Below are positions 1 through 64,000 of a stretch of DNA of 64,000 nucleotides, one piece after another. Under the pieces are notes generated by a model. It made no database searches and was not told where the DNA came from. It was given only the letters and a program-made list of their open reading frames with translations. A program made the translations under genes and the position numbers. The stretch is from Paramagnetospirillum marisnigri (GTDB lineage Bacteria; Pseudomonadota; Alphaproteobacteria; Rhodospirillales; Magnetospirillaceae). The first letter of the stretch is position 1, and each line of letters opens with the position of its first letter. The stretch is taken from NCBI RefSeq assembly GCF_001650715.1, contig NZ_LWQT01000038.1, positions 1 to 64,000 of the forward strand, written 5' to 3'.

Positions 1-77
1 ACGAAGGCCTGCGTTTCGCCATCCGTGAGGGTGGCCGGACCGTCGGCGCCGGCGTGGTTGCCAAGATCGTCGAGTAG
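1..77 (+). CDS. tuf: Elongation factor Tu, C-terminal fragment (5' end outside window)
   Basis: Only the last 24 codons are visible, in the frame beginning at base 3. The end reads GLRFAIREGGRTVGAGVVAK followed by IVE and a TAG stop, which is the near-invariant C-terminus of bacterial EF-Tu domain 3. EF-Tu carries aminoacyl-tRNA to the ribosome as a GTP complex in the cytoplasm. Its place just before the S10 operon matches the usual str operon order (rpsL-rpsG-fusA-tuf), although here a minus-strand gene separates it from rpsJ. Two hairpins follow the stop codon, the second a good intrinsic terminator. The identification is firm despite the truncation. Confidence 0.95.
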   Translation, partial: EGLRFAIREGGRTVGAGVVAKIVE

Positions 78-102
78 TACCCAATTCCTCGTCACCCTCG
101 GG

Positions 103-134
103 CCACCGGGTCTGGCCTTCGGCCAGCCCGGTGG
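103..134. repeat. Long perfect hairpin downstream of tuf
   Basis: An 8-bp arm (CCACCGGG) and a 6-bp arm (CTGGCC), separated by one bulged T, pair with the matching 3' arms around a TTC loop. It begins 25 bases after the tuf stop and has no clear T-run, so it may protect the mRNA 3' end or be part of a terminator cluster rather than terminate alone. Confidence 0.6.
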
Positions 135-161
135 TAAACTTCACGACCCGAGGGTCCATGG

Positions 162-184
162 ATGCCCGGATCAAGTCCGGGCAT
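162..184. repeat. REP-like palindrome (9-bp stem, 5-nt loop)
   Basis: ATGCCCGGA and TCCGGGCAT flank a TCAAG loop, followed by GACGG. A second element with the same geometry lies at 14744-14766, where the stem is ACCCCCGGA/TCCGGGGGT, the loop is TAAGA and the flank is again GACGG. Short extragenic palindromes of this general form are common in alphaproteobacteria. Function is not visible here. Confidence 0.6.
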
Positions 185-200
185 GACGGGAAAAGGAAAG

Positions 201-237
201 CAGCCCCCGGAGGGAAACCTTCGGGGGCTGTTTGTTT
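201..237 (+). terminator. Intrinsic terminator after tuf
   Basis: A 13-bp GC-rich stem (CAGCCCCCGGAGG with a mate that has one G:U pair) closes a GAAA tetraloop and is followed by TTTGTTT. It lies between the convergent ends of tuf and the DUF2059 gene and ends tuf transcription on the plus strand. Confidence 0.85.
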
Positions 238-246
238 AGGGCAGGT

Positions 247-744
247 TCAGATCTTGGGCTCGTAGCCCTTGGCCCGCAGGGCTTCCAGGACCCGGTTGAC
301 GATCTTGGGCGTGACCTGGATGGCCCAGACCTGACCCAGGGCGGTGGATTGGGCCATCAGCGCGGGCATCTTGTCCATGACCCGGCGCCCGATATCGCTG
401 CCGTAAAAGGCGATCATGGCGTCCAATTCCTCGTCGGTCAGCATGGAGGCATAAACGATCTCCATCTGAGTCAGGTAGGTGGGAAGATTGGCGTCGAATT
501 CGACCTTGGTGGCCGAACTGACCGAGGCAATGACCTCACGTGGAATATGGGGGTTGCGACCCGCCAGACAGCCCAGCAACTGGGGCCATATGGTATCGAA
601 CATCTGGGTCGCCATGCGCGCGGCGCCAGTCAGCTGGAACACCTCACGGGCTTTGCTCGTGCGGTCCTCTGCCTGGACTGGAGAAACGACCACCGAGCAA
701 AGAATGAGGGCGGATATCACGGCGAGATTCAGGGGACGCGGCAT
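247..744 (-). CDS. DUF2059-family exported protein
   Basis: The 165-residue product starts MPRPLNLAVISALILCS, a Sec signal peptide that probably ends near the VQAED junction, so the mature protein should be periplasmic. The C-terminal half has LTDEELDAMIAFYGSDIGRR followed by a K-x-P segment, the pattern of the DUF2059 family of alpha-helical proteins without a known reaction. The ATG at 744 was chosen over an in-frame upstream start at 933 because the signal peptide begins there. The gene sits on the opposite strand between tuf and rpsJ, splitting a pair of operons that usually adjoin. The family call is good and the role is unknown. Confidence 0.8.
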   Translation of the reverse strand: MPRPLNLAVISALILCSVVVSPVQAEDRTSKAREVFQLTGAARMATQMFDTIWPQLLGCLAGRNPHIPREVIASVSSATKVEFDANLPTYLTQMEIVYASMLTDEELDAMIAFYGSDIGRRVMDKMPALMAQSTALGQVWAIQVTPKIVNRVLEALRAKGYEPKI

Positions 745-880
745 GGGGATTGCTCCAGTTGAGGCGGCGTGATCTACTTTAGGGTGCAAATATTGCGGGG
801 GCAATGTCGCCAATTGGATGGGTATTTGCAGCCCGAAAATGCGGGGGTGCGACTCTTGTGTCGCGAATCGATTCAAGGTC

Positions 881-909
881 TTGCCAAGGCCCAGACTCCC
901 CTGTATAAG
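881..909 (+). promoter_or_regulatory. Sigma-70-type promoter of the S10 operon
   Basis: TTGCCA (881-886) and TATAAG (904-909) are separated by exactly 17 bases. Transcription would start near 916, leaving a leader of about 139 bases before rpsJ. No other boxes of this quality occur in the 310-base gap between the DUF2059 start and rpsJ. Confidence 0.7.
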
Positions 910-1004
910 ACCGGCCTTCGGCTTCGGCCTCATTTCCGTAAGAGCGGTTCCGTCACGGCGGGGCGGCTGACTGCGGGAGGCTCTTTGAATTGACTGTTTT
1001 CACC

Positions 1005-1032
1005 GATCGGCGCCCCGACGGGGGCGCCGATC
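1005..1032 (+). promoter_or_regulatory. Perfect 12-bp leader hairpin before rpsJ
   Basis: GATCGGCGCCCC pairs with GGGGCGCCGATC around a GACG loop, ending 22 bases before the rpsJ start codon. There is no T-run after it. It may be an autoregulatory leader structure; S10 operons in other bacteria are controlled by L4 acting on the leader RNA. That role is inferred from position only. Confidence 0.55.
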
Positions 1033-1054
1033 CGATTTGACGGATGACTTGAAC

Positions 1055-1363
1055 ATGGAAAGCCAGAACATCCGCATCCGCCTCAAGGCGTTCGACCATC
1101 GCGTGCTGGACCAGTCCACCCGCGAGATCGTCAACACCGCCAAGAGGACTGGTGCGCAGGTGCGCGGACCGATCCCGCTTCCCTCGCGGATCGAGAAGTT
1201 CACCGTCAACCGTAGCCCGCATATCGACAAGAAGTCGCGCGAGCAGTTCGAAATTCGCACGCATAAGCGTCTGCTGGACATCGTCGATCCGACCCCGCAG
1301 ACCGTGGACGCGCTGATGAAGCTCGACCTGGCCGCCGGTGTCGACGTCGAGATTAAGCTCTAA
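1055..1363 (+). CDS. rpsJ: 30S ribosomal protein S10
   Basis: The 102-residue protein begins [20 protein letters not shown], the standard S10 N-terminus, and has the usual family length. S10 binds the 3' domain of 16S rRNA in the small subunit head and, as NusE, also takes part in transcription antitermination. The ATG at 1055 was chosen over a TTG six codons upstream because it matches the family start. It is the first gene of the long ribosomal run, and rplC follows after 12 bases. Confidence 0.98.
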
Positions 1364-1375
1364 GGAACCCTAACG

Positions 1376-2065
1376 ATGCGCTCTGGTCTCATCGCCCAGA
1401 AGGTCGGCATGACGAGGATCTTCACCGCGGACGGCACCCATGTGCCCGTCACCGTGCTGAAGGTCGACACCTGTCAGGTGGTCTCGACCCGCTCTGTGGA
1501 AAAAGACGGTTATGTGGCCGTCCAGCTTGGTGCCGGTACCGCCAAGGTGAAGAATGTGAGCAAGCCTGCTCGCGCCAACTTCGCCAAGGCCAAGGTCGAG
1601 CCCAAGAAGAAGCTTGTCGAGTTCCGTGTGTCCCCCGAGAACGTTCTCGAGGTCGGCGCCGAACTCTCCGCCGCTCATTTCGTTCCCGGCCAGTACGTGG
1701 ACGTGACCGGCACCACCATCGGCAAGGGTTTCGCCGGTGGAATGAAGCGCTGGAACTTCCGTGGCCTCGAAGCCACGCACGGCGTTTCGGTGTCGCACCG
1801 TTCCCACGGCTCCACCGGCCAGCGCCAGGACCCCGGTCGGGTGTTCAAGGGCAAGAAGATGGCCGGTCATCTCGGTGACGAGCAGGTGACCACCCAGAAC
1901 CTCACCGTGGTCTCCACGGATGAAGATCGCGGCCTGATCCTGGTCAAGGGTTCGGTTCCCGGTCACGAGGGCTCCTGGGTTCTCGTCCGCGACGCGGTGA
2001 AGCGCAAGCTGCCCGATGGCGTGCCGTTCCCGGCCGGCATCAAGGCTGCGGCCGCTGGCGAGTAA
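1376..2065 (+). CDS. rplC: 50S ribosomal protein L3
   Basis: This 229-residue protein is an early assembly protein that binds 23S rRNA and sends a loop toward the peptidyl transferase centre. The conserved central stretch runs from [12 protein letters not shown] (about residues 117-128) through [19 protein letters not shown]. It includes Gln149, which aligns with the glutamine methylated by PrmB in E. coli. Length is usual for proteobacteria. It lies between rpsJ and rplD in the standard S10 order with short spacers. Confidence 0.98.
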
Positions 2066-2078
2066 AGGATAAAAGGCG

Positions 2079-2696
2079 ATGAAGACGAACGTAATCAGCC
2101 TGGACAACCAGACCGTCGGCGAGATCGAACTGGCCGATGCCGTGTTCGGTCTGCCGGTGCGCACGGACATCTTGTTCCGCGCGGTGAACTGGCAGCTGGC
2201 CAAGCGCCAGTCCGGCACCCACAAGACCAAGGGGATCAGCGAGATCTCCGGCACCACCAAGAAGCCCTTCAACCAGAAGGGTGGCGGTCGCGCCCGTCAG
2301 GGTTCGCTGCGCAGCGCGCAGTTCCGTGGCGGCGCCACCATCTTCGGCCCGGTGGTGCGCTCCCATGCCCACGACCTGCCCAAGAAGGTCCGCAAGCTGG
2401 CGCTGAAGACCGCCCTGTCGTCCAAGGCCGCCGACGGCAAGCTGATCGTCCTCGATCAGGCTTCCGCCGCCAGCCCGAAGACCAAGGACCTGGTCGCCAA
2501 GTTGAGCAAGCTGGGCCTGTCCTCGGTCCTGTTCATCGACGGCACCATCGAGGCGAATTTCGCCCTGGCGTCGCGCAACATCCCGCATGTGGATGTGCTG
2601 CCGCAGGTGGGCGCCAACGTCTACGACATCCTGCGTCGCGATACCTTGGTCATCACCAAGGACGCGGTCGCCGCCCTGGAGGCTCGCCTGAAATGA
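2079..2696 (+). CDS. rplD: 50S ribosomal protein L4
   Basis: The 205-residue protein has the long basic internal loop typical of L4 (about residues 45-95, including [12 protein letters not shown]), which lines the nascent peptide exit tunnel. The globular domain binds domain I of 23S rRNA. In E. coli L4 also represses its own operon through the S10 leader, which makes the hairpin at 1005-1032 of interest. The stop overlaps the rplW start by four bases (ATGA), indicating coupled translation. Confidence 0.98.
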
Positions 2697-3001
2697 GCAA
2701 GCTCGTCATCAGCAAGGAGCGGATGTACGACGTCGTCCGCGCCCCCGTGATCACCGAAAAGGCGACCATGGGCTCCGAGTACCGCCAGGTGACCTTCAAG
2801 GTTCCGCTGGACGCGACCAAGCCGGAGATCAAGGCCGCGGTGGAAGGGATTTTCGGGGTGAAGGTCACCGCCGTGAATACCCTGATCGCCAAGGGCAAGG
2901 TCAAGCGCTTCCGTGGCCGCATCGGCGTCCGCTCCGACGTCAAGAAGGCGGTCGTTACCCTGGCCGAGGGCCACTCCATCGACGTGACCACGGGAGTCTG
3001 A
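2693..3001 (+). CDS. rplW: 50S ribosomal protein L23
   Basis: A 102-residue L23 with the typical N-terminal motif [12 protein letters not shown] and a C-terminal basic stretch ([18 protein letters not shown]). L23 sits at the tunnel exit and is the docking point for trigger factor and SRP. It overlaps rplD by an ATGA and is followed after four bases by rplB, so the three genes are probably translated in a coupled manner. Confidence 0.98.
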
Positions 3002-3005
3002 CGCC

Positions 3006-3833
3006 ATGGCACTGAAGACTTACAATCCCACCACCCCGGGCCAGCGCCAGCTGGTCCAGGTGGACCGTTCGGAGCTGTGGAAGGGCAAGCCCGAGAAGGC
3101 GCTGACCGAAGGTCTGCGCTCCAAGGGCGGCCGCAACAACACCGGTCGTATCACCATGCGCTGGCGTGGTGGCGGGCATAAGCGCCGCTATCGCATCATC
3201 GACTTCAAGCGCAACAAGTTTGACGTGGTGGCCACGGTCGAGCGGCTGGAATACGATCCCAACCGCACCGCCTTCATCGCGCTGATCACCTATGCCGACG
3301 GCGAGAAGCGCTACATCATCGCGCCGCAGCGTCTGTCGGTCGGCGATCAGGTGGTGGCCGGCGAGAAGGTCGACATCAAGCCGGGCAACGCCATGCCCCT
3401 GAAGAACATCCCCGTTGGCACCGTGGTGCACAATGTGGAGCTGAAGGTGGGCAAGGGCGCCCAGCTGGCCCGGTCGGCCGGCACCTACGTCCAGCTGGTG
3501 GGCAAGGATCAGGGCTATGCCCAGCTCCGCCTGTCCTCCGGCGAACTGCGCATGGTGCGCGGCGAGTGCATGGCCACCATCGGTGCCGTGTCCAACCCCG
3601 ACCAGCAGAACGTGTCGCTGGGCAAGGCGGGTCGCTCCGTGTGGCTGGGCCGTCGCCCGTCCGTTCGCGGCGTCGCCATGAACCCCATCGACCATCCGCA
3701 CGGCGGCGGCGAAGGCCGCACCTCGGGCGGCCGCCACCCGGTCACTCCGTGGGGCAAGCCGACCAAGGGCAAGAAGACTCGTAGCAACAAGAAGACGGAC
3801 CGGCTGATCATGCGCCGCCGTCAGAGCCAGTAG
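3006..3833 (+). CDS. rplB: 50S ribosomal protein L2
   Basis: The 275-residue protein has the L2 signature [20 protein letters not shown]. His230 in it corresponds to the histidine long linked to peptidyl transfer and subunit association in E. coli. L2 is a primary 23S rRNA binder. The tail is strongly basic ([19 protein letters not shown]). Length and position are canonical for the S10 operon. Confidence 0.98.
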
Positions 3834-3846
3834 GAGGAGCGAGATC

Positions 3847-4125
3847 ATGGCTCGTTCCGTATGGAAAGGCCCCTTCCTCGACGGCTATCTGCTGGGAAAG
3901 GCCGACAAGGCCCGCGCCAGCGGCCGCAACGAGGTCATCAAGATCTGGTCGCGTCGTTCGACCATTCTGCCGCAGTTCGTCGGACTCACCTTCGGCGTCT
4001 ACAACGGCCAGAAGTTCATCCCGGTCCTGGTGACCGAGAACATGGTCGGGCACAAGTTCGGTGAATTCTCGCCGACCCGCACGTTCTACGGCCACGCGGT
4101 CGACAAGAAGGCGAAGAGGAAGTAG
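3847..4125 (+). CDS. rpsS: 30S ribosomal protein S19
   Basis: This 92-residue protein starts [16 protein letters not shown] and contains [18 protein letters not shown], both typical of S19. S19 pairs with S13 in the head of the small subunit and contacts A-site tRNA and the 23S bridge B1a. A clear Shine-Dalgarno (AGGAGCGAG) precedes the ATG. rplV follows after two bases. Confidence 0.98.
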
Positions 4126-4127
4126 CC

Positions 4128-4514
4128 ATGGGCAAGAAAACCGCAGAGCGGGTTCTGGCGGATACCGAGGCGAAGGCTTTCGCCTCCACCATCCGCACCA
4201 GCCCTCGCAAGCTGAACCTGGTGGCCGAGAGCATTCGCGGCCTCAAGGCCGAAGTGGCGCTGAACGCCCTGTTCTTCTCCAAGCGGCGCATCGCCGTCGA
4301 GGTGAGGAAGGTGCTGCAGTCCGCTATCGCCAACGCCGAGAACAACCACCAGCTCGACGTCGATCGCCTGTATGTGGCCGAGGCCCATGTGGGCAAGGCC
4401 ATGGTCATGAAGCGCTTCGCGTCTCGTGCCCGTGGCCGGTCCACCCGCATCGAGAAGCCGTTCAGCAATCTGACCGTCATCGTGCGCGAACGCGCCGAAG
4501 CGGCGGAGGAGTAA
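4128..4514 (+). CDS. rplV: 50S ribosomal protein L22
   Basis: The 128-residue L22 has the conserved [21 protein letters not shown] segment shortened to family form, then the beta-hairpin region [20 protein letters not shown] that lines the exit tunnel, where macrolide resistance mutations arise in other bacteria. It is somewhat longer than the E. coli protein (110) at the N-terminus, as is usual in alphaproteobacteria. The neighbours are rpsS and rpsC. Confidence 0.98.
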
Positions 4515-4518
4515 GCAG

Positions 4519-5202
4519 ATGGGTCAGAAAGTCAATCCGATCGGCCTTCGCGTCGGCATCAACCGCACCTGGGACTCCCGGTGGTTCGCCGACGAGAACT
4601 ACGCCAAGCTGCTCCACGAGGATCTGAAGCTGCGCAAGTACCTGCGCGAGAAGCTGGCCCAGGCCGGTGTGTCGCGCGTGGTCATCGAGCGTCCGGCCAA
4701 GAAGGCCCGCATCACCATTCACACCGCCCGTCCGGGCGTGGTGATCGGTAAGAAGGGCGCCGACATCGAGGTGCTCCGCAAGGAGCTGTCCAAGATGACC
4801 GGCGGCGAGGTTCACCTGAACATCGTCGAGATCCGCAAGCCGGAACTGGATGCTCAGTTGGTGGCCGAGTCCATCGCCCAGCAGCTGGAGCGCCGCGTCG
4901 CGTTCCGCCGCGCCATGAAGCGCGCGGTGCAGTCGGCCATGCGTCTGGGCGCCCAGGGCATCCGGATCAACTGCTCCGGCCGTCTCGGCGGCGCCGAAAT
5001 CGCCCGCATGGAGTGGTACCGCGAAGGCCGCGTGCCGCTGCACACGCTGCGCGCCGACGTGGATTACGGTGTGGGCACCGCCAAGACCACCTATGGCACT
5101 TGCGGCGTCAAGGTTTGGGTGTTCAAGGGCGAGATTCTCGCCCATGACCCCATGGCCCAGGACAAGCGCGCGGCGGGTGAGACCACCCCTGCGGGCCGCT
5201 GA
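4519..5202 (+). CDS. rpsC: 30S ribosomal protein S3
   Basis: A 227-residue S3 with the invariant start [13 protein letters not shown] and a type II KH domain whose GxxG loop reads GKKG (residues 77-80). The C-terminal domain contains [14 protein letters not shown]. With S4 and S5 it surrounds the mRNA entry tunnel and helps unwind mRNA. Position between rplV and rplP is canonical. Confidence 0.98.
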
Positions 5203-5218
5203 TAGAAGGGTTTGAGAG

Positions 5219-5635
5219 ATGCTTTCGCCCAAGCGTACTAAATACCGCAAGGCCCACAAGGGCCGGATCAAGGGTGTGACCAAGGGTGGTTCGGCCTTGA
5301 ATTTCGGCGCCTACGGCCTGAAGGCCCTGGAGCCCGAGCGGATTACCGCCCGCCAGATCGAGGCCGCCCGTCGTGCCCTGACCCGTCACATGAAGCGTCA
5401 GGGCCGCGTCTGGATCCGGATTTTCCCGGACCTGCCGGTCTCCAGCAAGCCCGCCGAAGTCCGCATGGGCTCGGGCAAGGGCACGCCGGAATTCTGGGTG
5501 GCCCGCGTGGCTCCCGGCCGCATCCTGTTCGAAGTGGACGGCGTCCCGGAAGAGATCGCGCGCCACGGTTTTGCTCTGGCCGCCGCCAAGCTGCCGATCA
5601 AGACCAAGTTCATCACCCGCATCGGGGAGATCTGA
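5219..5635 (+). CDS. rplP: 50S ribosomal protein L16
   Basis: The 138-residue protein starts [19 protein letters not shown] and carries [15 protein letters not shown]-type sequence (here [20 protein letters not shown]), diagnostic for L16. L16 organises the A-site and the tRNA-binding region of the large subunit and assembles late. rpmC begins three bases after its stop. Confidence 0.98.
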
Positions 5636-5638
5636 GCC

Positions 5639-5842
5639 ATGGCGACCAAGGCTGCCGATCTGCGCCAGAAGACTCCGGACCAGCTCAAGGAGCGGGTCGT
5701 GGAGCTCAAGAAGGAGCAGTTCAACCTTCGCTTCCAGCGGGCCTCCGGCCAGTTGGAGAACACCGCCCGCGTGCGTGCCGTGCGCCGCGAGATCGCGACC
5801 ATCAAGACCCTGCTTGGCGAACGCGCCAAGAGCGCGTCCTAA
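5639..5842 (+). CDS. rpmC: 50S ribosomal protein L29
   Basis: A 67-residue two-helix protein with the family pattern [20 protein letters not shown] and [19 protein letters not shown]29 lies near the exit tunnel beside L23. It starts only three bases after rplP and is followed by rpsQ in the canonical order. Confidence 0.97.
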
Positions 5843-5857
5843 GGAGAGGCGAGAGAC

Positions 5858-6097
5858 ATGCCGAAGCGCATTCTTCAGGGTGTGGTCACGAGCGACAAGA
5901 TGGACAAGACCGTGGTGGTCCGCGTCGAGCGGCGCGTGATGCACCCGATCTACAAGAAGTTCATCCGTCGGTCCAAGAAGTACCACGCCCACGACGAGAA
6001 CAACGTGTTCAAGACCGGCGACACCATCCGCATCCGCGAATGCCGCCCGCTCTCGAAGACCAAGACCTGGGAAGTCATCGTCGAGCCCCAGGCTTGA
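5858..6097 (+). CDS. rpsQ: 30S ribosomal protein S17
   Basis: This 79-residue OB-fold protein starts [20 protein letters not shown] and ends with [14 protein letters not shown], both typical of S17, a primary 16S rRNA binding protein needed early in assembly. A purine-rich ribosome site (AAGGAGAGG) precedes the ATG. A 32-base spacer separates it from rplN. Confidence 0.98.
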
Positions 6098-6129
6098 CGA
6101 CGGCCACTCTGGAATAAGGAAGGCACATC

Positions 6130-6498
6130 ATGATCCAGATGCAAACCAACCTGGACGTCGCCGATAATTCGGGAGCCCGCCGGGTGCAGTGCATCAAGGT
6201 GCTGGGCGGTTCGCACCGTACCATCGCCACGGTTGGCGACGTTATCGTCGTCTCCATCAAGGAAGCGATCCCGCGCGGCCGCGTGAAGAAGGGTGACGTG
6301 CATCGCGCCGTCATCGTTCGCACCGCCAAGGAAATCCGTCGTCCCGACGGTTCGGCGATCCGCTTCGACACCAATGCCGCCGTGCTGATCAACAAGCAGG
6401 GCGAACCCATCGGCACCCGTATCTTCGGGCCGGTTACCCGTGAACTTCGCGGTAAGAAGTTCATGAAGATCATCTCTTTGGCGCCGGAGGTCCTCTAA
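6130..6498 (+). CDS. rplN: 50S ribosomal protein L14
   Basis: The 122-residue protein starts [20 protein letters not shown] and ends [11 protein letters not shown], both hallmarks of L14. L14 forms an intersubunit bridge and is the binding site of the silencing factor RsfS. It is the first gene of the spc block in E. coli terms. Here it runs on directly from rpsQ without an obvious terminator or promoter. Confidence 0.98.
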
Positions 6499-6819
6499 AT
6501 GGCCACCATGAACGTGAAGAAGGGTGATCGGGTCGTCGTGCTCGCCGGTAAGGACAAGGGCAAGAAGGGCGAAGTCATCTCCGCCAGCCCGAAGGAGCAG
6601 CGTGTGATCGTCCAGGGCGTGAACCTGGTCAAGCGTCACACCCGCGCCTCCGCCACCAGCCAAGGCGGCATCGTGGAGAAGGAGGCGTCGATCCACGTCT
6701 CCAACGTCGCCCACGAAGACCCCAAGGACGGTAAGCCGACCCGCATCGGTCACAAGATCCTCGAAGACGGCCGCAAGGTGCGCATCGCGCGCCGCTCCGG
6801 CGAAGTCATCGACCGGTAA
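6499..6819 (+). CDS. rplX: 50S ribosomal protein L24
   Basis: A 106-residue L24 with the KOW motif near the N-terminus ([19 protein letters not shown]) and the conserved [11 protein letters not shown] segment. L24 starts large-subunit assembly by binding the 5' end of 23S rRNA. The ATG follows the rplN stop with no intervening base. Confidence 0.98.
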
Positions 6820-6837
6820 CGGGAAAGGATAAGCACG

Positions 6838-7377
6838 ATGGCACGCTTGCGTAAGCACTACGAGACGGTCGTGAAGCCGGCCCTGCAGCAGGAGTTCAAC
6901 TACAAGAACCCCATGCAGGTTCCGAAGCTGGAAAAGATCGTCATCAACATGGGCGTCGGTGAAGCCGCCCAGGATGCCAAGAAGATCGAGTCGGCCCTGG
7001 CCGAGTTGACCCTGATCGCCGGCCAGAAGCCGGTGGTGACCAAGGCCAAGACCTCCATCGCCCAGTTCAAGCTGCGCGAAGGCCAGGTCGTGGGCTGCAA
7101 GGTCACCCTGCGGGCCGACCGGATGTACGAGTTCCTCGACCGTCTGATCAACATCGCCCTCCCCCGCGTCCGCGACTTCCGCGGTGTTCCGGGCAAGAGC
7201 TTCGATGGCCGCGGCAACTATGCCCTGGGCCTGAAGGAGCAGCTGATTTTCCCGGAAATCGACTACGACAAGGTCGAGACCCAGCGGGGCATGGACATCA
7301 TCTTCGTCACGACTGCCGAGACCAATGCGGAAGCCAAGGCGCTTCTCAAGGGTTTCGACATGCCGTTCGTGGCTTGA
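6838..7377 (+). CDS. rplE: 50S ribosomal protein L5
   Basis: This 179-residue protein has [21 protein letters not shown]-type sequence, [20 protein letters not shown] and the terminal motif LLKGFDMPF, all typical of L5. L5 binds 5S rRNA and forms bridge B1b with S13. Length matches the family exactly. It sits between rplX and rpsN. Confidence 0.98.
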
Positions 7378-7393
7378 GTGGAGTTAGTAGGCA

Positions 7394-7699
7394 ATGGCTA
7401 AGATCAGCTCCGTCGAGCGCAACAAGAAGCGCGAGCGCATGTCGAAGGAATTCGCCAGCCGCCGCGCCAAGCTGAAGGCGATCGCCACCGATCGCGAGGC
7501 GAGCCCCGAGGAACGCTTCGAGGCGTCCTTGAAGCTGGCGCAGGTTCCGCGCAATTCGTCCAAGACCCGCATCCGTCTGCGTTGCGAAGTCACGGGCCGT
7601 TCGCGCGGTAACTACCGCAAGTTCAAACTGTGCCGGAACAAGCTCCGCGAGCTCGCCTCGCAGGGTCAGATTCCCGGCATGACCAAGTCCAGCTGGTAA
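7394..7699 (+). CDS. rpsN: 30S ribosomal protein S14 (zinc-independent form)
   Basis: The 101-residue length and the absence of paired CxxC motifs place this in the long, zinc-independent class of S14. The conserved core is [20 protein letters not shown], followed by the end [12 protein letters not shown]14 binds 16S rRNA late in assembly of the small subunit head. An AAGGAGGGC Shine-Dalgarno for the next gene overlaps its stop region. Confidence 0.97.
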
Positions 7700-7713
7700 G
7701 GAGGGCTCAGTCA

Positions 7714-8112
7714 ATGTCCATGACCGATCCCGTCGGCGATATGCTCACCCGCATCCGCAACGGCCAGCGTGCGAACAAGTCGACCGTCAAGTCGCCTGCT
7801 TCGTCGCTGCGCGCCAACGTCCTCGAAGTGCTCAAGCGCGAAGGCTATATTCGCGGCTACGAACGCGTCGATGTGCGTCCGGGCGTCGCCGAGCTCTCCA
7901 TCGAGCTCAAGTATCATGAGGGCCAGCCGGTGATCCGGGAGATTTCGCGCGTGTCCACTCCGGGCCGTCGCGTCTACTCCAAGATCGCCGACCTTCGCCG
8001 CGTCGCCAACGGGTTGGGGATCACCATCCTCTCCACCCCGCGGGGCGTGATGTCCGACACTGAGGCTCGCGCCCAGAACGTCGGCGGCGAAGTCCTCTGC
8101 GAAGTGTTCTAA
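7714..8112 (+). CDS. rpsH: 30S ribosomal protein S8
   Basis: A 132-residue S8 starting [18 protein letters not shown] and ending [11 protein letters not shown]. The ATG at 7714 was chosen over an in-frame ATG at 7630 because the latter lies inside rpsN and lacks family sequence, while AAGGAGGGC stands 8 bases before 7714. S8 binds the central domain of 16S rRNA. In E. coli it represses the spc operon by binding near rplE. Confidence 0.98.
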
Positions 8113-8126
8113 GGGAGGACTCTCAC

Positions 8127-8660
8127 ATGTCGCGAGTCGGCAAATATCCGGTCTCGGTGCCTTCGGGGGTCTCCGTTCAGATTTCCGGGTCCGATATCAC
8201 CGTCAAGGGCAAGCTGGGCGAATCGACGCTCACCGCCCGGGACAATGTCGAGGTCACCCTCGACGGCAACCTGCTGTGGGTGAAGCCCAAGAGCGAAACC
8301 AAGGACGCCCGCATGATGTGGGGCACCACCCGTGCCCTGCTGAACAACATGGTCAAGGGTGTCTCCGACGGCTTCACCGTCAATCTCGAGATCAACGGCG
8401 TCGGCTATCGTGCCGCCGTCGAAGGCAAGGTGCTGAAGCTCCAGCTCGGCTATTCGCACGATATCGAATATCCGATCCCGGACGACATCACCATGAAGTG
8501 CGAAAAGCCCACCGCCATTTCCATCTTCGGCCGCGACAAGCGCCAGGTGGGGCAGATCGCCGCCGAGATCCGCGCCTTCCGTGGTCCCGAGCCCTACAAG
8601 GGCAAGGGTATCAAATATGAAACCGAGACCATCCTCCGCAAGGAAGGTAAGAAGAAGTAA
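8127..8660 (+). CDS. rplF: 50S ribosomal protein L6
   Basis: The 177-residue protein has the two tandem L6 domains and the strongly conserved C-terminal run [20 protein letters not shown]6 binds helix 97 of 23S rRNA near the sarcin-ricin loop, the site of factor action. It starts [15 protein letters not shown], as usual. Neighbours rpsH and rplR are canonical. Confidence 0.98.
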
Positions 8661-8671
8661 GGGGCACCGCC

Positions 8672-9034
8672 ATGATGACGCCGAAAGCACTATTCGAGCG
8701 CCGCAAGCGGCGCGCCCGCCAGAGCATCAAGGCCAAGGCTCACGGTCGCGTGCGCCTGTCGGTCTTCCGCTCGGGCAAGAACATCTACGTCCAGGTTATC
8801 GACGACAGCAATGGCGTCACCCTGGCCGCCGCCTCGACGCTCGACAAGGAGCTGAAGGGCACTTTGAAGACCGGCGCCGACAAGGCGGCTGCGGCCGCCG
8901 TCGGCAAGCTGATCGCCGAGCGGGCCAAAGCGGCCGGCATCACCGAGGTGGTGTTCGACCGTGGCGGTTACATCTATCACGGCCGGGTCAAGGCCCTGGC
9001 CGACGCGGCCCGCGAAGGCGGCCTGTCTTTCTGA
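8672..9034 (+). CDS. rplR: 50S ribosomal protein L18
   Basis: A 120-residue L18 with the arginine-rich N-terminus [20 protein letters not shown] that binds 5S rRNA and the C-terminal [20 protein letters not shown], typical of the family. Together with L5 and L25 it loads 5S rRNA into the large subunit. Twelve bases separate it from rpsE. Confidence 0.98.
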
Positions 9035-9046
9035 GGATGATGAGCA

Positions 9047-9685
9047 ATGGCACGTACTCCTTCCACTAGTGACCGGCCCGAACGGGGCCGCGGCGGCGAG
9101 CGCGGAGAGCGCAGTGATCGCGGCCGTGGTCGCAACGCCGAGCAGACTCCCCGCGAGCGCGAGGAATCCGAGTTCGTCGACAAGCTGGTCCACATCAACC
9201 GCGTCGCCAAGGTGGTGAAGGGTGGCCGTCGGTTCGCCTTCGCCGCCCTGGTCGTGGTCGGTGACGCCAAGGGCCGCGTCGGCTACGGATCGGGCAAGGC
9301 CCGTGAAGTTCCGGAAGCCATCCGCAAGGCCACCGAACAGGCCAAGCGCAACATGGTGAAGATCGCCCTTCGCGAGGGTCGCACCCTGCATCACGACGCT
9401 TTCGGCCGCTTCGGCGCCGGTCGCGTGGTTCTGCGGGCGGCTCCCGCCGGTACCGGCATCATCGCGGGCGGCCCCATGCGCGCCGTCTTCGAAACCATGG
9501 GCGTGCAGGACGTCGTGGCCAAGTGCCTCGGCACCTCCAACCCGCACAACATGATCAAGGCGACCTTCGCCGCTCTGGTCAACCTGGCGTCTCCGCGCTC
9601 GGTTGCCGCCAAGCGGGGCAAGAAGGTCGGCGAGATCATCGGCCGTCGTGACGGAGCCGCCGCCGCGGCTGCCGCCGGCGCTTGA
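9047..9685 (+). CDS. rpsE: 30S ribosomal protein S5 with low-complexity ends
   Basis: The 212-residue protein has the S5 dsRNA-binding-like domain ([19 protein letters not shown]) and C-terminal domain ([18 protein letters not shown]). S5 helps set translational accuracy and line the mRNA entry. It is longer than E. coli S5 (167). About 40 residues of Arg/Gly/Glu-rich sequence precede the core and an alanine-rich tail follows; such extensions occur in alphaproteobacterial S5 proteins. A GAGGAGG site at its end serves rpmD. Confidence 0.98.
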
Positions 9686-9699
9686 GGAGGGTTCCAGCA

Positions 9700-9903
9700 A
9701 TGGCCGCCAAGAAGACCACCGCCGAAAAGTCCACCGTCACGGTGACCCAGATCGGCAGCCCCATCGGCCGTCCGGCCGACCAGCGCGCCACCCTGGTGGG
9801 GCTGGGGCTGAACAAGCTGCATCGTTCCCGTACCCTGGAGGATACTCCGGCCGTGCGTGGCATGATCGCCAAGGTCGCCCATCTGGTGAAGGTGGAAGGC
9901 TAG
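9700..9903 (+). CDS. rpmD: 50S ribosomal protein L30
   Basis: This 67-residue protein contains [20 protein letters not shown] and ends with [12 protein letters not shown], the L30 pattern. The ATG at 9700 was chosen over an in-frame upstream start at 9682 because GAGGAGG precedes it at proper distance and the upstream start lies inside rpsE. About 15 residues at the N-terminus are extra relative to short L30 forms. It lies between rpsE and rplO. Confidence 0.97.
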
Positions 9904-9964
9904 GATTTCCGCCCGGCCGGGAGCCCCGTGCTTCCGGCCGTCCGGATTTTGAGGACGAAAAGAC

Positions 9965-10450
9965 ATGAAGCTCAACGAACTTCGCGACAACGACGGCGCC
10001 CGCTACAAGGCCAAGCGCGTCGGCCGCGGCATCGGCTCCGGCAAGGGCAAGACCTCCGGTTCCGGCGTCAAGGGCCAGAGCTCGCGCACCGGCGTGGCCA
10101 TCAACGGCTTCGAAGGCGGCCAGATGCCCATCTACCGCCGTCTGCCCAAGCGCGGCTTCCACGTGCCCTTCCCCAAGGAGTTCTCCGAGATCAATCTCGG
10201 TCGTCTCCAGAAGGCCATCGACGAGAAGCGCATCGACGCCTCCAAGCCGATCAACGCCGAACTGCTGCAGGCCGCTGGCCTGATCGGCAAGATCTATGAC
10301 GGCGTGCGTCTGCTGGCCCGTGGCGAGCTGTCGGCCAAGATCACCATCGAGGTGGCGGGTGCGTCCGCCGCCGCCGTGGCCGCGGTCGAGAAGGCCGGTG
10401 GCTCGGTGACGGTGATCCAGCCCAAGGCCGCCCCGGCCGCCGAGGGCTGA
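9965..10450 (+). CDS. rplO: 50S ribosomal protein L15
   Basis: A 161-residue L15 starting [20 protein letters not shown] with the glycine-rich segment [20 protein letters not shown] and the [16 protein letters not shown] motif. L15 joins large-subunit assembly late. Its last residues are Ala-rich. A 61-base spacer precedes it and a 12-bp hairpin lies between it and secY. Confidence 0.98.
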
Positions 10451-10500
10451 GACCCTTCCGGCTCCCTTCGGGGGACCGCAGGCGTCGAAGCATGAAGAGA

Positions 10501-10531
10501 AAATGACCCGGACACTTGATCCGGGTCATTT
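10501..10531. terminator. Perfect 12-bp hairpin between rplO and secY
   Basis: AAATGACCCGGA pairs perfectly with TCCGGGTCATTT around a 7-base loop. The stem's own end gives three T residues, but no longer T-run follows, so it may be a partial terminator that lowers secY expression relative to the ribosomal genes, or an mRNA processing or stability site. Confidence 0.55.
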
Positions 10532-10618
10532 GATCAGGTCAGGACCTGTGGCGTGGTTGCGCTTCGCCCCATGGGGTGGTAGTCCTCCGCAAGCCGCCAC
10601 TGAAACCCGGAGTAAGGC

Positions 10619-11962
10619 ATGGCCTCCGCTGCCGAGCAGCTCGCCTCGAACATGAACTTTGGCGTCCTCGCCAAGGCGACTGAACTCAAGAAGCGACTTT
10701 GGTTCACCCTTGGGGCGCTGGTGATCTATCGCCTGGGCACCTGGATTCCGCTGCCTGGCGTCGATCCCCAGGTGCTGGGCGACCTGTTCAAGCAAAGCGG
10801 TGGCGGCATGCTCGGCATGTTCGACATGCTGGCTGGCGGCGCGCTGGGTCGCATGACCATCTTCGCGCTCAACATCATGCCCTATATCTCGGCCTCCATT
10901 ATCCTCCAGCTGATGACCTCGGTCATTCCCTCGCTGGAAGCGGTGAAGAAGGAAGGCGAGTCCGGGCGCAAGAAGATCAATCAGTACACCCGCTATCTGA
11001 CGGTGTGTATCGCCATCCTGCAGGCCTACGGCATCGCCGTGGGGCTGGAAAGCATGACCAGTTCACGCGGCGGCGCCGTGATGATGGAAAACCACATGCT
11101 GTTCCGCTTCACCGCCGTGGTGACCCTGACCGGTGGTACCCTGTTCCTGATGTGGTTGGGCGAGCAGATCACGGCGCGCGGCATTGGCCAGGGCACATCC
11201 TTGATCATCATGGCGGGTATCGTCGCCGAACTGCCCTCGGCCATCAAGAATACGCTGGAACTGGGTCGTACCGGCGCGCTGCCCTATTTCATCATCCTCG
11301 GCATCATCATCATGTCGGTGGTGGTGATCGGCTGCATCGTGTATCTGGAACGCGCCCAGCGCCGTATCATCGTCCAGTACCCCAAGCGCCAGGTCGGCAA
11401 CAAGATGTTCGGCGGCGAATCGTCGCATCTGCCCCTGAAGGTCAACACCTCGGGTGTGATCCCGCCGATCTTCGCCAGCTCGATCCTGCTGATGCCGGTG
11501 ACCATCGCCCAGTTCGCCTCGGCCGGTGGGCCGGAATGGCTGGCGGGCTTTGCCGCCATCATGGGCCGTGGCCAGCCGCTCTACATCGCACTGTATCTGG
11601 CACTGATCGTGTTCTTCGCCTTCTTCTATACGGCTGTGGTGTTCAATCCGGTGGATACCGCCGAGAACCTGAAGAAGTATGGCGGCTTCATTCCCGGCAT
11701 CCGTCCCGGCAAGAATACCGCGGATTATCTGGACTATGTCCTGACCCGCCTGACCGTGGTCGGTGCCGCCTATCTGTCGGTTCTGTCGGTGCTGCCGGAA
11801 ATCCTGATTTCCAAGTGGTCGGTGCCGTTCTATTTCGGCGGTACCAGCCTGCTGATCGTGGTGACCGTCACCATGGATACGGTGTCGCAGATCCAGTCGC
11901 ATCTCCTGGCGCATCAATACGAGGGGCTCATCAAGAAGTCCCGGCTCAGGGGACGGCGTTAA
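10619..11962 (+). CDS. secY: Preprotein translocase subunit SecY
   Basis: The 447-residue protein is the channel of the Sec translocon in the inner membrane, with ten hydrophobic segments. Family marks include GTWIPLPGV near residue 45, the plug region after it, NIMPYISASIILQLM, RGIGQGTSLII and FIPGIRPGKNT. It forms SecYEG with partners encoded elsewhere and exports unfolded proteins by SecA or inserts membrane proteins by SRP. It sits between rplO and adk, the standard spc operon end. Confidence 0.98.
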   Translation: MASAAEQLASNMNFGVLAKATELKKRLWFTLGALVIYRLGTWIPLPGVDPQVLGDLFKQSGGGMLGMFDMLAGGALGRMTIFALNIMPYISASIILQLMTSVIPSLEAVKKEGESGRKKINQYTRYLTVCIAILQAYGIAVGLESMTSSRGGAVMMENHMLFRFTAVVTLTGGTLFLMWLGEQITARGIGQGTSLIIMAGIVAELPSAIKNTLELGRTGALPYFIILGIIIMSVVVIGCIVYLERAQRRIIVQYPKRQVGNKMFGGESSHLPLKVNTSGVIPPIFASSILLMPVTIAQFASAGGPEWLAGFAAIMGRGQPLYIALYLALIVFFAFFYTAVVFNPVDTAENLKKYGGFIPGIRPGKNTADYLDYVLTRLTVVGAAYLSVLSVLPEILISKWSVPFYFGGTSLLIVVTVTMDTVSQIQSHLLAHQYEGLIKKSRLRGRR

Positions 11963-11989
11963 AGACAAGGCAATAAAAGGGGAAGTCCG

Positions 11990-12643
11990 ATGAATCTCGT
12001 TCTGTTGGGGCCGCCTGGCGGCGGCAAGGGAACCCAGGCCAAGCGTCTTCAGGACAAGTATGGTCTGGTCCAGTTGTCTACCGGTGACATGTTGCGCGCC
12101 GCCGTGGCTTCCGGCTCCGAGGTGGGCAAGAAGGCCAAGGCCGTGATGGATGCCGGACAGCTGGTCTCCGACGAGATCGTCATCGCCATCATCGACGAGC
12201 GCCTGGACCAGCCCGATGTGGCCAAGGGCGCCATCTTCGACGGCTTCCCCCGCACCGTGGCCCAGGCCGAGGCGCTGGACGCCATGATGACCCGCAAGGG
12301 CAAGAAGCTGGATTTCGCCATCGAGATCCGGGTTCCGGACGCCTATATCGTCGAGCGCATCACCGGCCGCTATACCTGCGGCAAGTGTGGCGCCGGCTAT
12401 CACGAAAAGTTCCAGCAGCCCAAGCTCGCCGGTAAGTGCGACGCCTGCGGCGGCACCGAATTCGTCCGTCGTCCCGACGACAACGCCGAAACCGTCAACA
12501 AGCGGCTCGAGGCCTATCACGCCCAGACCGCTCCCCTGCTGCCTTACTACGAGGCCAAGGGCGCCTTCAAGGTGGTGGACGGGACCATGGACATCGCCGA
12601 CGTCACCCGCGAACTCGAGAAAATCCTCGATTCGGTCCGCTGA
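11990..12643 (+). CDS. adk: Adenylate kinase with zinc-type LID
   Basis: A 217-residue kinase that converts ATP and AMP to two ADP in the cytoplasm. The P-loop is GPPGGGKGT (residues 7-15) and the AMP-binding part holds STGDMLRAAV and DGFPRTVAQAE. The LID carries four cysteines in two CxxC pairs (CGKCGAGY and CDACGG), the zinc-binding LID version. The secY-adk order is frequent in alphaproteobacteria. Confidence 0.98.
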   Translation: MNLVLLGPPGGGKGTQAKRLQDKYGLVQLSTGDMLRAAVASGSEVGKKAKAVMDAGQLVSDEIVIAIIDERLDQPDVAKGAIFDGFPRTVAQAEALDAMMTRKGKKLDFAIEIRVPDAYIVERITGRYTCGKCGAGYHEKFQQPKLAGKCDACGGTEFVRRPDDNAETVNKRLEAYHAQTAPLLPYYEAKGAFKVVDGTMDIADVTRELEKILDSVR

Positions 12644-12675
12644 CACGGTGTTGTAAGAAAGGTAGGGTGAAACGG

Positions 12676-12703
12676 TTGACTCTCGACCGAATCACCCTAT
12701 AAT
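12676..12703 (+). promoter_or_regulatory. Strong sigma-70-type promoter before rpsM
   Basis: TTGACT (12676-12681) and a perfect TATAAT (12698-12703) are 16 bases apart, 33 bases after the adk stop and about 105 bases before the rpsM start. It would drive rpsM-rpsK-rpoA-rplQ independently of the upstream operon. Confidence 0.75.
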
Positions 12704-12812
12704 CCCGCACCTTCGGTTTCCCCGGTCAAGGGAGAGGCCTGGAGTGGTGTTTTTTGCTAACGGCTCCGGGCGCTTCCGGGCGCGGACTTTTTTGGTGAAG
12801 GAGTAACCAGCT

Positions 12813-13190
12813 TTGGCTCGTATCGCTGGCGTCAATATTCCGACGAACAAGCGCGTGATGATCGCGCTGACCTATATCCACGGCATCGGCCGGGCGAAGG
12901 CTGCCGAAATCACCGGCAAGCTGGGCATTCCCGCCGAGCGTCGCGTCAATCAGTTGACCGACGACGAAGTGTTGAAGATTCGCGAAATGATCGACCGTGA
13001 CTATCAGGTCGAGGGTGATCTGCGCCGCTCCGTCGCCATGAACATCAAGCGTCTGATGGATCTGGGCTGCTATCGCGGTCTGCGCCATCGTCGCGGCCTG
13101 CCGGTGCGCGGCCAGCGGACCCACACCAATGCCCGTACCCGCAAGGGTCCGGCGAAGCCGATTGCCGGCAAGAAGAAAGTTACCAAGTAA
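12813..13190 (+). CDS. rpsM: 30S ribosomal protein S13 (TTG start)
   Basis: The 125-residue protein has [30 protein letters not shown] and the C-terminal [19 protein letters not shown] of S13, which contacts S19 and the large subunit L5 in the head bridges. The start is TTG at 12813, preceded by GAAGGAGTAACC. The next in-frame ATG would remove conserved residues, so TTG is the real start, unusual for a highly expressed gene. Confidence 0.97.
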
Positions 13191-13202
13191 GGAACACCTC
13201 AG

Positions 13203-13598
13203 ATGGCTAAGCCTGCTGCTGCCGCGCGTCCTCGTCGCCGCGAGCGCAAGAACATCACCTCGGGCGTGGCGCATGTGAATGCCACGTTCAACAACACCAT
13301 GATCACCATCACCGATGCCCAGGGCAATACCATCTCCTGGTCGTCGGCGGGCATGCAGGGCTTCAAGGGCTCGCGCAAGTCGACCCCCTATGCCGCCCAG
13401 GTGGCGGCCGAGGATGCCGGGCGCAAGGCGTCCGAGCACGGCATGCGGACCCTGGAGGTCGAGGTGAAGGGGCCCGGCGCCGGTCGTGAGTCGGCGCTGC
13501 GCGCGCTGCAGGCCGTCGGGTTCCAGATCACGTCCATCCGCGACGTCACGCCGATCCCGCACAACGGGTGTCGGCCGCGCAAGCGTCGTCGGGTCTGA
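13203..13598 (+). CDS. rpsK: 30S ribosomal protein S11
   Basis: A 131-residue S11 with [19 protein letters not shown] and the terminal run [20 protein letters not shown], both near-universal. S11 shapes the platform that holds the mRNA-anti-Shine-Dalgarno helix. In this group rpsD does not lie between rpsK and rpoA, unlike E. coli. Confidence 0.98.
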
Positions 13599-13620
13599 TC
13601 CCTTTTCGTGGGATACGGGT

Positions 13621-13671
13621 CGGCCGCCGGCCTCCTCGATCAAGGGGAGGTTCGGCGGCACGGCCGTTTCT
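13621..13671 (+). promoter_or_regulatory. Imperfect hairpin between rpsK and rpoA
   Basis: CGGCCG, CCG and CCTCC segments pair with GGAGG, CGG and CGGCCG on the 3' side around GATCAAG, giving a long interrupted stem in the 108-base spacer. It could affect rpoA translation or RNA stability. There is no T-run, so it is not a convincing terminator. Confidence 0.4.
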
Positions 13672-13706
13672 CCAATGTCATTCGTTCCTAGCATGAGGTC
13701 ACACCC

Positions 13707-14723
13707 GTGATTCAGAAGAACTGGCAGGAACTGATTAAGCCCAGCAAGCTCAATGTCGAGCCCGGGGCCGATCCGCAGCGCATTGCCACCGCTGTCGCCG
13801 AACCGCTGGAGCGCGGCTTCGGCATGACCCTCGGCAATTCCCTCCGTCGGGTTCTGCTGTCCTCGCTTCAGGGGGCGGCGGTCACCGCCATCCAGATCGA
13901 GGGTGTGCTGCATGAATTCTCCTCCATCCCGGGCGTGCGGGAAGATGTCACCGACATCATCCTGAACATCAAGACCCTGGGCCTGCGCATGCATGGCGAG
14001 GGCCCGAAGCGCATGCAGCTTCGCGCCATCGGTCCCGGCGAAGTCACCGCCGGCCTGATCGAGGTCGGTCACGACATCGAGATCATGGACCCCGACCTGG
14101 TGCTGTGCACCCTGGACGAGGGCGCCAAGCTGAACATCGAGTTCACGGTGGAAACCGGCAAGGGCTATGTGCCCGCGTCGCAGAACCGCCCCGAGGATTC
14201 GCCCATCGGCCTGATCCCCATCGACGCCATCTTCTCGCCGGTCCGCAAGGTCGCGTACAAGGTCGAGAACACCCGCGTCGGCCAGGTCACCGACTACGAC
14301 AAGCTGTCCATGTCCATCGAGACCAATGGCGCCGTCACCCCCGACGATGCCCTGGCCTTGGCGGCGCGCATCCTGCAGGACCAGTTGCAGCTGTTCATCA
14401 ACTTCGAGGAACCGACCAGCGTGGTCGAGGAAGAGAAGAAGGATGAACTGCCCTTCAACAAGAACCTGCTGCGCAAGGTGGACGAGCTGGAACTGTCGGT
14501 CCGTTCGGCCAACTGCCTGAAGAACGACAACATCATCTATATCGGCGATCTGGTCCAGAAGACCGAGGCCGAGATGCTCCGCACTCCCAATTTCGGCCGC
14601 AAGTCGCTGAACGAGATCAAGGAAGTGTTGGCGCAGATGGGGCTCCATCTCGGCATGGAAATCCCCAACTGGCCGCCGGAGAACATCGAGGAACTGGCCA
14701 AGAAGCTCGAAGAGCCCTACTGA
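13707..14723 (+). CDS. rpoA: RNA polymerase alpha subunit (GTG start)
   Basis: The 338-residue protein has the alpha N-terminal dimer domain ([20 protein letters not shown] near residues 36-55), a linker around residue 240, and the C-terminal domain with [13 protein letters not shown] and [17 protein letters not shown], the HhH region that contacts UP elements and activators. The start is GTG at 13707, with GAGGT upstream at a loose distance. Length is typical for alphaproteobacteria. It lies between rpsK and rplQ. Confidence 0.98.
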
Positions 14724-14743
14724 GCCGTTTCAAGCCAAGACCC

Positions 14744-14766
14744 ACCCCCGGATAAGATCCGGGGGT
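14744..14766. repeat. REP-like palindrome (second copy)
   Basis: ACCCCCGGA and TCCGGGGGT flank a TAAGA loop and are followed by GACGG, matching the geometry of the element at 162-184. It lies in the 171-base gap between rpoA and rplQ, which also contains a weaker hairpin (ATCCGC at 14804, GCGGAT at 14833). Confidence 0.6.
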
Positions 14767-14894
14767 GACGGTTTGGGAAAGTTGTTTCGGACCATTCCGG
14801 TCCATCCGCGCCGTTCTCCCTCATTCAGGGTGGCGGATGCGGCAGCGCCATCGGTCCCGCGCCGCGCGGGCCAAGCGACGAGGAGAGTATCGAA

Positions 14895-15314
14895 ATGCGT
14901 CATGGTATGTCCGGCCGCAAGCTGAACCGCGACAAGTCCGCCCGTAAGGCCCTGTTCGTCAGCCTGGCCAATGCGCTGCTGAAGCATGAGCAGATCAAGA
15001 CCACCCTGCCCAAGGCCAAGGACCTGCGTCCCATCGCCGAGAAGTTGATCACCCTGGGCAAGCGCGGCGACCTGCACGCCCGTCGCCAGGCTTTCGCTTT
15101 CCTGCGCGACGACAAGGTGGTGGCCAAGCTGTTCGCCGTCATCGGCCCGCGCTACCAGGCCCGCAATGGCGGCTATTGCCGCGTGCTGAAGGCCGGTTTC
15201 CGTTACGGCGACTGCGCCCCCATGGCTTTCATCGAGCTGGTCGATCGCGACGTCGCCGCGAAGGGTCTGGATTCCGGCCCCACCGCCGAGAAGACCGCTG
15301 ACTCCGACGAATAA
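14895..15314 (+). CDS. rplQ: 50S ribosomal protein L17
   Basis: This 139-residue protein starts [20 protein letters not shown] and has [20 protein letters not shown], typical of L17, which sits near the tunnel exit. The C-terminal 15 residues are a variable acidic tail. It closes the alpha operon and is followed by a clear terminator. Confidence 0.98.
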
Positions 15315-15336
15315 GCCGGTTTGGATTTCAGACGAG

Positions 15337-15365
15337 AAGGGCCGCCCCAAGGGCGGCCCTTTTTC
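15337..15365 (+). terminator. Intrinsic terminator of the ribosomal run
   Basis: AAGGGCCGCCC pairs with GGGCGGCCCTT (11 bp) around a CAA loop, followed directly by TTTTC. It closes the plus-strand ribosomal gene run after rplQ. Confidence 0.9.
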
Positions 15366-15380
15366 GTTGTCACGCCCGGT

Positions 15381-15680
15381 TCAGGCGGTGATGTCCAGCG
15401 TGGAGCCGCGTGACGACTGATTGGCTTGCTCCCCGGTGCTGCCATAGGTCTGTTGCACCAGCTTCCGTCCGGCCTCCAGGCTCTTGCCCAGCGCCTTGGC
15501 CAAGACCAAGCCGCTTTCATCGATATATGGCGTGGGTTTGCCCACCGCCCGGGCAATTGCTCCGGTTTCCGGAGGCGAAGTTCCACCGACGCGCCGGGAA
15601 TAGGCGACGGGATCGGTGTATCCAGACGGGATCGGTTCGATGGTCATGGCGGTCCGTGAAGCGGACATCAATTTTGCCAT
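15381..15680 (-). CDS. Small protein of unknown function
   Basis: A 99-residue reading frame beginning MAKLMSASRTAMTIEPIPSG and ending SSRGSTLDITA. It has no signal peptide, membrane segment or motif I can assign. It starts 225 bases from the divergent gene at 15905, and an AGGG lies five bases before the ATG. It ends just after the rplQ terminator. An alternative start at Met12 lacks any ribosome site. Coding is plausible but rests mainly on the long clean frame. Confidence 0.5.
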   Translation of the reverse strand: MAKLMSASRTAMTIEPIPSGYTDPVAYSRRVGGTSPPETGAIARAVGKPTPYIDESGLVLAKALGKSLEAGRKLVQQTYGSTGEQANQSSRGSTLDITA

Positions 15681-15904
15681 TATGCCCTAAGTCGAGCATG
15701 AATTCACCCCTGGATTGACGACCTCGGCCCGACTTTACCCGGCCTTAACCGATGGTGGACTATGCTGCACCATCCGTGGTCTATGCAGCGCATGGGGCAT
15801 GGTGCTATCATCGTGTAAGAATGTGCGTCGTGTGTTCGGCGCCTCGCAAGGACGAAGCAACAGAATCGGTTGCGTCAGGGAACCATTAGAAAGAGGTTCG
15901 CGTC

Positions 15905-17086
15905 ATGGTCAACATCATTAATCCCAGCGTCTCGGCCGCCATGGGCGCCTCCAGCCTGATGCGCAGCTCGTCCTCCTCGTCATCGAGCAGCTTGTTCGAC
16001 AGTATTTCCGGGACGAGGCAACGCAGTTCCGCCACGGCACTTTTCAACGCATTGGGGGGCGGCAACGGCCAGACCAGCATTGAGACCATTCTGAATAAGC
16101 AGAAGGTGGATAGTGCGCGGAACTCCATGTACTACAACGCCGCTGAACGGATCGGCTATATCCAGGAAGGCAAGCTCGAGCCCACCTCGGATTGGGAAAA
16201 GATCGTCGGCTATGCCATGAACAAGGGCCAGCCCACCGTCGTCTTCATCGACGAGCAGGGGCAGATGCAGGCGCAACTGCAGACCGAGGCCGATCTCAGC
16301 AAATACAATTCCGGCCAGGTCCGCGCCCTGCTCGAGACCATGGTTGCCGTCGACGAAATGGCCCAGAAGATCAAGGCCAACGAAACCAATCAGGAATGGT
16401 TGGACAATCTGGCCGGTGCTGGCACTGACCTGTCCCTGGTTGCCAATTATGTGATTTCACCCCAGACCACGACGCCCAACAACTGGGAACAGCAGGGCGT
16501 GCTGTATCTGAGCAACGGCCAGCCCTTCAAGATTTCCCTTGATGCCGAGGGCAAGCTGCAGGTTACCGATCAGATGTTCGACCCGGGGCTGCTGGACCTG
16601 CCCGACAGCCAGCGCGGTCGCCTGATGGATGCCATCGGCAGCATTACAGCCACCATCCAGGCAGGAACCCAGTCCGAGGAATGGGAACTGGCCGCCGCCA
16701 ATTACGCCGCCGCCAAGACTCCCTATTATCTCGAAATGGATATGAACCAGGTCAGCATGGTGCCTGATACCTATAATGGCGATGGCTCGGTCGCGACCTA
16801 CAGGATGGAACAGGGGAAGATCGTCGCCAAGGAAAGCACGGCAGAGAATATCACGCCGGAATTCCTGAAGACGCCGCCATACACCGATATCGGCGACAGT
16901 ACCGAGCTGCTGAAGCAGGTCGCCGAACTGATCAAGGACAAGAAGCCCTATTTCCTGGATATTGATCCCACCGGCGCGGTGGTGGTCAAGGAAATCAATG
17001 CCCAAAGCCTGATCAAGTACAACACCCCGGTGGAGCGTAAGCTCGACGCCTTGGGGGTTGGTTCGGTGCTGTCGCTGTTCGCGTGA
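15905..17086 (+). CDS. Unrecognised protein with Ser-rich N-terminus and four internal motif repeats
   Basis: The 393-residue product has a serine run (about residues 20-29) and no clear signal peptide or membrane segment. I do not recognise a family. The same short pattern recurs four times: QPTVVFIDEQGQM (109-121), QPFKISLDAEGKL (206-218), TPYYLEMDMNQVS (272-284) and KPYFLDIDPTGAV (347-359), summarised as Pro, alternating hydrophobics, Asp, turn, Gly/Gln, hydrophobic. This suggests repeated strand-turn-strand units. An AAAGAGG ribosome site lies upstream. The gene stands alone between the ribosomal block and the RluA-type gene. Confidence 0.75.
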   Translation: MVNIINPSVSAAMGASSLMRSSSSSSSSSLFDSISGTRQRSSATALFNALGGGNGQTSIETILNKQKVDSARNSMYYNAAERIGYIQEGKLEPTSDWEKIVGYAMNKGQPTVVFIDEQGQMQAQLQTEADLSKYNSGQVRALLETMVAVDEMAQKIKANETNQEWLDNLAGAGTDLSLVANYVISPQTTTPNNWEQQGVLYLSNGQPFKISLDAEGKLQVTDQMFDPGLLDLPDSQRGRLMDAIGSITATIQAGTQSEEWELAAANYAAAKTPYYLEMDMNQVSMVPDTYNGDGSVATYRMEQGKIVAKESTAENITPEFLKTPPYTDIGDSTELLKQVAELIKDKKPYFLDIDPTGAVVVKEINAQSLIKYNTPVERKLDALGVGSVLSLFA

Positions 17087-17131
17087 AGAAAGGGGTGTAC
17101 CGGCGGGCCGCGGGTCTGTAGCTTGCCGGGC

Positions 17132-18127
17132 ATGAGCGACGTTCAGAATCTTACCGTATTGGCCGAGGAGGCCGAACTCCGCCTGGACCGATGGTTCCGG
17201 CGGCACTTTCCCGCCATCGGCCATGGCCTGCTGGAAAAATGGCTGCGAGCAGGTAATGTCCGGGTGGACGGCAAGCGCGCCAAATCCAATCAGCGGCTGG
17301 AGTCTGGCCAAATCATCCGGGTGCCGCCGCTGCCCACATCGCCGCCTCCCGATGCCGCGCCCAAACCGGTGGTGGTGGATGAGAAGACCGCCCGCATGCT
17401 GCATGATGCCGTCCTGTACAAGGACGACGACGTCATCGCCCTGAACAAGCCGCCGGGCCTCGCGGTCCAGGGCGGAACAGGCATGGACGACCACCACTTG
17501 GACGCCATGCTGGACGTGTTGCGCTTCGGTTCGGCGGAACGGCCGAAGCTGGTGCATCGCCTCGACAAGGACACATCGGGCGTGCTGCTGCTGGGCCGGA
17601 CTGCCGCGGCCACCGCCAAGCTGGCCGCCGCCTTCAAGAGCCGGGCGGCGCGCAAATGCTATTGGTCGCTGGTGGTGGGGCTGCCGTCGCACCGCCAAGG
17701 CCGCATCGATGCGCCACTGTCCAAGCTGGGTGGCAAGGGGGCCGAGAAGGTCGCGGTGGACGAGGAGGACGGCAAGCATGCCGTCACCTATTTCCGGGTG
17801 GTGGATAACGCCCTGAAACGGGCCTCGTGGCTGGAGATGGAGCCGCGCACAGGCCGGACCCACCAGTTGCGCGCCCATTGCGTCCTGCTGGGCACCCCGA
17901 TCCTGGGCGATGGCAAATATGGTGGCAAGACGGCCCTGATCGAAGGGACCGGTGTTTCGCGCAAGCTGCACTTGCATGCCCGCGCCGTGCGGCTGCCCCA
18001 TCCCCGTACCGGAAAGCTGTTGGAAGTGATTGCGCCATTGCCGGGGCATATCAAGGCCAGCTTCGATTTCTTCGGCTTTTCCGAGGGTGATGCCGGGCGT
18101 CCGTTCGAGGCCTTCGAGGAAGAGTGA
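17132..18127 (+). CDS. rluC: RluA-family 23S rRNA pseudouridine synthase (RluC-like)
   Basis: The 331-residue protein has an N-terminal S4 RNA-binding domain (RLDRWFRRHFPAIGHGLLEK to about residue 60) and a catalytic domain with HRLDKDTSGVLLLGR. Asp145 in that motif is the nucleophile that makes pseudouridine in rRNA. RTGRTHQLRAH follows as the second family signature. The ATG at 17132 was preferred to a TTG three codons upstream. The order RluA-type, HAD phosphatase, ATP12 is common in alphaproteobacteria. Exact target uridines are inferred only from similarity to RluC. Confidence 0.9.
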   Translation: MSDVQNLTVLAEEAELRLDRWFRRHFPAIGHGLLEKWLRAGNVRVDGKRAKSNQRLESGQIIRVPPLPTSPPPDAAPKPVVVDEKTARMLHDAVLYKDDDVIALNKPPGLAVQGGTGMDDHHLDAMLDVLRFGSAERPKLVHRLDKDTSGVLLLGRTAAATAKLAAAFKSRAARKCYWSLVVGLPSHRQGRIDAPLSKLGGKGAEKVAVDEEDGKHAVTYFRVVDNALKRASWLEMEPRTGRTHQLRAHCVLLGTPILGDGKYGGKTALIEGTGVSRKLHLHARAVRLPHPRTGKLLEVIAPLPGHIKASFDFFGFSEGDAGRPFEAFEEE

Positions 18128-18204
18128 CATCCGCCGGGTATCGACCCGGTTGGTTGATAGGCGCCTATGCTGTATCCTGACCAAAGACAGCCAATCGGAG
18201 CCCC

Positions 18205-18882
18205 ATGAAGCGGATGCGCCTTGCCGTCTTTGACGTGGACGGCACCCTTGTGGACAGTCAGCACAATATCGTCTCCGCCATGACCGAGGCGTGGAGCAGC
18301 CTGAATCTGGGCATTCCGCGCCCCGATCAGGTCCGGCGCATTATTGGATTGTCGCTGGTGGAGGCATGCAGCGTCCTGCTGCCCTGGGCTTCGCCCGCCA
18401 CCCACCGCGCCATGGCCGATGCCTATAAGCAGGCCTTTCGGGCAATGCGCCTGTTGCCGGATTCCATGGAGCCACTGTTTCCCGGTGTGCGAGAGGCCCT
18501 GGACGCGCTGGAGGCCGAAGGCTGGCTGCTCGGGCTGGCCACCGGCAAATCCAGGCGCGGCGTGGAGTCGCTGTTGGATGGTCATGAACTGCATGGTCGC
18601 TTCATCACCATCCAGACCGCCGACGACAATCCCAGCAAGCCCAATCCCGCCATGCTGATCCGGGCAGCGGCCGATTGCGGCGTCGATGCCGGCGACATTG
18701 TCATGATCGGCGATACGGCCTATGACATGGCCATGGCCGCTGCCGCCCGCACTGGGGCCGTGGGGGTTTCGTGGGGGTACCATTCCCTCGACGAATTGAA
18801 CAAGGCCGGGGCGCAGGTCGTGCTGGACAGCTTCGACAATATCACCGAAGTCCTCGATGCCCTCACCGGAGGGCCAGGATGA
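18205..18882 (+). CDS. HAD-family hydrolase, phosphoglycolate phosphatase-like
   Basis: A 225-residue HAD enzyme. Motif I is FDVDGTLVDS with Asp10 as nucleophile and Asp12 as acid/base. Motif II is in LLGLATGKSRRG, the motif III lysine is in NPSKPNP, and motif IV reads MIGDTAYDMAMA. The helical cap between motifs I and II is of the Gph/PGP type. Substrate cannot be told from sequence. The stop overlaps the next start (ATGA), so the AsmA-like protein is translationally coupled. Confidence 0.9.
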   Translation: MKRMRLAVFDVDGTLVDSQHNIVSAMTEAWSSLNLGIPRPDQVRRIIGLSLVEACSVLLPWASPATHRAMADAYKQAFRAMRLLPDSMEPLFPGVREALDALEAEGWLLGLATGKSRRGVESLLDGHELHGRFITIQTADDNPSKPNPAMLIRAAADCGVDAGDIVMIGDTAYDMAMAAAARTGAVGVSWGYHSLDELNKAGAQVVLDSFDNITEVLDALTGGPG

Positions 18883-20897
18883 AAATTTCAACCCTGCTGA
18901 AGATCCTCACCGTCGCCGGATTGGTGGTGGTGGTGGCGTTGATCGCCGCGTCCAAATCCCTGGACAGTACGCGCTACCAGGCCTATCTCGCCGATCGGGT
19001 TCGGGCGGCCACGGGCCTGGAACTCAGCTTCTCGGGGCCGACCAAAATCAAGTTGGGACTGGCGCCCCAGGTCAGCTTCACGGGCCTGACCCTGGCGACC
19101 AAGCCCAATGGTCCGGCCCTGCTCTATGTGGACCGGGTCGAAGCCCGGGTGGCGCTGCTGCCGCTCTTGCTGCGCCGCATCCAGGTAGAACGCCTTGCCT
19201 TGTTGCGTCCGGTGATGAAGCTGGGACCGCTGCCCCGGCCCCAGGCCGCGCTGGACCTCTCCGATGGCGCCGACAAGGCGCCCGCCACCGCCTTTGCCAT
19301 CACCGACCTGGTGGTGGAAGACGGGGTTGTGCTGTGGCGTGATCCCCAAAGCGTGTCGGAGTCCAGCCTCAGGCTCGGCCATGGTCGCATCCAGGCGGAA
19401 GGCGGGGCGGGGGGGGCGCTCAGCCTGCAACTGGATGGCCGCCATGATGGCGCTGATTTCCAGGTAACGGGGGTCATTGGCGCCGCCGCCGGACTGATGT
19501 CCGGCAAGCCCTATCCGCTTCAGCTCAAAGGCACGGTCAGCGGCGTGGTGGTGGTGGCGCGGGGGCAGGTGGCCGACCCCTGGGCGGGCAAGGGCATTGA
19601 TCTCGAACTTCGTGCCCAGGGCGACGAACTGGCCGATCTGGCCAAGCGCCTGGGAGTGGTCGGCAACGAGCACCCCTTGGGGCCCATCGGACCCTACAAG
19701 GTTTCGGCCCGCCTGACCGATGCCGGTCTGGCCGAGATCGAGGCGGTGTTGGGCAAGCGCGACAATCTGCTGGTGACGTTGAAGGGCGCGGTGCGTCATC
19801 CCCTGGCCCTGGTCGGTCTCGATCTGGCGGTATCGGCCGAGGCCGACAGTCTTGCCGGGCTCAGTCGGTTGATGGCGGTGGATATTCCCAATGGCGGCCC
19901 GCTGAAGTTGGCGGCCCGCCTCAATGACATCGACGATGGCTGGCGTCTGACCGGCATCAAGAGCAGTCTGGGCAGGAGCGACTTCGCCGGAGAGTTGGCC
20001 CTGGTGAAGGGGGTGCGCCCGCGTCTGGTCGGTCGGCTGGCCGCCAATGCGTTCTTCCCTGGCGATCTCAGTTTTCCCCAGGGGCACAATGGCGAGACCT
20101 TGCCATCGGCGCCACAGCGCCCCGCCATTCCGGTTCAGGATGACCGCATCCTGTCCGTCGAGGCATTGCCGCTGGATTGGTTGAAATCCGTGGATATGAC
20201 CCTGTCCCTGACCGCGACCCGGCTGCATCTGGGCTCGGCGGTGTTGGGCGATGCCGCGGGCGAGGTCAGCCTGTCGGCGAGCAAGCTGGTGGTGGACTCC
20301 CTCGCTGCCAAGCTGGGGGAGGGCACTCTGAAAGGGGACGGCCGGATCGATCTGTCCGGGCGCCTGCCGTTCATGGCGCTGCGTCTGAGCGGGACCGGCC
20401 TTGATCTTTCCCGCCTGGGCGGGGAGGGGGGGCTGGAGAACGGTCGGGGGGAGATCAGTCTTGATCTCAAGGCCTCGGGAGCCAGCCGCCGTGCCTTGGC
20501 CTCCAGCCTGGACGGGGGGCTGAGCCTGACCGCCACGGATGTCAGCATTGCCCCGGCGCGGGGGCCGCTGCCCGATATTCTGGCGGCGCTCGACCCCACG
20601 GCTCCGGCGGCGGATCGGACCCGTTTGCGCTGTGTCGCTCTGAAAGCCATCGCCAAGGCGGGGCAGATCAGCCTGGATCGCGGCTTGCGCCTGGAATCCA
20701 ATCGTATCGCCATGGTGGGGGGCGGGGGGCTGGATCTGCGGTCGGAATCCCTGGATATGGGATTCGTGGCCAAGGGCGGTGCCTGGACCCGACTGCGCGG
20801 CTTTTTGGGAGCGCCCAAGGTGGCGGCCGAAGGTGGCGCGGTCCGCCTGTCCGGCGATGGCCCCGGCTGCCGCAGCGAGGCCAAGCCGCGCCGCTGA
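18879..20897 (+). CDS. AsmA-family envelope protein
   Basis: The 672-residue protein begins with a single membrane anchor (LKILTVAGLVVVVALIAAS) followed by a segment typical of AsmA proteins (the LDSTRYQAYLADRVRAATGL region, SFSGPTKIKLGLAPQVSFTG). A long periplasmic body rich in beta strands and ending in an AsmA C-terminal-like part follows. AsmA-like proteins bridge the inner and outer membrane and are linked to phospholipid transport. The start at 18879 overlaps the HAD stop, and upstream in-frame starts lie inside that gene. ATP12 follows after 30 bases. Confidence 0.85.
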   Translation: MKISTLLKILTVAGLVVVVALIAASKSLDSTRYQAYLADRVRAATGLELSFSGPTKIKLGLAPQVSFTGLTLATKPNGPALLYVDRVEARVALLPLLLRRIQVERLALLRPVMKLGPLPRPQAALDLSDGADKAPATAFAITDLVVEDGVVLWRDPQSVSESSLRLGHGRIQAEGGAGGALSLQLDGRHDGADFQVTGVIGAAAGLMSGKPYPLQLKGTVSGVVVVARGQVADPWAGKGIDLELRAQGDELADLAKRLGVVGNEHPLGPIGPYKVSARLTDAGLAEIEAVLGKRDNLLVTLKGAVRHPLALVGLDLAVSAEADSLAGLSRLMAVDIPNGGPLKLAARLNDIDDGWRLTGIKSSLGRSDFAGELALVKGVRPRLVGRLAANAFFPGDLSFPQGHNGETLPSAPQRPAIPVQDDRILSVEALPLDWLKSVDMTLSLTATRLHLGSAVLGDAAGEVSLSASKLVVDSLAAKLGEGTLKGDGRIDLSGRLPFMALRLSGTGLDLSRLGGEGGLENGRGEISLDLKASGASRRALASSLDGGLSLTATDVSIAPARGPLPDILAALDPTAPAADRTRLRCVALKAIAKAGQISLDRGLRLESNRIAMVGGGGLDLRSESLDMGFVAKGGAWTRLRGFLGAPKVAAEGGAVRLSGDGPGCRSEAKPRR

Positions 20898-20927
20898 CCC
20901 TTCCCTGCCAAGAAAGAGAGTCCTTCC

Positions 20928-21635
20928 GTGAAGACCATCAAGCGCTTCTACCAGCGAGCCGAATCCGTGGCAGCCGAGGACGGCTTCGCCATCCATCTGG
21001 ACGGCAAGGCGGTGAAGACGCCGGGCGGGCGGCTTTTGGCGCTGCCCACCGCGGCCCTGGCCGAGGCCGTGGCCGCTGAATGGATGGCCCAGGAGGAGAT
21101 GGTGCTGCCGTCCTCCATGCCGCTGACCCAATTGGCCAGCACCGCCCTGGACCGGGTGGGGCCGGAGCGTGGCCACATCCAGTCCGAACTGCTGAAATAC
21201 GCCGGGACCGACCTGCTGTGCTATCGCGTCGATCATCCCGCCGATCTGGCCGAGCGCCAGGCCAAGGCCTGGCAGCCGCTGCTGGACTGGGCCGCGCTGG
21301 CCCTGGACGCGCCGCTATCCACCACCACCACGGTGGTGGCGGTGGCGCAGTCCGCGCAGGCCCTGGCCGCCCTGGAACGGTTCATCGCCGCCATGGATGT
21401 CTGGCGCCTGACGGCGCTGCAATCCGCGACCGCCGCCATGGGGTCGCTGATCCTGGGGCTGGCGCTGACCGAGGGGCGCATTGACGCCAGCCAGGCCTTT
21501 GATCTGTCGCAGTTGGACGAAACCTACCAGATCGAACAATGGGGCGAGGATTACGAGGCGGCCGACCGCCGCGCCGCCCTGGCCGCGGACATGAAGGCGG
21601 CGGCGCGATTCCTGGAATTGCTGCGCCCTATTTGA
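20928..21635 (+). CDS. ATP12-family F1-ATPase assembly chaperone (GTG start)
   Basis: This 235-residue protein has KRFYQRAESVAAEDGFAIHL, LDGKAVKTPGG and AEWMAQEEMVLPSSMPLTQL, the ATP12 pattern. In mitochondria ATP12 binds the F1 alpha subunit before assembly; alphaproteobacterial members are presumed to act likewise in the cytoplasm. GTG at 20928 follows AAAGAGAG at a good distance. The 3' end overlaps the convergent lipoprotein gene by 8 bases. Confidence 0.92.
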   Translation: MKTIKRFYQRAESVAAEDGFAIHLDGKAVKTPGGRLLALPTAALAEAVAAEWMAQEEMVLPSSMPLTQLASTALDRVGPERGHIQSELLKYAGTDLLCYRVDHPADLAERQAKAWQPLLDWAALALDAPLSTTTTVVAVAQSAQALAALERFIAAMDVWRLTALQSATAAMGSLILGLALTEGRIDASQAFDLSQLDETYQIEQWGEDYEAADRRAALAADMKAAARFLELLRPI

Positions 21636-22251
21636 CCGGAGTGATCGGCCCCAGGGTGCGCATCCAGCCCACCACGGCGGCACCGGGCGGGTCGCGGAAA
21701 CCGGCGCCCGCCACCCGGGCCAGGGTGGAGGAGGTCAACAGGTCCTCCATGGGTTTCTTCAGGCATTGGGCGAAGCCGGGCTCCAGCTCGGTGCGATAGT
21801 CGGTCTCGCCCACATCCACCCGATTGGTGAAGTTGCCGAGCGGAATGCCGTCGGCGGTCCAGGCGTCGATACCGCAGCCCAGCTTCAGCCTGGCGTCGAG
21901 ACGCGACCAACTGGCCTTGCCCACCAGCTTGACCACGATATGGGGCCGTATGGCGGGATCGTTGATCTCCACCGTCTCGAATCCCTTGGCCAGCATGGCG
22001 CGGGTGGCCTTGGCCAGGGCCAGGCCCTCGCGGACCTTGGTTTCCTCGTTCTGGAAGCGGGTGAGGGCAATGGTCAGGTTGCGGGACAGGTCGCTTTCGC
22101 TGGCGAAGACCATGACCCGGGCCTTGTGGGGCAGGGCAACGCCGGGCACGGGGGCCAACTGGATGCTGTCGGTGGGAGGAAGGCCGCCCAGGCAGCCGCC
22201 CAGGCCCATCGTGACCGCCGCCGCCATCGCCAGTTTCCACCACGCCGCCAT
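21628..22251 (-). CDS. Predicted lipoprotein of unknown function
   Basis: The 207-residue product has a signal peptide and lipobox (MAAAVTMGLGGC), so it should be lipid-anchored in the envelope. The rest, with RVMVFASESDLSRNLTIAL and a C-terminal Gly/Pro-rich part, has no domain I can name. The ATG at 22251 was chosen over 22284 because GGGAGGGG precedes it and the signal peptide starts there. It lies 64 bases downstream of the large repeat protein on the same strand and so may belong to the motility run. Confidence 0.75.
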   Translation of the reverse strand: MAAWWKLAMAAAVTMGLGGCLGGLPPTDSIQLAPVPGVALPHKARVMVFASESDLSRNLTIALTRFQNEETKVREGLALAKATRAMLAKGFETVEINDPAIRPHIVVKLVGKASWSRLDARLKLGCGIDAWTADGIPLGNFTNRVDVGETDYRTELEPGFAQCLKKPMEDLLTSSTLARVAGAGFRDPPGAAVVGWMRTLGPITPVK

Positions 22252-22315
22252 GAGAGCCCCTCCCGTTGATTGGATGCAAGGCACTATAGCGGCGCTGATG
22301 GCGGTTGGGCAGGGG

Positions 22316-25300
22316 TCAGTTGATGGAGGACAGGCCCTGGGTCTTCACCCGCTTCTGCCACTCGCTCATGAAGGTCTGGAAGTCCTGCACCTGCTTGATC
22401 TTCTCGCCCACCCGGCGATAGTCGATGATGCCGCGCTCGGCCTCGCTGGTCAGCAGGTCGAAGGCTTCCTTCCATTCGCTATTGGCCATCAGCGGGCCAT
22501 AGCTGCGCCGCAGCCGGGTCAGGCCGCGCTCGTCGCGGGCCAGGGTCATGGCGATGGCGGTGTCCAGCATGCGCCGCCCCATAACCGGGTCCAGAGGCCG
22601 GTTGCCGATGGGCTTTTCCAGGGTGCTTTCCAGGGTGGCGGCGGCATCGGACCACCGCTTCAGCCGCCAGTAGATGTCGCCCCGCAGCTTGCGGGCCTGA
22701 TCGCTCTGGTCGTTGATGATCAGGGCCAAAGCCTCGGCCGAGCGGCCCAGATCGTCCAGGGCCTGGACCCGCAGGTAGCGGCGCTGGGCGGCGAGATCGA
22801 CGGGAATGTCGGGAACCTCGCTGGCTTCCAGCGCTTCCAGGGCCAGTCCCGGTTTGCGGTCGGAGATGTTGAGGAAGGCCAGCCGCGCCCCCACCCGGGC
22901 CTTGTCCAGTCCGGACAGGCGGAATTCCACCTGATGGCGCAGCAACTCGCCCGCGCGGTCGAGCAGATCCACCGAGGCCAGCCGGTCGGCGAGTTTGCGG
23001 ATCATCTCGTCGCCCTTGGTGCCCGACGGCGTCAGTTCCTGGAACTCGTCGTATAGGCCGATGGCGACAACCGGCTGCAGCTTGTCGGCGCCGCCGCCCA
23101 GGAACAGCTTGTTGAAAGCCTCGTGCATCTCATCGGTGACGTTGGGAATATCGGGATTGTCGGGGTAATTGGTGGACAGGCTGTGCATGCTCCGCAGCCC
23201 CTCGCCATAGCGCCCGGCGGCGATCTGCAACTGGCCCAGGCGCTTCATCAGCCGATACTCGAAATCCTCGCCCCGCCAGGCAAAGCGGAGCTTCTCGAAT
23301 TCGGAGATCGCCTCGGCCGGGGTCATCTTGTTCAGTCGCAGCATCAACTCGACGCGGTCGCGACCGGCATAGGCCCGGTCGGGGCGGCTTTCGCTGGCTT
23401 CTGCGTCACGGAAGCGATTGATCGCCTGTTCCCACTGCTTGCCCGCCATGGCGGCCAGACCGGCCAGATAAGACAGCTTGCCCACATCGCGGCGCGACAA
23501 TCCCTGGCCCATCATGGCATCGACGATCTTGGCGGCCCCCTTGGAATCGCCTGCCGCCGCCACGGTCTTGGCCGCGACCTCGCCGATGCCCATGCGCAAG
23601 GAGCGCGGCCAGCCCTTGATGTCCTCGGGGGCGAGACGCAGCACCAGGGCATGCTTGTTGGGATCGGGCAGCGACCGGGCCGAGGCGGCCGCCAGGAACA
23701 GCTGCACCCGGGGATCGTCCTTCAGGGCGGGCATGGACAAGTCGGCGATGGCGTCGGCATCGCGATACATCAGGAAGTTGGCGGCGCCCCGCACCGCCCG
23801 ATAGGCGGGGGTGTCCACCACCTGGGGATCGACCTGGGCCATGATCTTCAACACGCCTAGGGCCTCGGCGCCGAACCCGTTGGCCAAATAGTGGCGCGCG
23901 ATTTCCAGGCGCTGGGCGTTCTTGTCGTCGGGGCGGATGAAGGTCAGGCGGCTTTGCAGCTTGCGATGCTCTTCGACGAATTTGTCGTTGCCGCCCCGCA
24001 GCCACTTAGAAATGTCCAGCGGCGCGGTCGCCATGGTATCGGCGGCAATCTTGCCATCGCCCACCGCGCCGCCCTCCTCCCCGGCGGCGGGGGCAGCTCC
24101 CGACAGAAAAAGGCCGCCGGGCATGGTGGCTTCCACATTGGCCTTGTTTACGTCCAGGCGGGCGTTGTCGGTGCGCAGCACGGCGGCGATGCCCTGGGCG
24201 GTGGGCAGGATTTCCAGTGCCGGATATTCCCGGGTGCCGCGCACGCCGACGCCGATGGCCGGGGTCGCCACCACATGGATGGAATCGCCCACCTCGGGGT
24301 CCTTCAGCACCAGGGGGGCAGACCCATCGGCCATGGCCAGCAGCACGCGGCCGCGATCCTGGAAATCGAGCTGCGGCTTGATCTCGATGCCGACCTTGGG
24401 AGCCAGGGGCTGTTCCAGAATGTCCAGGACCCACAACTGCCCTTCCTTGCGTACCGACGGGTTGAAGCCCGGCCGGGTGATCATGCGCACGGCGGTGCCC
24501 TTGAAGCCCTGGATCTGCTCCACATGCAGCACCACGTCGCCGCCGGTGCGCTTCAACAGTTTGGTATCCACCTCGACCTTGAGGTCGAAGACCGCCCATA
24601 GCCAGCCCGCGCGGCGGAACACGGCGGCTCCGCTGGGCTTGTCGAAAGCGAAACCCAGGCTGACGGACTTGCCGTCCTTGGGCGGAGGGGCTGCTTCCAC
24701 CGCTTCCAGGGATTCTGCAGGCTTGGCCTCGCCATTGGTCTTGCCATTGGCCTTGCCATTGGCGGCGGCGGGCGGCGGCGCCTGGGCCAGGGGCTTCAGC
24801 GAAGGCGGCTGTTCCTCGGTGCCGGGGGCGGGGGCCAGCGGCGGCGCGGCGGCGCCGTTGGTGCGGGGCGGCGGCGGCGCGCCGGCCGGGCGCACCAGAT
24901 CCATGGCGACCCGGGGGCCGGAGGTGAAGTGGCGGACCCGCATGCCCGGCGGCAGACTGAGAACGACGGAGGTGCCCTTGCCCACCGCCTTGGATTCCAG
25001 GAAGCCGACATCGGGGGGCAGGGCGGCCTTGAGTGAGGTAACGTTGACATTGGCCGGGCGGTCGAAGGTGATGGACACCTGACCGCCCGCCTCGTCCACC
25101 GAATAGGTCACCGGCTTGGGCCAGTCGAACACCAGCCGGTTGAAGCCGGTATGCTCGCCGCCCCGCACCATCAGGTCGGTGGCGGGACCGGCGGGAGTGG
25201 GAGGCGCGGCGGCGGGTTTGGCTCCCGCGGCGGTCGAGGCCGGGTCCTTGGGCGTTTCGGTGGCGGGGGCGGGGGATGGCGCGGTGGAACTGGTGGGAGT

Positions 25301-25699
25301 CTTGGTTTCCACCAAGTCCACCACCACCGAGCTGCTGGTCTGGAAGCTCTTGATCTGGACGGGCACCGCCAGGGGGAAGGTGGCCATCTTGCGGTCGGGA
25401 CTCAGCGTCACGCCCTTGAGATAGCGGGCCAGCGGTTTCAGCACCACCTTGGGGTCGCCGGCGATGGGCTTGTCGAAGCGGACGACCAGTTGGTTATTGA
25501 CCAGATCGGCGGAGAATTTGACCGGGCCATCCCAGTCGAACACCATGCGGCCGAAACCGTCATGCTCGGCGGCCCGCGGCGTTGATTGCGCCCAGGCGAC
25601 GCCCAGGCTTCCCAGCAGCAGAAATAAGGCCAGCAGGATGCGCGCGACGGCCGGTGCCGCCACTCGCCTTCCGTCGCTGGCTTGGCTTGCCGCCTCCAT
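22316..25699 (-). CDS. Large periplasmic protein with AMIN-like repeats and TPR-like C-terminal half
   Basis: The 1127-residue protein starts with a signal peptide (VARILLALFLLLGSLGVAWA). Two homologous beta-rich segments follow: EHDGFGRMVFDWDGPVKFSA (about 43-62) and EHTGFNRLVFDWPKPVTYSV (about 181-200). Each ends in a VVDLVE/AMDLVR strand and resembles AMIN domains that bind peptidoglycan or other polymers. A Pro/Ala-rich linker separates them. From about residue 600 the sequence is helical and repeat-like (TPR type, e.g. RLEIARHYLANGFGAEALGV). It directly follows cheZ on the same strand with a 16-base gap, suggesting a role in motility or envelope organisation. Function is unknown. Confidence 0.8.
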   Translation of the reverse strand: MEAASQASDGRRVAAPAVARILLALFLLLGSLGVAWAQSTPRAAEHDGFGRMVFDWDGPVKFSADLVNNQLVVRFDKPIAGDPKVVLKPLARYLKGVTLSPDRKMATFPLAVPVQIKSFQTSSSVVVDLVETKTPTSSTAPSPAPATETPKDPASTAAGAKPAAAPPTPAGPATDLMVRGGEHTGFNRLVFDWPKPVTYSVDEAGGQVSITFDRPANVNVTSLKAALPPDVGFLESKAVGKGTSVVLSLPPGMRVRHFTSGPRVAMDLVRPAGAPPPPRTNGAAAPPLAPAPGTEEQPPSLKPLAQAPPPAAANGKANGKTNGEAKPAESLEAVEAAPPPKDGKSVSLGFAFDKPSGAAVFRRAGWLWAVFDLKVEVDTKLLKRTGGDVVLHVEQIQGFKGTAVRMITRPGFNPSVRKEGQLWVLDILEQPLAPKVGIEIKPQLDFQDRGRVLLAMADGSAPLVLKDPEVGDSIHVVATPAIGVGVRGTREYPALEILPTAQGIAAVLRTDNARLDVNKANVEATMPGGLFLSGAAPAAGEEGGAVGDGKIAADTMATAPLDISKWLRGGNDKFVEEHRKLQSRLTFIRPDDKNAQRLEIARHYLANGFGAEALGVLKIMAQVDPQVVDTPAYRAVRGAANFLMYRDADAIADLSMPALKDDPRVQLFLAAASARSLPDPNKHALVLRLAPEDIKGWPRSLRMGIGEVAAKTVAAAGDSKGAAKIVDAMMGQGLSRRDVGKLSYLAGLAAMAGKQWEQAINRFRDAEASESRPDRAYAGRDRVELMLRLNKMTPAEAISEFEKLRFAWRGEDFEYRLMKRLGQLQIAAGRYGEGLRSMHSLSTNYPDNPDIPNVTDEMHEAFNKLFLGGGADKLQPVVAIGLYDEFQELTPSGTKGDEMIRKLADRLASVDLLDRAGELLRHQVEFRLSGLDKARVGARLAFLNISDRKPGLALEALEASEVPDIPVDLAAQRRYLRVQALDDLGRSAEALALIINDQSDQARKLRGDIYWRLKRWSDAAATLESTLEKPIGNRPLDPVMGRRMLDTAIAMTLARDERGLTRLRRSYGPLMANSEWKEAFDLLTSEAERGIIDYRRVGEKIKQVQDFQTFMSEWQKRVKTQGLSSIN

Positions 25700-25715
25700 G
25701 GAATGGCCTGTCCGG

Positions 25716-26360
25716 TTAGTCGAAACTGGCCAGCAGCGCGTCGATATCGGCCTGATTGGTGCCGTTGCCGGGGAGCTGCGGGCCGTTGAGGAGATCCTCG
25801 TCGGTCAAGGGCTGTTCCCCGCCCGACTTGGCCTTGCCGCCATCGATGTCGCCGCCGAACATCCGAACCAGGCTTTCCACCCGGGTCTCGATTTCCTTCA
25901 GCGCCCTGACCACCTTGGTGATGCGCTGGCCGGTGATGTCCTGGAAGGTGCAGGCCTCGAAAATCCGGGTGGTGATTTCGTCCAGACGGTCGGCCACCTG
26001 CTGGTCGATCAGGGGGGTCAGGCTGCCAAGGCTCTCGGCGGCGTCCATGATCTCGTTGGTGGCGGCTTCGGTGGCGCCGACGATGGCGTCCAACTCGTCG
26101 GTCGCCGAGGCGATGAACTCGTCCCTGATTTCGCCAGGACGCAACGCCGCGATTTCTTCCTTGGCCGCATGGATATAAGTCGCGAGCGACTCCAGCTCCT
26201 GGTAGAGGCGGAGATCGCCCGCGCTGATATCGCCGGCCATGGTTTCGAGCATGGCTCGGACCACCTCGCCGATCTTATCGACGGCAATGGTCTCGCCATG
26301 CTCCTGGCGAATGGCGTCTAATCGCAGTTCCAGATCGCGGTCAACGCCTTTCGCGGGCAT
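25716..26360 (-). CDS. cheZ: CheY-P phosphatase CheZ
   Basis: A 214-residue protein with the CheZ core: ACTFQDITGQRITKVVRALK (about 146-165), whose Asp-x-x-x-Gln (FQDITGQ) supplies the catalytic residues that dephosphorylate CheY-P. The C-terminal tail NQADIDALLASFD is the peptide that docks to CheY. The middle is a long helical hairpin. AAGGAG lies 9 bases before the ATG. cheY is immediately upstream, making a natural pair. Confidence 0.92.
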   Translation of the reverse strand: MPAKGVDRDLELRLDAIRQEHGETIAVDKIGEVVRAMLETMAGDISAGDLRLYQELESLATYIHAAKEEIAALRPGEIRDEFIASATDELDAIVGATEAATNEIMDAAESLGSLTPLIDQQVADRLDEITTRIFEACTFQDITGQRITKVVRALKEIETRVESLVRMFGGDIDGGKAKSGGEQPLTDEDLLNGPQLPGNGTNQADIDALLASFD

Positions 26361-26379
26361 GGTCCGGACTCCTTCGATG

Positions 26380-26766
26380 CTAGAAGTCGCCCAGCACGCT
26401 GGTCATCTTGGTCTTCAGCGTCTCCGCGTTGAACGGCTTGACGATGTAGTTGGAGACACCGGCTTCCTTGGCGGCGATCACGTTCTCGGACTTGGATTCC
26501 GCGGTGACCATGATGAAGGGGACCGGCTTCAGCTTGGGATCGGCGCGGACTTCACGGAGCAACTGCAGGCCGGTCATGGGTTCCATGTTCCAGTCGGAAA
26601 TCACCAAGCCATAAGTCCCCACGCGGAGCATCTGCAGCGCCATGGCGCCATCGGTGGCTTCATCGACATTGTTGAAACCAAGCTGCTTGAGCAGGTTCCG
26701 GATGATTCGCAACATCGTCTTGTAATCATCCACGATGAGGACGTTCATATTCTTATCGACAGCCAT
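26380..26766 (-). CDS. cheY: Chemotaxis response regulator CheY
   Basis: The 128-residue single receiver domain has the acidic pocket (VDD near residues 12-14), the phosphoacceptor Asp in SDWNMEPMTGL, a conserved Thr in FIMVTAES and a Lys in NYIVKPFNAETL. No output domain is present, so it acts by binding FliM at the motor. It is downstream of the MotE-like gene and upstream of cheZ on the same strand. GGAGCGG stands before the ATG. Confidence 0.95.
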   Translation of the reverse strand: MAVDKNMNVLIVDDYKTMLRIIRNLLKQLGFNNVDEATDGAMALQMLRVGTYGLVISDWNMEPMTGLQLLREVRADPKLKPVPFIMVTAESKSENVIAAKEAGVSNYIVKPFNAETLKTKMTSVLGDF

Positions 26767-26884
26767 TCATCCGCTCCTTCGAGACACCTGGCACCAATGA
26801 CGTAGATGCCGGCAACCCACGATTTTCCTAGTTAAGATAGGGGAAGGCACTTGCGCAAGTCATTTTTTCTGCAATCCCCGGCAT

Positions 26885-27703
26885 TTAGCCCCCCGGTGCC
26901 ATTTTTGGCATGGGGATTTGGCGTCTTTGCGCCAACTCGGAAGTAACGCCCTTGGCCTTGGACGGGTCCATTTCAGCCAAGATGGGAGCCACCTTCTGTT
27001 CCTTCATCCGTTCCAATACTTCAAGCAGGATGCTCATGTCCAGCTGCTCGAAGATTTTGGCGGCCTCTTTCGGCTTCATGTTTTCGTAGATTTTGACCAG
27101 GGAGCGCATCTTATTGTCTTCCTGATCATTATACTGGCGCAGCAAGCCCTCGATGGTGTGCTGCAGGGTCTTCATCTCGGCGACCTTGCGGTCGATCTGG
27201 TCCTCGGCCGCCTTCAGCAGAGCCTCTCGCCGCTCGATATCCTTTTCCCGCATGTCCAGGGTGCCGCGGCGCTCCTGCAGCTTCTGCAGCACGTCCAGTT
27301 CGGTTTGCGTCATGCCGCCGCCGTCGCCGGGGGCGGCGCTGGTGGCGGCCGGGGCATTGGCGGGCGTGGCGGCGGGAGCGGGCTGGTCGGACTTGGCGGC
27401 GGCGGGCTGGGCCGGGCTGGCGGCGGGTGGCGGCGTGTTGGGCTTGGACGGCTGCTGGGCCTGCAACTCGGCCACCGACACCGATCCTGGTCCAACCATG
27501 CCCTTGAAGATATCGGTGACGCGGATGGACAGCATCAGCACGCCGACGAAGATCAGCACCGGGAGCACGCGCACGATGGGAGGCTTGCCGCCCGACGCCT
27601 TCTTCTGGGCGGCGGCCAGGGCGGCGGCGGCCTGGGACTGGGGCGCGGGCCTGGGAGCGGATGCCTTGGCGGATTTGCCGGACTTGGCGGATTTGCTGGC
27701 CAT
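26885..27703 (-). CDS. MotE-like flagellar protein (MgtE N-domain-like C-terminus)
   Basis: The 272-residue protein has a basic Ala/Lys-rich N-terminus, one membrane span (VRVLPVLIFVGVLMLSIRV), a Pro/Ala-rich linker, a coiled coil (about 130-195) and a C-terminal MgtE intracellular N-domain-like helical region (KPKEAAKIFEQLDMSILLEV). That layout is that of MotE, a periplasmic chaperone of MotC described in rhizobia. It lies between the DUF6468 gene and cheY in a flagellar run. The MotE name is by architecture and context. Confidence 0.75.
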   Translation of the reverse strand: MASKSAKSGKSAKASAPRPAPQSQAAAALAAAQKKASGGKPPIVRVLPVLIFVGVLMLSIRVTDIFKGMVGPGSVSVAELQAQQPSKPNTPPPAASPAQPAAAKSDQPAPAATPANAPAATSAAPGDGGGMTQTELDVLQKLQERRGTLDMREKDIERREALLKAAEDQIDRKVAEMKTLQHTIEGLLRQYNDQEDNKMRSLVKIYENMKPKEAAKIFEQLDMSILLEVLERMKEQKVAPILAEMDPSKAKGVTSELAQRRQIPMPKMAPGG

Positions 27704-27712
27704 TTCTCGCCC

Positions 27713-28237
27713 CTATCTCATGGACTGCAGGGCACGCAGCAACTCGCGCTCGGCTTCCGAGCGTTCGTCGCTTTCGGCTTCGGCTGACGCGGCGGCGGCG
27801 GCCAGGGCGGCCTGCTGGGCGGCGCGCCCGCCGGAACCGCGCGGCAGGGGCGGCGGCGGTGCCGATGCCGCTGCCGAAGAGGTCGGGGAGGATGGGGCGC
27901 CCGCCCTGGGCTCGGTTCTGGCCGAGCGCACCGAGTTTTCCAGCCGGTTGGCCATGGTGTCGGCACGTTCGATCATGAAGGCGAGGTCGTCGCGCAAGCT
28001 TTGGGCCTTCTCCACCCGTTCCTGCAGCGCCTGACCCGCCTCCTCGGCGGCCTTGCGCAGCTTGGGGATGGAGGACTCGGCCCGCACCGTGGCCTCGTTG
28101 AAATTGATGATGGTCTTGGCCAGGTCGTCACGGTTCTTGCGCAAGGACGACAGGCGCGAATTGAGCATGACCGCGTAACCGATGGTCGCGACCAGCAGTA
28201 TGGAAACCAGGATGTCGAGGGCGACCTTCCAATCCAC
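27713..28237 (-). CDS. DUF6468-family membrane protein
   Basis: A 174-residue protein with an N-terminal span (VALDILVSILLVATIGYAVM), then a helical coiled-coil segment (about 25-90, SRLSSLRKNRDDLAKTIINF) and a low-complexity Ala/Pro tail. The pattern matches DUF6468 proteins found in alphaproteobacterial flagellar clusters. It starts 4 bases after fliM on the same strand with an AGGGA ribosome site. The role is unknown, but its conserved pairing with FliM and the MotE-like protein suggests a basal-body or stator-linked function. Confidence 0.75.
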   Translation of the reverse strand: MDWKVALDILVSILLVATIGYAVMLNSRLSSLRKNRDDLAKTIINFNEATVRAESSIPKLRKAAEEAGQALQERVEKAQSLRDDLAFMIERADTMANRLENSVRSARTEPRAGAPSSPTSSAAASAPPPPLPRGSGGRAAQQAALAAAAASAEAESDERSEAERELLRALQSMR

Positions 28238-28241
28238 GGTT

Positions 28242-29426
28242 CTATCCCTTCGTCTTGTCGCGTCGGCTGGTGTCGTCGACCTGGATGGCGATGTGTTGGC
28301 CCTTGCGGCCCATGCGGCCCCGGAACAGGGCGATATCGCCGCAGCGCATGTCGATGGGCGAATCGGCGGTGGCGTTCAGCGTCAGCTTGGAGCCGGGCTT
28401 CCAGGCCAGGACTTCGCGCAGATTCATCACCTGCTCGTCCAGCACCGCTTCCAGCTCCACCTCGGTCATCCACAGCTCTTCCGCCAAGTGGGTTTCCCAG
28501 ATGGAGTCGCGGCCGAACTTTTCACCCATGAACATCTGGAGCAGCAGCTCGCGGACGGGTTCCAGGGTGGCGTAGGGCAGCAGCAGTTCAAGGCGGCCGC
28601 CGCGGTCTTCCATGTCGATGCGCAGCTTGGCGACGATGGCGGCGTTGGACGGGCGCGAGATGGTGGCGAAGCGGGGATTGGTCTCCAGCCGGTCGAAGCG
28701 GAAGGTGACGGGCGACAGCGGGTCGAAGGCGGCCGACAGGTCGGACAGCACCACATGGACCATGCGCTCGACCAGATTGCGTTCGATGGTGGTGTAGGGA
28801 CGGCCCTCGATGCGCATGGCCGCCGTGCCGCGACGGCCGCCCAGCAGCACGTCCACGATGGAGTAGATCAGCGAGGAATCGACGGTCAGCAGGCCGAAAT
28901 TGTCCCATTCCTCGGCCTTGAACACCGCCAGCATGGCGGGCAGCGGAATGGAGTTCAGGTAGTCGCCGAAACGCAAGGAGAGGATGTTGTCCAGCGACAC
29001 TTCCACGTTGTCGGAGGTGAAATTGCGCATGGAGGTGGACATCATGCGCACCAGCCGGTCGAACACCACTTCCAGCATGGGAAGGCGTTCGTAGGACACC
29101 AGCGCGGAATTGAGGATGGCCTGGATGCCGGACTTGTCACCCGCACCGCCGGCATCATCGTCGAAGCCCAGCAGCGAGTCGATTTCGTCCTGGTTCAGGA
29201 CTCTGGTGGAATCACGGGCAACGGCGGCCTGGGTCTCACCGCCGGAATCTCCGGCGCCGAGCATGGCTTCCCATTCGGCGGCCATGGCACCACCGTCTTC
29301 CTCGCCGCCTCCGCCGCCTCCGCCCCCGCCACCATCGCCGTCACCGGCCATGGCAGCCCATTCCTTCATGAGGGCTTCTTCGTCTTCGGCGCCTCTGGGT
29401 TGGCCGCCTTCGTCTTCCATCGCCAT
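28242..29426 (-). CDS. fliM: Flagellar motor switch protein FliM with extended N-terminus
   Basis: The 394-residue FliM forms the C-ring that binds CheY-P and sets rotation direction. Seen in order: an acidic extension with a run of ten glycines, the CheY-binding motif LNQDEIDSLLGF (about residues 77-88), the CheC-like middle domain (from SYERLPMLEVVFDRLVRMMS) and a SpoA/FliN-like C-terminus (from about 310). The extension before the CheY motif is about 75 residues, whereas it is usually near the very N-terminus. It holds two related Trp motifs (MKEWAAM and AAEWEAM). Confidence 0.96.
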   Translation of the reverse strand: MAMEDEGGQPRGAEDEEALMKEWAAMAGDGDGGGGGGGGGGEEDGGAMAAEWEAMLGAGDSGGETQAAVARDSTRVLNQDEIDSLLGFDDDAGGAGDKSGIQAILNSALVSYERLPMLEVVFDRLVRMMSTSMRNFTSDNVEVSLDNILSLRFGDYLNSIPLPAMLAVFKAEEWDNFGLLTVDSSLIYSIVDVLLGGRRGTAAMRIEGRPYTTIERNLVERMVHVVLSDLSAAFDPLSPVTFRFDRLETNPRFATISRPSNAAIVAKLRIDMEDRGGRLELLLPYATLEPVRELLLQMFMGEKFGRDSIWETHLAEELWMTEVELEAVLDEQVMNLREVLAWKPGSKLTLNATADSPIDMRCGDIALFRGRMGRKGQHIAIQVDDTSRRDKTKG

Positions 29427-29447
29427 TCCAGCAATCCTGCTTGTCCG

Positions 29448-29999
29448 TTATTGGACCAGCATTTCCTTGAACAACACGTCGCTGACCTTGACCGGCTTGA
29501 CCGCGGCATTGACACGGGTCAGCAATTCCTCGCGCAGCAGATGCATGCCCGACGCACCTTGCAGATCCTCGATGCGCAGCTCGCGCAGATAGACCTGGAA
29601 ATTGTCGACGATGCGCGGAAGCATCTGCTCGACCCGGGGCTGGTCGGTGATGGCCTCCAGCTCAAGGGCGACCCTGAGCTTGAGGAAGGCCTGCTTGCGG
29701 CCGGTGCTTTGCAGGTTGACCAGCATTTCCGGCAGGTCCATGAACGCCGCCGCCTGCACCGCCTTGGGCGGGGGTGGGGGCGCCGGGGCATCGGTGGCGT
29801 GCGCCTCCTCGGCCTTCTTCTTGCCCAGCAGCCCGTCCAGGATGCCCGAGAAATAGAGCCCGGCACCAGCGCCGCCCAGCAATAGGATGGGCAGGACGAT
29901 GATCAGGATCTTCTTGATCGGCAAGCCTTTTTTAGGCGACTCGGATGAGTCTTCCGAGCCTTCGCCTTCTTCGAAATCTTCTTCCAGGTCTTCGGCCAT
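29448..29999 (-). CDS. fliL: Flagellar basal body-associated protein FliL
   Basis: The 183-residue protein has an acidic cytoplasmic N-terminus, one membrane span (KKILIIVLPILLLGGAGAGL), a Pro-rich linker and a periplasmic stomatin-like domain (LPEMLVNLQSTGRKQAFLKL to LREELLTRVNAA). FliL rings surround the stator and raise torque. It is the first gene of the leftward motility run and lies 21 bases upstream of fliM. Confidence 0.93.
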   Translation of the reverse strand: MAEDLEEDFEEGEGSEDSSESPKKGLPIKKILIIVLPILLLGGAGAGLYFSGILDGLLGKKKAEEAHATDAPAPPPPPKAVQAAAFMDLPEMLVNLQSTGRKQAFLKLRVALELEAITDQPRVEQMLPRIVDNFQVYLRELRIEDLQGASGMHLLREELLTRVNAAVKPVKVSDVLFKEMLVQ

Positions 30000-30255
30000 G
30001 GCCCTCTTCCGAATGATCGGGTCGCCGGTCCGGCAAAGCCGGTCGTGCGCACCATAGAAACTATATCTTGGCGGTTAACAGAAGGTTGCGATTGCGCGAA
30101 AGAACAGGGTTTTTCCGCAAAATGGCCACCTGTCCAGCCGGGATCGGCACAACCATACCAACCGGGGGGTGGCCCGGCAATAAGTGCCCGGCATAACGGG
30201 GGGCGGCCGGGACAGGGACGGGGATGAATCGAGGAAATCCGCCGTTTCTCGAAGT

Positions 30256-30270
30256 TGGCACGCTTGCTGC
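30256..30270 (+). promoter_or_regulatory. Sigma-54 promoter of the flgF operon
   Basis: TGGCACG at 30256-30262 and TGC at 30268-30270 give the GG-N10-GC spacing required for RpoN (-24/-12). Transcription should start near 30282, 28 bases before the flgF ATG. Sigma-54 control of middle and late flagellar genes is usual in alphaproteobacteria. In the rest of the 310-base gap between fliL and flgF I see no good promoter for fliL. Confidence 0.85.
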
Positions 30271-30309
30271 AAGAGTGGTGGCGAACCGATTTGCCAGCGA
30301 GTTGGACCC

Positions 30310-31050
30310 ATGCAGAACACCTCATACATCGCCCTCTCCCGCCAGGCCGCGCTGCAGCGCCAGCTGGACGTGATCGCCAACAACATGGCCAACACCAACA
30401 CCATGGGGTTCAAGGGCGAGCAGATGCTGTTCCGTGAATTCCTGGTCCCGACCCGTTCCTCCGAGCGCGCCGTCGGCGGCAAGCTCTCCTTCGTCCAGGA
30501 TGTGGGCGTGCTGCGCGATACCCGCGAAGGCCCGCTGACCAAGACCGACAATCCGCTGGACTTCGCCATCCACGGCGACGGCTACTTCCAGATCGAGACC
30601 GAGGCCGGGATGCGCTATGGCCGCAACGGTCATTTCCGCCTCGACCAGAGTGGCATGCTGGTGAATTCCCAGGGTTTCGCCGTCATGGACGACCGCGACC
30701 AGCCCATCATCTTCGCCCCAAACGAGACCCGCATCGAGGTTTCCGAGGACGGCACCGTGTCCACCGAGAACGGCCGGGTCGCCAAGCTGAAGGTGGTCAA
30801 GTTCGCCAACGACCAGAACCTGCGTTCGGCCGGTGACTCGCTGTTCGAGACCTCCGACGAGCCGGAAGTGGTCGCCCGGCCCGCCGTCATCCAGGGGATG
30901 ATGGAGGAGTCCAATGTCCAGCCGGTCGTCGAGATGACCCGCATGACCCAGATTTTGCGTGAATACCAAGGCGTCCAGAAGATGATCGACGCGGAGCATG
31001 ACCGTCAGATGAAGGCCATGCAGACGCTGTCGAACGCCAAGCCGTCTTGA
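30310..31050 (+). CDS. flgF: Flagellar proximal rod protein FlgF
   Basis: The 246-residue rod protein has the N-terminal axial motif YIALSRQAALQRQLDVIANN followed by MANTNTMGFKGE, and the C-terminal helix VEMTRMTQILREYQGVQKMI. Rod proteins assemble in the periplasm after export by the flagellar type III system. The ATG at 30310 was chosen over an upstream in-frame start at 30184 because homology begins there and the sigma-54 promoter lies between. flgG follows after 28 bases. Confidence 0.96.
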   Translation: MQNTSYIALSRQAALQRQLDVIANNMANTNTMGFKGEQMLFREFLVPTRSSERAVGGKLSFVQDVGVLRDTREGPLTKTDNPLDFAIHGDGYFQIETEAGMRYGRNGHFRLDQSGMLVNSQGFAVMDDRDQPIIFAPNETRIEVSEDGTVSTENGRVAKLKVVKFANDQNLRSAGDSLFETSDEPEVVARPAVIQGMMEESNVQPVVEMTRMTQILREYQGVQKMIDAEHDRQMKAMQTLSNAKPS

Positions 31051-31078
31051 TCTGAATTCGAGGGGAAGGAAAACCGCC

Positions 31079-31864
31079 ATGCGCTCGTTGAACATCGCCG
31101 CCACCGGCATGCTGGCCCAGCAGACCAATGTCGAAGTCATTTCGAACAACATCGCCAACATGAACACCACCGCCTTCACCCGGCGTCGGCCCGAATTCGC
31201 CGATCTGCTCTACCAGAACCTGCGCCGCGTCGGCTCACAGTCGTCGGATACCGGCACCATCGTGCCGACCGGCGTGCAGTTGGGCCTGGGCGTCAAGACC
31301 ACGGCGGTCTATCGCATCACCGAGCAGGGCAGCGTGCAGAGCACCGACAACACCCTCGACCTCGCCATCCAGGGCAAGGGCTATTTCCGCATCCTGCTGC
31401 CCTCGGGCGAAACCGCCTATACCCGCGACGGTTCGTTCCAGCTGTCCCCGGAAGGCAATATCGTTACCCATGAAGGCTATCTGGTGCAGCCGCAGATCAC
31501 CATTCCCCCCGATGCGGTGGGCGTCACCGTCGACGCCACCGGCCAGGTGATCGTCAAGCAGGACGGCCAGGTGCAAAGCCAGGTCAAGGGCCAGCTGACC
31601 CTGGCCACCTTCGCCAACGACGCCGGTCTGGAAGCGCGCGGCAACAACCTGTTCATGGAAACCCCGGCCTCGGGCCAGCCCCAGACCCAGCCCCCGGGCA
31701 AGCCCGGCTTCGGCTCGCTGCTGCAGGGCTTCCTCGAGACCTCCAACGTCAACGTGGTCGCCGAGGTCACCAATCTGATCGGCGCCCAGCGCGCCTATGA
31801 AATGAATTCGAAGGTCATCCAGGCCTCCGACGAGATGCTCTCCACCATCAATCAGATGAAGTAA
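31079..31864 (+). CDS. flgG: Flagellar distal rod protein FlgG
   Basis: A 261-residue distal rod protein with LNIAATGMLAQQTNVEVISN, then NNIANMNTTAFTRRRPEFAD and FQGKGYF-type sequence (AIQGKGYFRILLPSG), and the terminal VTNLIGAQRAYEMNSKVIQA. It carries the usual FlgG length and forms the drive shaft through the P and L rings. GGGGAAGGA lies 9 bases before the ATG. flgA follows after 10 bases. Confidence 0.97.
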   Translation: MRSLNIAATGMLAQQTNVEVISNNIANMNTTAFTRRRPEFADLLYQNLRRVGSQSSDTGTIVPTGVQLGLGVKTTAVYRITEQGSVQSTDNTLDLAIQGKGYFRILLPSGETAYTRDGSFQLSPEGNIVTHEGYLVQPQITIPPDAVGVTVDATGQVIVKQDGQVQSQVKGQLTLATFANDAGLEARGNNLFMETPASGQPQTQPPGKPGFGSLLQGFLETSNVNVVAEVTNLIGAQRAYEMNSKVIQASDEMLSTINQMK

Positions 31865-31874
31865 GGAGACCGCC

Positions 31875-32846
31875 ATGATCCGCCGCCTCGCCCTGACCGG
31901 CCTTGCCCTTGCCACCGCGTTGAGCCTCGGCTCCGCCGCCTGGGCCGCCTCGTTGCCGCCCCAGTTGAAGCCCTCGGCCATGATCGAGGGCGATGTCATC
32001 CGCCTGGGCGACCTGTGGGACAATCTGGGCGACGAAAAGGCCGCCACCCCCCTGGCCAATGCGCCGCAGGCGGGCAAGCGGGTGGTGCTGGAAAACCGCT
32101 GGCTGGCCGCCGTGGCCCAGTCCTACGGCATCGACTGGCGCCCCGCCAACGCCTTCGAGCGTTCGGTGGTGGAGCGGGCCGGTCAGAATGTGGATGTCCG
32201 CGCCATCGAGACCGAGCTGAAGGAAGCGCTGCGGCTGGAAGGCGCCCCCATCAACGCCACCGTGGAAATCACCAACCGCACCGCCCTGCATTTCTCGGTT
32301 CCTTCCAATGTCACCGCCACCGTCGGCGTGCGCGACGTGGTCTATGACCAGCGCATGAACCGGTTCCAGGCGGTGGTCGAGGTTCCCGCCGGGTCGCCCA
32401 ACGCCACCCGCGTCAAGGTCCTGGGCAATGTCTTCGCCTCGACCCGCATCCCGGTCCTGGCCCGCGCCATGGGCCGTGGCGACACCATCACCGAGGGCGA
32501 CATCCAGTGGATCGATGTGCGTGACGAGGTGATCCGCCGTGACGTGGTCACCGCCACCCGCCAGTTGATCGGCCAGGAGCCCCGCTACCAGTTGCGCGCC
32601 GGCGCCCCCATCCGCACCGTCGAGGTCCAGAAGCCGGTGGTGGTGGCCAAAAACAGCCCCGTGACCATGATGGTGCGGTCCAAGTTCATGACGCTGACCG
32701 CCCAGGGCCGCGCCGTCGAGGACGGCAGCACCGGCGACGTGATCCGCGTCACCAATATCCAAAGCAAGCAGACCGTCGACGCCAAGGTCGAGGGACCCGG
32801 ACAGGTCTCCGTGATCCCCGGCGGCATGCGCGCCCTGGCCAACTGA
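31875..32846 (+). CDS. flgA: Flagellar P-ring assembly chaperone FlgA
   Basis: The 323-residue periplasmic protein has a signal peptide (LALTGLALATALSLGSAAWA) and two C-terminal SAF domains. The SAF sequence includes VLARAMGRGDTITEGDIQWI and the terminal motif VQKPVVVAKNSPVTMMV and GDVIRVTNIQSKQTVDAKVE. FlgA helps FlgI form the P ring. The N-terminal region (30-190) is longer than in E. coli FlgA (219), as is common in alphaproteobacteria. It sits between flgG and flgH. Confidence 0.93.
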   Translation: MIRRLALTGLALATALSLGSAAWAASLPPQLKPSAMIEGDVIRLGDLWDNLGDEKAATPLANAPQAGKRVVLENRWLAAVAQSYGIDWRPANAFERSVVERAGQNVDVRAIETELKEALRLEGAPINATVEITNRTALHFSVPSNVTATVGVRDVVYDQRMNRFQAVVEVPAGSPNATRVKVLGNVFASTRIPVLARAMGRGDTITEGDIQWIDVRDEVIRRDVVTATRQLIGQEPRYQLRAGAPIRTVEVQKPVVVAKNSPVTMMVRSKFMTLTAQGRAVEDGSTGDVIRVTNIQSKQTVDAKVEGPGQVSVIPGGMRALAN

Positions 32847-32868
32847 CGAGCAGATGGGAGTACTGATC

Positions 32869-33651
32869 ATGTTCCGTCGCGACACTTTCCCCAAGACGCT
32901 CAAGGCCATCGCCATCGTCGCCGCCGTGTCCGAGCTGGCCGCCTGCAACATGCTGACCCGCATGTCCGAAGTGGGCTCCGGGCCGCAGATTTCCGCCATC
33001 TCCAACCCGACCCAGAAGGCGGGCTACCAGCCGGTCAGCATGCCCATGCCCCAGCCGGTGGCCCCGCCCACCAGCGCCAATTCCCTGTGGCGGCCGGGCG
33101 CGCGCGCCTTCTTCAAGGACCAGCGCGCCAAGGATGTGGGCGATATCCTGACCGTCTCGGTCTCTATCAACGACAGCGCCACCCTGACCAGTACCCTGAC
33201 CAATACCCGGGCGGGCAAGGAAGTGGCGGGCAGCAGCACCACCGGCAGCCCGGTCACCATGCTGGGCTTCGAGAACAGCCTGAACAAGATCCTGCCCGAC
33301 TCCCTGAGCCTGGCCAGCCTGGCCGATATCAGCTCGACGTCGAGTGTCTCCAACACCGGCAAGACGGCGCGGACCGAGGCCATCACCCTGACCATGGCCG
33401 CCGTCATCACCCAGGTTCTGCCCAACGGCAATCTGGTGATTTCCGGCCGCCAGGAATTCCGGGTCCATTACGAAATGCGCGAACTGTCCATACAGGGCAT
33501 CATTCGGCCGGAAGACATCAGCTCGTCCAACAGCGTGTCCTCGTCCAAGATCGCCGAGGCCCGCGTGTTCTACGGCGGCCGTGGCATGGTCAGCGACGTC
33601 ACCCAGCCGCGTTACGGCCAGCAGATCTTCGACATCATCTTCCCCTTCTGA
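32869..33651 (+). CDS. flgH: Flagellar L-ring lipoprotein FlgH
   Basis: A 260-residue outer-membrane lipoprotein with a lipobox (SELAAC). The L-ring family core follows: SLWRPGARAFFKDQRAKDVG, DILTVSVSINDSA and the C-terminal GIIRPEDISSSNSVSSSKIA. It forms the bushing around the rod in the outer membrane. The ATG at 32869 was chosen over one five codons upstream because GGGAG stands at good distance and the signal peptide starts there. The operon seems to end here; a short GC hairpin (CCCCGC/GCGGGG) lies before the protease gene. Confidence 0.95.
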   Translation: MFRRDTFPKTLKAIAIVAAVSELAACNMLTRMSEVGSGPQISAISNPTQKAGYQPVSMPMPQPVAPPTSANSLWRPGARAFFKDQRAKDVGDILTVSVSINDSATLTSTLTNTRAGKEVAGSSTTGSPVTMLGFENSLNKILPDSLSLASLADISSTSSVSNTGKTARTEAITLTMAAVITQVLPNGNLVISGRQEFRVHYEMRELSIQGIIRPEDISSSNSVSSSKIAEARVFYGGRGMVSDVTQPRYGQQIFDIIFPF

Positions 33652-33800
33652 TCGGATCGAGCCGAACCAGTGGCCGGGGGCGCCAAGCGCGTCCCCGGTC
33701 GCTCGGCATTTCTTGCCCGGCAAAATCCCGCCCCCGCATGGCGGGGCCGCGCGGGCAATGCTATATAAAGGCCTTCCCGCCATTTCCGGTCGAGATCGCC

Positions 33801-35195
33801 ATGAAGCCTGCCGCCGTTTTCCTCGCCGCCCTGCTAGTCGCCGCGACGGGCGCCGATGCCCAGACCGTCCCCGCCTCGCGCGAGCAGATGCGGCTGACCT
33901 TCGCCCCGGTCGCCCGGCAGGTGGCGCCCGCCGTGGTCAACATCTACACCAAGCGGGTGGTCCGGGCCGCCGCCTCCCCCATGTTCGCCGATCCCTTCTT
34001 CCGCCGCTTCTTCGGCGACGTGCCCGGCATGGGCATGACCAGGGAGCGGGTGCAGAATTCCCTGGGCTCGGGCGTGCTGGTGGGGGCCGACGGCACGGTG
34101 GTGACCAACCACCACGTCATCAAGGATGCCGACGAGGTCACGGTGGTGCTGTCCGACCGCCGCGAATTCGAGGCCCGCATCGTCGGTTCCGACGAACGCA
34201 CCGATCTGGCCGTGGTCAAGATCGAGTCCAAGGGCGAGACCTTTCCCACCCTGATCCTGGGCGATTCCGACAAGATCGAGGTGGGCGACCTGGTGCTGGC
34301 CATCGGCAATCCCTTCGGCGTCGGCCAGACCGTGACCCAGGGCATCGTCTCGGCCCTGGCGCGGACCAATGTGGGGGTATCCGACTTCCGCTCCTTCATC
34401 CAGACCGATGCCGCCATCAATCCCGGCAATTCCGGCGGCGCCCTGGTGGATATCGACGGCCGCCTGATCGGCATCAATACCGCCATCTATTCCAAGGACG
34501 GCGGTTCCAACGGTATCGGCTTCGCCATTCCCACCGCCCTGGTCAAGAATGTGGTGGCCGGCATCTCCAAGGGCGGCAAGGTGGTGCGGCCCTGGCTGGG
34601 GGCGGGCGGTCAGGCGGTGACTTCGGACCTAGCCCAGGCGCTGAAGCTGCCCCGGCCGCTGGGGGTTCTGGTCAACAACGTCTATCGCGATTCCCCCGCC
34701 GCCAAGGCGGGGCTGCAGATCGGCGACGTCATCGTCGCGGTGCAGGGCCGCGAGGTGGACGATCCCGAGGGGCTGCGCTTCCGTCTCGCCACCCTTCAGG
34801 TGGGCGGCGACACCCAGCTGACCGTGTTGCGCAGCGGCGCCGAGAAGCAGATTTCCGTCCGCCTGATCGCGCCGCCGGAAACTCCGCCGCGCGACCAGAC
34901 CGAGCTGAGCGGCCGCAATCCCTTCGGCGGTGCCACGGTGGTCAACATCAATCCCGCCCTGGCCGAGGAGATCGGCATCAATTCCGGCCTGTCCGGCGTC
35001 ATGGTCCTGGGGGTGCGGCGCGGCTCGGTGGCCCACCGCCTGGGGGTTCAGCCGGGCGACCTGATCCTGCGCATCAATGAAAAGCCGGTGGCCAGCGTCG
35101 CCGACGTCAAGGCGGCGGTGTCGGGCGAGCGGCCGCGCTGGGCCATCACCATCAACCGCAATGGCGAGACCATGACCCAGGTGATCGAGGGGTGA
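33801..35195 (+). CDS. HtrA/DegP-type periplasmic serine protease
   Basis: The 464-residue protein has a signal peptide (KPAAVFLAALLVAATGADA), a trypsin-like domain with the catalytic triad His105 (TNHHVI), Asp135 (ERTDLAV) and Ser211 (NPGNSGGAL), and two PDZ domains (about 270-360 and 385-460). Such proteases degrade or refold damaged envelope proteins. The start at 33801 is the ATG with the signal peptide; a longer upstream frame has none. rarA overlaps its stop by 4 bases. Confidence 0.93.
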   Translation: MKPAAVFLAALLVAATGADAQTVPASREQMRLTFAPVARQVAPAVVNIYTKRVVRAAASPMFADPFFRRFFGDVPGMGMTRERVQNSLGSGVLVGADGTVVTNHHVIKDADEVTVVLSDRREFEARIVGSDERTDLAVVKIESKGETFPTLILGDSDKIEVGDLVLAIGNPFGVGQTVTQGIVSALARTNVGVSDFRSFIQTDAAINPGNSGGALVDIDGRLIGINTAIYSKDGGSNGIGFAIPTALVKNVVAGISKGGKVVRPWLGAGGQAVTSDLAQALKLPRPLGVLVNNVYRDSPAAKAGLQIGDVIVAVQGREVDDPEGLRFRLATLQVGGDTQLTVLRSGAEKQISVRLIAPPETPPRDQTELSGRNPFGGATVVNINPALAEEIGINSGLSGVMVLGVRRGSVAHRLGVQPGDLILRINEKPVASVADVKAAVSGERPRWAITINRNGETMTQVIEG

Positions 35196-36484
35196 CCACC
35201 CTCTTCGAGAAGGAGGAGGATCGGCCGCTGGCCGAGCGGCTGCGGCCCCACGGCCTGGACGAGGTGGTGGGCCAGGGCCATCTGCTGGCTCCTACCGCGC
35301 CGCTGGGGCGCATGCTGGCGGCGGGCAAGCTGGCCTCCATCATCCTGTGGGGGCCGCCGGGCTGCGGCAAGACCACCATCGCCCGGCTGCTGGCCGAGCG
35401 CACCGACCTGCATTTCGAACCGCTCTCCGCCGTGTTCTCGGGTGTTGCCGATCTGCGCAAGGTGTTCGACGCCGCCACCAAGCGCAAGGAGGCCGGCCGG
35501 GGTACCCTGCTGTTCGTGGATGAGATCCACCGCTTCAACCGGGCACAGCAGGACGGCTTCCTGCCTTTCGTGGAGAACGGCACCGTGGTGCTGGTGGGCG
35601 CCACCACCGAGAATCCCTCCTTCGAACTGAATTCGGCGCTGCTGTCGCGGACCCAGGTTCTGGTGCTGCACCGCCTGGACGAGGCGGCGCTGGAGGCTTT
35701 GCTGACCAAGGCCGAGGCGGCGCTGGGCCGTCCGCTGCCCCTGGACGAGGCGGCGCGGGCGGCGGTCAAGGCCATGGCCGATGGCGACGGCCGTTATCTG
35801 CTCAATCTGGCCGAGGATCTGGCCCTGCTGCCGCCCAGCCCGGTGCTGGGACCGGCGGAACTGGCCGAGGCGGTGCAGCGCCGCGCGCCCTCCTACGACA
35901 AGGACCGCGAGGGCCATTACAACCTGATCAGCGCGCTGCACAAGAGCTTGCGCGGCTCCGATACCGACGCGGCCCTGTACTGGATGGCCCGCATGCTGAC
36001 CGGCGGCGAGGATCCGCTGTTCATCGCCCGGCGCCTGACCCGCTTCGCGGTGGAGGATATCGGCCTGGCCGATCCCAACGCGGTGGTGCAGGCCCTGTCG
36101 GCCTGGGATGTCTATGAGCGCCTGGGGAGCCCCGAGGGCGAACTGGCCCTGGCGCAGCTGGTGATCTATCTCGGCACCGCGCCCAAGTCCAACGCCGCCT
36201 ACACGGCGTTCAAGGCGGCCATGAAATCGGCCCGCGAGACCGGCTCGCTGATGCCGCCCAAGCATATCCTTAACGCACCCACCAAGCTGATGAAGGAAAT
36301 CGGCTATGGCAAGGGCTACCAGTACGACCACGACGCTCCCGATGGCTTCTCGGGCCAGAACTACTTTCCCGACGAGATGCCCCGGCGTCGCTTCTATGAT
36401 CCGGTGGAACGCGGCTTCGAGCGCGAGGTCAGGAAGCGGCTCGACTACTGGGACAAGCTGCGGGCGAGGAAGGGGAGTGAATAG
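35192..36484 (+). CDS. rarA: Replication-associated recombination AAA+ ATPase RarA (GTG start)
   Basis: The 430-residue ATPase has Walker A GPPGCGKT (54-61), Walker B LLFVDEIHRF with DEIH at 110-113, sensor 1 in VLVGATTENPSF and a C-terminal tetramer domain (KSNAAYTAFKAAM, LIPPKHILNAP-like). RarA/MgsA loads at stalled forks and works with RecA, SSB and the clamp-loader. It starts at GTG 35192, overlapping the protease stop, so the two are probably co-translated. Confidence 0.95.
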   Translation: MTTLFEKEEDRPLAERLRPHGLDEVVGQGHLLAPTAPLGRMLAAGKLASIILWGPPGCGKTTIARLLAERTDLHFEPLSAVFSGVADLRKVFDAATKRKEAGRGTLLFVDEIHRFNRAQQDGFLPFVENGTVVLVGATTENPSFELNSALLSRTQVLVLHRLDEAALEALLTKAEAALGRPLPLDEAARAAVKAMADGDGRYLLNLAEDLALLPPSPVLGPAELAEAVQRRAPSYDKDREGHYNLISALHKSLRGSDTDAALYWMARMLTGGEDPLFIARRLTRFAVEDIGLADPNAVVQALSAWDVYERLGSPEGELALAQLVIYLGTAPKSNAAYTAFKAAMKSARETGSLMPPKHILNAPTKLMKEIGYGKGYQYDHDAPDGFSGQNYFPDEMPRRRFYDPVERGFEREVRKRLDYWDKLRARKGSE

Positions 36485-36528
36485 CCCCCTTGCCCAAAGG
36501 CGCGATTAGCCTTAAGAACCGGCTCCAA

Positions 36529-36604
36529 GGGCGGTTAGCTCAGCTGGCAGAGCATCTCGTTTACACCGAGAGGGTCGGCGGTTCGATCCCGTCACCGCCC
36601 ACCA
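36529..36604 (+). tRNA. tRNA-Val (anticodon TAC)
   Basis: A 76-base cloverleaf: acceptor arms GGGCGGT and ACCGCCC, D-arm TAGCTCAGCTGGCAGAG, anticodon stem TCTCG/CGAGA with loop TTTACAC giving anticodon TAC, T-arm GGCGGTTCGATCCCGTC and an encoded CCA end. It reads valine GUA codons. The integrase gene on the opposite strand stops inside its 3' end, so this tRNA is the prophage attachment site (attL). Confidence 0.97.
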
Positions 36605-36610
36605 AGCATT
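36585..36610. other. Prophage left attachment site (attL) at tRNA-Val 3' end
   Basis: The minus-strand integrase reads out through the tRNA, with its TGA at 36592-36594 in the acceptor arm, and the tRNA remains intact. This is the classic layout of tRNA-targeted integration, where the att core repeats the tRNA 3' end. The exact core length cannot be fixed because attR is outside the window. Confidence 0.7.
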
Positions 36611-37710
36611 TTCAATGCGTTAGCTGATTTTGCGGTTTTTGATAAAAGCGCACGCTGTTTGCTTTTATCCCGCTTTGGGGCGCTGAACCCCACCGATTTT
36701 CCGTCACCCATGAGCCCGTCGCCCAGGCTGGTTGCAAGCTCTCGGAGATAGCCAGGATTGACCTTGCGATAGATTCGCTTGACCGTCTTTTCGTCGGTGC
36801 TGGTGAAATCGGCGATGGCGTCGACCGTCCATCCGTCCATGGCCAGCCAGCTGATGACGCTATGCTTCAGGATGTGGGGGGAGGCTTCGGGGATATCCGC
36901 TGCCTTCGCGGCCCGTCTGAACCCGGTGGAGATGGATGCGATTCCGCTTGATCCATGCTCGACCACGAACGGCGTCACCGCGATTCCGTGGGCCTCGCGC
37001 AATGCGTCGATCACCCTGCTATCGACCGGGCAGACGCCACGGCGCTTTTTGTTCTCGCCTCGGGTCGGGTCGCGGAAATCCAGCACGCCGGATTCCCACA
37101 GCACCCGATCCCAGGTCAGTCCCAGGATGGACCCTGTCCGCTGTCCTGTTGTCATGGCAATGAGCAGAAACAGGCGGATGTGATAGGCGTGCGCCCTCTC
37201 CATCAGTCGCTTGGCCTGATCGCGGGTCAGGAACCATTCGCGCGGCGGGCGAGGGGCGGGAAGGGGAAAGTCACAGATGCGCAGCTTTTCCGGGATGGCG
37301 GCGCGAAGCTCCTCCATCTCCCGGCGGGCGCTGCTGTGGGGACGGGTCTCGACATACTGGCGCAGCAGGCCGTCCGAGATCTGATCAGGGCGATAGTCTC
37401 CGAAGAAGGCTATGAGCGGTTTGTGAAACGAGGTGATGCGCGGTTCCACCCGGCGGCCATTCGGGCCGTCCACCATGAAGTCCTTGGCGCGCTCGGTCAG
37501 GTACCACGCAACGGTGGGGGATGGTGGGGGGGCGTTCCGCGCTATCTTGAAATCGGCAAGCACAAGCCGAGCTTCCGCCTCGTCTTCTGTGCCCGTGCTG
37601 AGAATTTGGCTTCGGCGGCTCCCTGGCTCGGTCCAGCGGATATACCATGCGCGCCGCCCTGAGACCCTGACAAGGTGGGGATTGGCGTCGGAATTTGGTT
37701 TGCGGGGCAT
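36592..37710 (-). CDS. int: Phage tyrosine-recombinase integrase
   Basis: The 372-residue protein has an N-terminal arm-binding/core-binding region and a catalytic domain with Arg191 in TTGQRTGSILGL, the box II HILKHS (His279, Lys282, His283; Lys stands where Arg is usual in HxLRH) and the nucleophile Tyr314 in KRIYRKVNPGYL. It integrates and, with Xis, excises the prophage. The ATG at 37710 was taken over 37782 as the likely start. Its last codons lie in the tRNA-Val gene. The 5' part overlaps the excisionase-like gene out of frame. Confidence 0.88.
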   Translation of the reverse strand: MPRKPNSDANPHLVRVSGRRAWYIRWTEPGSRRSQILSTGTEDEAEARLVLADFKIARNAPPPSPTVAWYLTERAKDFMVDGPNGRRVEPRITSFHKPLIAFFGDYRPDQISDGLLRQYVETRPHSSARREMEELRAAIPEKLRICDFPLPAPRPPREWFLTRDQAKRLMERAHAYHIRLFLLIAMTTGQRTGSILGLTWDRVLWESGVLDFRDPTRGENKKRRGVCPVDSRVIDALREAHGIAVTPFVVEHGSSGIASISTGFRRAAKAADIPEASPHILKHSVISWLAMDGWTVDAIADFTSTDEKTVKRIYRKVNPGYLRELATSLGDGLMGDGKSVGFSAPKRDKSKQRALLSKTAKSANALKMLGGR

Positions 37711-37898
37711 TCGTAGCGGGCCTCCCATTCCTCGGCATGGCGGGGGAGGATGCGAATCGAGCATCCCGGCCGCCGCACGCATCCAAGCTCCTTGCTGGCG
37801 ATCATGTCGTAAACGGAGCTGGTTGAAAACCCGTAGGTCTCGGCAAAATCCGAGACAGTCATTGCCTTCCTGCGGGGGAAGTCTGTCAGATCATCCAT
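37542..37898 (-). CDS. Excisionase/AlpA-like helix-turn-helix protein
   Basis: A 118-residue protein with a MerR/AlpA-type winged-helix core: MTVSDFAETYGFSTSSVYDM (about 13-32) and LGCVRRPGCSIRILPRHAEE. Such small proteins direct excision or control int. About 45 C-terminal residues extend beyond the domain and overlap the integrase start by 169 bases in another frame. It is placed between the Cys-rich small gene and int, the expected Xis position. Confidence 0.7.
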   Translation of the reverse strand: MDDLTDFPRRKAMTVSDFAETYGFSTSSVYDMIASKELGCVRRPGCSIRILPRHAEEWEARYECPANQIPTPIPTLSGSQGGAHGISAGPSQGAAEAKFSARAQKTRRKLGLCLPISR

Positions 37899-37900
37899 TG

Positions 37901-38098
37901 TTATTCCCCATCTCCATCGTCCAGTTTGTCCTCGGATGGAAATGCTGACTTCGCCTCAACATAATCGTCGCATTTCCCCGCTATCGCGGGGCCGAAGACG
38001 CTCCAGCGGCTATGGATGGTTGGTGTCGTTACAAACTTTGTCCGCCGACAAGTGGGGGCGAGAGGGCACGCATCCCGGAAGCACATGGTGATGGTCAT
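37901..38098 (-). CDS. Cys-containing small phage protein
   Basis: The 65-residue product has MCFRDACPLAPTCRRTKF and later SRWSVFGPAIAGKCDDYVEA. The C-x-x-x-x-CPLAPTC arrangement with an aromatic and a further Cys recurs in small unnamed phage proteins and may hold a metal. The ATG at 38098 overlaps the methyltransferase stop (ATGA). Longer in-frame reading upstream is inside that gene and was rejected. Function unknown. Confidence 0.7.
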   Translation of the reverse strand: MTITMCFRDACPLAPTCRRTKFVTTPTIHSRWSVFGPAIAGKCDDYVEAKSAFPSEDKLDDGDGE

Positions 38099-39762
38099 TC
38101 GGCCGCCTCCCGCTGCACAGCCATCTCCGGCACGTTGGCGCCGACCAGGGCGGCGGCCATGGGTGGGCAGACGCTGTTTCCGGCCATGCGGACCTGGGCG
38201 CGCTTGGAGAGCGGCTTGCCGTTGTGCTCCAAGTCGATGATGTAACTTTCCGGGAAGCCCTGGGCGCTGAACAGCTCGCGCGGGGTCAGCATGCGCATGC
38301 CGATGTCGGACAGGATGAAGGGTTCCCCCTCCACCATGACGGTGACCAGACCGAAGCGCGGCAGCGCCGTGACAGTGTGCAGAGGCTCGCCACACTCCTG
38401 GCCGTGTTCGGCGGCACCGTAATATTTGGTCAGGAAGGCCGAGACCAGACCGGCATGCTGGCCGGTGGCGGTCACGGTCTTGATCGGGTCGGACAAATTG
38501 CCATTCCCTCCATCGGTTGCTGAGCTGTAAAAGTGGGTCAAGTGGGCCGCGACGACGGAATGATGGTCGGCGGTGGTGACCGTGCCGATGGGCTTCTCAA
38601 CGCCATGTCCGACCACGCCGCCATAGTGTTTGGCGAGGAAGGCCGCGACGAGGGCATGCTTGCCACCACCGGCCACGACCGTCCCCAGCGGCTTCTCGAT
38701 ATCCAGAGCCCGTGGCGCTTGGCCGTCCCGCTCTCCGTAGCCGGTTTGGACGAGACTGGCGGCCACCAGGATCTGATCGGCCTTGGCGGTGATAGTTCCC
38801 ATGGGCTTGTCGGCCGGGCGCGGCGGAGACTGGGCGGCACGGCCACCGCATCCGGTCAGCACCGGGGACACCAGGAGATGCTCGGCCTTGGTGCAGACGG
38901 TGGACAGCGGATCATTCATGTCCCGAACCTTGCCGGAATCACCGTGTCCGGTATGGCCGATACGCACGATGAACGGCTTGGCCGCGTTGACGACGTAGCG
39001 CATGGTGCCGGTGGCCACCCTCCGGCAAGTAGCATCAGCCAGTGGCCGCGCCCGGTCAAAGATGGACGGGCACGGCAGCGACCAGTCGATGATCTCGGCG
39101 GCGGTGCGATAGGGTAACGGCCGCCCAGGCCCATGGGTCGGTTCCGGCCAGATGATGCGCTCGCCGTCGCATCGGGCGATCAGGAACAGCCGCTTGCGGA
39201 TGGTCGGCGCCCCGAAGTCACAGGCGCGCAGCTCGCGCCACTCGACGCGATAGCCCAGTCGCTTCACCTCCCCCACCCACTTGGCGAAGGTCTCGCCGCG
39301 GCGGTCCAGGCATGGCGTCCCGTCATCCAGCAGCGGCCCCCATGTTCTGAATTCCTCGACGTTCTCGAGGAAGATCACCCGTGGCCGGATGTGACGGGGC
39401 AGCTTGGCGTATCCCACCACCACCCAGGCAAGGTCGCGGATGTTCTTCTCGCGCGGCTTTCCGCCCTTGGCCTTGCTGAAATGCTTGCAGTCGGGCGAAA
39501 ACCAAGCCGCGCCTATGGGGCGGCCTGCGGCGACGTCATGGGGATTGGCCTGCCATATGTTCTGGCACCAGTGGTTGGTGTCGGGGTGGTTGACCATGTG
39601 CATCGCCACGGCCTCGGGGTCGTGGTTCAGCGCCTCCTGGGGAGAATAGCCCAGGGCTTCGCGGATGCCCTCGCACGATCCTCCGCCGCCTGCGAATCCG
39701 ACCACGATGATCTCGCCCTGGCGAGATTTAGAAGGGGTGGCATCGGGAAACATGAAGGTCAT
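38095..39762 (-). CDS. Phage DNA (cytosine-5) methyltransferase with repeat-built middle
   Basis: The 555-residue enzyme has motif I GFAGGGGS (22-29), a catalytic SPDC motif (Cys92, in AAWFSPDCKHFS), the ENV motif (133-135), the FGAPTIRKRLFLIA motif VIII-like region and C-terminal motifs IX/X (RELFSAQGFPESY, QVRMAGNSVCPPMA). Between them, from residue 284 to 480, the pattern [DKE]P[LMI]xTVT...HxLV...Y occurs six times at 33-38 residue spacing. The ATG at 39762, with GAGAG upstream, is preferred to a TTG at 39777. It likely protects phage DNA from host nucleases. Target sequence unknown. Confidence 0.88.
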   Translation of the reverse strand: MTFMFPDATPSKSRQGEIIVVGFAGGGGSCEGIREALGYSPQEALNHDPEAVAMHMVNHPDTNHWCQNIWQANPHDVAAGRPIGAAWFSPDCKHFSKAKGGKPREKNIRDLAWVVVGYAKLPRHIRPRVIFLENVEEFRTWGPLLDDGTPCLDRRGETFAKWVGEVKRLGYRVEWRELRACDFGAPTIRKRLFLIARCDGERIIWPEPTHGPGRPLPYRTAAEIIDWSLPCPSIFDRARPLADATCRRVATGTMRYVVNAAKPFIVRIGHTGHGDSGKVRDMNDPLSTVCTKAEHLLVSPVLTGCGGRAAQSPPRPADKPMGTITAKADQILVAASLVQTGYGERDGQAPRALDIEKPLGTVVAGGGKHALVAAFLAKHYGGVVGHGVEKPIGTVTTADHHSVVAAHLTHFYSSATDGGNGNLSDPIKTVTATGQHAGLVSAFLTKYYGAAEHGQECGEPLHTVTALPRFGLVTVMVEGEPFILSDIGMRMLTPRELFSAQGFPESYIIDLEHNGKPLSKRAQVRMAGNSVCPPMAAALVGANVPEMAVQREAAE

Positions 39763-39786
39763 GGCATGGTCTCTCAAATCGAGGTG

Positions 39787-40122
39787 TCACTGAGCCGGAT
39801 CGGTGCCGTCAGTCGGGGCGATAGGCAGCGGATCGAACCGCGCCGACCCGTCACCCAGCCGCTGCTCGAACATCGCCAAAGGCCGCACCCATACCCGGCC
39901 CTCGGCGTTGTCGTAGACGGCCATGACCTCGCCCGTTTCGGAGTGGGTTGCCTTGCTGATGAGCCGGTACAGGTTGCCTTTGTAGTGACGGTGGGTGGGC
40001 TGCCAGCCGTCATCACGACGATAGATCGCTGTTTCGGCCTCCTCGCTGTCGTGGAGCCCTTCCATCCACAGCACCTCGCCGTCGGCGCGCTCCAGGTGGA
40101 TCACTTCAGGCCATTCGCTCAT
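39787..40122 (-). CDS. DUF1653-family protein
   Basis: The 111-residue protein contains HRHYKGNLYRLISKATHSET, AVYDNAEGRVWVRPLAMFEQ, the pattern of DUF1653, a small beta-barrel-like domain common in phage and bacterial genomes with no assigned role. The N-terminal 40 residues are acidic. It lies between the methyltransferase and an unrecognised phage gene on the leftward arm. Confidence 0.8.
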   Translation of the reverse strand: MSEWPEVIHLERADGEVLWMEGLHDSEEAETAIYRRDDGWQPTHRHYKGNLYRLISKATHSETGEVMAVYDNAEGRVWVRPLAMFEQRLGDGSARFDPLPIAPTDGTDPAQ

Positions 40123-40171
40123 AGACGGCTCCTCTCATGGTTACGTTTCGGCGCTGACTGGCCGAGGTCAT

Positions 40172-40714
40172 TCACAGGCCGATGAACGGGCTTTCAAGCC
40201 CGTCGCGGCACAGGAGTTGCCAGCGGAAATCGGCCCAGATGGTCTTCCAGAACCATTCGCATTCTGGCGTGTAGCGCGTTCGGAATGCCTCGTACCATTC
40301 GCTTCCCAGCGCCTGCATGAGGTCCGCGTCATCACAAATCTGCGTGGCGAAGTAGTCCGAACTTGTCGTGTGGTCGATGGCATCTAGGGCGCTTATGGCA
40401 TCTCGTGCGACATCCTTGCTGATGCCGCGCTCCCTGCGTGCTCTCTTGATCCAGCCCCGGATGTTGGCGACGGTGCCGTCGAAGTCGAACTCCCTAGCCG
40501 CCGTGCCACGGGTTTTGGTCATGAAGTAATCAAAATCCAGGGTGGCGATGAATTCACCTAAGGGCTGGCTTCGATGCTGCGGCGGCCAAATATGATTGAA
40601 CGCCCCATAGCTGCTTTGGATCGCCACGAGGCCGGTGTGGTCATCCAGGGCAATCAGAGCCCATTCGTGCCCGGACCTTACTCGGTGCAGTTCGGCGGAA
40701 GAGATGACGCCCAT
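40172..40714 (-). CDS. Phage protein of unknown function
   Basis: A 180-residue soluble protein with ALIALDDHTGLVAIQSSYGA near the N-terminus and an aromatic-rich end (ECEWFWKTIWADFRWQLLCR). It has no signal peptide or membrane span. I recognise it only as resembling unnamed proteins in phage early regions with the same YG(A/T)-x-W context. It sits between the DUF1653 and ASCH genes on the minus strand. Confidence 0.6.
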   Translation of the reverse strand: MGVISSAELHRVRSGHEWALIALDDHTGLVAIQSSYGAFNHIWPPQHRSQPLGEFIATLDFDYFMTKTRGTAAREFDFDGTVANIRGWIKRARRERGISKDVARDAISALDAIDHTTSSDYFATQICDDADLMQALGSEWYEAFRTRYTPECEWFWKTIWADFRWQLLCRDGLESPFIGL

Positions 40715-40780
40715 ATTTCCCTCACAGACGCCCCGTCAGATCGGGGCAAATTGCACAACTTTTAATCATTCGAACCGAGG

Positions 40781-41278
40781 TCACAAAGGGCCGTTCTGCG
40801 ACCATTCCCACCAGCCTTGCTTGCCTTTGGCGGGCACCGGCTCGGGCAGGCGCTGCACGTCCTTGAGCAGCCAGCACCAGCGGCCGACCGAATAATCTCC
40901 GAATGGATCGACATCGAGGCTCGACGAGAACGGCGAGCCCTTGAGCGTGGCATTGAGGTCGAACAGCGCGATGGTTCCGCCCGCTTCGTCCTCGACCAGG
41001 CTGGCGACCTTGTAAGCACCGGCCAGCACCGCCGTGCAGACCACGGCGCCGTGGGGGAGAGTGTGGTTCCAGGCAGATTTCCCCAGTGCGTCGGAGATCA
41101 TCTCGGCGGATTCCACGTCAAGTTCGAGGTCGTCAAGACAGCATTTCCGCACCGCCGCGTGGATGGCGATCCGCTGGCCGATCAGCTTGGACGGCGGAGG
41201 GAAGCTTCTCGTCTCGAACTTCTTCGCGCCGATGGCGATCAGCGAGGCCCAGGGCTGGTGGAGAGTGATGGCGCGCAT
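40781..41278 (-). CDS. ASCH-domain protein
   Basis: The 165-residue protein begins MRAITLHQPWASLIAIGAKK followed by FETRSFPPP, the ASCH N-terminal motif, and keeps a PUA-like barrel. ASCH domains bind RNA; some act on modified nucleosides. It lies two bases from the RecT-type gene on the leftward arm. Its phage role is unknown. Confidence 0.82.
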   Translation of the reverse strand: MRAITLHQPWASLIAIGAKKFETRSFPPPSKLIGQRIAIHAAVRKCCLDDLELDVESAEMISDALGKSAWNHTLPHGAVVCTAVLAGAYKVASLVEDEAGGTIALFDLNATLKGSPFSSSLDVDPFGDYSVGRWCWLLKDVQRLPEPVPAKGKQGWWEWSQNGPL

Positions 41279-41280
41279 GA

Positions 41281-42450
41281 TCAGGCCCCGGCACTCAGCA
41301 ACTCGGCGCTCTTGGCGTCAATGATCTCCATCAGCCGCGCATAGGCTTTCGGTACCGCGCCCTCGGACTCGGCCATAGCGGCGAAATTGGCCTCCTGCCA
41401 GCAATTGAAAGCTTCCACGGTCTTGGCCTGCTTCAGCCGCTCGGCAAGCGCTCCGAGGAAGGCGGCATGATCTGGAAGGCCATTGCCCTTGACCGGGATA
41501 GTCAGGGCGACAGGGGCGGGTTCATCCACCACCGGAGGGGCCAGCCGGGCAAAAGCATCCTCCCCGGCCGTCCGGATGGCTTCGGCGGCATCATTAGCCC
41601 CCTCGGCCGTCATGCGGTCGAAATAGGGGCTCACGCCGTCCCACAAGTCATCAGCTCCTTCGCGGGACTGGACAATGCCGAAAGCCGAGATGGCCGCCTG
41701 GGCGAAGTCATGCGGGCTGTCGAACTCGCGGACCTCGCCATCGGTATCGATGAACTGGTACGGATCGACCGCCTCGGGCTGGGGCTCGGCATCGACCACC
41801 TGGGCATCCTGGGCAAAGTGGGCACGGGTCGGGCGCGGCGGAGTGATGTCGCGAGCCCGGTCAGGGCCTTGATGCATCGGCTCCGACGCCTCGTCGTCGG
41901 CCAACATCCCGAGCAACACCTCGGGCATGTAGACGCGGGACCAAGCGCGGGTGCTGAAATAGATCAACTGCTGATCGGGCTGCTGCTTCCACAGCGGGGA
42001 GTTCCGCGTGGTGATCGTGGCCGCCTGGATCGGCAGCACCTTGGGGTTGGGGTCGCCCTTGATCTTTCCGGTCACCGTGCAGACCCGATTTGGCCAAGAC
42101 CCGGACAGGTCATAGTGCAACCGCCCCTCCATCTTATTGGAGTTGTTGACCATGGCCGAGATGGCCTTGGCGCCGTAGGCCAGGACGTCGTTGACCACAT
42201 AGGTGTCGGAGGCCAGGAGGAACGGGTTGAAGCCGTTCTGGTAGGCCACCATGGCGACGGACAGGCACATTCCAGGCGACTGGCGGAGGTGCTTCGGGAT
42301 GGCGACGCCGGACGCCGCCATCAGATTGGCTACCTCCATCAGGCCGGAAAAGTCGGCCGGAGCGAAGGTCAGTGCCCCACCGCCGCCGGGCTGCATGGTG
42401 GCGACGAGATTACCCTTGTCGAACGGGCGGGAAACGGCGTTGCTGCTCAT
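41281..42450 (-). CDS. RecT-family single-strand annealing protein
   Basis: The 389-residue protein has the RecT-type region in its first half: NGFNPFLLASDTYVVNDVLA, SPLWKQQPDQQLIYFSTRAW and SRVYMPEVLLGMLADDE. The second half is acidic and low in conserved motifs. RecT proteins anneal complementary single strands during phage recombination, usually with an exonuclease; none is obvious next to it. The neighbouring coiled-coil gene often accompanies RecT in such phages. Confidence 0.8.
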   Translation of the reverse strand: MSSNAVSRPFDKGNLVATMQPGGGGALTFAPADFSGLMEVANLMAASGVAIPKHLRQSPGMCLSVAMVAYQNGFNPFLLASDTYVVNDVLAYGAKAISAMVNNSNKMEGRLHYDLSGSWPNRVCTVTGKIKGDPNPKVLPIQAATITTRNSPLWKQQPDQQLIYFSTRAWSRVYMPEVLLGMLADDEASEPMHQGPDRARDITPPRPTRAHFAQDAQVVDAEPQPEAVDPYQFIDTDGEVREFDSPHDFAQAAISAFGIVQSREGADDLWDGVSPYFDRMTAEGANDAAEAIRTAGEDAFARLAPPVVDEPAPVALTIPVKGNGLPDHAAFLGALAERLKQAKTVEAFNCWQEANFAAMAESEGAVPKAYARLMEIIDAKSAELLSAGA

Positions 42451-42461
42451 GTCGATGGCTC

Positions 42462-43238
42462 CTAGCGAACGGTGGCCGAGGTGGCCTGGAAGATGTTGAC
42501 GCCACGCAGCTCGCGGACACCGGACTTGATGGCGGCACGAACGGCCTTCTCCAGCCCATCGAGGGGCAGATAGGGGCGCAAGGCCTCCAGGTCGATTTCG
42601 GCCCGGTTCAGGCCATCAAATTCCCAGGTCGTGCGGAGCGACGAGACCGCGCCGTAATCGCCACGGGTTCTGGACAGGTCGGCGGCCTTGGCCGAAGCCT
42701 CTTTCTCAGCCCTGGCCGCGTCTGCGGCCTGCTGCTGGGCGGCGGCCTCTGACGCCAGGGCGTCGGTCAGGTCGGTTTCCGAGCGCAGGGCCTCGGCAGC
42801 CGCGCGGGCTTCAGCAGCCTTGCGCTCGGCCGCCTCTCGGGCGATCCGGGCCTCCTCATCACGCCGCCGACGCTCGGCCGCCTCCTTCTCCCGGAGGAAG
42901 GTGGTCAGGTTCCGCTCAACGGCCTTCTTGGCCAGATCCAGCGGATCGGTGATGGACTTGAAAAATCCATCAACGGCGCGCCCGGACTCGAGGAACGGTT
43001 CCTTGGCGGCAACCCGGCGACCATCGGCGGCCTTGATGCAGGCGGTCATTTGCTTGATGTGGTCGCCCACCTTTCCGGCGATCTCGTCGGTGGTGATGGG
43101 GGGGATGCGGTCGCAGGCGGCGATCAGGGCGTCGCGTCGATCCAAAACGTCGGCGTTTTCCTCGGCCAGGCGTCCGCGAAGGATATCGATGTCGGACGGG
43201 GGCTGATTATGGCCGATATCGGCGGTCATATGGTTCAT
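42462..43238 (-). CDS. Coiled-coil phage protein next to RecT
   Basis: The 258-residue product has a long Ala/Glu/Arg coiled coil (about 100-195, AERRRRDEEARIAREAAERK) and a C-terminal motif AIKSGVRELRGVNIF. Similar proteins accompany RecT/ERF genes in alphaproteobacterial phages, and a recombination role is plausible. The ATG at 43238 follows a GAGCCGAC region and was chosen over an upstream start at 43328 that lies in the next gene. Function not proven. Confidence 0.7.
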   Translation of the reverse strand: MNHMTADIGHNQPPSDIDILRGRLAEENADVLDRRDALIAACDRIPPITTDEIAGKVGDHIKQMTACIKAADGRRVAAKEPFLESGRAVDGFFKSITDPLDLAKKAVERNLTTFLREKEAAERRRRDEEARIAREAAERKAAEARAAAEALRSETDLTDALASEAAAQQQAADAARAEKEASAKAADLSRTRGDYGAVSSLRTTWEFDGLNRAEIDLEALRPYLPLDGLEKAVRAAIKSGVRELRGVNIFQATSATVR

Positions 43239-43248
43239 TGTCGGCTCC

Positions 43249-43587
43249 TCAGAAAAGCGTCGGGGTCGTGAGCGGGCTGATCGCCCGGCGGGGGTTGGCG
43301 GCGGGGTCGTTGGGCGCGTGTTCGGCACACCATTCCGCCTCGGCGGTCAGATAGTCGAATTCGGCCTTGGTGATTTCCTGGCCGCAGACGCGGGGCCAGA
43401 TGACGTTGGGATCGCACGGGCTGCCGCCGATCTCGGCCTGCAGCAACGGAGAGCGGTCCAGCGTCTCGCCGGTCACCGGATCGGTGGCGATGCTGCGCCA
43501 TATGCGCGCCGGGATGCGCGGCCCACCCCTGACGTGACGGGTGAAGTAGTACCCCTCCTCGGGGATGTCGATGCGGGGGGTAGCCAT
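43249..43587 (-). CDS. Small phage protein, unknown
   Basis: This 112-residue protein starts MATPRIDIPEEGYYFTRHVR and has RIPARIWRSIATDPVTGETL, a pattern I have seen only in unnamed phage proteins. Its ATG overlaps the stop of the small membrane-protein gene (TGATG). The longer reading from 43803 runs through neighbouring genes and was rejected. Confidence 0.7.
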   Translation of the reverse strand: MATPRIDIPEEGYYFTRHVRGGPRIPARIWRSIATDPVTGETLDRSPLLQAEIGGSPCDPNVIWPRVCGQEITKAEFDYLTAEAEWCAEHAPNDPAANPRRAISPLTTPTLF

Positions 43588-43760
43588 CACCACACCACCG
43601 CCGTCGAGAAGATCAGGGATGCCCCGAGCAGGAACCGCGAGAGCGCCTTGAGGGTCGGCGAGAAGATGGCCCATGCCTCGATGGCGCAGGCGCCGACATA
43701 GGTCAGACCGGCGGCAGCCATCACGGCGGGAATGATCCAGCGCAGCGGCGGGCGGGCCAT
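43587..43760 (-). CDS. 57-residue phage membrane protein
   Basis: A short frame starting MARPPLRWIIPAVMAAAGLT with two hydrophobic stretches (IIPAVMAAAGLTYVGA and FLLGASLIFSTAVVW). Both its start and its stop overlap neighbouring genes as TGATG. This tight coupling on each side supports it as real despite its size. Possible roles include a small inner-membrane protein of the early arm; nothing more can be said. Confidence 0.6.
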   Translation of the reverse strand: MARPPLRWIIPAVMAAAGLTYVGACAIEAWAIFSPTLKALSRFLLGASLIFSTAVVW

Positions 43761-43972
43761 CACCGGTCCCCCGCGTCAAGCATCTGATCCCGCTGGCGTT
43801 CAAGATGCTCGATGGTCTCGGCGGTGACCGAGGTCACGCGGTCGGCGAATTCGTCGGCCTCGCTCCCGACCAGCCCATGATCGACGGCGTCGGTCAGGGC
43901 GTTGTCGTGGACGGTGCGGAGGAACGGCCCCAGGAAGGCGGACATCACGGGGTGAACGTGCGAATTGTTCAT
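43760..43972 (-). CDS. Small acidic phage protein
   Basis: The 70-residue product, starting MNNSHVHPVMSAFLGPFLRT, is helical and acidic, ending EHLERQRDQMLDAGDR. The start overlaps the stop of the 45-residue gene (ATGA), and the stop overlaps the next start (TGATG). The longer frame from 44164 was rejected because it runs antisense-like through coupled genes. Function unknown. Confidence 0.65.
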   Translation of the reverse strand: MNNSHVHPVMSAFLGPFLRTVHDNALTDAVDHGLVGSEADEFADRVTSVTAETIEHLERQRDQMLDAGDR

Positions 43973-44106
43973 GGCGCGCTCCAGGTCACGAGGACGAACC
44001 GCGCGACACTGCGCTGGCTGTCGGTGCTGCGGGGGGAGGCGAGGATGGCGCGGGCCTCGGCAACACGTTCCTCGACCCATCTGTTCATGGCGGGGGACAA
44101 GATCAT
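43969..44106 (-). CDS. 45-residue phage protein
   Basis: A short frame reading MILSPAMNRWVEERVAEARA and ending VLVTWSAP. It is coupled by ATGA overlaps to the Rmf-like gene upstream and the 70-residue gene downstream. It is amphipathic and helical. Its reality rests on the overlaps and the GC-biased third codon positions. Confidence 0.55.
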   Translation of the reverse strand: MILSPAMNRWVEERVAEARAILASPRSTDSQRSVARFVLVTWSAP

Positions 44107-44291
44107 GGCTGGGCTTCCTGCTGGGCGTCAGGACCGGGATAGGTGGTGACGCAGGGCTTGGCATCCATCCGCCAGCCGCGCGACCAATCGTTCGCGGCGC
44201 GGGTTCCGAAGGGGTGTGGGCAGGCTTCGGAGCTATGGCCGCACCGGGCCGCCTCGATGCCGTCCTTCCACTCGTCGCTGACCATGGACAT
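44103..44291 (-). CDS. Rmf/CrpP-like small protein
   Basis: The 62-residue protein has the Rmf/CrpP-type pattern: DEWKDGIEAARCGHSSEACP, then RAANDWSRGWRM. Conserved marks are W..G...A..G......CP...W..GW. Ribosome modulation factor dimerises stationary-phase ribosomes; CrpP-like plasmid and phage members have been reported but are poorly understood. It is the second gene of the leftward early operon and overlaps the next start (ATGA). The fold call is by pattern only. Confidence 0.65.
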   Translation of the reverse strand: MSMVSDEWKDGIEAARCGHSSEACPHPFGTRAANDWSRGWRMDAKPCVTTYPGPDAQQEAQP

Positions 44292-44294
44292 GGC

Positions 44295-44459
44295 TCAGCC
44301 CTCCCCCCGCGCGCTCTTGGCCGCCTTGCGGGACCAGATCAGAAATCCGGCCATTTTCCCGCCGGGAAAGCGGATGAGGTCGTGCGCCATCATTTCTTCA
44401 GGCGTCATGCCGTGTTCGGCGCAATACGCCAAATAGCGCGGTTGGTATTTCTCGATCAT
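44295..44459 (-). CDS. Small first gene of the leftward phage operon
   Basis: A 54-residue protein starting MIEKYQPRYLAYCAEHGMTP and ending FLIWSRKAAKSARGEG. GGGGAGAAGACG precedes the ATG at 44459, the best ribosome site near this end. A longer reading from 44600 would start within the promoter. It is the first gene after the leftward promoter at 44572-44600. No family is recognised. Confidence 0.7.
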   Translation of the reverse strand: MIEKYQPRYLAYCAEHGMTPEEMMAHDLIRFPGGKMAGFLIWSRKAAKSARGEG

Positions 44460-44571
44460 CGTCTTCTCCCCTTCTCTCTCCCCCGAAAGGTGGGGCCGGG
44501 TTGGACGCCGGCCCCGAGTCGCGGGGAGGAAACGCCCGTCTGAGACGGGATCAGCGGTGGCTGATGGGGAG

Positions 44572-44600
44572 ACAATATGAAACGTATCGCTTCGTGTCAA
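44572..44600 (-). promoter_or_regulatory. Leftward phage early promoter (PL-like)
   Basis: Read on the minus strand, TTGACA (44600-44595) and TATTGT (44577-44572) are 17 bases apart. Both boxes are covered by the 17-bp palindromes described for this site, so a repressor bound there would block polymerase. Confidence 0.8.
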
Positions 44601-44614
44601 TATTTTTTGTATCG
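44573..44614. promoter_or_regulatory. Repressor operator pair at the leftward promoter
   Basis: Two 17-bp sites, CAATAT-N5-GTATCG at 44573-44589 and 44598-44614, have centres 25 bp apart and overlap the -10 and -35 boxes. The consensus with the pair at 47632-47673 is an imperfect palindrome YRATAY-N5-RTATYG. The presumed ligand is the CI-like repressor. Confidence 0.75.
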
Positions 44615-44673
44615 CGCATATCGCAGTTCGGCGTGAGACAATCTACCATCAAAAGGAGATGTTGGGGGCCATC

Positions 44674-44976
44674 ATGAATGTCGCTTTGATCGTGGTTGGG
44701 GAAATCGTCACGTTGATCGCGCTGATCAGCGGCTTTGGAAGTGATCCGATATCCGCGCCGCAACAAGCAGTGCAACGCTTGGACTTCGTAATTGCGATGT
44801 TGGGAATGGTGGTGACCGGCCTGGGAGTGATCGCGGGCAAGATCAAGACGGCAGGCGCGGAGTCGGAGCTACGGACGGCAGCGAACAGCAAACCATGTCC
44901 GGCCTGTGGGGCAAACTGTCCGATAACGGCCCCAATGTGCGGATCATGCGACCACAACTTCAACGCCAAGTCATAA
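44674..44976 (+). CDS. Membrane protein with C-terminal zinc ribbon
   Basis: The 100-residue product has two hydrophobic segments (ALIVVGEIVTLIALISG and FVIAMLGMVVTGLGVIAG) and a C-terminal CPACGANCPITAPMCGSC zinc-ribbon-like motif. ATG 44674 was chosen over 44659 because AAGGAG abuts 44659 too closely. It is rightward and divergent from the early operon, in a cargo-like stretch. Function unknown. Confidence 0.65.
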   Translation: MNVALIVVGEIVTLIALISGFGSDPISAPQQAVQRLDFVIAMLGMVVTGLGVIAGKIKTAGAESELRTAANSKPCPACGANCPITAPMCGSCDHNFNAKS

Positions 44977-44988
44977 GGGGAGAGCGCA

Positions 44989-45267
44989 ATGACTCTAAAG
45001 CGATTGCCTGTAGCTATCGCCCTGGTGGCGGCGCTGGCTGGGTGCAAGACCCTTGAGCAGAAGCTGGGGGAATGGAAGCCTAGTCCGAGGGCAAATATGG
45101 CGGTGGATCAGGCCTTTTACGAGTGCCAGTTTGAGGCAGAGAAGGCGGCTCCAATGGGTGATTTACGTCGCAGCGGATTTGAAATTGCAGCAATCCAAGA
45201 CGGTATTTTCAGGTCATGCATGAGGTCGAAAGGGTTCGTCTATATCGCTGGCAATTATGGGGGCTGA
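44989..45267 (+). CDS. Small predicted lipoprotein
   Basis: A 92-residue protein with a lipoprotein signal (RLPVAIALVAALAGC) and a Cys pair later (YECQF, FRSCMRSKGF). AAGGGGAGAGCGC gives a good ribosome site. It follows the zinc-ribbon membrane gene after 12 bases and may be a lysogenic-conversion protein. Convergent with the gene at 45273. Confidence 0.75.
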   Translation: MTLKRLPVAIALVAALAGCKTLEQKLGEWKPSPRANMAVDQAFYECQFEAEKAAPMGDLRRSGFEIAAIQDGIFRSCMRSKGFVYIAGNYGG

Positions 45268-45272
45268 TATGG

Positions 45273-45494
45273 CTACCCAAGCCACCTGACTATCCCCAAC
45301 ACATTGATCGCCGTGAAGGCGGCGTTCAACGCCAGCAACGGCCGGTCACGCATGATGATAGCGGCGACCACCCAGGACGAGCTGGAAACCAGGAATAGGG
45401 CGAAGCCCCAGCCCGATGCGGGGATGTTGAGGGCAACGAGCAGGGCGCCCGCGATCCCGGCCCCGGTGCCGAGCCATTTGAGGATGGGAAGCAA
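45273..45494 (-). CDS. Small three-span membrane protein (TTG start)
   Basis: The 73-residue product has three hydrophobic segments (LGTGAGIAGALLVALNI, WGFALFLVSSSSWVVAAII, LLALNAAFTAINVLGIVRW). The pattern resembles small unnamed membrane proteins with a terminal N-x-x-G-I-x-R-W. The only early start is TTG at 45494, 7 bases after the DUF6941-like stop, and it lacks a strong ribosome site. It may be the fourth gene of the low-GC cassette. Confidence 0.55.
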   Translation of the reverse strand: MLPILKWLGTGAGIAGALLVALNIPASGWGFALFLVSSSSWVVAAIIMRDRPLLALNAAFTAINVLGIVRWLG

Positions 45495-45501
45495 AAGAAA
45501 A

Positions 45502-45918
45502 TTATCTGGCGTTGGAAGCGTGGATTTTCAAACCCCCACCCTTCATCTCGCGCCCACCATCAAGACTGACACGAATCCGGATATGATCAGAAGAGTTAAC
45601 GACAAAAGGGCACATAACCATGTGAACGGCAGCCATGATCAGACTATCTTTTCCTGGTGGCTCTAGGAACTGCACATCAGGAAGATTTGGGAGTTCCATT
45701 TCAGCTACTGTTTCCTTGCCATAAATAGCTCTAACTTTGACGCTATTGAATGGCTTGGAAGCTGGCGTGCAAATATAAACGACGGCACAGAACTTAGGAA
45801 CAATGATCGGAATCGATGGAAGCTGCAAATCAGACCCAAGCACCCCCATAAGGCTAAACTTGTTCCCTTCCTCAAGGCGGATGTCATCACAAAAAATTGT
45901 GTGCACAAAACGCGACAT
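45502..45918 (-). CDS. DUF6941-like protein
   Basis: The 138-residue protein starts MSRFVHTIFCDDIRLEEGNK followed by FSLMGVLGSDLQLP, matching the DUF6941 pattern (Cys-Asp, Gly-Lys, then GvfG). The rest is a predicted beta-sandwich. The ATG at 45918 has GAGGCGTGATC upstream; the GTG at 45924 was not used. It is coupled to the XRE gene and has markedly lower GC than the phage core. No function is known. Confidence 0.6.
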   Translation of the reverse strand: MSRFVHTIFCDDIRLEEGNKFSLMGVLGSDLQLPSIPIIVPKFCAVVYICTPASKPFNSVKVRAIYGKETVAEMELPNLPDVQFLEPPGKDSLIMAAVHMVMCPFVVNSSDHIRIRVSLDGGREMKGGGLKIHASNAR

Positions 45919-45920
45919 GA

Positions 45921-46322
45921 TCACGCCTCTATTACAGTTATTTTAGTCTTCTTTCCGGACTCAACGAGCAATTCCGACTTAGACGCGCCAAGGTAACCAC
46001 CAGAAACTCTTGTCTTATACATCTCAGCAGAATTTGACCCTGGATTGCTCTCAAGCTCCGCCGCACTGAACAGCCTGAGACGCGGATACTTATCAAGAGC
46101 CCAGGCAAGATCGCCAATAGTGGCCAGCGTCAGATTGGCAGACCCATTCAGGCGACGCGTGATGACTGACGGATTGACCCCCAAAGCTTCCGCAATCTGC
46201 TTCTGGGTCACGCCCTTCTTCGCCGCGTCCTGCAGCGCCAATTTCAACTCACGTCGCACTCGACCAATAAAGCGAGACCTCCTGAAATCTCGATCTTCCT
46301 TGGATTCATCTGATGACGTCAT
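45921..46322 (-). CDS. XRE-family HTH protein, HigA-like antitoxin candidate
   Basis: The 133-residue protein has a helix-turn-helix (KKGVTQKQIAEALGVNPSVI to TRRLNGSANLTLAT, about 35-70) and a basic N-terminus. It overlaps the 3' end of the toxin-like gene by 17 bases. The toxin-first order matches higBA. Its C-terminal half has no recognised domain. Regulation of the cassette by binding its promoter is the expected role. Confidence 0.7.
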   Translation of the reverse strand: MTSSDESKEDRDFRRSRFIGRVRRELKLALQDAAKKGVTQKQIAEALGVNPSVITRRLNGSANLTLATIGDLAWALDKYPRLRLFSAAELESNPGSNSAEMYKTRVSGGYLGASKSELLVESGKKTKITVIEA

Positions 46323-46809
46323 CGTACTTCCCCGAACAGATTATTGTAGTTCCAAGATCCTTCGCCACGCTGGCGCTTTTCGCCCCAAACTCAGAATGCG
46401 TGAAAAGCGTTTCCCCTGTTTTAGGGTGCGGGATATGGGTCTCGTCATAGGTCGCCCCGTGCGTGGCGATGAATAGGTCTATCTTCTCGAAAAATCCGAA
46501 GACCCTGAGATCCAATGTCTTGAATTCCCAAATCCCAGCCTTGTGCGGGGTGATCTCGCGGATGCTTTTTGGCGTCTCCAACGAAACTCCGGTTACGAAA
46601 TCGCAGAACAGGTTGTCCAGCGCACGCTTTGGCGTCAGATCCACGTCGCGATCACGCGGCAAGGACGGAACTACGGAGCGAAACCATTTCATGAAATCCG
46701 GCGTTCCATAGAGCAGCCTATGAGGAATCTCCCCTGGCTCCAGGACGACCGGTATCCGGATGATCCGACCTTGCTCAAGAAGAGTGGCTATAGTTGACTT
46801 ATTTGTCAA
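46306..46809 (-). CDS. HigB/Gp49-like toxin candidate
   Basis: The 167-residue protein has ITPHKAGIWEFKTLDLRVFG followed by FFEKIDLFIATH, which resembles the core strand region of Gp49/HigB-type toxins (W-E-hydrophobic, D-hydrophobic-R, F-F). It is longer than typical members (about 110), with a 60-residue N-terminal extension. If a toxin, it would be a ribosome-dependent or free mRNA interferase. The low GC and the following HTH gene support the assignment; catalytic residues cannot be assigned with certainty. Confidence 0.45.
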   Translation of the reverse strand: MTNKSTIATLLEQGRIIRIPVVLEPGEIPHRLLYGTPDFMKWFRSVVPSLPRDRDVDLTPKRALDNLFCDFVTGVSLETPKSIREITPHKAGIWEFKTLDLRVFGFFEKIDLFIATHGATYDETHIPHPKTGETLFTHSEFGAKSASVAKDLGTTIICSGKYDDVIR

Positions 46810-46864
46810 TCTCTACCCCCACATTCCGATGCCGCTAGGTCACCGGCTGTTCGCCGGATCGCCA

Positions 46865-47608
46865 TCAGAACAGCTCGTCACCATTCATGATGCGGTGAAC
46901 CGACATCACTTCGTCGGCGTCAACGTCGAATGTCCCAGGCGGGTTGTACTGCTCGACCGTTAGCTTGGTCGGTGTGCGCTTGACTAGGCGTTTGACGATG
47001 GCGCGGATGGCGCCGCCCTCGTGCTCGGGCCGAAACTGGATCACGACGAAGCTGCCCGCCTGGGCCGGTTTCGCCGGATTGACGTACAGCAGCTCTCCGT
47101 GGAAGTAGCGAGGCTCCATGGAGTCATCAACGGCATAGAGGCCGTAGGCGCCCTTGACCGCAGCGAGGGCCGGAGGGCAGGTCACGCGGTCCACTACCTC
47201 TCCGGTGTTCATTTCGAAGCCGCTGTGGCCGTTGTGGCAGGCGGCGACCCCGTAGACCGGGAGCGACCCCCGCATTTCGCTCGGATGGGGGAGCGGAATG
47301 GGGGAAAACACGGCGGCGGCCTCGGAAAGGCCGGAAGGGGGCGGCGGAGAGGGATGGGTGGGCGTGGGATCGGACAGGCCGCGAGAGATAGGGTCAGGCT
47401 CATTCCCATCGCCATAAAGTATCCACGACGCGGGGGCTCCAAGAATTTTCCCATATCGAGCGGCAACGTCTGGCCTGACGCCATTGTCACCTGACTCATG
47501 CTTTCTGTAGGTAACGGCCTCGATGCCATGCGCCCGCGCAAAATCAGAGGCGCTATCGTATCCGGCCTTAACCCGTAGGTGGCGAAGTCTGTTTCCGGGT
47601 GTGTCCAT
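46865..47608 (-). CDS. CI-like phage repressor with S24 peptidase domain
   Basis: The 247-residue protein has an N-terminal HTH (NRLRHLRVKAGYDSASDFAR, AVTYRKHESGDN), a Pro-rich linker (about 80-110) and a LexA-like C-terminus with Ser163 in YAVDDSMEPRYF and Lys206 in AIVKRLVK as the catalytic dyad. It should keep the prophage silent and may be cleaved on RecA activation. The ATG at 47608 was chosen because homology begins there. No ribosome site is visible, so the message may be leaderless. It binds presumably to the palindromes in this intergenic region. Confidence 0.88.
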   Translation of the reverse strand: MDTPGNRLRHLRVKAGYDSASDFARAHGIEAVTYRKHESGDNGVRPDVAARYGKILGAPASWILYGDGNEPDPISRGLSDPTPTHPSPPPPSGLSEAAAVFSPIPLPHPSEMRGSLPVYGVAACHNGHSGFEMNTGEVVDRVTCPPALAAVKGAYGLYAVDDSMEPRYFHGELLYVNPAKPAQAGSFVVIQFRPEHEGGAIRAIVKRLVKRTPTKLTVEQYNPPGTFDVDADEVMSVHRIMNGDELF

Positions 47609-47631
47609 GTGACATATCGTATCGGGTTTAT

Positions 47632-47673
47632 TGATACAAATCATATTGACCTCGCGTGATATGTTTCGTATCG
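47632..47673. promoter_or_regulatory. Repressor operator pair between the CI-like and Cro-like genes
   Basis: Two 17-bp sites, TGATAC-N5-ATATTG at 47632-47648 and TGATAT-N5-GTATCG at 47657-47673, have centres 25 bp apart, the same as at 44573-44614. A weaker GTATCG half site lies at 47619-47624. They overlap the rightward promoter. Confidence 0.75.
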
Positions 47674-47674
47674 T
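47646..47674 (+). promoter_or_regulatory. Rightward phage early promoter (PR-like)
   Basis: TTGACC (47646-47651) and TATCGT (47669-47674) are 17 bases apart. The predicted start at about 47681 falls at the Cro-like ATG at 47682, so its message would be leaderless or almost so. Confidence 0.65.
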
Positions 47675-47681
47675 TCCGCCC

Positions 47682-47933
47682 ATGAAAACCTTCGCCGACA
47701 TCATCGCCCTCTGGGGCACAGCAACCGCCCTCGCCGCCGACATCGGAGAGACTGGGCTTAATGTCAGGGCTTGGCGCAACCGCAACAGCATCCCTGCGAG
47801 CCGCTGGCTTGACGTGATCGCCGCCGCCAAGCGCCGGGGGATTGAGGGGGTGACCCTGGACGTTTTGGCCCGCCTCGCCGCCCGGCCCTCGACCGACTGG
47901 ACTCCCCCGGCTGACGACGGGAGGGCGGCGTGA
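47682..47933 (+). CDS. Cro-like HTH regulator
   Basis: The 83-residue protein has a helix-turn-helix of the YdaS/Cro kind (FADIIALWGTATALAADIGE, NVRAWRNRNSIPASRWLDVI). It is divergent from the CI-like repressor with the operator pair between. The ATG at 47682 lacks a Shine-Dalgarno and sits at the predicted transcription start; a TTG-initiated longer frame was rejected. It would begin the lytic programme. Confidence 0.8.
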   Translation: MKTFADIIALWGTATALAADIGETGLNVRAWRNRNSIPASRWLDVIAAAKRRGIEGVTLDVLARLAARPSTDWTPPADDGRAA

Positions 47934-48037
47934 TGATCAGACGCCCGGACATGCCGTTTTCGGTAAACGAGGGCTTCCGGTCTTCGGACTGCTGCGCCTG
48001 GATTCGAATCAACAGCTTCAAGGAACTGTTCGCGGCC

Positions 48038-48256
48038 TTAGATATCCTGCTTTCGGCGGAAGGGGCTGGCGATAGGGCCGTCATAGTTTCTGAGTTCATA
48101 GACGCGTTCCCAGATTCCATCGGTATCCGCTCGGAATTCGTTGCCGCAGCCCCGGCAAACCAAGTCCATCTCGTCATGGGGGCTGAGATTCCGGAACGAT
48201 ATTCCGTTCTTGTGCCCGCACTTCGGGCACTCGGCCTGGAAGTCATCAGTGCTCAT
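48038..48256 (-). CDS. Small zinc-ribbon protein on the opposite strand
   Basis: The 72-residue product has CPKCGHKNGISFRNLSPHDE followed by CRGCGNEF, two CxxC knuckles of a zinc ribbon. AGGA stands 8 bases before the ATG at 48256. It opposes the rightward early arm. A plus-strand frame across the same bases (47933-48358) has no motif and was rejected. Function unknown. From 48257 to 48433 I see nothing. Confidence 0.6.
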   Translation of the reverse strand: MSTDDFQAECPKCGHKNGISFRNLSPHDEMDLVCRGCGNEFRADTDGIWERVYELRNYDGPIASPFRRKQDI

Positions 48257-48433
48257 GGCATCAATCCTGTCGTGGTCGGTGTTGCAACTCCCACGGTAGA
48301 GCAGGAGGGGCAGGGCGTCGAGCCCAGCCCCTCCACCTCCTCACCCATCCGAATGTGATCTCGCTTTTCCATGCGCCCAACCATGACAGGTAGCGCGTCA
48401 AGTTTCGTGTACCGATTGCAGGGGAAAATGCAC

Positions 48434-48913
48434 ATGACCAAACTCCGCCGCCCGCTGTCCATTGAGGATGCCATTCAGCGCGCCCATGGCATGTTGCTGG
48501 ACGCTGGCGTCGAGGCCGCGACGGGCAAGAGCGCTCGGCTGGCGCGGTCATGGTCCGACCCCGACGACGACGCGCACCGCATCCCCCTGCACCAGGCCAT
48601 CGCCATGGACGCCGCCTGCGTCATCGCCGGGCAGCCCGCCCCCATTCGCGAGGCTTATGACGCCGAGCTGAGCCGGGCGGTTGAGGCGCTGGGCAGCGCC
48701 CCGAACCACACGCCCATAGATCTGTTCGACCGGCTAGCCCAGGCCCTGAGCAATCTGGGAGACATCTCCAGCGAGGTTCGCGCCGCCCGCCACCCTGACA
48801 GCCAGGGACGATCAATGCTCACCGCCGCCGAGCGCGCCGACATTCTGCGGAGCATCGGCATCGCGCGGTCAACCCTCGACCGGCTGGCCAAAGACGTTGA
48901 GGCCTCGGAATGA
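48434..48913 (+). CDS. Phage early regulator-like protein
   Basis: The 159-residue protein contains LSIEDAIQRAHGMLLDAGVE, ATGKSARLARSWSDPDDDAH and IPLHQAIAMDAACVIAGQPA. This pattern recurs in alphaproteobacterial phages at the CII-like position and suggests a DNA-binding protein with an N-terminal helical domain. ATG 48434, 9 bases after AGGGG, is preferred to 48371 and 48428. The next gene starts in its stop codon (ATGA). Confidence 0.65.
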   Translation: MTKLRRPLSIEDAIQRAHGMLLDAGVEAATGKSARLARSWSDPDDDAHRIPLHQAIAMDAACVIAGQPAPIREAYDAELSRAVEALGSAPNHTPIDLFDRLAQALSNLGDISSEVRAARHPDSQGRSMLTAAERADILRSIGIARSTLDRLAKDVEASE

Positions 48914-49098
48914 CCCCCGACCGCGCCGCCCAATTCGACGAGAGCCCAGCCCGAACCCGGCGCCACGCTGCTGAGATGATCGCCGAGGCCATGTCCGCCG
49001 GCGTACCCGGCCCCCGCGTTGACGCCGCTTTGGCGGAGGTCACGGCCGCCATTGGCACCGCCATGATGCTCAATCGTTCCGAATGGAGGGACGCATGA
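48910..49098 (+). CDS. 62-residue phage protein
   Basis: A small Ala-rich helical protein (RRHAAEMIAEAMSAGVPGPR, VTAAIGTAMMLNRSEWRDA) coupled to both neighbours by ATGA overlaps. No family is recognised. Its tight packing in the rightward operon supports coding. Confidence 0.65.
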   Translation: MTPDRAAQFDESPARTRRHAAEMIAEAMSAGVPGPRVDAALAEVTAAIGTAMMLNRSEWRDA

Positions 49099-49247
49099 CC
49101 GACTGGAGCAACGACCATCCCGGCTTTCCGCCCGACCCAGATGACGATGATATCCGCCTGATGGTGATGGCCGGGGCCTTCGCCCTGGTTTTGATCAGCC
49201 TGACCATGCTCGCGGGCAAGGCCATATTCTGGAGAATCGCGCAATGA
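49095..49247 (+). CDS. 50-residue single-span phage membrane protein
   Basis: The frame reads MTDWSNDHPGFPPDPDDDDI followed by a membrane span (LMVMAGAFALVLISLTMLA) and a short basic tail (GKAIFWRIAQ). It is coupled by ATGA overlaps at each end, which supports it despite its size. Function unknown. Confidence 0.6.
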   Translation: MTDWSNDHPGFPPDPDDDDIRLMVMAGAFALVLISLTMLAGKAIFWRIAQ

Positions 49248-49720
49248 CAACTTTCCGCAATGCCCAGCAAAGAGCCGCTGATTCCCGCCGCGATGTCATG
49301 GCGTCCGTCTTGACCGCCGCCGCTCGCGAGGGACGGGTCTGCCCCAGCCTGAAAGAGTTGGGCGCGGCCTGCGGATGCTCGCTGGAGACGGCCAGCAATG
49401 ACCTTCGCGCCCTTCACGCCGCCGGACGGATCACCATCAAGGGCGGAGAGCATTACCGGGTGGTGACGGTCGGGGCCTATTCCACCGCCATGCTGCTGTT
49501 CGACAACCGGAGGGGGGATGCGCTTCTCCTGGCTCGGGAGAATGACGGCGCCCCGACAGTGTCGGTTTCTCGCCTCAGCCCGGATGATTTCAGCCGCCTG
49601 ATGGTTGAGCGCGGCTATCGCTTTGAGGACTCCGCCAAAGCCTTGCGTCACCTGCGCCGCGTTATCTCAAGCCCTGCCCCGCTACGGTCCAGCGGGGTCT
49701 CCTCCATCTACGATTTCTGA
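49244..49720 (+). CDS. Winged-helix phage regulator
   Basis: The 158-residue protein has a GntR/DeoR-like winged helix (VCPSLKELGAACGCSLETAS, NDLRALHAAGRITIKGGEHY, about 32-75). The C-terminal half may bind an effector or dimerise. It is coupled by ATGA to the preceding small gene. Likely a regulator of the early operon. Confidence 0.7.
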   Translation: MTTFRNAQQRAADSRRDVMASVLTAAAREGRVCPSLKELGAACGCSLETASNDLRALHAAGRITIKGGEHYRVVTVGAYSTAMLLFDNRRGDALLLARENDGAPTVSVSRLSPDDFSRLMVERGYRFEDSAKALRHLRRVISSPAPLRSSGVSSIYDF

Positions 49721-49722
49721 TC

Positions 49723-50637
49723 ATGGCCAGGATCACCTCCCAGGCCGACCGGATCGCAGAGCTTAAGCGGAAGCATGATCGCCTCGCGGCGAAGAAAATG
49801 AAGACCCCCGTCAATCAAGTCACCATTCAGGAGGCCGCCACCATGGCACGAGGACGCAAAAAGGCCAGCAGCAATGAACCGGGACTCTCGCCGGCCGAGA
49901 AGCTGGACGCCATCAACTCCGCCTATGAACAGCTTTACGGCGTCGAGGACAAGATCGCCGCCCTGCTGGCCGAGCACGTCGAGCCGCTGAAGAAGCAGCG
50001 CACCGCCATCTGGCGCGGCCTCAAGAAGGGGACCGACACCGCCCGCACTGATCTCGACCTCGGCTATCGGATCTACAAGCGCGACCGCCTCGCCGCCGAA
50101 ATGGACGACACCGATGGAGAGCGCATCCGGGCCGGTCTCAAGCTGGTGTTCAACGCCCTGACCGTTGGTGAGCAGCTGGATTGGATCAACGCCACCGCCG
50201 CCGTCGAAACCGACCAGGCCGACGCTTTCGAGAAAGCTGCCCAGGACGAGGGCGATTCCGAGCACGATGACGAGGGCGTCGATGGCCCCAGCGAGATCAC
50301 CGCCAGCACCTCGGATGGGGATGCCGTCTCGGACCAGGAGCCCGAGCCCACGGCCCCGGACGCCGATTGGGCCGCCGCCGCCGCCGCCGATGACGAGTCC
50401 TTCGACAATAGCGGGCATGCCTATCATGAGGCCATCGAAGCCGGGAAGCTGGCTGCCGGCGATGGCCTGGACGAAAACCCCTATCCCGATGGGTCTCCTC
50501 TGGCGAAGGCATGGGCTCAGGGTCACGCCTCCGATGACACCTCCCTGAACGGCTACGGTGACGACCAGGACCATGAAGACGTCGCGGTGGAGGCCATGGC
50601 CGAAACCAACGTCATTACCCTCGCCGCCGCGCAGTAG
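49723..50637 (+). CDS. Phage protein with coiled coil and C-terminal Rmf/CrpP-like module
   Basis: The 304-residue product has a basic N-terminus, a helical region (about 55-160), an acidic low-complexity linker and a C-terminal segment GHAYHEAIEAGKLAAGDGLD, NPYPDGSPLAKAWAQGHASD that matches the Rmf/CrpP pattern (A..AG...NPY..GS...AWAQG). The start at 49723 lies 2 bases after the previous stop. A perfect AGGAGG before ATG 49843 makes a 264-residue form equally possible. Function unknown. Confidence 0.7.
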   Translation: MARITSQADRIAELKRKHDRLAAKKMKTPVNQVTIQEAATMARGRKKASSNEPGLSPAEKLDAINSAYEQLYGVEDKIAALLAEHVEPLKKQRTAIWRGLKKGTDTARTDLDLGYRIYKRDRLAAEMDDTDGERIRAGLKLVFNALTVGEQLDWINATAAVETDQADAFEKAAQDEGDSEHDDEGVDGPSEITASTSDGDAVSDQEPEPTAPDADWAAAAAADDESFDNSGHAYHEAIEAGKLAAGDGLDENPYPDGSPLAKAWAQGHASDDTSLNGYGDDQDHEDVAVEAMAETNVITLAAAQ

Positions 50638-50646
50638 GGGGCGATC

Positions 50647-51186
50647 ATGTCGGGGGGGCTGTTGGCACTCGATCTTGCGACCGTGACCGGATGGGCTTAT
50701 GCGCCTATTCCGGCCGCGCCGCCTCCGACTGAACTGGAGCGGGCGGCTTCGCTGCCGCCCGAGCCCCTCGGCGGAACATTCCGCTCGGGAGAGCCGGGGT
50801 GCAGTGTCGGGCGTTTCCTGTCCCTCTACGGCGATTGGCTGGCCCGTCACCTGGCCGACCTCAATCCGGCCGGTGTCATCTATGAGGCCCCGATCCTCCC
50901 GGAACAAGCCAACCACGCCACCACTATCAAGCTCATGGGCCTTGCCGCCGTGACGGAGCTGATCTGCCATCGCCGCCGTATCCCATGGGTGCGCACCGCT
51001 CAGCCCAGCAGCGTCAAGCTGACATTCACCGGGCATGGCCGCGCCACCAAGGACAAGATGATCGCCGCCTGCAAGGCCCGTGGGTGGACGCCGATTGATG
51101 ACAACCACGGCGATGCGCTTGCCCTTTGGGAACATGGCTGCGGCTTGGTGCATACCGAGCGCGCCAGGCGGAGGGAGGCCACATGA
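50647..51186 (+). CDS. RuvC-like Holliday junction resolvase
   Basis: The 179-residue protein has an RNase H-like fold with acidic residues in LLALDLATVTGWA (Asp9), IYEAPIL and DNHGDALAL. Phage RuvC-like resolvases cut junctions and branched DNA before packaging. It lies between the Rmf-like protein and the antirepressor region. The ATG of the next frame overlaps its stop. Confidence 0.82.
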   Translation: MSGGLLALDLATVTGWAYAPIPAAPPPTELERAASLPPEPLGGTFRSGEPGCSVGRFLSLYGDWLARHLADLNPAGVIYEAPILPEQANHATTIKLMGLAAVTELICHRRRIPWVRTAQPSSVKLTFTGHGRATKDKMIAACKARGWTPIDDNHGDALALWEHGCGLVHTERARRREAT

Positions 51187-51491
51187 TGACCCCGTTGACC
51201 GAAATCCGGGTTGGTGCCATGTTGGTGGTGGAGTTCCCCAATGCCGTGGAAAGCAGAGGGGACGGAAACTCCAGCACAAGCGGCAGCCACCCCGACAGTT
51301 ACGTGGCTATTTTCATGCCTGGAATTTGCCCAGAGCATGAATCCCCTATGGCGGGGCGCCCCCGGATACAACACCCGAAAGGGAAAGTAGGGGGGTCCGA
51401 CTTGTGCCGGATTTCCAACGCTCCCGCCACCAGGGCGGCCATGGAAAGCAGCCCGAGTGGCGCGTTTCAACGCGAGCACAAGGCTACGACC
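51183..51491 (+). other. In-frame extension upstream of the antirepressor
   Basis: An open frame begins at ATG 51183, in an ATGA overlap with the RuvC-like stop, and reads without a stop into the antirepressor. Its start MMTPLTEIRVGAMLVVEFPN looks coded. The middle (MAGRPRIQHPKGKVGGSDLC) has phage-like composition but no domain. It may be the 5' part of a longer antirepressor, a small separate gene followed by readthrough, or untranslated. I cannot choose. Confidence 0.4.
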
Positions 51492-52256
51492 ATGACCCAT
51501 TCCCACACCACGAATCCGACTCCCGCCACCGTCAATTTCTGCGGCGCCGATATCCTGTGCCTCTGGCACGGCAGCAAGCCGCACGTCGCCGTCCGTCCTA
51601 TCAGCGATGCCCTCGGGCTGGACTGGTCCGGACAGCTTCAGCGCATCAAACGCGACCCCGTTCTCTCGGCAACCGTTGTCGTTACACCCACAGTTGCCGC
51701 CGACGGGAAGACCCGCGAACTGATCACTCTCCCCCTCGACAAAATGAACGGCTGGCTGTTCGGCGTGTCGGCCCAGCGCGTCAAGCCCGAGGTCCGAGAC
51801 ACCCTGATCCGTTATCAGGAGGAGGCCTATGACGTGCTGTTCCGGCATTTCTACGGCAAGGCGCTGGATGCGCGTCCCACCGCTGTTCGCCCCGGCCCGG
51901 AATACGCGGTCCCGGTGTCCGCCCACTTCCGTCGCAAGTCGCGCCGTGATCCAGACCCCCGTCAACTTCTGTTGCCGCCCCCGGTGGTTCGCGACGGCAT
52001 CGGCATGGTGATCATCGACAGCGAGGCGGTGTGGTTCGACATGGCCGACCATCACGTCGGCAACGGGATGGAAGTCATGGCCATCTGGCCCGAGCGCCTT
52101 GGCGTTGAGCCGAAGATGATCGTCGCCCATGCCGCCCCTTATTACGACCATTCTCGGCCCCATGGCGACCGCACCGGCCTCGTCTCCGATCCGGATGGCG
52201 GGCGCCGCGTCGTCAACGTGCTGGGCAAGATCATCGCTCGGAGGCCGCTGCCATGA
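51492..52256 (+). CDS. P22-type phage antirepressor
   Basis: The 254-residue protein has the P22_AR_N domain: TVNFCGADILCLWHGSKPHV, RPISDALGLDWSGQLQRIKR and PLDKMNGWLFGVSAQRVKPE, continuing to RYQEEAYDVLFRHF. Antirepressors of this type inactivate phage repressors. About 100 further residues follow with no clear domain. The ATG at 51492 was taken as the homology start, but the frame is open back to 51183. Confidence 0.82.
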   Translation: MTHSHTTNPTPATVNFCGADILCLWHGSKPHVAVRPISDALGLDWSGQLQRIKRDPVLSATVVVTPTVAADGKTRELITLPLDKMNGWLFGVSAQRVKPEVRDTLIRYQEEAYDVLFRHFYGKALDARPTAVRPGPEYAVPVSAHFRRKSRRDPDPRQLLLPPPVVRDGIGMVIIDSEAVWFDMADHHVGNGMEVMAIWPERLGVEPKMIVAHAAPYYDHSRPHGDRTGLVSDPDGGRRVVNVLGKIIARRPLP

Positions 52257-53665
52257 GCCTCGCCCCCATGCGCCCCTATCAGAAAAAATCCGTCAACGAG
52301 GCGCTGGCCTGCCTGATGCGCAAGCGCTCGCCGATCAATGTGGTTCCGACCCGTGGAGGGAAGACCAGGATTGCCGCCCACGTCATTGGCCAGGTCACGG
52401 GCCGTGCCGGGTGGAACGTCGGTGCTTTCGTTCATCGCGTCGAGCTGCTGAAACAGGCGTCCTTGGCGCTATCCCGCGAAGACATCCCGCACGGCGCCAT
52501 CATGCCCGGCCACACCATCACCAGCCACAAGGTGCATGTCGCCAGCATTGACACAGTGCTCGCCCGCCTGTCTTCCGGCTGCTCAGATACCGCCCGCTGG
52601 CTTCTCTCCCTTGATATGGCGTGGTTGGACGAGGCTCATCACGCGGTTGCGGGCAAGTGGCTGCGGCTGGCTGAAGCCATGGCCAAGGCGCTGCTGTTCG
52701 GCTCCACCGCCACGCCGTTCCGCTCTGATGGCCAGGGCCTGGGGGACGTTTTTCACGAGGCTGTTCGCGGCCCCAGCATGCGCGAGTTGATCCAGGCTGG
52801 TTATCTGGCTGACTTCGCCGTGCTGGCTCCGCCCACTCGCATTGATCTTTCCACCGTCAAGACCCGTGGCGGCGACTTTGCTCAGGAGGAGCTTCAGGCC
52901 CTCCTCGACAATCCTGATTTCATCCGCGCTCCGCTTCGGGCATATGGCCGTTTCGCCCAGGGCGAATCCTGCGTGGTGTTCTGCGCGGGAGTTGCCCATG
53001 CGGAGGCCACTGCCGAGGCGTTCCGCGCCGCCGGATGGCGGGCGGTCAGCATCGACGGCAACACTCCAGCCGCCCAGCGCGCCGCCGCCCTCGACGGTCT
53101 GGCAGACGGCAGCGTCCAGGTGGTGACGAGCTGCGACCTGATCAGCGAGGGAACAGACCTTCCAGAGGTCGGCTGTGCCATCCTCGCCCGCCCAACCAAG
53201 TCCACCCAGCTTTTCATGCAGCAGGCTGGGCGCCCGCTGACGCCCCATACCGACAAAGGCCGGGCCCTGATCATCGATCTGGTGCGCAACGTCGCCGCCC
53301 ACGGAATGATCGATGCTGACCGGCCGTGGACCCTGGATGGCGGCGTGAAGGGACTGGAGCGCCAGGTCCCAGGAACTATCAGGTGCCCGACCTGCTGGCG
53401 CGTCATCGGATCCGCTGAAGCCGGAGAATTATGCCCGAGCTGCGGCACCAAATACCCAGCCCGCACCGCCATCATCACCCCCGGCGACCGCAATGCCTTC
53501 GCCTCGGTCGGCCGCCTTGCCATCGACGATATCCACCGCCTTCCCCTGGTCAAGGTGCTGGAGCACGTAACCAGCCGCCAGCACATCGCCACCATCGCCA
53601 AGATCAAGGGCATTTCCGACAAGGCGTGGATCGAGCGGACGGCCAAGGATAGGAGGGTGGGATGA
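52253..53665 (+). CDS. SF2 helicase with C-terminal zinc knuckle
   Basis: The 470-residue protein has Walker A PTRGGKT (32-38), DEAH (126-129) in WLDEAHH, GSTATPF (150-156), motif V region TSCDLISEGTDLPEV and a motif VI with QQAGR where the usual second Arg is Thr (Q322, G325, R326, T329). A C-terminal CPTC...CPSC pair may bind zinc. It probably remodels DNA in phage replication or recombination. It overlaps the antirepressor stop (ATGA). Confidence 0.88.
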   Translation: MSLAPMRPYQKKSVNEALACLMRKRSPINVVPTRGGKTRIAAHVIGQVTGRAGWNVGAFVHRVELLKQASLALSREDIPHGAIMPGHTITSHKVHVASIDTVLARLSSGCSDTARWLLSLDMAWLDEAHHAVAGKWLRLAEAMAKALLFGSTATPFRSDGQGLGDVFHEAVRGPSMRELIQAGYLADFAVLAPPTRIDLSTVKTRGGDFAQEELQALLDNPDFIRAPLRAYGRFAQGESCVVFCAGVAHAEATAEAFRAAGWRAVSIDGNTPAAQRAAALDGLADGSVQVVTSCDLISEGTDLPEVGCAILARPTKSTQLFMQQAGRPLTPHTDKGRALIIDLVRNVAAHGMIDADRPWTLDGGVKGLERQVPGTIRCPTCWRVIGSAEAGELCPSCGTKYPARTAIITPGDRNAFASVGRLAIDDIHRLPLVKVLEHVTSRQHIATIAKIKGISDKAWIERTAKDRRVG

Positions 53666-53787
53666 GCCGCACATACGGATATGTCTGCTCTGACACAGAG
53701 ATCGCCACCGGCGGGAGTGCCACAACGAAAGGAGATGCTGGCTACCCAGCTTCCGCCGGTGGTGTAGCGCGGAGGGACGTGGAATGA
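53662..53787 (+). CDS. 41-residue coupled ORF
   Basis: A short frame (MSRTYGYVCSDTEIATGGSA...) with an ATGA overlap to both the helicase stop and the next methyltransferase start. It has no recognised domain. The double overlap is the only evidence, so it is tentative. Confidence 0.4.
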   Translation: MSRTYGYVCSDTEIATGGSATTKGDAGYPASAGGVARRDVE

Positions 53788-54413
53788 GCCAGAACACCTC
53801 CACCGCCGTCATGCAGCGCCGCCGGGAGCCGGCCGACAGCCTGGACTATTTCCCGACGCCGCCATGGGCCACCAGAGCCCTATGCGAGCGGGTCGTTGCC
53901 TCCGGCCTAATCGGCGGTCTATCCGCCTGGGAACCAGCCTGCGGGAATGGCCACATGGCCCGGCCGCTGGCTGAGTATTTCGGGTCCGTCACCGCAAGCG
54001 ATGTTCACCCTTATGGCTTTGGCCAGGTGATGGATTTCCTGTTTCCATCCCCGCCGCCGGTCGAACCGGACTGGATCATCACCAACCCGCCTTTTCGGCT
54101 GGCCGCCGAGTTCGTTCACCGCGGCCTGGGCATCGCCCGGCAGGGTGTTGCGATGCTGGTGAGAACCGCATTCCTGGAGGGCGTCGAGCGCCACGCCAGC
54201 CTGTTCAGTGTCCATCGCCCGTGGGCTGTCATGCAGTTCGCTGAGCGCGTGCCGATGGTCAAGGGGCGGCTGGATAAATCCTCCAGCAGCGCCACCAGCT
54301 ATTGCTGGATCGTCTGGCGCACCGACGTTCGGGTGAATGACACCGCCATGTTCTGGATAGCGCCCTGCCGGAAGCGGCTGGAGCGGGACGAAGACTATCA
54401 GGTGGTGGCATGA
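53784..54413 (+). CDS. Phage class I DNA methyltransferase
   Basis: The 209-residue protein has SAM-binding WEPACGNGHMARPL (about 49-62) and the catalytic NPPF (about 101-104), the order of adenine-N6 or cytosine-N4 DNA methyltransferases. The first 25 residues hold the phage-typical DYFPTPPWAT. It is smaller than many relatives and likely recognises a short target. It overlaps the 41-codon ORF and the replication gene. Confidence 0.85.
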   Translation: MSQNTSTAVMQRRREPADSLDYFPTPPWATRALCERVVASGLIGGLSAWEPACGNGHMARPLAEYFGSVTASDVHPYGFGQVMDFLFPSPPPVEPDWIITNPPFRLAAEFVHRGLGIARQGVAMLVRTAFLEGVERHASLFSVHRPWAVMQFAERVPMVKGRLDKSSSSATSYCWIVWRTDVRVNDTAMFWIAPCRKRLERDEDYQVVA

Positions 54414-55255
54414 GCGGATTCATCCTGCTGCACCGCGACCTGATCGGTAACCCGCAGTTTCGCGGAAAAGACGATGAATACGCCGCCATTTGGCTGATCA
54501 CCAACGCCGCTTGGGAGCCAACCACCGCGCGGGTGGCCGGAAAGCTAATCAGCCTAGACCGGGGCCAATGCTGTTTCGCCACATCGTTCCTGGCCCAAGC
54601 ATGGGAGTGCAGCAAGGCGACCGCACATGCCCGGCTAAGACATTTTGAGAAAAACGGATTTATCCGAACGGAGGTCCGAACGGGCATCACAGTCATAACC
54701 GTTTGTAAATACGCAGATTATCAACCTTCCACAAACGCTCCCCGAACGCACGTCCGAACGAGCCCCGAACGCTCCCCGAACGACGTCCGAACGAAGAAGA
54801 ATGAAGTTAATGAAGTTAATGAAGTTAATGAAGATACTGCTGCTGCTGCGCGCGCGGACGTGAACGCTGTTCTCGACCAATCCCGCCTTGTCGGCAAAAC
54901 GGTCCTCTCGCTGATGGGGATCGATCTCACGAAGCTGGATGCCGCCCACTGGCTCAGCAAGCTCGACCGCGCTGCGACGTGGCTTGCTGACGGCTTCGAC
55001 CCTGACCTGGACATCTATCCGGCCGTGAACGCCGTTCTCGACCGGGAGCGCTTGTCCAAAAACGACCCGTCATGGGTTCCTGCCTCGCTGAGGTATTTCG
55101 ACCGCGCCATCGCTGATCGACGCGTGGAGCGAAGCAATAAGCTTTCTTGCCGTGATGCCGTCCCGGTTGGAAGCCACCGTCCCCACCCCAAATCGGCATC
55201 AGCGGCATTCGACCGCCTTGACGCCGAGCTTGCCGCCAGGAGGGCTCCTGAATGA
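54410..55255 (+). CDS. Phage replication protein with internal origin
   Basis: The 281-residue protein has a winged helix N-terminal domain (about 50-100, FATSFLAQAWECSKATAHAR, LRHFEKNGFIRTEVRTG), a linker containing the iteron and AT-rich bases, and a helical C-terminus (ADVNAVLDQSRLVGKT). This is the layout of lambda O-type initiators. The stretch NEVNEVNEVNED is encoded by the AT-rich repeats and may have little protein role. The next gene would be the helicase-loader position. Confidence 0.78.
   Translation: MSGFILLHRDLIGNPQFRGKDDEYAAIWLITNAAWEPTTARVAGKLISLDRGQCCFATSFLAQAWECSKATAHARLRHFEKNGFIRTEVRTGITVITVCKYADYQPSTNAPRTHVRTSPERSPNDVRTKKNEVNEVNEVNEDTAAAARADVNAVLDQSRLVGKTVLSLMGIDLTKLDAAHWLSKLDRAATWLADGFDPDLDIYPAVNAVLDRERLSKNDPSWVPASLRYFDRAIADRRVERSNKLSCRDAVPVGSHRPHPKSASAAFDRLDAELAARRAPE
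54742..54793. repeat. Iteron array of the phage origin
   Basis: CCGAACG occurs at 54742, 54754, 54765, 54776 and 54787, at 12, 11, 11 and 11-base steps, about one helical turn. Two more copies at 54664 and 54676 lie upstream. They sit inside the replication gene, as in lambda. Confidence 0.75.
54794..54835. repeat. AT-rich unwinding element next to the iterons
   Basis: Three direct repeats of GAAGTTAAT (9 bp) within an AT-rich tract follow the iterons directly. Such tracts melt first at iteron-type origins. The region also codes for part of the replication protein. Confidence 0.65.
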
Positions 55256-55881
55256 ACGCCATTGCTCCCGCCCGTCTGTCCATGCCCGTCGCGGCGAAGC
55301 ACCGCGCAATTCTGGCGGAAAGCCTCAATGGAAGTGCCCCGACAATCGCCGACAACGACCCTCTGATCCCGGCCGAGGAATGCCGGGCCATCGTGGCCGA
55401 GATGACCGCCGCCCTCGGACGCTGCGATCCTGAAATCGCCGCCAAGCATGCCCGCCTGATCGTGGCCAGCTATGGCGGACAGAAGCCCGATGACCCGGAC
55501 GGCTACATCCGCATGATCACCACGTCGGTTGCCCAGTGCCCGCCCGATCTGCTGACAAGGCTCGTCGACGAAGTCCCCCGCCGCCACCCCCGATATCTGC
55601 CGAGCAAGGGCGAAGTCGACGCCGTGGTATCCGATCTGACGCGGCCCAGGTCCAATGCCCGCCAGATTGCTCAGGCTCACATTGCCGCCCATGCCAAGCG
55701 GGACACTGCCGGAGATGAGGCGAAGCGCCACGCCGCCTGGGAAGCCAGGCTGTCGCCGTCCGAGCGGGAAGCTTTGGCCCGTGTGCGGGAAGCGCGGGCT
55801 CGGGGAGAGAGCATCGCCAGCCTGATCGGCGGGAATGGCCCCAATGCCATGCCGCTGCATCCCCAGGAGGCGCGGCGATGA
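55252..55881 (+). CDS. Phage protein in the helicase-loader position
   Basis: A 209-residue helical protein with AKHARLIVASYGGQKPDDPD, TSVAQCPPDLLTRLVDEVPR and YLPSKGEV in the middle. Similar unnamed proteins follow O-type replication genes in related phages. Helicase loader is possible from context but not from a motif. It overlaps both neighbours (ATGA). Confidence 0.6.
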   Translation: MNAIAPARLSMPVAAKHRAILAESLNGSAPTIADNDPLIPAEECRAIVAEMTAALGRCDPEIAAKHARLIVASYGGQKPDDPDGYIRMITTSVAQCPPDLLTRLVDEVPRRHPRYLPSKGEVDAVVSDLTRPRSNARQIAQAHIAAHAKRDTAGDEAKRHAAWEARLSPSEREALARVREARARGESIASLIGGNGPNAMPLHPQEARR

Positions 55882-56039
55882 TCTGCGCCCACTGCAAACA
55901 ACCCGCCTCCGCCGGGTCTCCGCTGATCCAGTACGGCGGTCGGCGGTCCGGCCCGAAGCATCTTCATCGGTCCTGCTGGGTGGCTATCGCCGTTGAGATG
56001 GCGAACGCTGCTCGCGCGGCCCTTGAGATGGCCCGATGA
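55878..56039 (+). CDS. 53-residue zinc-finger-like phage protein
   Basis: The frame reads MICAHCKQPASAGSPLIQYG and later HLHRSCW, giving CxxC and H-x-x-x-C spacing that could hold zinc. It is coupled by ATGA overlaps to both neighbours, with AGGAGGCG before the start. It is short but credible. Function unknown. Confidence 0.6.
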   Translation: MICAHCKQPASAGSPLIQYGGRRSGPKHLHRSCWVAIAVEMANAARAALEMAR

Positions 56040-56242
56040 GCATCCGCAGCAGCCTCGCCCGTTTCGTCCAGTCCGGGCCGACCGATATAGCCGAGCTGAT
56101 GGAGATGGCCAGAGATGCATGGCGCAACCATGGGCCAGTGGTGCTGTGGCTTGACACCATCAACGACGATTGGACCAAGCAAACCATCATCAACGAGGCT
56201 ACGCGCCAGTACGGCGCCCGGCCTAAAAGGGGGAAAGCATGA
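56036..56242 (+). CDS. 68-residue phage protein
   Basis: A small helical protein (MSIRSSLARFVQSGPTDIAE, RNHGPVVLWLDTINDDWTKQ) overlapping both neighbours by ATGA. No family is recognised. Confidence 0.6.
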   Translation: MSIRSSLARFVQSGPTDIAELMEMARDAWRNHGPVVLWLDTINDDWTKQTIINEATRQYGARPKRGKA

Positions 56243-56904
56243 GCAGAAAACGAGGCCGGAACCGCAAGCCAGTTATCGACCGGGAGCCCAACGGGAGAGC
56301 GCGTCGCGTCCAGACCGATCACATCATCCCCCTTGCCGCGCTGGCCCAGCGGGCCACGGCTCTGGGGATCGACGTCGAAGCGCTGATCCACCACGGCTCC
56401 GAAGCCGTCTCCGCCATCTGCCGCGACCCTGGGGCCGGGACGGCTCTTGGGCGGCTGACCTGGAAAACTCACAACGACGGAAGCAGGGAACGGCGGGTTG
56501 GTGACTTCGGTTCCGGGCCGGAGGAGTGGATCACCGCCGACATGGAGGCGGCGGCCGAGGAGTATCGCACCCTGTGGGTCCGGTGGTACCGGATGGTCGG
56601 CCTTCCCCGCCGCCACCCTCAGGGCATGGCGCTGGAGCGACGGGACAAGGGAGAGGAGGCCTCCGACGCTGCTACCGACGACGCAGTGATCCGCGTTGGC
56701 CAGCGCATGGCTGATGCCGATGCCGCCCTGTTGTCCTGCCGACAGTCTCGCCTCGTGCTTGCCGTCATCGACAGTGTGTTGATCGACAACATCGCTCCAG
56801 ATGGCCTGGTCCTGGGTGAGCGGTCCGCCGCCCTGTCCGCCTTGCGCCGCGGCCTCGATGCCCTGTCCCAGGTGCTGCTGAGGGGGAGAAAGAACACCGC
56901 ATGA
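56239..56904 (+). CDS. Phage protein in the Q (late regulator) position
   Basis: The 221-residue product has a basic N-terminus (MSRKRGRNRKPVIDREPNG) and a helical body (WVRWYRMVGLPRRHPQ, VGQRMADADAALLSCRQSRL). It is the last gene before the terminator at 56966-57003 and the packaging genes. The position is that of lambda Q, whose product lets polymerase pass the late terminator. The assignment is positional; no Q motif is visible. Confidence 0.5.
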   Translation: MSRKRGRNRKPVIDREPNGRARRVQTDHIIPLAALAQRATALGIDVEALIHHGSEAVSAICRDPGAGTALGRLTWKTHNDGSRERRVGDFGSGPEEWITADMEAAAEEYRTLWVRWYRMVGLPRRHPQGMALERRDKGEEASDAATDDAVIRVGQRMADADAALLSCRQSRLVLAVIDSVLIDNIAPDGLVLGERSAALSALRRGLDALSQVLLRGRKNTA

Positions 56905-56965
56905 TGCGATGAGCGTTGACATCCTCAATATGTTGTGCGATGTCATAAATGCACGTTGACGATCT

Positions 56966-57003
56966 AGCGCCCGGAGCCCACCAGCTTCCGGGCGCTTTCC
57001 GTT
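56966..57003 (+). terminator. Terminator before the late (packaging) genes
   Basis: AGCGCCCGGA and TCCGGGCGCT form a perfect 10-bp stem with an 11-base loop, followed by TTCCGTTT. A TTGACA at 56916 upstream may be the -35 of a late promoter, with no convincing -10. The layout resembles the lambda late promoter-terminator unit. Confidence 0.65.
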
Positions 57004-57014
57004 TCGGAGGAACG

Positions 57015-57449
57015 ATGCCGAGGCTGTCGATGCTCAGGACGCGCCTCGGAACGCTGGACAGTCGGACGGGCTCCGTCATCCAGCCAATGACCCGTGAGCA
57101 GGCTGACGCGGTGCGTCGGGCCGACTTGGACCGAGCCAGGGCCAATGACCCGATTCGGAAGCTCTACAAGACCAGCCGATGGAAGCAGCTTCGCACCACC
57201 CTCTACGTCGAGCGCGGAGGCCGGTGCGAGTGTGGTTGCGGATGCCTGACCGTCCTGTACGAGCGGGAGGCCAGCCCGTCAACGCCTGTAGCAGTGTTCG
57301 ACCACATAGAGGGCGCCAGGGAGCGGCCCGACCTGTTCTTCGACCCATCCCACATCCGCCTCATGGCCAAGCCGTGCCACGACCGACGCACCGCGAGGGA
57401 TCAGGGGTTCGCGAAGGGGGTAGGGGGGGGTAAATCTCTGGGGGTCTGA
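57015..57449 (+). CDS. HNH endonuclease of the packaging module
   Basis: A 144-residue protein with VERGGRCECGCGCLTVLY, AVFDHIEGARERPD and PSHIRLMAKPCHDRRT. The first His (DHI) and the last (CH) fit HNH, while the usual middle Asn is replaced in DPSHIRLM. HNH enzymes next to terminase help cut phage DNA at packaging. The ATG at 57015 follows CGGAGGAACG. Confidence 0.8.
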   Translation: MPRLSMLRTRLGTLDSRTGSVIQPMTREQADAVRRADLDRARANDPIRKLYKTSRWKQLRTTLYVERGGRCECGCGCLTVLYEREASPSTPVAVFDHIEGARERPDLFFDPSHIRLMAKPCHDRRTARDQGFAKGVGGGKSLGV

Positions 57450-57533
57450 CGGCCGCGTACCGCCGCCCTTCCCATCCAGAGGTTTTTTCTTTCCGTTTGA
57501 ATTCACGACTCGGCCAGTTTGAGGTAATCAAAG

Positions 57534-57881
57534 ATGCCGCGTGGTGGTGCCCGTCCCGGAGCCGGCCGCCCGAAGAAGTCTGCCAGCGCGCCGAAGCCGA
57601 TGTCCAAGGCCGAGAAGGTTCTGGCCAAGGCCAAGCCGGGATCGAAGGCGTCCGTCAGCGCGAAGGAGTTCTTGGAGTCGGTGTTCAACAGCACTGACGT
57701 TGACATGGCGCTTCGGGTTCGGGCTGCCCAGATCGTTCTTGATGCTGAAACGAAGGCAGGACCGGCGGCATCGGCTCCGGGCAAGAAGGCTCAGGCCGAC
57801 GCTGCTGCGAAAACTGCTGCGAGCGCCGGAAATCCGTTCGCTCCTCCAGCCGCTCCAAAGCTGTTGATCAACAACGGGTGA
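57534..57881 (+). CDS. Terminase small subunit-like protein
   Basis: The 115-residue protein starts MPRGGARPGAGRPKKSASAP, a basic motif typical of TerS, and has a helical middle (AEKVLAKAKPGSKASVSAKE, DMALRVRAAQIVLDAETKAG). TerS recognises phage DNA and feeds it to TerL. It precedes TerL by 4 bases. The Ala/Pro-rich tail is variable. Confidence 0.75.
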   Translation: MPRGGARPGAGRPKKSASAPKPMSKAEKVLAKAKPGSKASVSAKEFLESVFNSTDVDMALRVRAAQIVLDAETKAGPAASAPGKKAQADAAAKTAASAGNPFAPPAAPKLLINNG

Positions 57882-57885
57882 CCCG

Positions 57886-59568
57886 ATGGATTGGACAACG
57901 GCCTGCCCGGACTGGGAGGATCGCATCCTTTCCGGCCGTTCGCTGGTGCCGTGCCCTCCGCTGTTCCCCGACGAGGCTGCCGCTGCCCTGGACGTGTTCA
58001 AGCGGCTGCGGATCGTGGACGCGCCCGGAAGCCCAACGATGGGAGAGGCGTGCAGGCCGTGGGTGTTCGACTTGGTCGCGGCGGTGTTCGGGGCCTATGA
58101 CGCCGCGAACGCGCGCCGCCTCATCAATGACTTTTTTCTCCTGATCTCCAAGAAGAACAGCAAATCCACCATCGCCGCCGGGATCATGATAACCGCCCTT
58201 CTGCGAAATTGGCGGATGTCGGCAGAATTGATCATCCTGGCACCCACTATTGAGGTGGCGAACAATTCGGCCAAGCCCGCCATGGACATGGTCCGCGCCG
58301 ATCCTGACCTTGAGGTTTTGCTTCGAGCCATTCCGCACCAGCGAACTATCGAACACCGCACCACCGGGGCTACTCTCAAGATCGTTGCCGCCGACTCTGA
58401 CGTGGTTTCCGGGAAAAAGGCATCCTGCATCCTGGTGGATGAGGTCTGGCTTTTCGGAAAGCGCGGTAATGCTGAGAACATGCTTCGGGAGGCCACCGGT
58501 GGGCTTGCCAGCCGCCCAGAAGGCTTTGTCATTGGGCTATCAACCCAGAGCGACGAGCCGCCTGCTGGCGTGTTCAAGCAATCGCTGGACCGGTTCCGCG
58601 ACATTCGCGACGGCAAGCTGATCGCCCCCAGGTCGATGGGTGTCCTATACGAGTTTCCGAAGCGGCTTTTGGAGAGCGGAGATTACCGAAAGCCGGAGAA
58701 TTTCGGCATCACAAACCCCAACCTCGGGGCGTCGGTCGATCACCAGTTCTTGCTCGACAAAATCGCCGAGGCTGAACGGGCAGGGCCGGAATCACTCAAC
58801 GGCTTCTTGGCCAAGCACCTCAACGTAGAGATCGGGCTGAACCTCCGCTCCGACCGCTGGGCCGGGGCCGATTTTTGGCCTGACCGGGCCGACGAGACCT
58901 TGACCCTGGATGCGTTGCTTGAGCGCTCCGAGGTGGTAGTGGTCGGCATTGACGGCGGCGGCCTGGATGATCTGCTTGGGCTCTGCGTCATGGGCCGGTG
59001 CCGGGAGACGCGGCGCTGGCTGTCCTGGCACCACGCCTGGGCGCACCAGATCGTGCTGGAGCGCCGGAAGTCCGAGGCGTCGAAGCTGCGGGACTTTGAG
59101 CGCGACGGCGATCTGACCATCGTCAACCAGCCGGGTGACGACGTGCAGGCGGTGGCTGATCTGGTGTTCCGGATCGAGGATGCCGGGCTTCTGGCCGAAA
59201 AGGGCGTCGGGGTCGATGCCGCTGGAATTGGCGATATCGTCGATGAGCTGACGGCCCGAGAAATGGACATCGAGCGGATTGTGGGAATCTCGCAGGGCTG
59301 GCGCCTGGGCGCGGCTATCAAGACCACCGAGCGAAAGGTTGCAGGCGGAGACATCATCCATGGTGGCCGCCCCTTGATGGCGTGGTGCGTCGGCAATGCC
59401 AGGGTTGAGCCGAAAGGCAATGCCATCCTCATCACTAAGCAGGCCAGCGGCACGGCGAAGATTGACCCGCTGATGGCGATGTTCAGCGCTGTGTCTCTGA
59501 TGGCCATTAACCCGCAAGCTCGGGCCGTGAACATTGACTCACTGGTCGCCGCCATAGGCGGATTCTGA
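57886..59568 (+). CDS. Terminase large subunit
   Basis: The 560-residue motor-nuclease has Walker A-like SKKNSKST (88-95), Walker B CILVDE (181-186, in ASCILVDEVWLFG), a coupling motif near GLSTQSDEPPAG and a C-terminal RNase H-like nuclease with GIDGGGLDDLLGL. It packages DNA into proheads. Clear HK97-group terminase by length and order. Confidence 0.93.
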   Translation: MDWTTACPDWEDRILSGRSLVPCPPLFPDEAAAALDVFKRLRIVDAPGSPTMGEACRPWVFDLVAAVFGAYDAANARRLINDFFLLISKKNSKSTIAAGIMITALLRNWRMSAELIILAPTIEVANNSAKPAMDMVRADPDLEVLLRAIPHQRTIEHRTTGATLKIVAADSDVVSGKKASCILVDEVWLFGKRGNAENMLREATGGLASRPEGFVIGLSTQSDEPPAGVFKQSLDRFRDIRDGKLIAPRSMGVLYEFPKRLLESGDYRKPENFGITNPNLGASVDHQFLLDKIAEAERAGPESLNGFLAKHLNVEIGLNLRSDRWAGADFWPDRADETLTLDALLERSEVVVVGIDGGGLDDLLGLCVMGRCRETRRWLSWHHAWAHQIVLERRKSEASKLRDFERDGDLTIVNQPGDDVQAVADLVFRIEDAGLLAEKGVGVDAAGIGDIVDELTAREMDIERIVGISQGWRLGAAIKTTERKVAGGDIIHGGRPLMAWCVGNARVEPKGNAILITKQASGTAKIDPLMAMFSAVSLMAINPQARAVNIDSLVAAIGGF

Positions 59569-59578
59569 GGAATAAAGC

Positions 59579-60880
59579 ATGGGATTCTTCGGCCGCCTGT
59601 TCGAACGCCGGTCAGGCGTCGTCGATCCGCGTCACCCGCGCGATCCGGTATTGGCCGATCTGTTCGGCGCCCTGTCATCGACGGCGGCGGGGGTCAGCGT
59701 CACGCCTGAGTCTGCCCTCAACTGCCCGGCGGTGTACGCCTCGGTCGGCCTCATGGCCGACATGGTCGGCACCATTCCGCTGGATCTGTTCGAGCGAGTT
59801 GGTGATGATGCCCGACAGCGCGCGACAGACCACCCTCTTCATGCCCTGGTTCATGACAGGCCAAATTCCTGGCAGACCTCGGCGGAATGGCGCCAGGAGG
59901 GCGTGTTCCACCTCTGCCAGCACGGCAACGCCTATTCGCGCATCCGCTGGGCCGGGGCCTATCCAGTGGCGCTGGAACCGCTGCACCCGTCGCGGGTTGG
60001 CGTCTATCGTCGCCGAACCGGCGGCCATGCCTACCAGTACAACCCGCCCGAAGGCCCCTCGGAAATCCTGCTGCCCGGAGAGGTGCTTCACATCAAGCGG
60101 CGCCCGTTCGACCGTGATGGCCTGATCGGGATTTCGCCGGTCGTCCAAAATCGCCAAATGATCGGCCTGGCCATCGCCGCCGCTGAATTCCTGGCCCGGT
60201 TTTTCGCCAACAACGCCATGCCGAAAAAAGGCATCAAGGCACCGGCTGGCATGACGCCGGAAAGCATCAAGTCTCTGCGCGAGGCCTGGGAAAAGCAGCA
60301 TCTGGGCCTGGAGAACGCGCATCGTCTGGCGTTTTTCTACGGTGGCATGGAGCCGGTCGACCTGGGGCAGACCAACCATGACGGCGAGGTGGTGGCGCTT
60401 TACCGGACTCTGGTGGCAGACATCGCCAGCAAGATTTTCGGAATCCCTCCCCATCTGATCGGCGAAACCGAGAAGTCCACCTCCTGGGGCACCGGGATCG
60501 AGCAGCAATCCATCGGCTTCCTGACCTACTTCGTCAGGCCCTGGTTCGAGGTTTGGGAGCAGGCCCTTGACCGGGCGCTTCTGACCGATCAGTCGCGCAA
60601 GCGCTATTTCTTCGAATTCAACGCTGACGGCCTGCTGCGCGGCGACTTCAAGGCCCGGATGGAGGGCTACGCCCTGATGATCCAGTGGGGCCTGATGACT
60701 CCCAACGAGGTCCGCCGCCTGATGAATCTGCCCGCCATCCCTGGCGGCGATAGCCGGCTGCAGCCACTCAACATGGCCCCGGCCGAGAAGATCATGGACA
60801 TCCTGCTCAAGCCAGCCGCCCAGGCGACTCGGGCGCTGGAGCAACTGACCGGCCAGGAGGCCACCGAAAATGGACATTGA
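59579..60880 (+). CDS. HK97-type portal protein
   Basis: The 433-residue protein has NCPAVYASVGLMADMVGTIP (about 42-61), HALVHDRPNSWQTSAEWRQE and LIGETEKSTSWGTGIEQQSI, all typical of HK97-family portals. It forms the ring through which DNA enters the head. The next gene, the protease, overlaps its 3' end by 11 bases. Confidence 0.93.
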   Translation: MGFFGRLFERRSGVVDPRHPRDPVLADLFGALSSTAAGVSVTPESALNCPAVYASVGLMADMVGTIPLDLFERVGDDARQRATDHPLHALVHDRPNSWQTSAEWRQEGVFHLCQHGNAYSRIRWAGAYPVALEPLHPSRVGVYRRRTGGHAYQYNPPEGPSEILLPGEVLHIKRRPFDRDGLIGISPVVQNRQMIGLAIAAAEFLARFFANNAMPKKGIKAPAGMTPESIKSLREAWEKQHLGLENAHRLAFFYGGMEPVDLGQTNHDGEVVALYRTLVADIASKIFGIPPHLIGETEKSTSWGTGIEQQSIGFLTYFVRPWFEVWEQALDRALLTDQSRKRYFFEFNADGLLRGDFKARMEGYALMIQWGLMTPNEVRRLMNLPAIPGGDSRLQPLNMAPAEKIMDILLKPAAQATRALEQLTGQEATENGH

Positions 60881-61457
60881 GCGCCGCGCCTTCGTGGTCG
60901 AGGGCCTGACCTTCGAGACCCGTGCTGACGGCAAGAAGACCATGCGCGGCCATGCCGCCGTGTTCAACCAGCTGTCGGAGGATCTGGGAGGCTTTCGCGA
61001 GCAGATCGCCCCCGGCGCCTTCGCCGACGCGGTCAAGACCGACGATGTCCGCGCCCTGTTTAATCACGACTCCAACTTCATCCTGGGCCGCACCGTTGCC
61101 AAGACCCTGCGCCTGTCCGAGGATGCGCGCGGTCTGGCGGTGGAAATCGACCCGCCGGACACCCAGTTCGCCCGCGATCTGATGGTCAGCATGGAGCGCG
61201 GCGACGTCACTCAGATGAGCTTCGGCTTCTCGGTGCGCCCCGGCGGCCAGGACTGGGCCAAGGACGACGAGGGCCGAACCATCCGCACCCTCAAGAAGCT
61301 GCGGCTGTTCGACGTTTCTCCGGTGGTGTTTCCGGCCTATCCGCAGACCGATATCGCTGTCCGCGAATTGCGGTCGTGGCAGGCCTCCCAGACCACTCCG
61401 CCCGCCGGCCCCAGCAACATGACCATCGCCCGCTCCCGAATGGCGAGCGTGGCCTGA
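60870..61457 (+). CDS. HK97-type prohead protease
   Basis: The 195-residue serine protease has the family pattern with His66 in ALFNHDSNFILG and Ser117 in VTQMSFGF, near LKKLRLFDVSPVVFPAY. It removes scaffold domains from the capsid protein in the prohead. It overlaps the portal gene. A terminator lies after it. Confidence 0.92.
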   Translation: MDIERRAFVVEGLTFETRADGKKTMRGHAAVFNQLSEDLGGFREQIAPGAFADAVKTDDVRALFNHDSNFILGRTVAKTLRLSEDARGLAVEIDPPDTQFARDLMVSMERGDVTQMSFGFSVRPGGQDWAKDDEGRTIRTLKKLRLFDVSPVVFPAYPQTDIAVRELRSWQASQTTPPAGPSNMTIARSRMASVA

Positions 61458-61484
61458 CCGATCCCGCCCGGAGGCGGTGACGCG

Positions 61485-61512
61485 AAGCCCGGCATTCCGC
61501 CGGGCTTTTTTC
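61485..61512 (+). terminator. Intrinsic terminator between protease and capsid genes
   Basis: AAGCCCGGC and GCCGGGCTT pair around an ATTCC loop and are followed by TTTTT. It lies 13 bases before the capsid ATG, inside the head gene run. It could set capsid level by partial termination or act as a 5' structure. Confidence 0.7.
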
Positions 61513-61525
61513 ATGGAGAGACCAT

Positions 61526-62758
61526 ATGTCCGAGAAGCTGAAAAGCCTCCGCGAGCAGCGGGGCAAGATCGGCGCCGATATGCGCGCCCTGATGGACAAG
61601 GCCGGCGCCGAGAAGCGCGACCTGACCAACGAGGAACTGGCGATCCACTCCGCCATGTTCGACAAGCAGGAAGGTCTGCGCCAGCAGATCGAGGCCGAGG
61701 AACGCCAGGTCGAGGTGGACCGCGCCAATGCCGGTCGTGAGGTCGAGGAGCAGCGCTCCAAGGGCAAGACCGGCGGCGAGGAACGCACCCAGGCCGACCT
61801 TCAGATGGCGGGGTTTCGCTCCTATCTGCGCGGTGGCATGAGCGGCTTGACCGGCGAAGGCGCCGAGGAATTCCGGGCGCTGCAGGCCGGGAGCAATGTC
61901 GAGGGCGGCTATCTGATCGCCCCCGAACAGTTCGTCACCAGCCTGATCCAGGCGGTGGACAACGCGGTGTTCATCCGCGCCCGTGCCAACAAGTTCCGTC
62001 TGACCTCGTCCACCAGCATGGGCGCCCCCTCGCTGGACACCGACATCGACGATGCCGAATGGACCCAGGAGTTGGGCACCGGCTCCGAGGACACCGCGAT
62101 GAGGTTCGGCAAGCGCGAACTGAAGCCGACGCCCTTGGCCAAGCGGATCAAGATCAGCAAGAAGCTGATCAGGGTCGGCGCCCTGCCCATCGAGCAGATC
62201 GTCATGCAGCGCCTGGCCTACAAGTTCGCCATCACCCAGGAAAAGGCGTTCCTGACCGGTTCCGGCTCTGGCCAGCCGCTGGGCGTTTTCACCGCCAGCA
62301 ATGACGGCATCGGCACCGCCCGTGATGTCGCCACCGGCAACACCTCGACCGCCATCACCTTCGATGGCTTGATCGAGGCCAAGTTCGCGGTCAAATCGGC
62401 CTATTGGACCAAGGCCGACTGGTTGTTTCACCGCGACGCGGTCAAGCAGATCACCAAAATCAAGGACGGAGACGGTCAGTATCTCTGGCGACAGTCGGTG
62501 CGCGACGGCGAGCCCGACACACTGATGGGCCGTCCGCTGATGATCAGCGAATACGCGCCCAACACCTTCACCACCGGCCAGTATGTCGGCCTGTTCGGCG
62601 ATTTCAGCCATTACTGGATTGCCGACGCACTCGACATGACCGTGCAGCGGCTCACCGAGCTGTATGCCGAAACCAATCAGGACGGCTTTATCGGCCGCCT
62701 GGAATCGGACGGTGCCCCGGTGCTGGCCGAGGCTTTCGCCCGCGTCAAGCTGGGCTGA
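61526..62758 (+). CDS. HK97-type major capsid protein
   Basis: The 410-residue protein has an N-terminal coiled-coil scaffold (delta) region (about 1-105, SEKLKSLREQRGKIGADMRA) and then the HK97 fold, with SNVEGGYLIAPEQFVTSLIQ, ANKFRLTSSTSMGAPSLD and SVRDGEPDTLMGRPLMISEY. Capsid maturation would remove the delta domain with the adjacent protease. Confidence 0.93.
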   Translation: MSEKLKSLREQRGKIGADMRALMDKAGAEKRDLTNEELAIHSAMFDKQEGLRQQIEAEERQVEVDRANAGREVEEQRSKGKTGGEERTQADLQMAGFRSYLRGGMSGLTGEGAEEFRALQAGSNVEGGYLIAPEQFVTSLIQAVDNAVFIRARANKFRLTSSTSMGAPSLDTDIDDAEWTQELGTGSEDTAMRFGKRELKPTPLAKRIKISKKLIRVGALPIEQIVMQRLAYKFAITQEKAFLTGSGSGQPLGVFTASNDGIGTARDVATGNTSTAITFDGLIEAKFAVKSAYWTKADWLFHRDAVKQITKIKDGDGQYLWRQSVRDGEPDTLMGRPLMISEYAPNTFTTGQYVGLFGDFSHYWIADALDMTVQRLTELYAETNQDGFIGRLESDGAPVLAEAFARVKLG

Positions 62759-62769
62759 GGAGAAACGAC

Positions 62770-63213
62770 ATGAACCCCTCTTTGCTCAAGGACGTGAAGA
62801 TCACTCGCGTCACCAACGCGGTTACCGCCGGACAGGCCGCCACCGCTTCCGACATACTGGACATGAGCGGCTACGAAGGCGTGGTTTTTATAGCCGCCCT
62901 GGGCGATGTCTCCGACACGTCCGTGGTCACCTTGACCGCCCAGCAGAACACCGCCAACTCGACATCGGGCATGGCGACCCTTTCGGGCTCGGCCACCTTC
63001 ACCGCGGGGGCGTCGGACGCCGATAACAAGCTGCTGGTGCTGGACGTCTACCGGCCCCGCGAACGCTATGTCCGCGCGGTCTTTACCTCCGCCACTGCCA
63101 ACGCGGTCAAGGATGGCGTCATCGCCATCCAGTACGGTCCCCGCGTGATGCCGGTGACCCAGGGCAGCACGGTCATCGACAGCGACACCCTGATCGAGCC
63201 CGCCGAGGCCTGA
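62770..63213 (+). CDS. Head-associated phage protein, unknown
   Basis: A 147-residue beta-rich protein with SDILDMSGYEGVVFIAALGD and YVRAVFTSATANAVKDGVIA. It directly follows the capsid gene, where decoration or head proteins are often found. The ATG at 62770 follows GAGGAGAAAC. No family is assigned. Confidence 0.7.
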   Translation: MNPSLLKDVKITRVTNAVTAGQAATASDILDMSGYEGVVFIAALGDVSDTSVVTLTAQQNTANSTSGMATLSGSATFTAGASDADNKLLVLDVYRPRERYVRAVFTSATANAVKDGVIAIQYGPRVMPVTQGSTVIDSDTLIEPAEA

Positions 63214-63267
63214 TGAAACAGGGCCGGGGCATTACCCCCGGCCCACCTTTTCCAGAGGGATTTGACC

Positions 63268-63603
63268 ATGACCGACCCCACCTTTCAGCCGAAGGTCTAC
63301 AAGACCGATGGCGGCGACCGTCTGGTGATCACCAGCGGCGGCAGCATCGACATCGAGACCGGCGCCATCATCTCCGTCAACGGTACCCAGGGCGCCGCGC
63401 TGACGGCGCAGTTGACCACCATCACCCACACCGCCCCGGGAACCCCGGATTACGCGATCCAGAATCTGGTGCAGAACACCGGATTCGGCTTTGCCACCGC
63501 CGACGAGGGCAACACCCTGTTGAAGGTCGTCGCGAATCTCCAGACCCGTCTGGCCGAGGTCGAGGCCCGTCTGGAAGCGGTCGGCATGGTCGCCGCAAAC
63601 TGA
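63268..63603 (+). CDS. Small structural-module protein
   Basis: The 111-residue product starts MTDPTFQPKVYKTDGGDRLV and ends in a short coiled coil (KVVANLQTRLAEVEARLEAV). ATG 63268 is preferred to a TTG at 63262, with GAGGG upstream. It may be a capsid decoration or fibre-related protein by position. Unproven. Confidence 0.6.
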   Translation: MTDPTFQPKVYKTDGGDRLVITSGGSIDIETGAIISVNGTQGAALTAQLTTITHTAPGTPDYAIQNLVQNTGFGFATADEGNTLLKVVANLQTRLAEVEARLEAVGMVAAN

Positions 63604-63616
63604 ATGGGAGAGTGAC

Positions 63617-63829
63617 ATGAAGATCAGGCTCAAGACCACCATGGCCGGCCCGGATGGGTCATTCCAGCCCGGACAGATCGTCGATTTCGAGCGCGGCCGC
63701 GCCTACGCCTTAATCGAGGGCGGCTATGCCGAGCAGATCGGCGGCGAGGAGCCGGTGTCGGAGCCGGAAGTCGCCACCCTGCCCCAGCCGAAGACGGCGA
63801 TCATCAAGACCGGCAAGGCCCGCAGGTAG
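63617..63829 (+). CDS. Small phage head/connector-region protein
   Basis: A 70-residue protein starting MKIRLKTTMAGPDGSFQPGQ with an IVDFERGRAYALIEGGYAE segment, a small beta-rich phage pattern, and a basic tail. It lies 3 bases before the gp6-like gene. Function unknown. Confidence 0.65.
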   Translation: MKIRLKTTMAGPDGSFQPGQIVDFERGRAYALIEGGYAEQIGGEEPVSEPEVATLPQPKTAIIKTGKARR

Positions 63830-63832
63830 ATC

Positions 63833-64000
63833 ATGCCCATCCCCGTCCTGGTCACCGCGCCGACCGTCGAGCCTATCACGCTTGGCGAGGCCAAGGCCCA
63901 TCTGCGCGTTGACGGGTCCGACGACGATACCTTGATCTCCAGCCTGATCGCGGCGGCCCGGCGGCACGTGGAGGATTTGACCGGCCGCGCCCTGATCACG
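63833..64000 (+). CDS. gp6-like head-tail connector (3' end outside window)
   Basis: Fifty-six codons are visible, beginning MPIPVLVTAPTVEPITLGEA and continuing KAHLRVDGSDDD, LISSLIAAARRHVEDLTGRA. This is the N-terminal pattern of gp6-like head-tail connector proteins. The remainder lies beyond the window. Confidence 0.85.
   Translation, partial: MPIPVLVTAPTVEPITLGEAKAHLRVDGSDDDTLISSLIAAARRHVEDLTGRALIT

What the first reader, a model, noticed from the sequence alone, without database searches (positions are those of the whole stretch)
54664..54835. Iteron-type phage replication origin inside the replication gene
CCGAACG is repeated seven times, five of them at 11-12 base steps, immediately before an AT-rich tract with three GAAGTTAAT repeats, all inside the reading frame of a winged-helix replication protein. 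This matches the lambda O/ori layout (established) but with a repeat unit I do not recognise. The helical phasing is seen directly; origin function is inferred.
Basis: partly seen in the sequence, partly recalled or inferred. Interest (0 to 1): 0.75.

Follow-up and report, generated by a model that had tools for sequence, protein, structure and literature searches.

The report
Phage origin written inside its initiator
A prophage gene for a replication-starting protein carries, inside its own coding sequence, a row of evenly spaced short DNA words that the protein itself most likely binds to start copying the phage; related phages use other words, and the word changes together with the DNA-reading part of the protein.

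Summary
Observation confirmed. CCGAACG occurs seven times (54664-54793), in all three frames, inside gene 54410-55255, next to the most AT-rich 45 bp of the prophage part of the window. Synonymous recoding never gives this (0 of 10000).

Relatives strengthen the case. 46 of 57 family representatives repeat a 7-base word 4-8 times beyond a synonymous-shuffle null (p<=0.01); 2 of 159 neighbouring ORFs do. In 45 genes the copies fit one 11.2-bp lattice (bootstrap 11.15-11.25, not 10.5) that typically starts in DNA coding the inferred wing and resumes 66-68 bp later in the linker. The word tracks the inferred recognition helix, residues 70 and 73 above all (partial Mantel r=0.60). DNA-only scans for such arrays return many initiator-like genes, some with the matching helix. 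A second DNA element, TA in a rare codon of the gap, is kept whatever the word (40 of 43, then 18 of 18).

Best reading: an intragenic origin bound by its own initiator, a known kind (lambda, SPP1, Tuc2009) in a new variant. Binding, replication and the winged-helix fold are inferred; no structure model could be made.

The parts
54410..55255 (+). initiator gene (281 aa): N-terminal DNA-binding domain, repeat-coded linker, exchangeable C-terminal part
   Evidence: ORF; PHROG 2514 DnaD-like helicase loader E=1.9e-18 over residues 1-149, PHROG 345 'O-like' E=4.8e-5; no Pfam family above its cut-off
54605..54637 (+). codons 66-76 (ECSKATAHARL), inferred recognition helix; residues 70 and 73 are the best predictors of the repeat word
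   Evidence: helix assignment inferred from the alignment, no model
54634..54663 (+). AT-rich island upstream of the first repeat (70% AT)
   Evidence: 30-bp windows: tied third with several others; codons kept in L009 and mostly in L222
54664..54670 (+). iteron 1 CCGAACG (inferred wing-coding DNA)
54676..54682 (+). iteron 2 CCGAACG (inferred wing-coding DNA)
54695..54724 (+). gap element: codons 96-105, AT-rich, consensus nTA-ACc-aTn-TGt-AAn-TAc-GAc-nAa-TAT-CAg in the family, kept irrespective of the repeat word
54731..54737 (+). ACAAACG here; CCGAACG at the aligned place in L009 (gained copy)
54742..54748 (+). iteron 3 CCGAACG
54754..54760 (+). iteron 4 CCGAACG (lost in L009)
54765..54771 (+). 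iteron 5 CCGAACG (second reading frame)
54776..54782 (+). iteron 6 CCGAACG (third reading frame)
54787..54793 (+). iteron 7 CCGAACG
54794..54838 (+). AT-rich tract (76% AT) with GAAGTTAAT x3 at 54803, 54812, 54821: candidate unwinding element
   Evidence: top of 28764 45-bp windows in the prophage part
54830..55740 (+). block shared at 79.7% with viral contig L011, whose N-terminal domain is different: module border at the end of the AT tract

Best explanation
The 54.63-54.84 kb stretch is the prophage's replication origin, lying inside the gene of its own initiator. The N-terminal domain of the 281-aa protein (inferred winged helix) binds CCGAACG through its recognition helix. Protomers sit side by side on an 11-12 bp lattice: two in the DNA that codes the wing, then a 66-bp AT-rich gap, then five in the linker-coding DNA. 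The assembled complex strains the DNA and opens the adjacent AT-rich tract (54794-54838); the C-terminal part then helps to bring in the helicase. SHOWN: the repeats, their lattice, DNA-level constraint beyond the protein, co-variation of word and helix, the AT tract. INFERRED: binding, fold, opening, helicase recruitment, origin function.
For: Seven copies in three frames, 0 of 10000 synonymous recodings. Synonymous codons frozen exactly over the array in L009 and less strictly in L222 and L257. Family: 46 of 57 representatives at p<=0.01 (median 6 copies against null mean 2.3), neighbouring ORFs 2 of 159. Common lattice 11.20 bp in 45 genes, wing-to-linker gaps of 66 (19 genes) and 68 (9 genes) on it. 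Word against helix: partial Mantel r=0.60, p=0.0002, 43 genes; in 16 DBDs under 60% identity the top columns are 73 (z=6.0) and 70 (z=5.3); pair L063/L064 changes word at five aligned sites and helix together. DNA-only scan with CCGAACG arrays returns ORFs with SK[AS][TS]A[HY] in 6 of 24, CGGGACA arrays in 0 of 68 (Fisher p=1.9e-4). AT content of the 45 bp after the array exceeds the gene's in 44 of 45 genes (0.635 against 0.440). Tuc2009 Rep, annotated 'contains origin of replication' and reported to bind repeats within its own gene (PMC8965321, passages), has 4 copies of CAACCA at 11-bp steps in three frames (p=0.0005); r1t ORF11 has 4 of GGAACC (p=0.0005).
Against: No binding or replication data for this family. 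7 of 57 representatives show no significant repeat (p>0.05: L012, L023, L024, L025, L067, L068, L084) and 4 more only p 0.01-0.05. The word also correlates with the rest of the DBD after the helix is held constant (r=0.21, p=0.0002), so shared descent contributes. TP901-1 Rep and lambda O do not show the 11-bp chain (p=0.31, 0.20). L011-type N-terminal domains show no significant chain (p=0.24-0.54, five genes). The exact AT repeats are not conserved, and in 14 of 45 genes the most AT-rich 30 bp lies 83-114 bp before the array's end, i.e. near the gap, not after the array. The same word CGGGACA occurs in ORFs outside the DBD family, which self-recognition alone does not predict.
Confidence: 0.8

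Rival explanations
1. The array is an operator in the gene: the protein binds it to repress its own transcription or to time early transcription, and the origin is elsewhere.
For: Same binding evidence as above; self-binding arrays can be regulatory.
Against: An operator would be expected at the promoter; here the array is in mid-gene and followed by the most AT-rich 45 bp of the prophage part. The comparable in-gene arrays of lambda, SPP1 and Tuc2009 are origins (passages).
Confidence: 0.1
2. The repeats are a by-product of slippage or of a low-complexity basic linker, without DNA function.
For: The linker is disordered-looking and the AT tract is a 9-bp in-frame repeat; 12/12-spaced arrays found by the DNA scans sit mostly in such protein repeats.
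Against: Three frames, differing spacers; conserved rare codons; same word at five aligned sites changed together with the helix; synonymous null never reached; neighbouring ORFs 2 of 159.
Confidence: 0.03
3. A host or other phage protein, not the initiator, binds the words; the initiator only acts next to them.
For: CGGGACA arrays occur in initiator-like genes of several families without the DBD (7 of 56 primosomal phrog_3992, 6 of 56 phrog_9474; overlap not resolved).
Against: Within the family the word follows residues 70 and 73 of the encoded protein and changes between close relatives, which a host factor would not cause.
Confidence: 0.06

Closest known systems
Lactococcus phage Tuc2009 Rep (ORF16)/ori and r1t ORF11
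   Same: Replisome organizer with direct repeats inside its own gene; Tuc2009 record says 'contains origin of replication'; PMC8965321 passages say Rep2009 and TP901-1 ORF13 bind repeats within their genes that serve as ori. I find 4 x 6-mer at exact 11-bp steps in three frames in Tuc2009 and r1t.
   Different: No sequence relation found to Tuc2009 Rep (r1t was not compared); longer arrays, repeats already in the DNA before the gap, other words, gap element. TP901-1 Rep has no such chain.
Lambda / Stx phage O protein and ori
   Same: Iterons in the middle of the initiator gene, followed by an AT-rich tract needed for unwinding (PMC7466680, passages).
   Different: Lambda iterons are 18 bp at 20, 24, 23 bp steps (annotation); here 7-bp words at 11-12 bp. 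No sequence relation to lambda O. Lambda's mean step, 22.3 bp, is twice 11.17, possibly coincidence.
SPP1 gp38 / oriL
   Same: Origin-binding protein, direct repeats within gene 38 and AT-rich unwinding element (PMC6316719, passages).
   Different: Sequence not available here, so spacing and homology were not compared.
PHROG 2514 DnaD-like helicase loader
   Same: Match E=1.9e-18 over residues 1-149.
   Different: The family name is an annotation; helicase loading was not tested, and the C-terminal part lies outside the match.

Membership tests
Intragenic iteron-type phage origin (lambda O, SPP1 gp38, Tuc2009 Rep kind) | Several direct repeats inside the initiator gene, beyond protein constraint | tested here: met
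Intragenic iteron-type phage origin (lambda O, SPP1 gp38, Tuc2009 Rep kind) | AT-rich tract next to the repeats | tested here: met
   family 44 of 45 genes
Intragenic iteron-type phage origin (lambda O, SPP1 gp38, Tuc2009 Rep kind) | Encoded protein binds the repeats | not testable with these tools
   co-variation with recognition helix only
Intragenic iteron-type phage origin (lambda O, SPP1 gp38, Tuc2009 Rep kind) | Fragment supports replication with the protein | not testable with these tools
   none
Lambda O protein family | Sequence homology to lambda O | tested here: not met
   BLASTP E=1.2, hhalign probability 0.1; PHROG 345 'O-like' E=4.8e-5 is a weak link
Lambda O protein family | About 18-bp iterons at 20-24 bp steps | tested here: not met
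   7-bp words at 11-12 bp
Rep2009 (Tuc2009) replisome organizer family | Sequence homology to Tuc2009 Rep | tested here: not met
   hhalign probability 0.1
DnaD-like helicase loader, PHROG 2514 | Profile match | tested here: met
   E=1.9e-18
DnaD-like helicase loader, PHROG 2514 | Winged-helix fold / DnaD fold | not tested
   15 prediction requests met a full queue; no PDB chain found with profile A3 at E<=1

The most novel reading that the evidence does not exclude
Many unrelated phage initiators use one architecture: 7-bp words on an 11.2-bp lattice laid across the initiator's own DNA-binding-domain and linker codons, so that the protein filament holds DNA about 6% underwound (11.2 against 10.5 bp per turn) and thereby drives opening of the next AT-rich tract. 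The word can be read off two residues of the recognition helix, and a word-independent TA element in the gap is a second, undescribed origin part.
Probability: 0.35. Interest if true: 0.85.

Novelty: new variant of a known kind. Interest (0 to 1): 0.68.

Why it matters
If right, origins of many uncharacterised phages can be located from the initiator gene alone, and their binding word predicted from two residues. The family gives natural matched pairs of protein and DNA word, a good test bed for how an initiator filament melts DNA, an open question for lambda-type and DnaD-type initiators. It also shows how one stretch of DNA satisfies three demands at once: protein, binding sites, and helical spacing. 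My ten paper searches of an open-licence library listed no paper whose title or shown abstract describes this lattice or code; most subscription papers, including Weigel and Seitz 2006 and the TP901-1 and r1t papers, are not held, so absence from print is not established.

Tried and rejected
Protein repeat: rejected, three frames. Tandem slippage: rejected, spacers differ. Chance: rejected. IHF or DnaA box in the gap: consensus sites recalled from memory and compared by eye only; not seen. 'L011 has its own 11-bp array': I believed this at first; the chain test gave p=0.46 (L089, same gene) and 0.24-0.54 in its relatives, so I dropped it. A codon-identity figure of 0.93 for iteron codons is circular, because codons were chosen for holding the same word in both genes; one search replaces it with fixed columns (wing 793/1232 against residues 1-65 3112/7616 for pairs with the same word; 982/2057 against 5195/13086 for different words). 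Out-of-sample test of the code in 385 genomes per word: CGAGACA 0 genomes (the backward control pattern hit one genome, 8 places); CGCGACA 4 genomes, none recognisably this family; CGACGCA 4 genomes, one of them (L278) this family with nine copies on the lattice, residue 73 R as predicted but residue 70 P, not A. Alignment A1 was too diverse to scan with. Sequence search of the PDB with profile A3 found nothing at E<=1.

Rows dropped before counts: of 74 DBD members, 17 as near-duplicates (>=90%) or shorter than 130 aa; of 46 significant genes, L026, L081 and L070 had no common register and were left out of the word-helix test; of 112 multi-frame loci, 19 had no ORF of 100 aa or more; of 37 DBD ORFs from the DNA scans, 10 already in the first set and 9 without the gap motif pattern were left out of the 18 of 18. 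L242, the window's own contig, was left out of the motif test. L091 (same protein length and repeat positions as L090) was not run.

Full report
OBSERVATION. The gene 54410-55255 codes 281 aa. CCGAACG occurs seven times within it, at 54664, 54676, 54742, 54754, 54765, 54776 and 54787, in three reading frames, with steps 12, 66, 12, 11, 11, 11. Neither 5000 codon-usage recodings nor 5000 synonymous shuffles of the gene reach seven copies of any 7-mer within 130 bp (largest 5). The AT-rich tract 54794-54838 is the most AT-rich 45-bp window of 28764 in the prophage part held here, and the 30-bp stretches at 54634 and 54695 are tied for third place with others. So the order is AT island, two repeats, AT-rich gap, five repeats, AT tract. 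The prophage extent (from about 35192) is taken from the IMG/VR contig that holds this gene.

THE PROTEIN. PHROGs gives 'DnaD-like helicase loader' (phrog_2514, E=1.9e-18, residues 1-149) and more weakly 'replication initiation O-like' (phrog_345, E=4.8e-5); Pfam gives nothing above cut-off. The winged helix is inferred from the alignment (recognition helix about residues 66-76, wing about 84-94); no fold could be predicted because the machine was busy at all 15 requests. The gene before it looks like a DNA methyltransferase (phrog_799) and the one before that like a DNA helicase (phrog_16); the gene after it matches nothing.

NEAREST RELATIVES. L009, from a MAG titled Telmatospirillum sp., is 80% identical over residues 1-138 and has another C-terminal part. 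It keeps six copies in register, loses the one at 54754 and gains one at 54731, so the number in the array stays seven; two more CCGAACG lie further downstream in its own C-terminal part, 68 and 133 bp after the array. Identical residues share the codon in 22 of 56 (residues 1-70), 13 of 14 (71-84), 14 of 16 (85-104), 18 of 19 (105-132), 8 of 25 (133-281). With L222, found by DNA pattern alone, the figures are 14 of 40, 9 of 12, 9 of 11, 14 of 17, 11 of 28; with L257 11 of 39, 6 of 9, 4 of 8, 12 of 17, 6 of 12. A recent recombination block could explain part of the L009 pattern, but not the family pattern below. L011 shares the C-terminal part and 79.7% of the following DNA (54830-55740) but has another N-terminal domain: domain exchange at the end of the AT tract. 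Its own repeats are not significant.

FAMILY SURVEY. Scans of viral contigs and genomes and six phage records, five of them fetched, gave 74 members counted, 57 representatives under 90% identity and of 130 aa or more. In 46 of 57 the most repeated 7-mer of codons 61-160 exceeds 400 synonymous shuffles at p<=0.01; 50 of 57 at p<=0.05; median 6 copies against a null mean of 2.3; in 45 of 57 the copies use all three frames. Not significant: L012, L023, L024, L025, L067, L068, L084. Control: 159 other ORFs of the same loci, 2 at p<=0.01 and 7 at p<=0.05. Words include CGGGACA, CGGGGCA, CGAGACA, CGCGACA, CGACGCA and CCGAACG.

LATTICE. Over 45 genes with four or more copies, the best common period is 11.20 bp (bootstrap 11.15-11.25; score 0.70, against 0.04 at 10.5 and 0.06 at 12). 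Adjacent steps: 11 (108 times), 12 (44), 22-24 (40), 66 (19), 68 (9) and others. The gap codes the strands after the wing and the KYxxYQ motif, which protein needs would seem to bar from carrying the word; the array resumes on the same lattice. The steps were not used to choose the words, except that copies had to lie within 180 bp.

WORD AND HELIX. For 43 genes with a common register the word follows the recognition helix: partial Mantel r=0.60 (p=0.0002) given the rest of the domain; the rest given the helix r=0.21 (p=0.0002), so descent also counts. Residues 70/73 are A/H with CCGAACG (2 genes), A/R with CGACGCA (3), A/S with CGAGACA (4), D/A with CGCGACA (3), S/D with CGGGACA (19) or CGGGGCA (7), S/S and T/E with CGGGACA (2 each), S/M with TGGGACA (1). 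Among 16 domains under 60% identity columns 73 and 70 come first (z 6.0 and 5.3; next 3.5). L063 and L064 (61% identical domains) differ in word at five aligned sites and in helix (DKAAVSRF, SKDQVARF); one old-word copy remains in L064.

DNA-ONLY SCANS. 86 and 26 of them hold an array with at least one 11-bp step; 93 of these 112 have an ORF of 100 aa or more. 38 of 93 match phrog_2514, against 4 of 42 ORFs with 12/12 arrays only. 37 of 93 hit a profile of this family; among the other 56, 7 match a 'primosomal protein' family, 6 each two 'replication initiation' families, overlaps unresolved. Many of the rest look unrelated. SK[AS][TS]A[HY], the window's helix motif, occurs before the array in 6 of 24 CCGAACG ORFs and 0 of 68 CGGGACA ORFs (Fisher p=1.9e-4); four of the six (L216, L227, L229, L252) resemble each other and are not independent. 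In 60 related genomes only the window's own genome has the CCGAACG array, at this one place.

GAP ELEMENT. In 43 genes residue 96 is coded ATA (33), GTA (4) or CTA (3), codons with background shares of 0.11, 0.11 and 0.07; Cys99 is TGT in 30 of 39 (background 0.18); Tyr104 TAT in 36 of 37 (0.48). In 18 further family ORFs from the DNA scans the TA is present in 18 of 18 (background 0.14), TGT in 10 of 16, TAT in 12 of 14. Codon identity in the gap is 0.66 for pairs with the same word and 0.69 for different words. I have no tested explanation; a flexible, easily bent or melted spacer is a guess.

KNOWN SYSTEMS. Passages of PMC7466680 (lambda/Stx O), PMC6316719 (SPP1 gp38) and PMC8965321 (TP901-1, Tuc2009) describe origins inside initiator genes. 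In the fetched records Tuc2009 Rep has CAACCA four times and r1t ORF11 GGAACC four times at exact 11-bp steps in three frames (each 0 of 2000 shuffles), while TP901-1 Rep and lambda O have no such chain. The Tuc2009 gene is annotated as containing the origin. This is the firmest link from the layout to function, through one system reported by others.

MECHANISM. Inferred: one protomer per word, a filament or spiral over about 130 bp, 11.2 bp per step. If successive protomers face the same side, the DNA must be underwound by about 6% relative to 10.5 bp per turn (textbook value, recalled); a gently coiled complex is the alternative. Opening of 54794-54838 and helicase recruitment follow by analogy with lambda and SPP1.

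VERDICT. Ordinary in kind, not in detail: an intragenic origin in a phage initiator family, with a lattice, a wing-coded start, a word-helix code and a gap element that I did not find described in the papers I could search. The genome statistics are strong, the biochemistry is missing.

Noticed in passing
window 54695-54724 and aligned places in 43 genes: Word-independent conserved DNA in the gap (TA in a rare codon at residue 96, TGT, TAT), unexplained.
   Followed up: partly
L114, L139, L147, L148, L155, L166, L170: CGGGACA arrays at 11-bp steps sit behind an RKRRQR-type motif in ORFs without this DNA-binding domain: the same layout in apparently unrelated initiator-like proteins.
   Followed up: partly
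L216, L227, L229, L252: ORFs not matched by this family's profile share the SK-S-TA-H/Y helix motif and CCGAACG arrays with the window gene; convergence or deep homology.
   Followed up: partly
L271 (lambda 39034-39118): Lambda's four annotated iterons have a mean step of 22.3 bp, twice 11.17, close to the lattice found here.
   Followed up: no
L009 5001-5837: Two further CCGAACG copies 68 and 133 bp beyond the array, in the unrelated C-terminal coding part.
   Followed up: no
window 55252-55881: The gene right after the initiator (209 aa) matches no Pfam or PHROG family; by position it could be a helicase loader.
   Followed up: no
L174 78-161: Six overlapping 11/11 CGGGACA array matches with only a 59-aa open frame on that strand, near the locus end.
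   Followed up: no
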